DNA from: a virus
Length of the DNA stretch: 22,900 nt
Strand: one strand, 5' to 3'
Virus record (IMG/VR): IMGVR_UViG_3300032308_000138
Coordinates: 1 to 22,900 of that record
Under the pieces are notes generated by a model, which saw only the letters and a program-made list of their open reading frames with translations, was not told the origin of the DNA and ran no database searches. Made by a program: the position numbers and the translations under genes. The first letter of the stretch is position 1; each line of letters begins with the position of its first letter. This document shows positions 1 through 22,900 of the stretch, in pieces.

Positions 1-171
1 GTTAGGGATCTTCAAGCCAACCTCATTGGCACACCAGTTGACGAATGAGCCACACCAAGGCAGGAAGTTAGCCTTAGTAAAGGCTCCATACTTGGTCTCG
101 TTGTCCTTTGGGCCTTCAATGTAGCCCATCTCACCACGAGCAGTGGCGATAAAGTCCATGCGTTGTCCCAT
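1..171 (-). CDS. CHAP-type endolysin, N-terminal part (cut by window edge)
   Basis: Only the first 57 residues are in the window; the frame is open to base 1. The start reads MGQRMDFIATARGEMGYIEG and the segment continues to a PWCGSFVNWC motif at residues 39-47. A cysteine followed two residues later by FV, after a Gly-rich N-terminal stretch, is the usual nucleophile motif of CHAP amidase/endopeptidase domains, so Cys40 is the predicted catalytic residue. CHAP lysins cut peptidoglycan peptide or amide bonds. The ATG shares a base with the stop of the holin-like gene before it (TAATG), which supports a lysis cassette. Met5 is an alternative start. The catalytic His and any cell-wall-binding domain lie outside the window. 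Confidence 0.85.
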   Translation of the reverse strand, partial: MGQRMDFIATARGEMGYIEGPKDNETKYGAFTKANFLPWCGSFVNWCANEVGLKIPN

Positions 172-413
172 TATTCACTCGCTTTCTTGTCAACCTTAGC
201 AAAGGCTGCGTTGATTTCTTCTGATGTAAGGCTTCCGTCTGCTAGGTAGAAACGGGCTAGTGCTTCAAGCACTCGTGCTGCGCCAAGCGCACCAGCAAGT
301 GTTGCTGCCTGCCATACTTCGATACCTACCAAAGAGCCAGCACCAATAACACCAAGAGACTCTGCTGCAATCACAGCAAAGATTCTCATCATTACATTCT
401 TAAATGTATCCAT
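171..413 (-). CDS. Holin-like small membrane protein, 80 aa
   Basis: The 80-residue product has two hydrophobic segments, roughly residues 9-27 and 30-52, joined by a short Gly-rich turn, and a charged C-terminal tail (residues 58-80, rich in E, K and D). Small size, two membrane spans, a charged tail and position directly before the endolysin are the usual marks of a phage holin, which makes the membrane lesion that lets the lysin reach the wall. Start and stop both overlap the neighbouring genes by one base (TAATG at 413 and 171). It could instead be the antiholin partner of the 57-residue membrane protein encoded just upstream. Confidence 0.75.
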   Translation of the reverse strand: MDTFKNVMMRIFAVIAAESLGVIGAGSLVGIEVWQAATLAGALGAARVLEALARFYLADGSLTSEEINAAFAKVDKKASE

Positions 414-586
414 TATTCGTCCTTATCCATTGGGTTTCTAATTGGGTATGTAACAGCCCAAAAGAATAGAGTTGCAAAAATGGCAACACCGACTACTTGT
501 TTGGCTGACCCATCGAGTACTACCCAAGCAATAAACATGCCTAGTAGTGTCCAGAGTTGTTCAACCATGTCTCTTAGTATTTTCAT
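413..586 (-). CDS. Small two-span membrane protein, 57 aa; second holin or antiholin candidate
   Basis: Reading the minus strand between the neighbouring genes gives a 57-residue protein that begins [18 protein letters not shown] and ends YPIRNPMDKDE. It has two hydrophobic segments, about residues 11-24 and 30-47, separated by a short polar loop (DGSAKQ), and a charged tail. A clear ribosome binding site, AGGAGA, lies about eight bases before the ATG. Both ends overlap neighbours as TAATG (586 and 413), which fits the junction style of the whole operon. Topology and position suggest a holin/antiholin pair with the next gene. No sequence family is recognised, so the exact role is inferred. 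Confidence 0.75.
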   Translation of the reverse strand: MKILRDMVEQLWTLLGMFIAWVVLDGSAKQVVGVAIFATLFFWAVTYPIRNPMDKDE

Positions 587-2070
587 TAGTTGCGTCTCCT
601 AACGCCTTTAGAGTCTGATGATCCCCCGCCTCCGCCTGACGAGCCGCCTCCACCAGTACTACCTGATGATGCGGCTCCTGCTGCCATACCTGCTGCGGAT
701 ACCGCAGCCTGTCCAGCGATAACTGCTGCAACGATTGTCTGTTCTGATTCTTCTCGTTCTTCATCAGACATATCTGCACCAATGCTGCCGATAGCGAGCA
801 AGGCTTGTCCAGGATCTGTGAAGATTGCATTAATAAGTTCTGCAGGGCTTTCGAGCACTAAGAGTGCTGCTGCTACCTCTGCTGTGATGACTACTTCGTT
901 ACCTTCGTCATCTGTGCGTACCTCAACAGGAGTCTCTGGAGGTAGGTCTGAATATGTGAGTCCAGCATCTGCGATTGCTGCTGCTGTTACTGGTGCATCA
1001 CCTGCTGCTTCAATAATTGCTTCAGCAACTTCAGCCTTCTCTTCCTCTGTAGCGTTTTCATCTGCTACCATAGGAGGCTCTGGCGCTAATTCTGGCGCAG
1101 GTTCTTCTATAGCAGGAGGTTCAGGTGCTGGCTCAGGAATTAATTCAGGCTCTGGAGCAGGCTCAGGAGCGACTTCGGGTTCTGGCTCAGGAGCAGGTTC
1201 AGGTATTGGGTCTGGCAGTGGCTCAGGTTCAGGAATGGGATCAGGCTCGGGCGCAGGTTCTGGGCTGGGATCTTCAACAGGAACGGGTTCAGGGGCAGGT
1301 TCTGGTACAGGATCTGGTTCTGGAGCAGGAACTGGCTGAGGTTCTGGTTGAGGCTCAGGTTGCGGAGCAGGTGCTGGTGGATCAGGAGTTGCCACAGGCT
1401 CAGGTCTAACAACAGGTGGCTCAGGTACTACAATAGGTGTAGGTTCTGGAATAATTGGAGGTTGCGATGTCGCTGTCGAAGTATCAACTACTGTCGGGGT
1501 TTCTACTACTGCTGTCGGTGTATCTTGGGTTACTGTGCTTGAGTCAGTATTTTCAGATACGGGAGTTGAAGTATCGTTTGCAGGCGGCGTCGGCGATACA
1601 ACGGTTGTTGTCTCAGCGACGGGTGCGGTCTCAGTTTCCGATGGAGTACTCTCAACAGTGGAAGTCTCAGAAGGAGACGGAGAAGGATTAGGTTCTGGCG
1701 TTGGTTCTACTACAACAGTAGGACTATCAACTGGTGCTTGACCTGCATAAAAACGCAAAGACATATCGGTAACAGTTGTACTTACAAAAGTTCTAAACTG
1801 CCCAGCATATCCACCTTCGCAGAATAACTTAGCGATATCGCCTTTTCCTTGAAAGAACTGTTCTTCGTTATTCCAAGCAACAATAAAATCTTTTCCAACT
1901 CCAGCAGGATCAGCGCAAGTGATCGTTACCTGACCAGTATTTACTGCGTTTGCTGTCGATAAATAAAAGAATGATGTGCCAAATACAAGAAGTAAAACGC
2001 TTAATTTTCTACTTATCTTTCTCGCAAAGAAGGATGTAAATTTGGTCAACGCGGGCTTCCAGCCTTTCAA
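586..2070 (-). CDS. Secreted Pro-Glu-rich protein with signal peptide, 494 aa
   Basis: The predicted product has a basic N-terminus and a hydrophobic core (about residues 22-40) ending STANA before VNTG, a good signal-peptide cleavage site. Then come a small domain with two cysteines (C52, C84; residues 43-112), a Ser/Thr/Pro/Val linker (115-205), about 130 residues dominated by PEPAPEPEP-like repeats (206-335), an Ala/Glu-rich, probably helical domain (336-465), and a Gly/Ser tail ending RRRN. Pro-Glu stretches form stiff extended spacers, so the protein may sit in or span the cell wall. The start is uncertain: no ATG is available, TTG at 2070 or 2049 is in frame, and both overlap the previous gene by 40-60 bases without a strong ribosome site. 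Function unknown; the lysis-region position is suggestive only. Confidence 0.7.
1085..1455 (-). repeat. Low-complexity repeats encoding Pro-Glu-Pro-Ala
   Basis: Imperfect short repeats of the plus-strand type GGTTCAGGAGCAGGCTCAGG fill this interval and encode the PEPAPEPEP stretch of the secreted protein. The opposite strand therefore shows long false Gly-Ser reading frames. Confidence 0.8.
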
Positions 2071-2209
2071 CTTGGTCTTTGACTGATGATCCCCCGTTAT
2101 TTTTAAGTTCGCTCAGATAGTGCTTAACAAGCCAGCGCACTGATCCAATAAAACTTCCTACTATTGTGGTTACGGCAACTGCTAACGCTGCCCAATCTAC
2201 GGCTGTCAC
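2009..2209 (-). CDS. Small membrane-anchored coiled-coil protein, 66 aa
   Basis: The product has one hydrophobic segment (about residues 5-26) followed by a polar linker and a heptad-like C-terminal helix (residues about 43-62, [19 protein letters not shown]). A single span followed by a coiled coil is common in small phage proteins near lysis genes, including XhlA-like holin accessory proteins, but no specific family can be assigned. The start is GTG, overlapping the stop of the 745-residue tail protein as TAGTG. Its 3' end overlaps the upstream part of the secreted Pro-Glu-rich gene by up to 62 bases, depending on the start of that gene. Confidence 0.6.
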
Positions 2210-4446
2210 TATAAGACGCTCCTGACTGTTACTAGGAGTAGACCACCGAATCCATCAAACTGACCGCTAGGTGGAGTCTTACGTGAGAAGTCAATGCGTT
2301 CAATGATTGCTTGGATACGCTCACCAGTGGTGAAGTCCTGCACGTTTACAATGTCGCCTACTGCTTCTACTTCTTCGAGAGTTTGAATACGCTCCCACGC
2401 ACGGCCTTCATATCCAGTTTGCACGTTGTATCTGTCTTTTTCGATATCGTAACACCAGACTGGAAACTGAATCAGTCTCTGGCGCTTAGTGGCAGGTAGT
2501 GCTTTTGCTTGGTATCCCTTAAATATAGGGCCTCTACTGGTATCGCTTGCGCTGCGTGAGAGCGTAAACTTGTACGATAGGAACTCTTGTGGGCCTTCTG
2601 GGTTAGTTGTAGCAGCCTCTGGCGTTCCAATGCTAGCGTTGTAAGTAATAATATTATAAGTGTTAGAAGTACTATCAATGGATTGAATATCCATAGCGCC
2701 GTACGAATAGTCTCCACGCGCGCGGATAAACTTATAGTTCTTAGGTTCTAGAGTTCCGTAACGGATAGCACCAGTAGTTACATATCCTGTAGAAACAAGA
2801 GTGCTTGCAGACTCTAAATAGATTGCTCCGTCAGTACCGTCATATGCACTAGCAAAGGCTAAACGGTTGGTAGTTCCGATAAAGGCAACAGCAGTAGTTT
2901 CGTGGGAACCACTTTGAGTTCCAATAATGTCATTAGCATAAGCAAAGCGAAGCGCCTCACCTTCAATAAGTTGACTCAAATCAATACGGGTAAGTCCTGC
3001 GTTAGTTCCTACTCCAGTAGTAGCCCATACGAAACGATCACGAGCAACAAAGTCATACACTGCTTGAGTTGTCTCTACGATTAGTGGGCCATAGGCAAGA
3101 GAGCCATCTTGATCGTTAATCTCAGCAACTCGCACACCTTTGCTAGTACCAATCATCATGTAGCCAAGATAGTAATATAGTTTTTCTACTATCTCTCCTG
3201 GCGGAAATTCAGCAGCAACAACAGCCTGTGTCAGCACCGGCATGGAGCCGTTAGTGCCTAGCGTGTACTTGTGAATAGTAGAATATATTCCAGAATGTCC
3301 AGCAGTATAAATAGCAGGGCCAGAAGCGGCTACGCTTGTGTGATGATAATTTGTGTTGGGATTGGTATAGATGGCGCTAGGCAGGCTTGTTGCATTAGTT
3401 GATAATTCATAGACTATGTTATTAACACAGAGCACAATACGGTCTTTAACGAACTCCATGGCTGCATATATAATTTCAATATCGCCACTCTGGAACATCT
3501 GGGTAACGTCACCTGTTGCAGATGGGTTAGATGAACCAGTAATTGAGTCACCTGATAGTGGCTTCTTAAACATAGTAAGGCGTTGATTACCGCCTGATGT
3601 CTTATTAGTTACCCAGTAAGCGTTGACTCCATCATCACAGATAGCGAATACTTTGCGGTCAGTTCCAGATATATAATCAATGTAATGAATTACTGGGTTA
3701 GTCACACCAGTTCCGACTGGGGATACTGCAGTAGAAGTTACCGTTCCGCTTGTTCCTGTTGTATAGGTAAATGTGGTTGTTGTAGGTACACCAGTAATAC
3801 GATACTCACCATTAAATGTAGCATCTACACCTGTAATTGTAATAGTCATACCAACTGTAAGTCCGTGTGCTACAGGAGTAGTAAGTGTTGCTACGTTAGT
3901 GGTGCGCGCCTTATTGCTAATTGATACTGTAATTGCTGGGTAAATTTTATCTACATCGAACTCATCGTGTAGCAATACACCGTTTACGCCAGACCATTGA
4001 ATTGAACGTGCGTGTTGTTGGGGATGTTGATGATCTGTGCCGACTACAGCACCAGTTGTTTGATGAGTATTGGTAGTTTCTCTGAGAAGTGATACCTGTC
4101 CTTTAGTCCAGACATCTACGCCTTGGGAGTCCTTGAAACGATATCCAACAGACTCACCAGCAGTAGGATCATAGAAGTTAATGCCAGATCCACCATGGAA
4201 TGATGATTGAGAACGAATCCACCAACCAGTAAGAGACTGCTCGCCAGGTTCGCGTGAGTTATCAAACTGTTCCTTGCGATAAGGTGCAGTTTCTCTTTGG
4301 TATGGATTAACATCTGTTGGTGCTAAGAAGAACGGTAGACCGCCAAAGGCTACGTCATAGTTATCTGCGTTATTAGTCCAGAAACCTGCAACACCAGGAT
4401 TACCAATGTTTAAGGGTAAATCTTCCGTGATATCGGGGGTAGCCAC
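2209..4446 (-). CDS. Large tail structural protein with an inserted Ig-like module, 745 aa
   Basis: The N-terminal part (residues about 65-115) has a GEQSLTGWWIRSQSSFHGG stretch that I associate with minor tail proteins of actinophages. Residues about 174-248 form a Thr/Val-rich module (NVATLTTPVAHGLTVGM, then FNGEYRITGVPTTTTFTY), a type that recurs as an insertion in many phage structural proteins. The middle (250-560) shows repeated short beta-strand blades such as YELS, IYTAGHSGIYS and MIGTSKGVRVAE, consistent with a beta-propeller-like fold. The C-terminus is beta-rich and ends VTVRSVL. The GTG start has an AAGGAG site five bases before it. It probably forms a tail hub, tip or appendage. 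The exact part cannot be fixed from sequence alone. Confidence 0.65.
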   Translation of the reverse strand: MATPDITEDLPLNIGNPGVAGFWTNNADNYDVAFGGLPFFLAPTDVNPYQRETAPYRKEQFDNSREPGEQSLTGWWIRSQSSFHGGSGINFYDPTAGESVGYRFKDSQGVDVWTKGQVSLLRETTNTHQTTGAVVGTDHQHPQQHARSIQWSGVNGVLLHDEFDVDKIYPAITVSISNKARTTNVATLTTPVAHGLTVGMTITITGVDATFNGEYRITGVPTTTTFTYTTGTSGTVTSTAVSPVGTGVTNPVIHYIDYISGTDRKVFAICDDGVNAYWVTNKTSGGNQRLTMFKKPLSGDSITGSSNPSATGDVTQMFQSGDIEIIYAAMEFVKDRIVLCVNNIVYELSTNATSLPSAIYTNPNTNYHHTSVAASGPAIYTAGHSGIYSTIHKYTLGTNGSMPVLTQAVVAAEFPPGEIVEKLYYYLGYMMIGTSKGVRVAEINDQDGSLAYGPLIVETTQAVYDFVARDRFVWATTGVGTNAGLTRIDLSQLIEGEALRFAYANDIIGTQSGSHETTAVAFIGTTNRLAFASAYDGTDGAIYLESASTLVSTGYVTTGAIRYGTLEPKNYKFIRARGDYSYGAMDIQSIDSTSNTYNIITYNASIGTPEAATTNPEGPQEFLSYKFTLSRSASDTSRGPIFKGYQAKALPATKRQRLIQFPVWCYDIEKDRYNVQTGYEGRAWERIQTLEEVEAVGDIVNVQDFTTGERIQAIIERIDFSRKTPPSGQFDGFGGLLLVTVRSVL

Positions 4447-4455
4447 TATATCTCC

Positions 4456-4539
4456 TTAGTAAATTTGTAATTCTGCTTCGTCTACTGCATCATCTATATC
4501 CCGCGTAAGCGGAACTATGTCAGTTACTAATGTGTCCAC
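4456..4539 (-). CDS. Possible 27-residue micro-gene between tail genes
   Basis: The 93-base space between two tail genes holds a short reading frame starting at GTG (4539) and ending at TAA (4458-4456): residues VDTLVTDIVPLTRDIDDAVD, then EAELQIY. Its start overlaps the stop of the previous gene as TAGTG, the same junction seen at 2209, and its end lies next to the ribosome binding site of the following gene. The product is acidic and soluble. Coupling geometry is the only support. It may be a chance frame in a translated spacer. Confidence 0.35.
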   Translation of the reverse strand: MDTLVTDIVPLTRDIDDAVDEAELQIY

Positions 4540-4772
4540 TACTTTGTAATTGCAGCGATTTCATCGCCTGTTAAACCAAGTGCTGCTAGTTTAGCCTGTG
4601 CTGCTAACTTTGCATCCGCCTCAGCCTGTGCTGCTGCTTCACGTTCTGCACGTTCAATTTCAGCAGCCTGTGCATCTACTGCACGCTGTTCAATCTCTTC
4701 TGGTGTGAGGTCAATATACTGTGATGTGCCAGCGGCTACATCTACTACTAACTTCTTAGGTACGTCTGACAT
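4539..4772 (-). CDS. Small helical accessory protein, 77 aa; tail-fibre assembly candidate
   Basis: The product begins MSDVPKKLVVDVAAGTSQYI. After residue 25 it becomes a highly charged Ala/Glu/Arg helix (TPEEIEQRAVDAQAAEIERA and on), closing with LAALGLTGDEIAAITK. Small phage proteins with the phrase LTPEEI followed by an Ala-rich helix and a terminal LAALGLT-EEI are often found after fibre genes and are sometimes annotated as tail-fibre assembly chaperones. That link is by general resemblance. The start is chosen as the ATG at 4772, which shares a base with the stop of the gene before it (TAATG). A longer frame starting at 4826 would overlap that gene by more than 50 bases. Confidence 0.6.
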   Translation of the reverse strand: MSDVPKKLVVDVAAGTSQYIDLTPEEIEQRAVDAQAAEIERAEREAAAQAEADAKLAAQAKLAALGLTGDEIAAITK

Positions 4773-5074
4773 TATTCTTCTCCAATGATGATTACGTGTG
4801 AAGCATCTGGACATGACCAGGTGCAAGTTTCTTCGTCAAATACCACAGCATCAGGGTGACACTCTGGCTTAGGTGCAATAAACGCATCGCGTTCTGCATC
4901 GTAGGTAAAACCAATACCTGCGTAGTTCTTACGGATGTTTCCATTGTAAGAAGTCTTTACCCAGGTTCCACCTAGTGAATTCATAAAGGCTTCGCCTTCA
5001 TCTGGCTCGCTGTTGTTACCAACGAGTACACGGAGAACTGTTTTGTTCTCGTCAATCTCTGCCCAATGTGACAT
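4772..5074 (-). CDS. Conserved small phage tail-region protein, 100 aa
   Basis: The product starts MSHWAEIDENKTVLRVLVGN and contains GGTWVKTSYNGNIRKNYAGI at about residues 35-54, then FTYDAERDAFIAPKP. This SHxAEID...TSYNGNIRKNYAGIG pattern is recognisable from small proteins near tail-fibre genes in cyanophages and other marine phages, where the function is not known. The C-terminus has three cysteines (C72, C84, C87) not evident in the core motif. A strong AAGGAG site lies before the ATG. It sits directly after the second polyglycine adhesin, so a role in fibre assembly or as a small tail component is plausible but not shown. Confidence 0.7.
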   Translation of the reverse strand: MSHWAEIDENKTVLRVLVGNNSEPDEGEAFMNSLGGTWVKTSYNGNIRKNYAGIGFTYDAERDAFIAPKPECHPDAVVFDEETCTWSCPDASHVIIIGEE

Positions 5075-5086
5075 ATTTATTTCTCC

Positions 5087-6400
5087 TTATACCATTGCAT
5101 ATCGAATAATTACTATACCTGAACCACCAGCACCGCTGTTTCCAGGACTATATGTTCTTGCCCCACCACCACCGCTACCAGTATTTCTCGTTGCTGAAAC
5201 TCCTTGAGTTGGATGCCCAGCACCGCCACCACCTGAACCACCTGAACCACTATTTCCACCGCCACCACCACCTGCGTAGAAATTACTTACACCAGTTAAT
5301 GTCGGACTAGCCCAAGCCGAGAGTGATACACCTGCTCCACCAGCGGTACTACCCCCAGCGCCACCTGCGCCACCGCCACCGCCAGCGGTTTCACCGCTAC
5401 CGCCATTTCCATTAAAACCTTGTCCTGCTGTTCCAGTTCCACCAGCATAACCGCGAGAAGTTCCACCACCTGAACCACCATTACCACCAGCGCGATTGCC
5501 TCCGCCCGCCGCACCATAACCACCGCCTATGGATGTGATAGATGCAAATGTTGAATTAGAACCAGAGTTTCCATCTTGTTCAGGAACTACAGCAGAGCCA
5601 CCTGCGCCGACAGTAATTGCATAATTTTGAGCAGTTACAGATATGGGGCTTTCTAGAGAACCTCCGCCACCAGTTGTGCCAACTGTTGAACGAAGTCCAC
5701 CTGCACCGCCACCACCGCCTTCGTATGCGGCGCCACCGCTTGCGCCACCCGCTATTACTAAGTAGTCGCAAGTTAAAGCCTTGAATGGAGTAAATGTTCC
5801 TGAACTCAAAAACGCGTGATACCAGTAAGTACCATCATTAGCAACGATGTTTCCACCTGATGCAAATGGAGCGGTTACTGGGGTTGTTCCAAGTGCCGCT
5901 AAACCGTAGAGGCTGAAGGTTGAATTGGTAAGAAACGAAGCAGATGCCCCAGGAGTAAAGGTTAAAGTTGTTATGGCTGCTTGAGTTCCTGGGTTCCATA
6001 ACCCTGCAAGCAAAATTCCGTATGCAGTAGTTGCATTGTTTTCTGTAACAGAATCAGACCACCAAGATTTAGCATTAGAAGACGTATAGTTTGGAATATA
6101 TATTTCAGCATTTCCAAACGTGTTTGCAGTAGAAGTGTTTGCTGTAGCCCAAAATACGTTGCTTGTTGAAGTTGTTGAAACAGCAGCCGCACCTGTTCCG
6201 TAAATTAAACGAGCGCTGATGTTTGATGTGCTGCCATTAAATGCAACGTTGACCACTTGACCTTCGTTGGCATCGGAAATTCTTGCTGACGCCACAATCT
6301 TCAAATCGGTATAACCAGTTTGAGGTATATTATCAAAAGTTACCGATGCGGCTGATTGAGAAAGTTCAATAGTTTCTAAGAGAACATAATTTTCTGCCAT
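5087..6400 (-). CDS. Glycine-rich receptor-binding tail protein (second polyglycine adhesin), 437 aa
   Basis: Residues 1-168 form a beta-rich domain with SVTFDNIPQTGYTDLKIVAS near the start and the end signature STFSLYGL. After a short linker comes YWYHAFLSSGTF (192-203), then a single Cys in LTCDYLVIAGGA, then about 210 residues of Gly-rich blocks (GGGGGAGG, GGSGGG) ending IVIIRYAMV. Long Gly blocks with this spacing resemble the polyglycine type II sandwiches at the tips of T2/S16-type adhesins. This fits a host-recognition role at the tail tip. The start is supported by AGGAG before the ATG. It is a close paralogue of the next-upstream 433-residue protein, sharing domain order, the YxYHAF linker and the VIxRY end. 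Confidence 0.75.
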   Translation of the reverse strand: MAENYVLLETIELSQSAASVTFDNIPQTGYTDLKIVASARISDANEGQVVNVAFNGSTSNISARLIYGTGAAAVSTTSTSNVFWATANTSTANTFGNAEIYIPNYTSSNAKSWWSDSVTENNATTAYGILLAGLWNPGTQAAITTLTFTPGASASFLTNSTFSLYGLAALGTTPVTAPFASGGNIVANDGTYWYHAFLSSGTFTPFKALTCDYLVIAGGASGGAAYEGGGGGAGGLRSTVGTTGGGGSLESPISVTAQNYAITVGAGGSAVVPEQDGNSGSNSTFASITSIGGGYGAAGGGNRAGGNGGSGGGTSRGYAGGTGTAGQGFNGNGGSGETAGGGGGAGGAGGSTAGGAGVSLSAWASPTLTGVSNFYAGGGGGGNSGSGGSGGGGAGHPTQGVSATRNTGSGGGGARTYSPGNSGAGGSGIVIIRYAMV

Positions 6401-6412
6401 TTGTTTATCTCC

Positions 6413-7714
6413 TTATGCCTTTAAATATCTAACAATGACCACGCCTGAACCGCCGTTAAAACCAACAGTTCCATCAGAAGCAGAACCACCACCACCGCCA
6501 CCTGTATTAGCGGTTCCATTAACACCTTTACCGCCTCCACCGCCAGAACCACCAGTACCGCCTGTAGCAGCATACCCACCACCACCACCTGATAGGTAGT
6601 AAGTGCCAGATACATTTTGTCCAATGCCTGTGGCTACACCCCAAGAAGAATATGTTGATAAACCAATTCCACCGTTACCGCCAACTGCGCTAGTTGCCGC
6701 AGCGCCAACAGCACCAGCGCCTCCACCACCGCCACCTGCACGGTTAATAGATGAGGAACCATTAAAGCCATTACCACCAGCAGAACCTTGCCCAGATGTT
6801 GCAGCACCACCAGTTTTGGTAGTGCCTTCGTAGCCACCACCACCACCGCCTGAACCGCCTGTAGCGCCATTGGCATTGTAAGAACCACCACCACCGCCAC
6901 CTTTAACCAAAGTAAGCGCGGCAAATTGTGAGTCGCCACCAGCAGTACCAGTTTGTCCGTCAGTATTGTTTCCAGCACCACCACCACCAACTGTAATTGA
7001 ATAACCAGTTGCAGTTAATGATTGTGAAGTAAATGCTAGTAAACCACCTGCGCCGCCGCCGCCGCCTGAACGACCACCACCTGCACCACCAGCAACTACC
7101 AAGCAGTCAGCCGTAATTGATTGTGTAGGGGTAAATGTTCCAGAGGATGCAAATGCGTGATAGTAATAAGTAGAATCAGAATAAATTGCTCCGCCCGTTG
7201 CTTTAGGTGCAGGGCTTACGCCTTCTGCGCGGATTCCATATAGTGAAAATGTTGAACCTACTGCGAAGTTGTTACTAGCAGAGTTAAGGGTAATTGAAGT
7301 AATCGCTGCAATTGAACGCCATAAACCAACCGCTGCTCCTAGTTGGATATTTGCCTCGCCATAACGACCCACGACTGTTTTGTAAGTTGTGGTGTTTGAG
7401 TAATTCATAAAATTAATAGTATTAACTGAAGGTATAGTTGTATCACCAACATCACCAAAAAAAATGCGCGTTTCATTTGAGTTACGACTAGATGTGGCAG
7501 ATGTTCCAGAACCGTTTAATAAGGTACGAGAGTAATTTGTATCTGTATCACCGTTTACCCGAATAGTAAAGTTGGTAGCAGCAGAGGTATTTGCGCTAAC
7601 TGCCACAACCACCAAATCTGTGTAACCAGTAATACCAGTCAGGTCTAGCGTTACTGTGTTTGTTGCTACCGCAACGGTTTCTTTTCTAAGTGCAACATAA
7701 GTATTTGTAGGCAT
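6413..7714 (-). CDS. Glycine-rich receptor-binding tail protein (first polyglycine adhesin), 433 aa
   Basis: The domain order equals that of the next gene. Residues 1-160 are a beta domain (TGITGYTDLVVVAVS near residues 26-40, ending STFSLYGI at 154-161). A linker with YYYHAFASSGTFTP (183-196) follows, then one Cys in TADCLVVAGGAGGG, then a Gly-rich region from about 208 to 425 closing GGSGVVIVRYLKA. The Gly blocks are broken by short variable segments, which in known polyglycine adhesins form the receptor-contacting loops. That functional reading is an inference. Start: ATG at 7714, one base after the previous stop, with GGAG about ten bases before it. Confidence 0.75.
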   Translation of the reverse strand: MPTNTYVALRKETVAVATNTVTLDLTGITGYTDLVVVAVSANTSAATNFTIRVNGDTDTNYSRTLLNGSGTSATSSRNSNETRIFFGDVGDTTIPSVNTINFMNYSNTTTYKTVVGRYGEANIQLGAAVGLWRSIAAITSITLNSASNNFAVGSTFSLYGIRAEGVSPAPKATGGAIYSDSTYYYHAFASSGTFTPTQSITADCLVVAGGAGGGRSGGGGGAGGLLAFTSQSLTATGYSITVGGGGAGNNTDGQTGTAGGDSQFAALTLVKGGGGGGSYNANGATGGSGGGGGGYEGTTKTGGAATSGQGSAGGNGFNGSSSINRAGGGGGGAGAVGAAATSAVGGNGGIGLSTYSSWGVATGIGQNVSGTYYLSGGGGGYAATGGTGGSGGGGGKGVNGTANTGGGGGGSASDGTVGFNGGSGVVIVRYLKA

Positions 7715-7715
7715 A

Positions 7716-8297
7716 TTATTTTACTCCATATAATGCAAAATGAGTTCCTGAAACCATACTATTTCCATTATAGTAAGCGTATTTTATAGAAGTAATTGGT
7801 GATGTTGTTTGCACAAGATTTGAAATCAATGCAATATGTCCTGCACCATTTCTGTCTTGTCCAGTCAAACCACGAACTACTTTATTTTTACTGGTACTTG
7901 CATAGTCCAAATAATCCCAAATGCTACATATAAATGCTGTACTGGTGCTTCCGCTTTGGAGACTTAAAATACCACCACTAGCATTGTCGTTACCTGCTAA
8001 TGCCGTTGTTGTTCCATCGCCATAAATAAAATGGCTTATTGTTCCAGCAGTTCCGCCGTTATAGGTGCCTACGATATTATCTGCGTTAGGGGTATAAAGG
8101 TGCATAGCCCTTACTTGCAGATGTTTATATCCTGTAGGGATGCCAGCAAAAGTTACGGATGCAACTCCACCAGAAGGCACGGTTATAGTAGCCAAAGCAT
8201 CATAAGCACCAAATGGACCAGCGTAAGGAACCCCAAAAGTCTTCAGACCGCCGAAGCCTCTAGCCGAGCCTCCTGCTATTGTACTAATAAGTGGCAT
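7716..8297 (-). CDS. Beta-domain tail/receptor-binding protein without glycine extension, 193 aa
   Basis: After a Gly-rich N-terminus (IAGGSARGFGGLKTFGVPY, about residues 7-25) the protein carries one beta domain: VASVTFAGIPTGYKHLQVRA (45-64), FIYGDGTTT, a DYLDYASTSKNKVVRG segment, and the end signature GTHFALYGVK. The same layout (V-F-gI-tGY--L-v, then YG-G, then t-FsLYG) forms the N-terminal domains of the two following adhesins, so all three look like relatives. This copy stops where the others continue into polyglycine. The short N-terminal part may attach to the virion. It could be a stand-alone minor adhesin or a structural adaptor for the longer ones. Confidence 0.7.
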   Translation of the reverse strand: MPLISTIAGGSARGFGGLKTFGVPYAGPFGAYDALATITVPSGGVASVTFAGIPTGYKHLQVRAMHLYTPNADNIVGTYNGGTAGTISHFIYGDGTTTALAGNDNASGGILSLQSGSTSTAFICSIWDYLDYASTSKNKVVRGLTGQDRNGAGHIALISNLVQTTSPITSIKYAYYNGNSMVSGTHFALYGVK

Positions 8298-8312
8298 TGT
8301 TAAATCTTTCTA

Positions 8313-8873
8313 TTAGGCAAACTTGGTTTGTGTTTCAAGAACTGTGTACGTTGCAGATGCTGTCTTAATAATTGTAAACGAGTAAGCATCAATAGAAGAC
8401 GCGTTGCCTGATGTGATTGCTGCTGGAACCTTTGGGGTTACAGTAGTGCCATCAATCTGGATTGTGTTTGGATAATAGGCAGTAGCACCATTGGTGTTAA
8501 GCCAGACAAGGGTAATTGTATCTCCTACTGGCAGTGCAGAGTTAAGGGTTGTGCTGCTATTATATCTAAAGTTAAGCGTATGGTTGGCTGTTGCGTTAGA
8601 TGTGTAGTACCAAATAGATGCAGTAGCAACATCAAAGTCGATGGTTCCAGTTGCAGCAGATGCTACAACATTTATATCTTCTTCAATACCTCTGATGGTT
8701 GTATCTGCAAGACTTCCACCTGCTGCTCTAGCAAGTGGGAATCCACCAGCAGTTGAACCATCGTGTACTACTACTGTATCCTTGTCAGTATCTACTGTAA
8801 GTTCACCAAGTAGACCTGTAAACGATGAATGTTGTGCCGTAGTTCCTCTACGACGTTGGAATGCGAATGGCAT
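8313..8873 (-). CDS. Tail fibre protein with tropism-determinant-like N-terminus, 186 aa
   Basis: The start MPFAFQRRRGTTAQHSSFTG runs into LLGELTVDTDKDTVVVHDGS. Proteins opening with RRGTTAxH...GELxVDTdk-T--VHDG-TaGG-PL are common as the attachment part of phage tail fibres and tropism determinants. Here only one beta-rich domain follows (residues about 65-186, with NHTLNFRYNSSTTLNS), so this may be a short fibre or part of a multi-gene fibre. The ATG at 8873 is chosen because it forms TAATG with the previous stop and has GGGGAG eight bases before it. A TTG at 8888 would add only five residues. Confidence 0.75.
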   Translation of the reverse strand: MPFAFQRRRGTTAQHSSFTGLLGELTVDTDKDTVVVHDGSTAGGFPLARAAGGSLADTTIRGIEEDINVVASAATGTIDFDVATASIWYYTSNATANHTLNFRYNSSTTLNSALPVGDTITLVWLNTNGATAYYPNTIQIDGTTVTPKVPAAITSGNASSIDAYSFTIIKTASATYTVLETQTKFA

Positions 8874-10387
8874 TATAGTGCTCCCCAATCTGAGAGGTTA
8901 ACCCACGAAGCGGCAGTTCCGTTTGTGGTTAGGAAATATCCGTTATTTCCTGTTTGACTTGGTACTACATAGATACTTGAAGTGTCAAGAGATACTGTCA
9001 CAGCACCTGCTGTACCACCACCGCTTAACCCTGTTCCTGCTGTTACTGATTCAATATCTCCACTTGTTGCCATAACTGTCCAGGCAGAGCCTGTCCATAC
9101 AAACATACCAGGAGTAGTTGTATTAAAATAAAGTGCTCCAGTTAGCAGAGCATTACCGTCATTATCTACTGACGGGTTAGAAGCCTTAGGTCCAAGATAG
9201 CGGTCATCAAATGAATCAAGAGATGCTGCTGCTGCGGTTGCACTAGCCGCTGCTGCGGTTGCGCTATTTGCAGAGTTAGTTGCTTCAGTGCCAGCAGAAG
9301 TAGCACTATTAGCAGCAGCCGTTGCAGAGTTTGCTGCATTAGTTGCTTGCGTAGTTGCTGCACTTACCTGAGCATTTATGCCAATGTATGTATCAGTTGT
9401 TGTATCTGATTCTGTAATGCTGCCCATATCACGAACAAGACCTCTACCAGTTTGGTCTACAATTGCTGTGTAAGAGTTGCTTGCATTTGTTGCAGAACCT
9501 GCTGCTGCCGTAGCACTACTTGAGGCTGCTGACGCGCTAGAAGAGGCTGCAGAGGCTGATGAAGCAGCATTGGTAGCCTGTGTCGTAGCATTAGTTGCCT
9601 GTGTAGTAGCAGTGGTTGCTGAGTTAGATGCAGAAGTAGCAGATGTAGCAGCATTGCTTGCTGAAGTAGAAGCATTACTAGCCTGTGTTGATGCTGTAGA
9701 AGCAGAAGAAGTTGCTGATGAGGCTGATGATGTAGCCGAAGATGCGCTAGCAGTAGCACTGGTTGCGCTTGCAGCAGCCGCAGTTGCGCTACTTGCAGCG
9801 GCTGTAGCACTTGTAGATGCTGCTGTTGCTGAACCAAGAATACCATCTACATAAGTTTTATTGGTAGCGTCTCCACCTGCTGATGGAGTTGGAACGCTTG
9901 TAATAGCAGTACCAGACATTGTGCCACCAGTAATTGCTGGAGTTGAAATAGTAGGGGATGTACCAAATACTAATGAACCAGTACCTGTTTCATCTGAAAT
10001 AACACCACGAAGTTGAGCAGAAGTAGTTGCTCCATGTTGAGCAAGAGTTCCGTCAATGTGCGTGTTGGCTTCACGGAAGTCACGGCCGATAGCCATGTGG
10101 CGAACTTTAGCGCCAGCAGAGTGAGCAATCGCGGTTGTGCCATCTACGCCAGTACCACGAGTAATAGTAAGAGTGTTGCTTCCAGGTGCGCTAGGCGAAA
10201 TTACATCAACAATTTCTTCAAGTGCTGTATCTGGATCGATAACTACTGTGAAGGTTTCACCCGCTGCAGGAGTAATACCAGAGAGGAGACCAGACGCAGA
10301 ACTCACAACCATCGTGCTTGCGCCTGATGATAACGCTGAGGTAAGTGTAGTTTCCTGTGAAGTGGAGGAGTATTTTCTTATTGTCAT
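8873..10387 (-). CDS. Tail fibre protein with long Ser/Ala/Thr coiled-coil shaft, 504 aa
   Basis: Residues 13-96 form a beta module (LTSALSSGASTMVVSSASG, then EEIVDVIS, then TRGTGVDGTTAIAHSAGAKV). Residues 97-180 carry FREANTHIDGTLAQHGATT and the repeated phrases TISTPAITGGTMSG and GGDATNKTYVDG. Two runs of Ser/Ala/Thr/Asn heptad-like repeats follow (about 185-305 and 341-390), as in trimeric fibre shafts. The C-terminal part has DDRYLGPKASNPSVDNDGNA and GALYFNTTTPGMFVWTGSAW, a motif set frequent in T7-like and cyanophage fibres, and ends GYFLTTNGTAASWVNL. It probably forms the main side fibre. It overlaps both neighbours as TAATG. Confidence 0.85.
   Translation of the reverse strand: MTIRKYSSTSQETTLTSALSSGASTMVVSSASGLLSGITPAAGETFTVVIDPDTALEEIVDVISPSAPGSNTLTITRGTGVDGTTAIAHSAGAKVRHMAIGRDFREANTHIDGTLAQHGATTSAQLRGVISDETGTGSLVFGTSPTISTPAITGGTMSGTAITSVPTPSAGGDATNKTYVDGILGSATAASTSATAAASSATAAAASATSATASASSATSSASSATSSASTASTQASNASTSASNAATSATSASNSATTATTQATNATTQATNAASSASAASSSASAASSSATAAAGSATNASNSYTAIVDQTGRGLVRDMGSITESDTTTDTYIGINAQVSAATTQATNAANSATAAANSATSAGTEATNSANSATAAAASATAAAASLDSFDDRYLGPKASNPSVDNDGNALLTGALYFNTTTPGMFVWTGSAWTVMATSGDIESVTAGTGLSGGGTAGAVTVSLDTSSIYVVPSQTGNNGYFLTTNGTAASWVNLSDWGAL
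9205..9835 (-). repeat. Imperfect repeats encoding the Ser/Ala/Thr fibre shaft
   Basis: Degenerate short repeats built from GCT/GCA/AGC/ACT codons encode two runs of Ser/Ala/Thr/Asn in the 504-residue fibre, separated by a spacer (about 9365-9470, encoding IVDQTGRGLVRDMGSITES). The period is about seven residues. Low complexity makes expansion and contraction likely. Confidence 0.75.
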
Positions 10388-11292
10388 TAGTACCTCGTGT
10401 AGTGGATTCGGGTTGGATAAACGTCTTTAAGTTTGCCTGACTCTTCTTGTAGGCGTTGCTGGAATAGACCAAGCATAAAGCGAGCAGTAGATGCTCCTGA
10501 ACCGTATTGGATCTTTGTATCTGCGTTGTCTGCTTCTGCAGATGAATAGTTCAAACGGCCTGGGTCAATAAACGCGGCAAGGCGATAAGATGCACCATAA
10601 ACGATTACATCCTTACAAGATGAAGGCAGTCCCGTCACTGTTTCAAATACTGCATTAGATGCAGATGCTTCTAGAGTTGCTGGTTTCTTAGTGTAATAAA
10701 CTTGTACTTTACGACCTGCTTCCACAGCATCGTAGATTGATACTGTGTTACCAGTTGTAAAGGCTGTGGAGTTTGCCAATGGATCATGGCGCCAGTTTCT
10801 AACTGGTAGCCACTCTTTAGACGCACCACTAACACTGCGAGATATGTAAAGTATAGTTTCTACTTCTGCTGGTATCGCATAGGCTGATACTGCTGGATTA
10901 TAGTTAAACTCATAAGTACCAACAGCAAACAACTGAGGAAATACTGCATTGATGGTATCGTTGATAGCCTTCTTTACGGTTGCCTTGGGGAAGGTAGGGG
11001 CAACGGTAACTTTTGTATTTGCTGTATGAAGTGCTGCAGTAGTACCGTTATAGCCACGACCATAAGGCGCAGCAGTGGCAGTACTTGAAACACGGTCATA
11101 AGAGTCTAACCAGATGAGTTCGTCATCAATTTCAACAACACCCTTACCAATATTGGTAACGCTACCAAGATTAAGTGAGAGACCAGAGGATGTTATATCC
11201 TGTGTGAGGTGCGTAGTACGATCTTGTCGCAAAGTATAACCTGCTAGATTGAGAAGAATCTCATCTACCATATTGGCATAGGTTGTTGTCAT
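10387..11292 (-). CDS. Head-tail adaptor / tail tubular A-like protein, 301 aa
   Basis: The N-terminus (MTTTYANMVDEILLNLAGYT) is helical. Residues 25-98 are an inserted beta module with VVEIDDELIWL and GRGYNGTTAALHTANTKV. The rest has the pattern of a podoviral adaptor: helix KATVKKAINDTINAVFPQLF (103-122), YNPAVSAYAIPAEVETILYI, then VYYTKKPATL, SSCKDVIVYGASYRLA and a long C-terminal helix (FMLGLFQQRLQEESGKLK). Such proteins close the portal and connect head to tail. Assignment rests on this pattern and on position between head and fibre genes. Start: ATG at 11292 with AAAGGA eight bases before it. Its stop overlaps the fibre start as TAATG. Confidence 0.6.
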   Translation of the reverse strand: MTTTYANMVDEILLNLAGYTLRQDRTTHLTQDITSSGLSLNLGSVTNIGKGVVEIDDELIWLDSYDRVSSTATAAPYGRGYNGTTAALHTANTKVTVAPTFPKATVKKAINDTINAVFPQLFAVGTYEFNYNPAVSAYAIPAEVETILYISRSVSGASKEWLPVRNWRHDPLANSTAFTTGNTVSIYDAVEAGRKVQVYYTKKPATLEASASNAVFETVTGLPSSCKDVIVYGASYRLAAFIDPGRLNYSSAEADNADTKIQYGSGASTARFMLGLFQQRLQEESGKLKDVYPTRIHYTRY

Positions 11293-11314
11293 TTTAATCC
11301 TTTAATGTTGGTTA

Positions 11315-11773
11315 TTACTTAGAGTTTCCGTATCCACCAGACTTGCCACCAACGCGTGATGTAACAAATCTAACTACTGGGTTCTTCTTGAGGCTCTTAG
11401 TCTTTTGAACAGGAGTAGCCTTCTTTGTTGCAGATGTATAACGAACACCTGAACCAGTTGTATAAGTAGCCTTGCCTGACTTGGCGCTTCCTGGTGTGTA
11501 TCCGCCAGTGCCTGATGGCTTTGGCTTTCCAGCACCTAGACCACTAAAGCGTGAGTCTGTAGGCTTCTTAGGATTTGGCTTCTTAACTCCACTAAAACGT
11601 GAGTCAGTTGGCTTTGGAGCCGCAGCCTTCTTAGCAACAGCCTTCTTGGCTACTGCTTTCTTTGCTGAACCCTTTTTGTTAGCAAGACGTGAAGCATTCA
11701 TAGATGCCTGCATAATTGCACGGTCTGCTGCTGAGTATTCTGATAACTTATCTTTGTATTCTGGATTTCTCAT
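11315..11773 (-). CDS. Lysine-rich protein with duplicated motif and H1/HU-tail-like stretch, 152 aa
   Basis: Residues 1-34 are helical (MRNPEYKDKLSEYSAADRAI, then MNASRLANKK). Residues 35-53 read KGSAKKAVAKKAVAKKAAA, like the basic tails of histone H1 or actinobacterial HU proteins. The nonamer KPTDSRFSG follows twice (54-62 and 70-78), then a Gly/Ser/Thr/Lys-rich low-complexity part and the end VVRFVTSRVGGKSGGYGNSK. I see no cysteine. The ATG at 11773 is preferred because it starts one base after the previous stop. A GTG at 11809 with AAAGG before it would add 12 residues and overlap the previous gene. Function unknown; nucleic-acid binding or virion packaging is inferred from charge and position. 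Confidence 0.7.
   Translation of the reverse strand: MRNPEYKDKLSEYSAADRAIMQASMNASRLANKKGSAKKAVAKKAVAKKAAAPKPTDSRFSGVKKPNPKKPTDSRFSGLGAGKPKPSGTGGYTPGSAKSGKATYTTGSGVRYTSATKKATPVQKTKSLKKNPVVRFVTSRVGGKSGGYGNSK
11541..11614 (-). repeat. Direct repeat encoding a duplicated KPTDSRFSG motif
   Basis: Two 26-base copies, 11541-11566 and 11589-11614, differ at only a few positions (plus strand CCACTAAAGCGTGAGTCTGT versus CCACTAAAACGTGAGTCAGT at their starts) and begin 48 bases apart. They lie inside the lysine-rich 152-residue gene and encode the same nonamer twice, so an internal duplication is likely. Confidence 0.75.
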
Positions 11774-11774
11774 T

Positions 11775-12056
11775 TTACCATTTAACCTTGTCTGCCCAAT
11801 ATGCGGCACTCATTTTACCTTTGGATATATTACTTGCGTGACGTGCTTTGAAACTTTTACGTTTCATTTTCATTCTCTGGGATTCCCCAGCCTTTGGTTT
11901 GCCAGCAGTGCTTGCACCCTGCTCTCCAAATCGAATTGTCTTTACTTGAGTGCCTACCTTGGCAACCACCACATGTGACTTCTTTGGGTGGCTAGGAGTT
12001 CTCTTAGGCTTGTTATAGCCAGAGACTCCTGCTCGGGTTAGTCTTGAGTCTTTCAT
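11775..12056 (-). CDS. Small basic conserved phage protein, 93 aa
   Basis: The product starts MKDSRLTRAGVSGYNKPKRT and contains HPKKSHVVVAKVGTQVKTIR, FGEQGAS, and FKARHASNISKGKMSAAYWA at about residues 69-88, ending DKVKW. The combination RLTRAGVSGYNKPKRTP...RFGQQG...KARHAxNIxKGKMSAAYWAxK is recognisable as a short domain of unknown function found in cyanophages (I believe DUF6321; the number is from memory). The protein is strongly basic. Its start overlaps the stop of the previous gene by four bases (ATGA). It is one of six consecutive small Lys-rich genes between the capsid region and the adaptor. Confidence 0.75.
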   Translation of the reverse strand: MKDSRLTRAGVSGYNKPKRTPSHPKKSHVVVAKVGTQVKTIRFGEQGASTAGKPKAGESQRMKMKRKSFKARHASNISKGKMSAAYWADKVKW

Positions 12057-12289
12057 CTGTAACCTGCTGTTTTCTTTGCTATTGCTTTAGGTTGTTTAAC
12101 AAATTGCTTGCCTTTGGAATTCCCTTTGGCTTTCGCCTTGTTGGTAGCGGCTTTCTCTGCTGGACTTAATGCAGACCAAGCAGCAGCAGGTAGATATCTC
12201 TTCTTACCCTTTGACGGCTTGCCATCAGAAGTTTTCCACTTCTGTGCAGTCCACTTCTTGAGCGACTGCTGAGATTTAGCAAGTGCCAT
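12053..12289 (-). CDS. Small basic conserved phage protein with KGKQFV motif, 78 aa
   Basis: The product reads SQQSLKKWTAQKWKTSDGKP near the start, KKRYLPAAAWSALSPAEKAA in the middle (about residues 29-48), then TNKAKAKGNSKGKQFVKQPK. A SLkkWT...W-T-dGKpS...RYLP---w--Ls--E-aAt---K--g--kGKQFv pattern recurs in small basic proteins of phages and larger viruses (possibly the DUF5872 type; number from memory). The conserved Trp/Tyr residues suggest a small folded domain rather than pure low complexity. The start overlaps the previous stop as TAATG at 12289. The stop overlaps the next start as ATGA. Confidence 0.75.
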   Translation of the reverse strand: MALAKSQQSLKKWTAQKWKTSDGKPSKGKKRYLPAAAWSALSPAEKAATNKAKAKGNSKGKQFVKQPKAIAKKTAGYR

Positions 12290-12471
12290 TATTTGTAACC
12301 TCCGCCTGCTTTCTTATATTGCACAGCAAGTAGTTGTGCCTTACGTGCAGACCATTCTCCAGGGTCTCCACCCTTAGAGCCAGCCTTAATCTTCTTAAAT
12401 AAAGCAGCGCGCATGCCAGGCTTGGTATAATTACCAGCAGCATTAACCTTAGACTTTGCGGCCTTCTTCAT
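12289..12471 (-). CDS. Small basic conserved phage protein, 60 aa
   Basis: The 60-residue product has the core NYTKPGMRAALFKKIKAGSK (14-33) followed by GGDPGEWSARKAQLLAVQYK (34-53) and ends KAGGGYK. The pattern GNYTKPxMRxxLFxxIKAGxxGGxPGxWSARKAQxLAxxYKxxGGGYK is a recognisable small conserved family in phages, with no known function. Lys and Arg dominate. Both ends overlap neighbours as TAATG (12471 and 12289), so its translation is likely coupled to that of the adjacent small genes. Confidence 0.75.
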   Translation of the reverse strand: MKKAAKSKVNAAGNYTKPGMRAALFKKIKAGSKGGDPGEWSARKAQLLAVQYKKAGGGYK

Positions 12472-12686
12472 TATCTATTTCTGTTCTTTGCGTCAAATAC
12501 ACTTTTAGATGCAGCAACATATTGCTTGTAAGTTAGGTTGCCTGCTTTGTAAGCAGCAGATCCTTTATACTGAGCAATAGTCGGCGGTGTGAACTTAGGC
12601 ATTGGTGTTGCTTTTGCCTTAGGCGTTGCAGTAGCCTTAGCCTTAGGAGTAGTTTTTGGTTTAGGTGTAAGATAAGGATTAGGCAT
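12471..12686 (-). CDS. Small Lys/Pro-rich protein, 71 aa
   Basis: The first half is a low-complexity Pro/Lys/Thr/Ala stretch with a repeated PKAKAT unit (MPNPYLTPKPKTTPKAKATA, then TPKAKATPMPKFTPP). The second half looks folded, with IAQYKGSAAYKAGNLTYKQY (about 37-56) and a final basic tail NRNR. No family is recognised. It starts two bases after the stop of the preceding basic gene and ends in a TAATG overlap with the next one. The composition suggests interaction with nucleic acid or with an acidic protein surface, which is an inference. Confidence 0.65.
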   Translation of the reverse strand: MPNPYLTPKPKTTPKAKATATPKAKATPMPKFTPPTIAQYKGSAAYKAGNLTYKQYVAASKSVFDAKNRNR

Positions 12687-12688
12687 AA

Positions 12689-12850
12689 TTACATACCGCC
12701 GAATAGTCCGCGCTTAGGCGCAGCCTTCTTCATGGTTTTCTTCTTAGCAGTTTTCTTAACCATCTTCTTACCAGTCTTTTTGGCTTCTGCCTTTGCCATA
12801 GCCATGCCTTTTGCTGTATAAGCAAATTTTTTCATTCCCACTTTTGGCAT
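12689..12850 (-). CDS. Very lysine-rich small protein, 53 aa
   Basis: Translation of the minus strand from the ATG at 12850 gives a 53-residue product that opens MPKVGMKKFAYTAKGMAMAK and closes APKRGLFGGM. By my count 17 of 53 residues are lysine, concentrated in residues 20-46 (KKTGKKMVKKTAKKKTMKK). Small phage proteins opening MPKVGxKKFxYTxKG are familiar as unassigned late genes. The start overlaps the stop of the zinc-ribbon gene as TAATG, and the stop lies two bases before the next start. It is the first of six consecutive basic genes. Confidence 0.75.
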   Translation of the reverse strand: MPKVGMKKFAYTAKGMAMAKAEAKKTGKKMVKKTAKKKTMKKAAPKRGLFGGM

Positions 12851-13287
12851 TATATTGCTCCCACTTCTTTTAGTTTGGATACTGTGTTATTTTGGATTAT
12901 CTTGCTATCGCCCATGGTGTTAGCATCAAACGCCTTACCCATGACATCAGATGCTCTGCGAGCCTCGTTGATCTTGTCCATGCTGGTTCCTTCGGGTTGG
13001 ATGCCCTGTGATCTTGCCTCTCGGTAAGCGTTCAGTTCACCTTCCCATTTTTTATTGGTCATAGACTTTTGGTTACTGGCGTCTCCAGTGGATAGTTGTA
13101 GTCCTGCTGCTTTGCAGCCGAAGCACACGTCTGGGCCACCACACTTGCTATGGTCAATAAAAACATCTTTTACTCTAAATGGAACTGGAGAAGTTTCCTC
13201 ACAGTTAGTACATCCATACTTTACAGCCTTGAAATCGTGCGTATCAGTGAATCCCCATTCAAGCACCTTGCTGATATGTTCACACAT
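12850..13287 (-). CDS. Cysteine-rich, probably zinc-binding phage protein, 145 aa
   Basis: The N-terminal 60 residues hold C2, H4, C26 and C29 (CTNCEE), then H46, C49, C55 and C58 (HSKCGGPDVCFGCKAAG). These can form two zinc sites of the ribbon type. The C-terminal half is helical and polar: NKKWEGELNAYREARSQGIQ (78-97), PEGTSMDKINEARRASDVMG (98-117) and a final KLKEVGAI. I recall the pairing of a zinc ribbon with AYRxARxQGIQPxGT from unassigned proteins next to capsid genes in actinophages. The function is unknown. The start directly abuts the previous stop (no gap); the stop overlaps the next gene as TAATG. Confidence 0.7.
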   Translation of the reverse strand: MCEHISKVLEWGFTDTHDFKAVKYGCTNCEETSPVPFRVKDVFIDHSKCGGPDVCFGCKAAGLQLSTGDASNQKSMTNKKWEGELNAYREARSQGIQPEGTSMDKINEARRASDVMGKAFDANTMGDSKIIQNNTVSKLKEVGAI

Positions 13288-13539
13288 TTATATCGTCTCC
13301 ACCGTGTATCCTGCAGCCTCTAGTGCTGCCTTTTCTCCTGCGCTGACGTCATAGGAATATCCGCCAATGTATGCGGCTTGAGCAGCCTGTACCTCTTCTG
13401 AGGACGGGTTACGCATTTCGTAGTATTCCCCGTCTATCTTGAGGACTGTGACGCCCCTTGTAAGCCTGTAACGGCTGAATAGACGCCCATCACTAGCAGG
13501 CCCCTCACTAATTGTAGGGGTTGTGAATCTGTATGTCAT
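13288..13539 (-). CDS. Small conserved late protein downstream of capsid, 83 aa
   Basis: The product reads MTYRFTTPTISEGPASDGRL, then FSRYRLTRGVTVLKIDGEYY, and ends EKAALEAAGYTVETI. The arrangement (an N-terminal extended segment, a beta hairpin RGVTVLKxxGxYYE, an Ala-rich helix, then AYIGGYxYxVSxxEKAALxAAGY) resembles unassigned small proteins near head genes in actinophages. A very good ribosome site, AGGAGG, lies five bases before the ATG. It follows the hairpin after the capsid gene. It may be a minor virion component, but nothing in the sequence shows which. Confidence 0.65.
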   Translation of the reverse strand: MTYRFTTPTISEGPASDGRLFSRYRLTRGVTVLKIDGEYYEMRNPSSEEVQAAQAAYIGGYSYDVSAGEKAALEAAGYTVETI

Positions 13540-13567
13540 ATAGCCTCCTAAGCCGTTTTATGGATAA

Positions 13568-13587
13568 GGCTAGAGTTACCCCTAGCC
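13568..13587 (-). terminator. Hairpin with GUAA loop just after the capsid gene (terminator or RNA-stability element)
   Basis: On the minus strand the sequence reads GGCTAGGG-GTAA-CTCTAGCC: an 8-pair stem with one G-U pair, closed by a GUAA tetraloop of the stable GNRA class. It sits 17 bases after the capsid stop and 28 bases before the next start. The following bases TTATCC are only weakly T-rich, so it may be a partial terminator or a 3' stability element that raises capsid mRNA over downstream genes. Confidence 0.5.
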
Positions 13588-13603
13588 CCACCCATCTAAT
13601 TAC

Positions 13604-14791
13604 TTAGATACGAACTGATGATGCAGTCTCGATGCGGTATAGCGCTTCTTGACGGAAGATAGACCAGTTGATGATACCGTGCCAGCCGACTGGGCGGAAA
13701 CGGTTCAACTTGTCTACAACGTTACCAAACTCGATGCCTGGTTCCTTCCATACTGCTTCAGCAAGTGCTTGCTGTCCTAGTACGTAAGTGTTGTAAACGC
13801 GTGCCTTTGGAGTAACTGTAAGTGTGTTTGTTCCAACAGTTCCTGAGTTAGCAACAGACACTGTGAATGTAGTGTTTGTAGCGCCAACTGAGATTGCTGT
13901 AATCAAAGCACCAGTACCTACGTTAGTACCAGAGATTGCATCTCCGACCTCAGCGAGACCACCGAATGCAGCATTTGCTGCAACGATTGTGAACTCACCT
14001 GAGGCGCCGCTTACTGCAGAAGCAGTAGCAAGTGCTGTTAGAGCCTTACCTGAGATAGTGTTGGTCATGCGTGGTGTCTCGATGAAACGGACACCTTCCC
14101 ATGCGCCGAGTTCTCCAGCAAGGAGTGGGCCGACGTTCTGGTACTCATGTGGTGTACGCCAGATGTTGTTTCCTGTCTCTGTGCGGAGATCGTGTGAAAC
14201 TTCTGGGTGGATGTATGAAACATACATTCCGCCACGAGGAACAACATTTCCAGCGCGCAACTTTGTTACTGCGTAACGTACGTCGCGTCCCTTGAATGTG
14301 TCTGTTGTATCGATTGTTGACTTTGCTGCAGTTGTAGAAAGCGCTCCGCCAGATTCACGGATTACGTTTGTACCTGCATCTAGAACAGCGGCGATACCGT
14401 TGTCTAGTGTTGTTGCCATGTTGAATGCAACTGCGTTAGCGATCCATGGATCAACATCTGAAAGTGACATAAGAGCCAACTTACGTGTTGGGAGTACTAC
14501 GCGACCTAGTTCTGTCTGTGAGACATCTAGGGTTGTAGTTGCTGGCATTGCTACTGCATCTGGATCTACAGTTTCAGCGAGTGTTGCACCTGCGATTGAG
14601 GTGTCAGCAATATCGTTGTAGAACTGGAATCGGATTGAAGAACCATCGTGGGTTGGGTTTCCGACCTTCTTGTCCGCGATAGCGCGGAACTGTGGCGTTG
14701 AACGCAAGTTCATTTCAATTAACTTGTCGTACGCCATAGTTACAAGATTGGAACCTAAACCAGTGGTCGAGGTTGAAAAGACATCTGCCAT
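13604..14791 (-). CDS. Major capsid protein, N4-gp56 family, 395 aa
   Basis: The protein shows the N4-gp56 layout: an N-terminal helix (YDKLIEMNLRSTPQFRAIAD), HDGSSIRFQFYNDIADTSIA (48-67), LAETVDPDA (71-79), TLDVSQTELGRVVLPTRKLA (87-106), NMATTLDNGIAAVL, then GGMYVSYIHPEVSHDLRTET (187-206), WRTPHEYQ and LGAWEGVRFIETPRM. These proteins take the HK97 fold and form the icosahedral shell. Residues about 243-328 (VSGASGEFTIVAANAAFGGL, VGDAISGTNVGTGALITAIS) look like a separate beta module inserted before YNTYVLGQQALAEAV. The scaffold gene lies directly upstream and AAAGGAG precedes the ATG. I see no cysteine. Confidence 0.88.
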   Translation of the reverse strand: MADVFSTSTTGLGSNLVTMAYDKLIEMNLRSTPQFRAIADKKVGNPTHDGSSIRFQFYNDIADTSIAGATLAETVDPDAVAMPATTTLDVSQTELGRVVLPTRKLALMSLSDVDPWIANAVAFNMATTLDNGIAAVLDAGTNVIRESGGALSTTAAKSTIDTTDTFKGRDVRYAVTKLRAGNVVPRGGMYVSYIHPEVSHDLRTETGNNIWRTPHEYQNVGPLLAGELGAWEGVRFIETPRMTNTISGKALTALATASAVSGASGEFTIVAANAAFGGLAEVGDAISGTNVGTGALITAISVGATNTTFTVSVANSGTVGTNTLTVTPKARVYNTYVLGQQALAEAVWKEPGIEFGNVVDKLNRFRPVGWHGIINWSIFRQEALYRIETASSVRI

Positions 14792-14823
14792 GGGCGGATA
14801 TCTCCTTTCTTAGTAGTGTGCGG

Positions 14824-15306
14824 TTATTGACCGCTTAGGATGGATAAAATCTCATCTTCTGAATTTGCATTCGCAATGCGATTTGCAAGGTCATCTGATG
14901 CGCCAGGCGCTTCTGCTCCAGTTAATGCGTTATTCATTCTTTGCATGCTTTGGATATCTTGCTGGCTAACAGCCTGCTTTTCTTCGGCTTTAATTCCGAA
15001 TACGTCAGCATAGTTATCAAGCCATGCAGCGATTGCTTCTTCCGAAGCATCGATATCGTTTGGAATGAATGAAGCGATCTTTGGATTCACGCCTTTGGAT
15101 GCAAAAGCATCCTTGATAATCCGCTCACGCTGGGCCTTGCTGAGTTCTCCGAGACTGCCTTCTAGTTCCTTGTTACGCTTCTGTGCCTGCTTGAGGTCTT
15201 TGCGTAGTTTCCGAACCAAGTCAGTATCTGATTCAAACGATGGCGTAAAGTCATCATCTTCATCTTCGTCAGTTTCCCAGTTGATGTTGTCGCGGTTGTT
15301 GCTCAT
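14824..15306 (-). CDS. Capsid scaffolding protein, 160 aa
   Basis: The protein has a very acidic N-terminus (NWETDEDEDDDFTPSFESDT, residues 9-28), then a long charged helix with coiled-coil character (LVRKLRKDLKQAQKRNKELE, 30-49), a middle helical part, a Gln/Met-rich helix and a C-terminal helix ending EDEILSILSGQ. Acid-rich head, coiled coil and position immediately before the capsid gene are typical of phage scaffolds, which guide procapsid assembly and leave before DNA packaging. GGGAGAGG precedes the ATG. The gene follows the largest non-coding gap of the window. I see no cysteine and no protease motif. Confidence 0.8.
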   Translation of the reverse strand: MSNNRDNINWETDEDEDDDFTPSFESDTDLVRKLRKDLKQAQKRNKELEGSLGELSKAQRERIIKDAFASKGVNPKIASFIPNDIDASEEAIAAWLDNYADVFGIKAEEKQAVSQQDIQSMQRMNNALTGAEAPGASDDLANRIANANSEDEILSILSGQ

Positions 15307-15343
15307 AGCAACCTCTCCCTTAGTTAGTAGTTGTCGTACGCCT

Positions 15344-15367
15344 CAATATAAATGGGGGTCTATATTG
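15344..15367 (-). promoter_or_regulatory. Inverted repeat in the gap before the scaffold gene
   Basis: The 119-base gap 15307-15425 is the longest non-coding stretch of the window. It holds a perfect 7-base inverted repeat, CAATATA and TATATTG on the minus strand, separated by GACCCCCATT. The stem is AT-rich and the loop C-rich. It could be an operator, a promoter-proximal element or an RNA stem. No convincing -35/-10 pair could be named. Its place before the scaffold-capsid pair makes a control role plausible. The rest of the gap shows only the ribosome site. Confidence 0.35.
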
Positions 15368-15425
15368 GCTCGCACTCTCGGTCTTGCACACCACTTGGGG
15401 CCGATGGATCCAGTGGGATTCTAAT

Positions 15426-16679
15426 TTAGAGCAGTCCTGCTGTGCTCGTTCCGCCTAGTGAGCCACCTGACATACGGTTGGCTCCTATTGTTCCTGACTT
15501 GCGCTGGAAGGCTAGTTGTTCTTCTTCAACGCGTCGTCTCAAAAGTTCTGATGCAGTGCCGCTAAATTGCTCGGCTTCTAACTGCTTCTGTAGGTCAGCG
15601 CGTAATTGTGATTCTGGCATAGATCCCATGCCTGTGCGCTTTCCGTAAATCTGTTCAAGTTTAACTAGCGGATTAAGTTGTTGTCCGATTGTTTCGAATC
15701 CTTGAGCAGCAACGCCAGTTACCTGAGCCTCGGTAAGTCCCTTGGCTGTAAGTTCTGCGCCAATCTTTCTAGCAGAATCAAGATCAACGGCAATTCCTGA
15801 CTGAGCACGACGAACTGCTTCTGTAACGAATGCAGCGGTATTTACATTCTGCTGCATTACTTCTTGACCGATCTTAGGATCTAGGTAGAAGTCTGTAAGA
15901 CCAGTAGCGTCCTTGATGTTTCCAAGTTTAATTAGGGCTTGGACTTTTGCTGGATCTGCATTGATTGCAGCAAGGCGAGCAATATTTGCGCGCTCGCTGA
16001 ATGTCTGAACATCTACGTTATTCTTAACAAGTTCTTTTAGATACTCAGGAGTTGTGAACTTCTTATCTAGGTTAAAGCGCTGCTGGACTAACTTGTAGCC
16101 TTCAACTGCGTTGTATAGTTCGCTAGGAGGCTTAGGAGATGCCAGCACCTCATTTAGGTATCCATATTCTGCATAGAACGGAGACTTCATCTTAGTGCCA
16201 TTTTTGAGTGTGTACTCTTGATTGTTTAAAAAGATATCTGTAGCGTTATCATAATCAAGACCTTCTGTAAGAAGGCTATTCAAGAAACCTGTAGAAGCAT
16301 CAATTACGCCAGCAGAAAATCCAAGTCCTCTAAGACCAGCCTTCAAGACATCAATGTTTGTAGTTGGCTTTGCTTCAGTAGTATCGGTCTTATTGCCAAT
16401 TATTTCTTTGTCACCGTTGCTATAAACAATAGTCTTGGTGCCGTCATTATTATCAACAATATCAAATACTGTACGGCTACTAGCAGGAACTGCAGCAGGC
16501 TTAACAGGTGGCGTATACTTACCGTCAACAATTTTTCCACCAGCAGCAGCCGCAGATGCAGTGGCAGCAGCACGTGCTTCCGCAATAGCGGCTTTAGCCT
16601 CTGTTACCGAAGGATCGACAGCAGCAGGAGTCTGTTGCTTAACTTGGGTTGAGCCAGTTTCTGGTCTAGGTCTAGCCAT
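15426..16679 (-). CDS. Helical virion protein, internal/ejection candidate, 417 aa
   Basis: The product has a polar N-terminus (MARPRPETGSTQVKQQTP), an Ala-rich helix (VTEAKAAIAEARAAATASAA), a small beta segment (VFDIVDNNDGTKTIVYSNGD) and then a long helical body: TTNIDVLKAGLRGLGFSAG, FTTPEYLKELVKNNVDVQTF, FVTEAVRRAQSGIAVDLDSA and ELLRRRVEEEQLAFQRKSG. The C-terminus is Gly/Ser-rich (MSGGSLGGTSTAGLL). No cysteine is seen. No enzyme motif is recognised. Its position after the giant protein and the 434-residue protein, before the scaffold, resembles the block of internal virion proteins in podoviruses. That role is inferred. The start overlaps the previous stop as TAATG. Confidence 0.55.
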   Translation of the reverse strand: MARPRPETGSTQVKQQTPAAVDPSVTEAKAAIAEARAAATASAAAAGGKIVDGKYTPPVKPAAVPASSRTVFDIVDNNDGTKTIVYSNGDKEIIGNKTDTTEAKPTTNIDVLKAGLRGLGFSAGVIDASTGFLNSLLTEGLDYDNATDIFLNNQEYTLKNGTKMKSPFYAEYGYLNEVLASPKPPSELYNAVEGYKLVQQRFNLDKKFTTPEYLKELVKNNVDVQTFSERANIARLAAINADPAKVQALIKLGNIKDATGLTDFYLDPKIGQEVMQQNVNTAAFVTEAVRRAQSGIAVDLDSARKIGAELTAKGLTEAQVTGVAAQGFETIGQQLNPLVKLEQIYGKRTGMGSMPESQLRADLQKQLEAEQFSGTASELLRRRVEEEQLAFQRKSGTIGANRMSGGSLGGTSTAGLL

Positions 16680-17983
16680 TATCGTCCTAACTTACTACGA
16701 AGGGATTGCATAGTGTTCACGCCTTCGTTAATTGCTCGGGATGTTGTTCCATAACGTGAGTCAGAGATAACCGCCTGATTAATTTCAAACTCGTTTGGAA
16801 GGCGATATATGCCCTTCTCATCTTTATAGTTTGCAAGTTTAATGAGTAGTGGATCTGTAATTCCAACTTTAGTTTCTAGCGCAACACTTAATGAGTCCAT
16901 CAAGGGATTCAGTACATCTGCTGCATCTTTGCCAGCCTTGAGGCTTTCAGCGATGCTCATGTATTTAGTACCCATCTTGTCGCGGATACCGTTGCGGTAC
17001 TGAGTTAGCATCTCTGCGCTTTGGTTGGCGTTGCTTGCACCGATAGCGTCTTTAATAATTGGGGCAACTGCAGATAGATCAGGAACTGTATCGAAGTTTT
17101 TAGAGTGTGCCTCAGCAATAGAGTCATATAGAACCTTGGCTGCTCCGCCTAGTTCTTTTCCACTCAAAGTTACATCAGGGAAGTTCTGGCTAATATAGTC
17201 TGCCAAGAATGCTTGTTGTTCTTCTGCTGTAAATCCTTCGCCAGAAGTAGTAGTAGTGCCAGTGTTGATAGTTTCGTACTGTAGTTGCCCAGCCTTATTA
17301 ACGGTCTGCTTGCCTGTCTTAGGATCAATAATAGGGCGATAAGTAGTCTTAGTACTTGTACTGGTTGTAGCCTTCTGACGCTTTACTTCTGCGTTCCAAG
17401 AAGTCAGAAAGTTTCCAAAACCTGACTCTTGAGGGTAAAATCCGTATGCTTGGAAGTGAGCATCATTGTAGCCTTGTTTAGCATCTGTAAGATCCTTGAA
17501 CTGTAGCGCAGTAGATACTGCCTTGTTGTACTTGGCAGTAGTATCTTGTTGCTTAACAGCACCATCTCCGCCAACACCGCTTCTCTTAAAGAGTTCTAGC
17601 AGGGTTACTGGATCTGTATTGTTGGCTACAGCCAATGAAATAATCTTGTCTAGACCAGCAGCATCTCCTGGGCCGACTACTCCAATAGGAGTTTTCTTGT
17701 CCTTTACGAAACCAGTAGAGCGAAGAAGTGTCTGTAAGTATTCATATTGAGTGCCTTGACCAGCAGGGCCGCTATTAGGAATACTCATTTCACGACGAAG
17801 ATTCTGCAGAGCAAGAGCCTTCGCAGCAGGATCAGTAGTGCTTACATACGCTAAAAGGTTATTAGTTGATGCGTAGATGTTTCCAGGAATCATTGAGGCT
17901 GCCTGTGTGATGCTTGCAAATGCAGACGAGGATAACCCAAGTGCAGCATTACTTGCTGCTTGACTTTGTTTAGTAACAGCCAT
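16679..17983 (-). CDS. Helical virion protein, internal/ejection candidate, 434 aa
   Basis: The N-terminus is Ala/Ser/Gln-rich (MAVTKQSQAASNAALGLSSS) and continues with IPGNIYASTNNLLAYVSTTD. The middle has LDKIISLAVANNTDPVTLLE, a Thr/Ser spacer (TTSTSTKTTYRPIIDPKTGK) and GEGFTAEEQQAFLADYISQN. The C-terminal third is helical (LSAVAPIIKDAIGASNANQS, LKAGKDAADVLNPLMDSLSV) and ends MQSLRSKLGR. I see no cysteine and recognise no enzyme motif. It lies two bases after the stop of the giant gene, with GGAGG about eight bases before its ATG. Like its neighbours it may be an internal or ejected virion protein, by context only. Confidence 0.55.
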   Translation of the reverse strand: MAVTKQSQAASNAALGLSSSAFASITQAASMIPGNIYASTNNLLAYVSTTDPAAKALALQNLRREMSIPNSGPAGQGTQYEYLQTLLRSTGFVKDKKTPIGVVGPGDAAGLDKIISLAVANNTDPVTLLELFKRSGVGGDGAVKQQDTTAKYNKAVSTALQFKDLTDAKQGYNDAHFQAYGFYPQESGFGNFLTSWNAEVKRQKATTSTSTKTTYRPIIDPKTGKQTVNKAGQLQYETINTGTTTTSGEGFTAEEQQAFLADYISQNFPDVTLSGKELGGAAKVLYDSIAEAHSKNFDTVPDLSAVAPIIKDAIGASNANQSAEMLTQYRNGIRDKMGTKYMSIAESLKAGKDAADVLNPLMDSLSVALETKVGITDPLLIKLANYKDEKGIYRLPNEFEINQAVISDSRYGTTSRAINEGVNTMQSLRSKLGR

Positions 17984-17985
17984 AT

Positions 17986-20900
17986 TTAGTCCTCCAGTTG
18001 TCCTGCGAATACGCCGTAGTACATACGACTAAATGATTGATTTCGTAGCATTAGTTCCTCTGCTAAAGATCGCAATTCGTTACGCATCAAAGTAGCAAGA
18101 CCACCCTTTGAGGTGAGTTCTGCATAGTTAGATACCTTTGCCTTATTAAGAATGTCCTGGAATTCGCTATACTTTGAGTAGAACTCAGAAGTTTCCTTAT
18201 ATACTGGAGACTGTCTAAACGCTGGATCTTCTAGTGCGTTCTTAACAGAAGCGATCTTTTCATTTACAGCACCTGTTGTGATAGTAGACGCTGGTTTAGA
18301 TCCACCAAAGGTTCTATCCAGTTTAGCAATCTGCTCTGTATACCAGATATCGCCATAGCCATTAGCAATCTGTTCATTGGCTATCTGACTCTTCATCATA
18401 GTGTAGACGCGAGACTCAGCCTCATTTGCCAACTCATTTGTTGATAATGCACGGCGAGCACCGCTACGCTTCTGCCAGTTGTAATACTTTAAAGAGTATT
18501 CCCCACCAGGGAAGAAGTATGGAATGATATCTCCAGGAGCCTTAGCATATTTAGCCACTGACTCTGGGTTGTTATTCAACCAAGTCCAAGCATCTTCTGT
18601 GCCTCTAACTCCTGGTGTAGTTCCACCAAGGGTAACAAGCAGGTTCTCGATGCCATAAGTATCAGCAAAGAGCGTTACAGACTTGCCATAATCACCAGGA
18701 TTATCGTCTGTAATTCTCTGCCAATGATCGTAAAGCATGGTCATTGTCATAAAGTTTAACTTGTTATCAGGGCTTTTAATCTTTGCAAGCACTTCATCTT
18801 GTGGAGTTGCTGCTGAGATGCTCTGGAATAGAGCACCAAAGAATCCAACTTCGCGTGATAGTGCTTCTGCATCCTTAAACAAGCGGTTTCTTTCAGCGTC
18901 GCTAGCCATTGGATTGTCTCCATAGTTGCCAGTTGAGGCAAGATATGCAGCCCAATCTTTTACTCCGCGCTGTACAGTTGCTTCATCACCCATACGATAT
19001 GCAATGGTCTTTTTGAGCCATGCAGGAAATACAAAGTCTCCTGCACTCTTTGGCGCACCAAATGGTGTAATAATGTCTCGCAAGATGTCGTTAACAGGGC
19101 CAAATGCTGTAGATTTACCTGTAGCAGCGAATAATCCTTGTGCTACTGGGCCAATACCAGGAAGTCCTGGATTAACTTGACCAAATGCTAAGTTAAGTGA
19201 TTGAACTGGAGAAGTCATCTGCAGTGCTTGACTAGCACCTTCAACTCCAGAAGTCATACTAGCCATAGCACCAAGTACTGTTCCTGCAAATGGTGTCTTA
19301 AACTTCTTAGGGCCATTAGGAGTATCTTGATAGAAGAAACCCTGTTCTGGATCATAAGTTACGCCACTAATATCGTAGAGAACGTTTGAGCCTTCTTTAT
19401 TCAAAGCATCGAATGCTTTAGCAAACTTAATTGCAGGCGTTGGGTTCTTAGATAGTTCAGCCCACTTGGTTAGCGTGTTGTAATGTGCCTGAGCAAACGG
19501 GAAGATTAGGCGTACAGCATTAGCAGTTTGATTCTGTCTACCTGCATCATAGAATAGGTTCTTAACATATTTGCTTGCTTCACGAGCAGACATATTATCA
19601 ATAGTTTTTAGACTTGTAGTTCCACCAACATAGGATGGGTTCTTTTTACGCTTTGCAATTTCTTTATCAATCTCACGAAGCACTGGACTTCTACGTCCAA
19701 ATACTTTCTTACCATTCTTGGTAATAGGAGAAAGTGACTTAATTGCGTTAGCACGGAACTGGATCAAATCTTCTGTTTTTAGAAGTGGCGCATATCCTGC
19801 TGCAAAGTCCCAATAAGCCATCTGGAACTCTGGGCCAAAGTTCAACTTAGACTCAGCATATGCGGCTAGTTCGAAAAACTTATCAACTAACTGTGTAACT
19901 GTCTTGTCCATCTGACCAAAGACAACTTCTTGATTTTTAACAAACACAGTAGATCCTGTTAGATCCTCTGGCTTAAACTCATCAGCCATCTTCTTAATAA
20001 AGTCTTTTTCAAGAACATTAAGTTCTGCAACAGTTTTACCACCTGTTGAGTATGGAGCCTTAATCTTAACTAACTTGTTACCGCGAGTTACGGTTATTTC
20101 TCCATCACGAATCAGGTCAAATATTAGGTTTGACTTAGGGCCAGTGCCGGCAACGGCGTTAATCTGGCTGATAACAGTATCTCCTTGGCTGCTATCGAAC
20201 AAGTGAATAAGAATATCGTCTATATTCAGGTTATCTTTAGCAATTCCAGGCCCTGCTTCAGAGATATCTTTTAGGTAAATCTGACGCAATCCAGGGTTAG
20301 TTGTGAATATACTAGCAGCAAAGTTTCTTAAAGGGTTGTCTTTATTATCGAAATCCTTGGCAAGACCTTCTAACCATGAGCGTTGCATCTCTGGCGATGA
20401 GTCTTTTAGTCTGATAATTGCAGACATGAACTTATCTGATACGAAGTTATTTACAGTGTAAGCCAGACCTTCTGAGAACTCTGGGTGGTCACTGCCAACA
20501 ACCTTAAATTGATTAAATATCTGAGAGCGTCTGTTAGAGCGAATATCTCCAGCAGAGTTAAGTCTATTCCACCAAGAACGGAAACCAACTGCAGCATCAC
20601 CTAGGTCTGCCTCAGCCTGCTGAGTCTTAAATGCATTACCAGATGCATCGTATTGAAACTTAGCATACTTAGACATGAACTTTGTAAATCCGTTACCTTC
20701 TGGATTTGCTACCACTGTAGAGATAAATCCAAGAGGATTGGTGAATAAACTGTTGTGACCAGATAGCATTTGACGCATTTGCATTTCTGCGATATTGCGT
20801 GTTACATAAGCAAAACGACCGACCAACTGTGCTGTACGCCAGAAATCACCGAACTCTTCAAGTAATACCTTACCAGCACGAGCCTTGCTTATTACAGCAT

Positions 20901-22900
20901 TGGCTTTGTAGTTTCCTACAGACTTATAGATTGCTCTGGTGTCTGGAAGGAATATAAAGTCTTGAACTGCTTGCCACTCCATGAGTGCTTTATCAATAGC
21001 AATCGATTGGCCATTGGTTACAGTGATGTGCGGAACAGAGTCAGTAACACTTTTATTTAGGCTATAAGCATTCTGAGTAGCGCGTTCTTTACCGCTTATT
21101 CGAGTAATCTTTTTAAGATCATCAATCAATTTAGCGTCTAGGGCTAGGTCTGTTCCAATAGCATCTACGATCTTATCTACGCCATTAACTACAGCAGCAC
21201 CACGTTCTTGATTAGTGGTAGCCTTAAATATGTCGCGTTGGATTTCAGCGATCAATGCTTCTTGACGGTTCTTTCCAAGTGCCTGCTTAATACCAGCAGA
21301 ACTTACCCAGTCAGCAACTCCATTGAGAAGTTCTGTTCCATTACCAAGGCTTAGTACCGAACCGCGAACATATTGACGTCCGAATACACGGTCAACCTTT
21401 TCTACAAATTTAACTACCTTTAGGTTTGCTGGATCTACCAGACGCGCCATTGGAGATGCTTGCAATTTCAAGCCAGTTGAGACCGCATCACGCACAGTGC
21501 GTGGATCCATAGTCTCACCACCGACGTGATTCAAAAGAACTCTTAGTACATCTTCTGTGTTATCAGCATTAGTCAAAGCCTGAGTTAGTTCAAGATCCAA
21601 CTTGCCACCAAATAGGTTGTGAACTCGTACAGGATCTGTTTCTTTAGCGACTACTTCTGCTACAACTTCAAAGCGCTTACCAAGTAGAAACTTGAGGTGC
21701 TTATCAAAATCTTTAGTTACGTTGCCAGAGAAGCCATCAACTAGACCTGCTTCTACGCGTAGCGCTTCGATACCAGCAGTCTTTTCAGCAACCTGTGCTT
21801 CAATGTTTAGAATCTTCTTTAGACCCTTGTAATCTGGATCATTAATAAGTTCTTTTAGGATCTCTGGATCGTTGTTAGCAGCCTGACGAAGTGAATAGAT
21901 ATAGTTAAGTCTGTCATCTAGATCGTTGCCTTTAAGTACTGCATCTTCAAGTTCATACTGACGACGAGCAATTACTTCTTCTTTACCCTTGATTGAGGAT
22001 AGAAGTTTAGCAAGATTAGGGCCAAGGTTAGTTGGGTCTGCAATTTCTGCTGCAGCAACGGCAATCTCTGCACCCTTTGCACCGATCTTTGAGTTATTGG
22101 TGATTACTACACCACCAGTTTCTCCATAGATGGAGCGAATGTTAGTGAATCCATCAACCTTCCAGATGCCTTCAATAGCCTTGCGAATTGCATACATCGC
22201 TTCTGGGTTCTTATATTTAGCAACCTGACCAATAAGTGATCCTAGTGACTCTGCTTGAACAAGTTCATCGCCAATGGCAAATAGTGTTCCATGGAAACCT
22301 TCTAGGTTTGCAGTTTGCTGATCTAACTTAGTGCTAAGTTCTTGGAATATCTGCATCTGGGTAGTATCGTCAGTCTTTTTAGATAGACCACGGATTGCAT
22401 CAATTAACTTAGCGCGCTTCTTCGCTTCTTCTGCAACCTGCTTAGGGGTTGCCTTGGCGAAGTTATCGGCTAAGTCAAGAAGATTAAACTTCTGATCGCC
22501 TCTAGCAGTGATTACATACTCAAACTGCTCCTGAGCACCTACAGATATTTTACCTGCTTCTGGTACTTCATCTAGGAATATGTTACCTCTAAAGAAACCA
22601 CCAGTGTTCTTTGACTCTGCAGCAAGTGTATCGATAGCGCGAGTTAGTTCACCGCTGCGTACCTTTTCATGTGTGCTAAACCAGTTAGCCACTGCAGGAA
22701 CAGATAAAGTTTGACTTGCAATATCATCAGCAACCGCATCGCCACCTGGGAACATAATGGTTTGCTCTGTATTAAGCAATTCTTTTACTGTGCTTACAAG
22801 AGTCTTGTTAGACTTCTTTTCTAACTCAGCAATTTCCATGGCTGTTTTATGAAGGCTGGTATCAATTCGCTTGTATTGCTTAGCGGCTTCTTTCTTACCA
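17986..22900 (-). CDS. Giant virion-associated protein, at least 1637 aa, 5' end outside the window
   Basis: The first ATG in this frame is at 22839, but codons upstream stay open to the window edge (KKEAAKQYKRIDTSLHKTAM), so the true start is outside. The visible product is mainly helical and charged. Numbered from that Met, notable parts are a coiled N-terminal half with many E/K helices, an aromatic-rich region near 730-830 (FRTAQ, VGFRSWWNRLN), and about 1100-1125 the phrase NAVRLIFPFAQAHYNTLTKW, reminiscent of domains in large phage polyvalent proteins. Gly/Pro-rich hydrophobic segments follow (GLPGIGPVAQGLFAATG). The C-terminus is helical, ending YGVFAGQLED. No cysteine, protease, lysozyme or polymerase motif is seen. 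Candidate DNA-ejection or internal virion protein, by size, composition and place upstream of scaffold and capsid. Confidence 0.6.
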   Translation of the reverse strand, partial: GKKEAAKQYKRIDTSLHKTAMEIAELEKKSNKTLVSTVKELLNTEQTIMFPGGDAVADDIASQTLSVPAVANWFSTHEKVRSGELTRAIDTLAAESKNTGGFFRGNIFLDEVPEAGKISVGAQEQFEYVITARGDQKFNLLDLADNFAKATPKQVAEEAKKRAKLIDAIRGLSKKTDDTTQMQIFQELSTKLDQQTANLEGFHGTLFAIGDELVQAESLGSLIGQVAKYKNPEAMYAIRKAIEGIWKVDGFTNIRSIYGETGGVVITNNSKIGAKGAEIAVAAAEIADPTNLGPNLAKLLSSIKGKEEVIARRQYELEDAVLKGNDLDDRLNYIYSLRQAANNDPEILKELINDPDYKGLKKILNIEAQVAEKTAGIEALRVEAGLVDGFSGNVTKDFDKHLKFLLGKRFEVVAEVVAKETDPVRVHNLFGGKLDLELTQALTNADNTEDVLRVLLNHVGGETMDPRTVRDAVSTGLKLQASPMARLVDPANLKVVKFVEKVDRVFGRQYVRGSVLSLGNGTELLNGVADWVSSAGIKQALGKNRQEALIAEIQRDIFKATTNQERGAAVVNGVDKIVDAIGTDLALDAKLIDDLKKITRISGKERATQNAYSLNKSVTDSVPHITVTNGQSIAIDKALMEWQAVQDFIFLPDTRAIYKSVGNYKANAVISKARAGKVLLEEFGDFWRTAQLVGRFAYVTRNIAEMQMRQMLSGHNSLFTNPLGFISTVVANPEGNGFTKFMSKYAKFQYDASGNAFKTQQAEADLGDAAVGFRSWWNRLNSAGDIRSNRRSQIFNQFKVVGSDHPEFSEGLAYTVNNFVSDKFMSAIIRLKDSSPEMQRSWLEGLAKDFDNKDNPLRNFAASIFTTNPGLRQIYLKDISEAGPGIAKDNLNIDDILIHLFDSSQGDTVISQINAVAGTGPKSNLIFDLIRDGEITVTRGNKLVKIKAPYSTGGKTVAELNVLEKDFIKKMADEFKPEDLTGSTVFVKNQEVVFGQMDKTVTQLVDKFFELAAYAESKLNFGPEFQMAYWDFAAGYAPLLKTEDLIQFRANAIKSLSPITKNGKKVFGRRSPVLREIDKEIAKRKKNPSYVGGTTSLKTIDNMSAREASKYVKNLFYDAGRQNQTANAVRLIFPFAQAHYNTLTKWAELSKNPTPAIKFAKAFDALNKEGSNVLYDISGVTYDPEQGFFYQDTPNGPKKFKTPFAGTVLGAMASMTSGVEGASQALQMTSPVQSLNLAFGQVNPGLPGIGPVAQGLFAATGKSTAFGPVNDILRDIITPFGAPKSAGDFVFPAWLKKTIAYRMGDEATVQRGVKDWAAYLASTGNYGDNPMASDAERNRLFKDAEALSREVGFFGALFQSISAATPQDEVLAKIKSPDNKLNFMTMTMLYDHWQRITDDNPGDYGKSVTLFADTYGIENLLVTLGGTTPGVRGTEDAWTWLNNNPESVAKYAKAPGDIIPYFFPGGEYSLKYYNWQKRSGARRALSTNELANEAESRVYTMMKSQIANEQIANGYGDIWYTEQIAKLDRTFGGSKPASTITTGAVNEKIASVKNALEDPAFRQSPVYKETSEFYSKYSEFQDILNKAKVSNYAELTSKGGLATLMRNELRSLAEELMLRNQSFSRMYYGVFAGQLED

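Follow-up and report, generated by a model that had tools for sequence, protein, structure and literature searches.

Does a lysine-rich phage protein with a histone-like stretch carry a copy of the DNA-compacting tail of a host nucleoid protein, or is it part of something larger? The question arises from an ORF, here called P1, in the window (the whole stretch of DNA analyzed, 22,900 nucleotides, positions 1 to 22,900 of IMG/VR virus record IMGVR_UViG_3300032308_000138). A sequence-only reading had described an AKKAVAKKA stretch in a phage late protein and had proposed that it could help condense phage DNA or compete with host chromatin. The label "late" is one we infer from the position of P1 between the major capsid and SU10-type adaptor genes.

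P1 and its lysine- and alanine-rich stretch

11315..11773, minus strand: P1, the lysine-rich protein; ATG start, 152 aa, predicted pI 10.7, net charge +29; laid out as an N-terminal helix, a K/A stretch, two DSRFSG motifs, and a basic C-terminal part
11618..11674, minus strand: KGSAKKAVAKKAVAKKAAA, three AVAKK-type pentads, P1 residues 34-52
11588..11614, minus strand: KPTDSRFSG copy 1, P1 residues 54-62
11540..11566, minus strand: KPTDSRFSG copy 2, P1 residues 70-78

Both features on which the proposal had been built were found in P1, with KGSAKKAVAKKAVAKKAAA at residues 34-52 rather than at 35-53 and the KPTDSRFSG duplication as exactly two copies. Three AKKA motifs at residues 34-52 give the stretch the pattern of a K/A-rich PAKK/AKKA tail at an internal rather than a terminal position. 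Identity at period 5 extends over 11 of 14 positions, which none of 20,000 shuffles of the protein reached, and the K+A count of 15 in 19 residues was reached by 7 of 20,000 shuffles; the periodicity is not due to chance. Since the pentad copies (GCA AAG AAA GCA GTA / GCC AAG AAG GCT GTT / GCT AAG AAG GCT GCG) differ at synonymous sites, they do not seem to be a fresh product of DNA slippage. An AlphaFold model of P1, computed from a six-sequence alignment that included the window, predicted helix at residues 9-12 and 15-33 and coil elsewhere (mean pLDDT 54.3), which, at this shallow alignment depth and low confidence, fits a disordered polycation. P1 had no significant match to a known family in Pfam, PHROGs, PDB sequences, or phage records, the last comprising 50,697 records searched at E<=0.01.

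Relatives of P1 were detected in viral contigs, five loci by a single query and 11 by an alignment. Five of these 11 are the earlier contigs, and L222/L223 and L224/L225 are pairs with identical P1 proteins; L216, L217, L218, and L221 are repeat retrievals of the L002, L003, L004, and L005 contigs. The family contains two N-terminal types, one to four DSRF motifs, and several C termini, with a net charge of +22 to +38 across all relatives read. All six aligned P1 sequences (window included) contain DSRF[ST]G, and a scan of 169 sequences detected it in none of their other ORFs (>=35 aa, oriented strand). The number of AKKAV units is three in the window and five in L004; L003 has a shorter array and L002 an interrupted one, and L005, L006, L219, L220, and L222-L225 lack it as an array, usually with other K/A/P-rich linkers rather than neutral residues in its place. 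The sequence-only reading had taken loss of the stretch, or its replacement by neutral residues, in close relatives to count against it; of the two, we observed the loss, by interruption in L002 and by absence of the array from distant relatives, and not, as a rule, the replacement. The AKKAV stretch is thus not conserved, and what persists is DSRF, in one to four copies, and a strong positive charge. In L003 (562-4866), the P1 relative lies between genes reading as terminase and portal, and in the window P1 adjoins the adaptor gene.

A block of six basic genes and its relatives in other phages

10387-11292: SU10-type adaptor gene (PF24175)
11775..12056, minus strand: P2, 93 aa, net charge +20; PHROG 7595 (unknown function), E 1.5e-41; 47 phage records
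12053..12289, minus strand: P3, 78 aa, +19; PHROG 14910 (unknown function), E 6.8e-38; 15 phage records
12289..12471, minus strand: P4, 60 aa, +13; PHROG 17747 (unknown function), E 1.5e-33; 17 phage records
12471..12686, minus strand: P5, 71 aa, +13, K/P/T-rich; no significant family match
12689..12850, minus strand: KME, 53 aa, with a conserved MPKVGMKKFAYTAKGM head and a KKMVKKTAKKKTMKKAAP tail; 310 relatives among viral contigs
13604-14791: major capsid gene (PHROG 1357, PF13252)

Six lysine-rich ORFs follow one another on the minus strand (11315-12850) in the order KME, P5, P4, P3, P2, P1, and the block sits between the adaptor gene and the major capsid gene, with two further ORFs on the capsid side. 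Its ORFs are joined by overlaps of 1-4 bases or gaps of 1-2 bases. Lysine makes up 17-24% of five of these proteins, which have net charges of +13 to +29, and the sixth (KME) reads equally lysine-rich. P1 evolves faster than its neighbors, with dN/dS of 0.56 against L002 and 0.52 against L004, compared with 0-0.31 in both comparisons for the capsid, adaptor, two small ORFs, P2, P3, P4, and KME, suggesting that P1 may be weakly constrained; for P5, the value against L002 was 0.18, and the L004 copy is too diverged.

The PHROG profiles cover P2, P3, and P4 over nearly their full length, and these proteins show strong residue conservation with invariant W, Y, G, and R positions, which argues against pure charge neutralization as their role. 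The second PHROG match of P2 is annotated as "minor head protein and DNA pilot" (E 1.5e-4), and a relative of KME in L002 matched PHROG 33179 (E 7.1e-10). The P2 model predicts a helix, a beta hairpin, and further helices (pLDDT 63.6) and found no PDB fold match at E<=0.001, nor did P2-P4 have any significant solved or fold relative. Because model confidence is low for P1 and moderate for P2, we make no claim about either fold.

Several observations concern the surroundings of the block. An acidic ORF at 14824-15306 was considered as a putative scaffold gene. The protein encoded at 17986-22839 (1617 aa) had no PHROG or Pfam match at E<=1, and Streptomyces phage Stella has a similarly sized gene on the corresponding side of its capsid gene. 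The capsid proteins of the window (13604-14791), L005 (2889-4085), and L006 (233-1429) are ~56% identical overall and share a near-identical stretch at about residues 250-328 (SAVSG.SGEFTIVAANAAFGG...TLTVTP), which looks as if an inserted domain had been swapped by recombination.

One or more of P2-P4 occur in phages of Synechococcus, Prochlorococcus, Roseobacter, Celeribacter, Lentibacter, Puniceispirillum, Vibrio, Pelagibacter, and Methylophilales, so named among the 47 (P2), 15 (P3), and 17 (P4) of 50,697 phage records that matched, with hosts in the Cyanobacteria and Proteobacteria and best identities of 76-80%. Members of this set, which we call the kit, are present in the isolated phages HMO-2011, the Roseobacter CRP phages, and MEP401. 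Of the 43 phage records that the window capsid protein matched, 29 have Streptomyces in their names and none has a host of the kit-bearing phages, indicating that the same kit accompanies different capsid proteins. In Roseobacter phage SIO1 (AF189021.1 / NC_002519.1), a P2 relative at 24065-24277 has no annotated feature over the region and looks like a missed small gene.

Co-occurrence was assessed in viral contigs taken, for P2 and P4, from among the matches listed (80 loci fetched through P2 and 77 further loci fetched through P4), and some contigs recur between the P2-, P4-, and KME-fetched sets. Among the 80 P2-fetched loci, P3 was found in at least 43 and P4 in at least 42, both lower bounds because the ORF finder and profile recovered P2 itself in 73 of the 80. 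The 77 P4-fetched loci contained P3 in 75, P2 in 33, KME in 34, and DUF6321 in 32, and the 80 KME-fetched loci contained P2 in 70, P3 in 36, and P4 in 37. P4 and P3 were found together in 123 of 169 sequences, most of the 169 having been fetched through P2 or P4; the two were separated by <=20 bases in 80 and by 21-1000 bases in 22, were fused in 14, and were otherwise arranged in 7. A single ORF (L060) combines P2 with P3, and P2 and P4 lie within 1.5 kb of each other in 72 of the 78 sequences where the profiles find both. In relatives, proteins with DUF6321 (PF19846) or DUF6496 (PF20106) fill slots of the same blocks; neither domain was found by Pfam among the ten window ORFs scanned, and a DUF6496 query from L175 had no match in phage records. 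These patterns indicate that P2, P3, P4, and KME form a recurrent set in metagenomic phages, for which any function is a proposal.

All 424 non-redundant entries of eight families from the 169 sequences (168 loci and the window) are net positive, at +7 to +41, in a count where fused ORFs enter each of their families and the families were found via similarity to basic seeds. A charge density of >=0.12 was observed for 99.6% of 457 kit ORFs and for 3.1% of 976 other mechanical ORFs of >=120 aa in the same loci. Under a strict rule, which requires three xKKx in 25 residues, even kit proteins seldom have K/A tails, these being found in 0/112 P2, 0/111 P3, 0/125 P4, 1/56 KME, and 6/3,633 other ORFs, and three of these last six adjoin kit genes (L107 3797-3949, L109 4272-4439, and L165 4373-4633). 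By a looser rule of two xKKx, 23 of 33 non-redundant KME proteins have tails, and K/A runs also occur in an HMO-2011 ORF. Searches of open-licence literature listed neither a description of such a kit nor an experiment on P1-P5 or KME, and DUF6321 and DUF6496 were not mentioned there among the matches listed.

Host, nucleoid-protein tails, and virions

The six confirmed relatives of the window capsid in genome contigs belong to five Streptomyces genomes and one Actinomycetota MAG, and an actinobacterial host is therefore likely by sequence relationship. P2 was found in 1 of 296 genomes of the phylum of that MAG, namely the MAG itself, and in none of 14 controls, and so looks phage-borne. The MAG holds the related phage contig L175, in which a 242-aa glycosyltransferase-like ORF (3547-4275) lies inside the basic-protein block.

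HU was detected in 48 of 59 genomes of one actinobacterial order (65 matches), the order of this MAG, which may not be that of the window phage's host. Among the best-scoring 30 of the 65 matches, tails were >=25 residues long in 10 and had at least three xKKx in 8, as with PAKKAAAKKAAPAKK in L200, and exact AKKAVAKKA was in none. The likeness to actinobacterial HU tails asserted by the sequence-only reading consequently holds for style and not for the exact nonamer. For histone H1, to which it also asserted a likeness, P1 had no hit above cut-off, with histone H1-like HC2 (PF07382) at 16.3 bits against a Pfam cut-off of 40 (E 0.011), and P1-P5 had no match at E<=1 to PF07432 (histone H1-like) or to PF00216, the HU/HupB fold domain. 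Phage Stella and the five Streptomyces-genome loci, all capsid relatives, had no kit or P1 match among capsid-strand ORFs within ~8 kb of the capsid gene. With P1 lacking an HU match, the array variable, K/A runs in HMO-2011, and the Streptomyces relatives kit-less near the capsid gene, the proposal that the phage copied the tail of a host nucleoid protein found no support.

Studies of mycobacterial proteins show what such repeats can do. The HupB tail with its PAKK/AKKA repeats is needed for DNA binding and nucleoid association (PMC5676037). HbhA is located on the nucleoid, forms loops and bends in DNA, and depends for DNA binding on its C-terminal domain with the AKKA repeats, and RplV of Mycobacterium tuberculosis, one of four AKKA-repeat proteins and itself with four AKKA repeats, gave no DNA shift (PMC10665949). 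Because HbhA needs its tail and RplV failed to shift DNA, AKKA repeats raise the chance of DNA binding without proving it. By analogy with HupB and HbhA, a DNA-condensing role of P1 is plausible, given its strongly basic character, the coil predicted after residue 33 in a low-confidence model, and its place in a basic run of the structural region.

Whether such proteins enter virions can be approached through DUF6321. A DUF6321 protein matched 501 phage records by tblastn, 454 of them named Synechococcus, Cyanophage, or Prochlorococcus. In Syn9, S-RSM4, S-CREM2, and S-SZBM1, the gene encoding the domain follows that of the terminase small subunit at a distance of two to four genes. S-CREM2 gp137, whose C-terminal domain is DUF6321 (PF19846, 40.8 bits), is listed in Table 3 of PMC10665884 as detected in CsCl-purified virions by 4 unique peptides, which cover 4.1% of the 490-aa protein and need not stem from the DUF6321 part; the authors warn of CsCl carry-over with regard to other proteins from the same preparation. 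The S-SZBM1 protein that contains the domain, SSZBM1_192, is absent from the 30 virion proteins in Table 1 of PMC9146016, an absence for which the use of trypsin has to be considered, as this protease cleaves lysine-rich proteins into fragments too small for detection. DUF6321 virion evidence therefore stands at one of two phages, found in S-CREM2 and not listed for S-SZBM1. In the published tables, nothing was found on virion presence of P1-P5 or KME; 41 virion proteins are reported for S-SM1 (Sullivan et al., PMC3037559), and the available text of PMC2984593, PMC9964418, and PMC9602691 contained no usable virion table.

Three further proteins were noted in these phages. S-SZBM1_195, a prominent small virion protein whose gene directly follows that of the terminase small subunit, reads as not basic, has no Pfam match, and was rejected as a candidate. 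SSZBM1_194 (L210 3253-5376), a 707-aa lysine-rich protein encoded two genes away from the terminase small subunit, has a C-terminal SAM-lyase family match (PF23780, 33 bits) and is absent from virion Table 1 (PMC9146016). Syn9 gp114 (L206 7903-9234) is a 444-aa lysine-rich protein with chain-like short Cys/Trp-containing pieces and DUF6321 at its end.

What the basic proteins may do

Within a run of six basic proteins, the histone-like stretch is just one variable part, and the recurrent kit around P1 is the more interesting object. The explanation we favor, to which as a whole we assign a probability of about one half, is that these proteins are late, probably virion-associated polycations that bind nucleic acid non-specifically. 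P1 would be a fast-evolving, mostly disordered polycation with an N-terminal helix, K/A-rich linkers, and one to four DSRF peptides, and P2, P3, P4, and KME, together with DUF6321 and DUF6496 elsewhere, would form an exchangeable kit of unrelated aquatic tailed phages. Kit proteins would be made late and would enter or coat the DNA-filled head, where their lysine-rich parts would neutralize and hold packaged DNA without sequence preference and their conserved elements (DSRF in P1 and, in P2-P4, the invariant W, Y, G, and R) may anchor them to a head protein or to one another. This explanation starts from the observed charge, gene order, co-occurrence, fusion, and presence in phages of different hosts, and would add lateness, virion location, DNA binding, anchoring, and exchange as the route of spread; the rarity of K/A tails in the kit under the strict rule counts against it. 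More tentatively, the kit and lineage-specific parts such as P1 might constitute a phage "virion nucleoid" of interacting DNA-condensing parts, swapped as genes or fused domains across capsid types, hosts, and several phyla.

The usual view of tailed phages is that their packaged DNA is almost bare of protein and that ions and polyamines balance its charge. If our favored explanation is true, the DNA of many common aquatic phages would be coated with a widespread, shared set of lysine-rich head proteins, and a function could at once be assigned to several common families that now lack one. Because kit members are present in isolated phages (HMO-2011, the Roseobacter CRP phages, and MEP401), the question is open to direct test.

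We regard it as quite improbable that P1 and its neighbors, entering or produced in the cell, instead coat or displace host chromatin, with the P1 tail copied from a HupB-type protein. The HU-tail style in 8 of the best 30 of 65 matches of an actinobacterial order and the likely actinobacterial host (five Streptomyces and one Actinomycetota MAG capsid relatives) would suit such a takeover. The exact 9-mer was in none of those 30 tails, however, the stretch varies among P1 relatives, the genes are located in a structural block, and the Streptomyces capsid relatives lack a kit or P1 match near the capsid gene; moreover, similar K/A runs occur in HMO-2011, whose host, Candidatus Puniceispirillum, is an alphaproteobacterium. 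That AKKA-repeat HbhA loops and bends DNA on the nucleoid also speaks for the takeover (PMC10665949). Unlikely as well, in our estimate, is that the basic proteins are assembly factors whose targets are capsid, neck, or terminase (for example, the acidic putative scaffold of 14824-15306) rather than DNA, and that they are absent from the virion or only minor parts of it. Gene positions favor this role, including the block between capsid and adaptor genes, the L003 P1 gene between those reading as terminase and portal, P4 and P3 directly before the terminase large-subunit gene in MEP401, and the DUF6321 gene two to four genes after the terminase small subunit, and SSZBM1_192 is not listed in virions (Table 1 of PMC9146016). 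These positions nevertheless vary between phages and therefore imply no single assembly partner, and the same kit accompanies different capsid proteins.

A most improbable alternative is that these are RNA- or ribosome-directed small proteins, like ribosomal proteins, acting on late translation. They are small and basic with invariant aromatic and glycine residues, RplV also carries AKKA repeats (PMC10665949), and three of the four PDB matches of the P2 profile are chloroplast ribosomal protein L24 (E 0.25-0.6; the fourth is a putative baseplate protein), with ribosomal L36 matched by P3 (E 0.39). None of these matches is significant, however, the P3 and P4 profiles find none of the kind, and no Pfam ribosomal domain was detected among the ORFs scanned. 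For the stretch alone, and compatibly with our favored explanation, AKKAV may be a near-neutral low-complexity linker that expands and contracts, with only DSRF and the P1 ends being important. We hold this to be possible yet doubtful, since three units in the window, five in L004, and no array in distant relatives, together with the high P1 dN/dS, would fit it, but the charge stays at +22 to +38 in every P1 relative read, substitutes are usually K/A/P-rich, and the pentads vary at synonymous sites yet keep their residues.

Several known systems can be set beside the polycations that we favor. PHROG 7595, 14910, and 17747 match P2, P3, and P4 at near full length, and the PHROG search does not present them as a set. 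DUF6321 (PF19846) and DUF6496 (PF20106) are strongly basic short domains found in the blocks of relatives only and not in the ten window ORFs scanned. The internal head proteins of phage T4 are small basic proteins packaged with DNA, as we propose for the kit, a parallel that we draw as a likeness and not as homology. The mycobacterial HupB (PMC5676037) and HbhA (PMC10665949) tails share AKKA/PAKK-type repeats and a plausible sequence-independent DNA binding with P1, whereas P1 has no HU domain and its stretch is internal, short, variable, and encoded in a block of phage structural genes. Four "moraphages," large aquatic phages, encode histone H1-like proteins (PF07432) for which the authors suggest genome compaction (PMC12619734), and that P1 helps condense phage DNA is a reasonable guess akin to theirs. 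Both are phage proteins of basic, H1-like composition, but a single H1-like protein is named for the moraphages (PMC12619734), whereas the window presents P1, which has no PF07432 match, as one member of a basic block of six ORFs.
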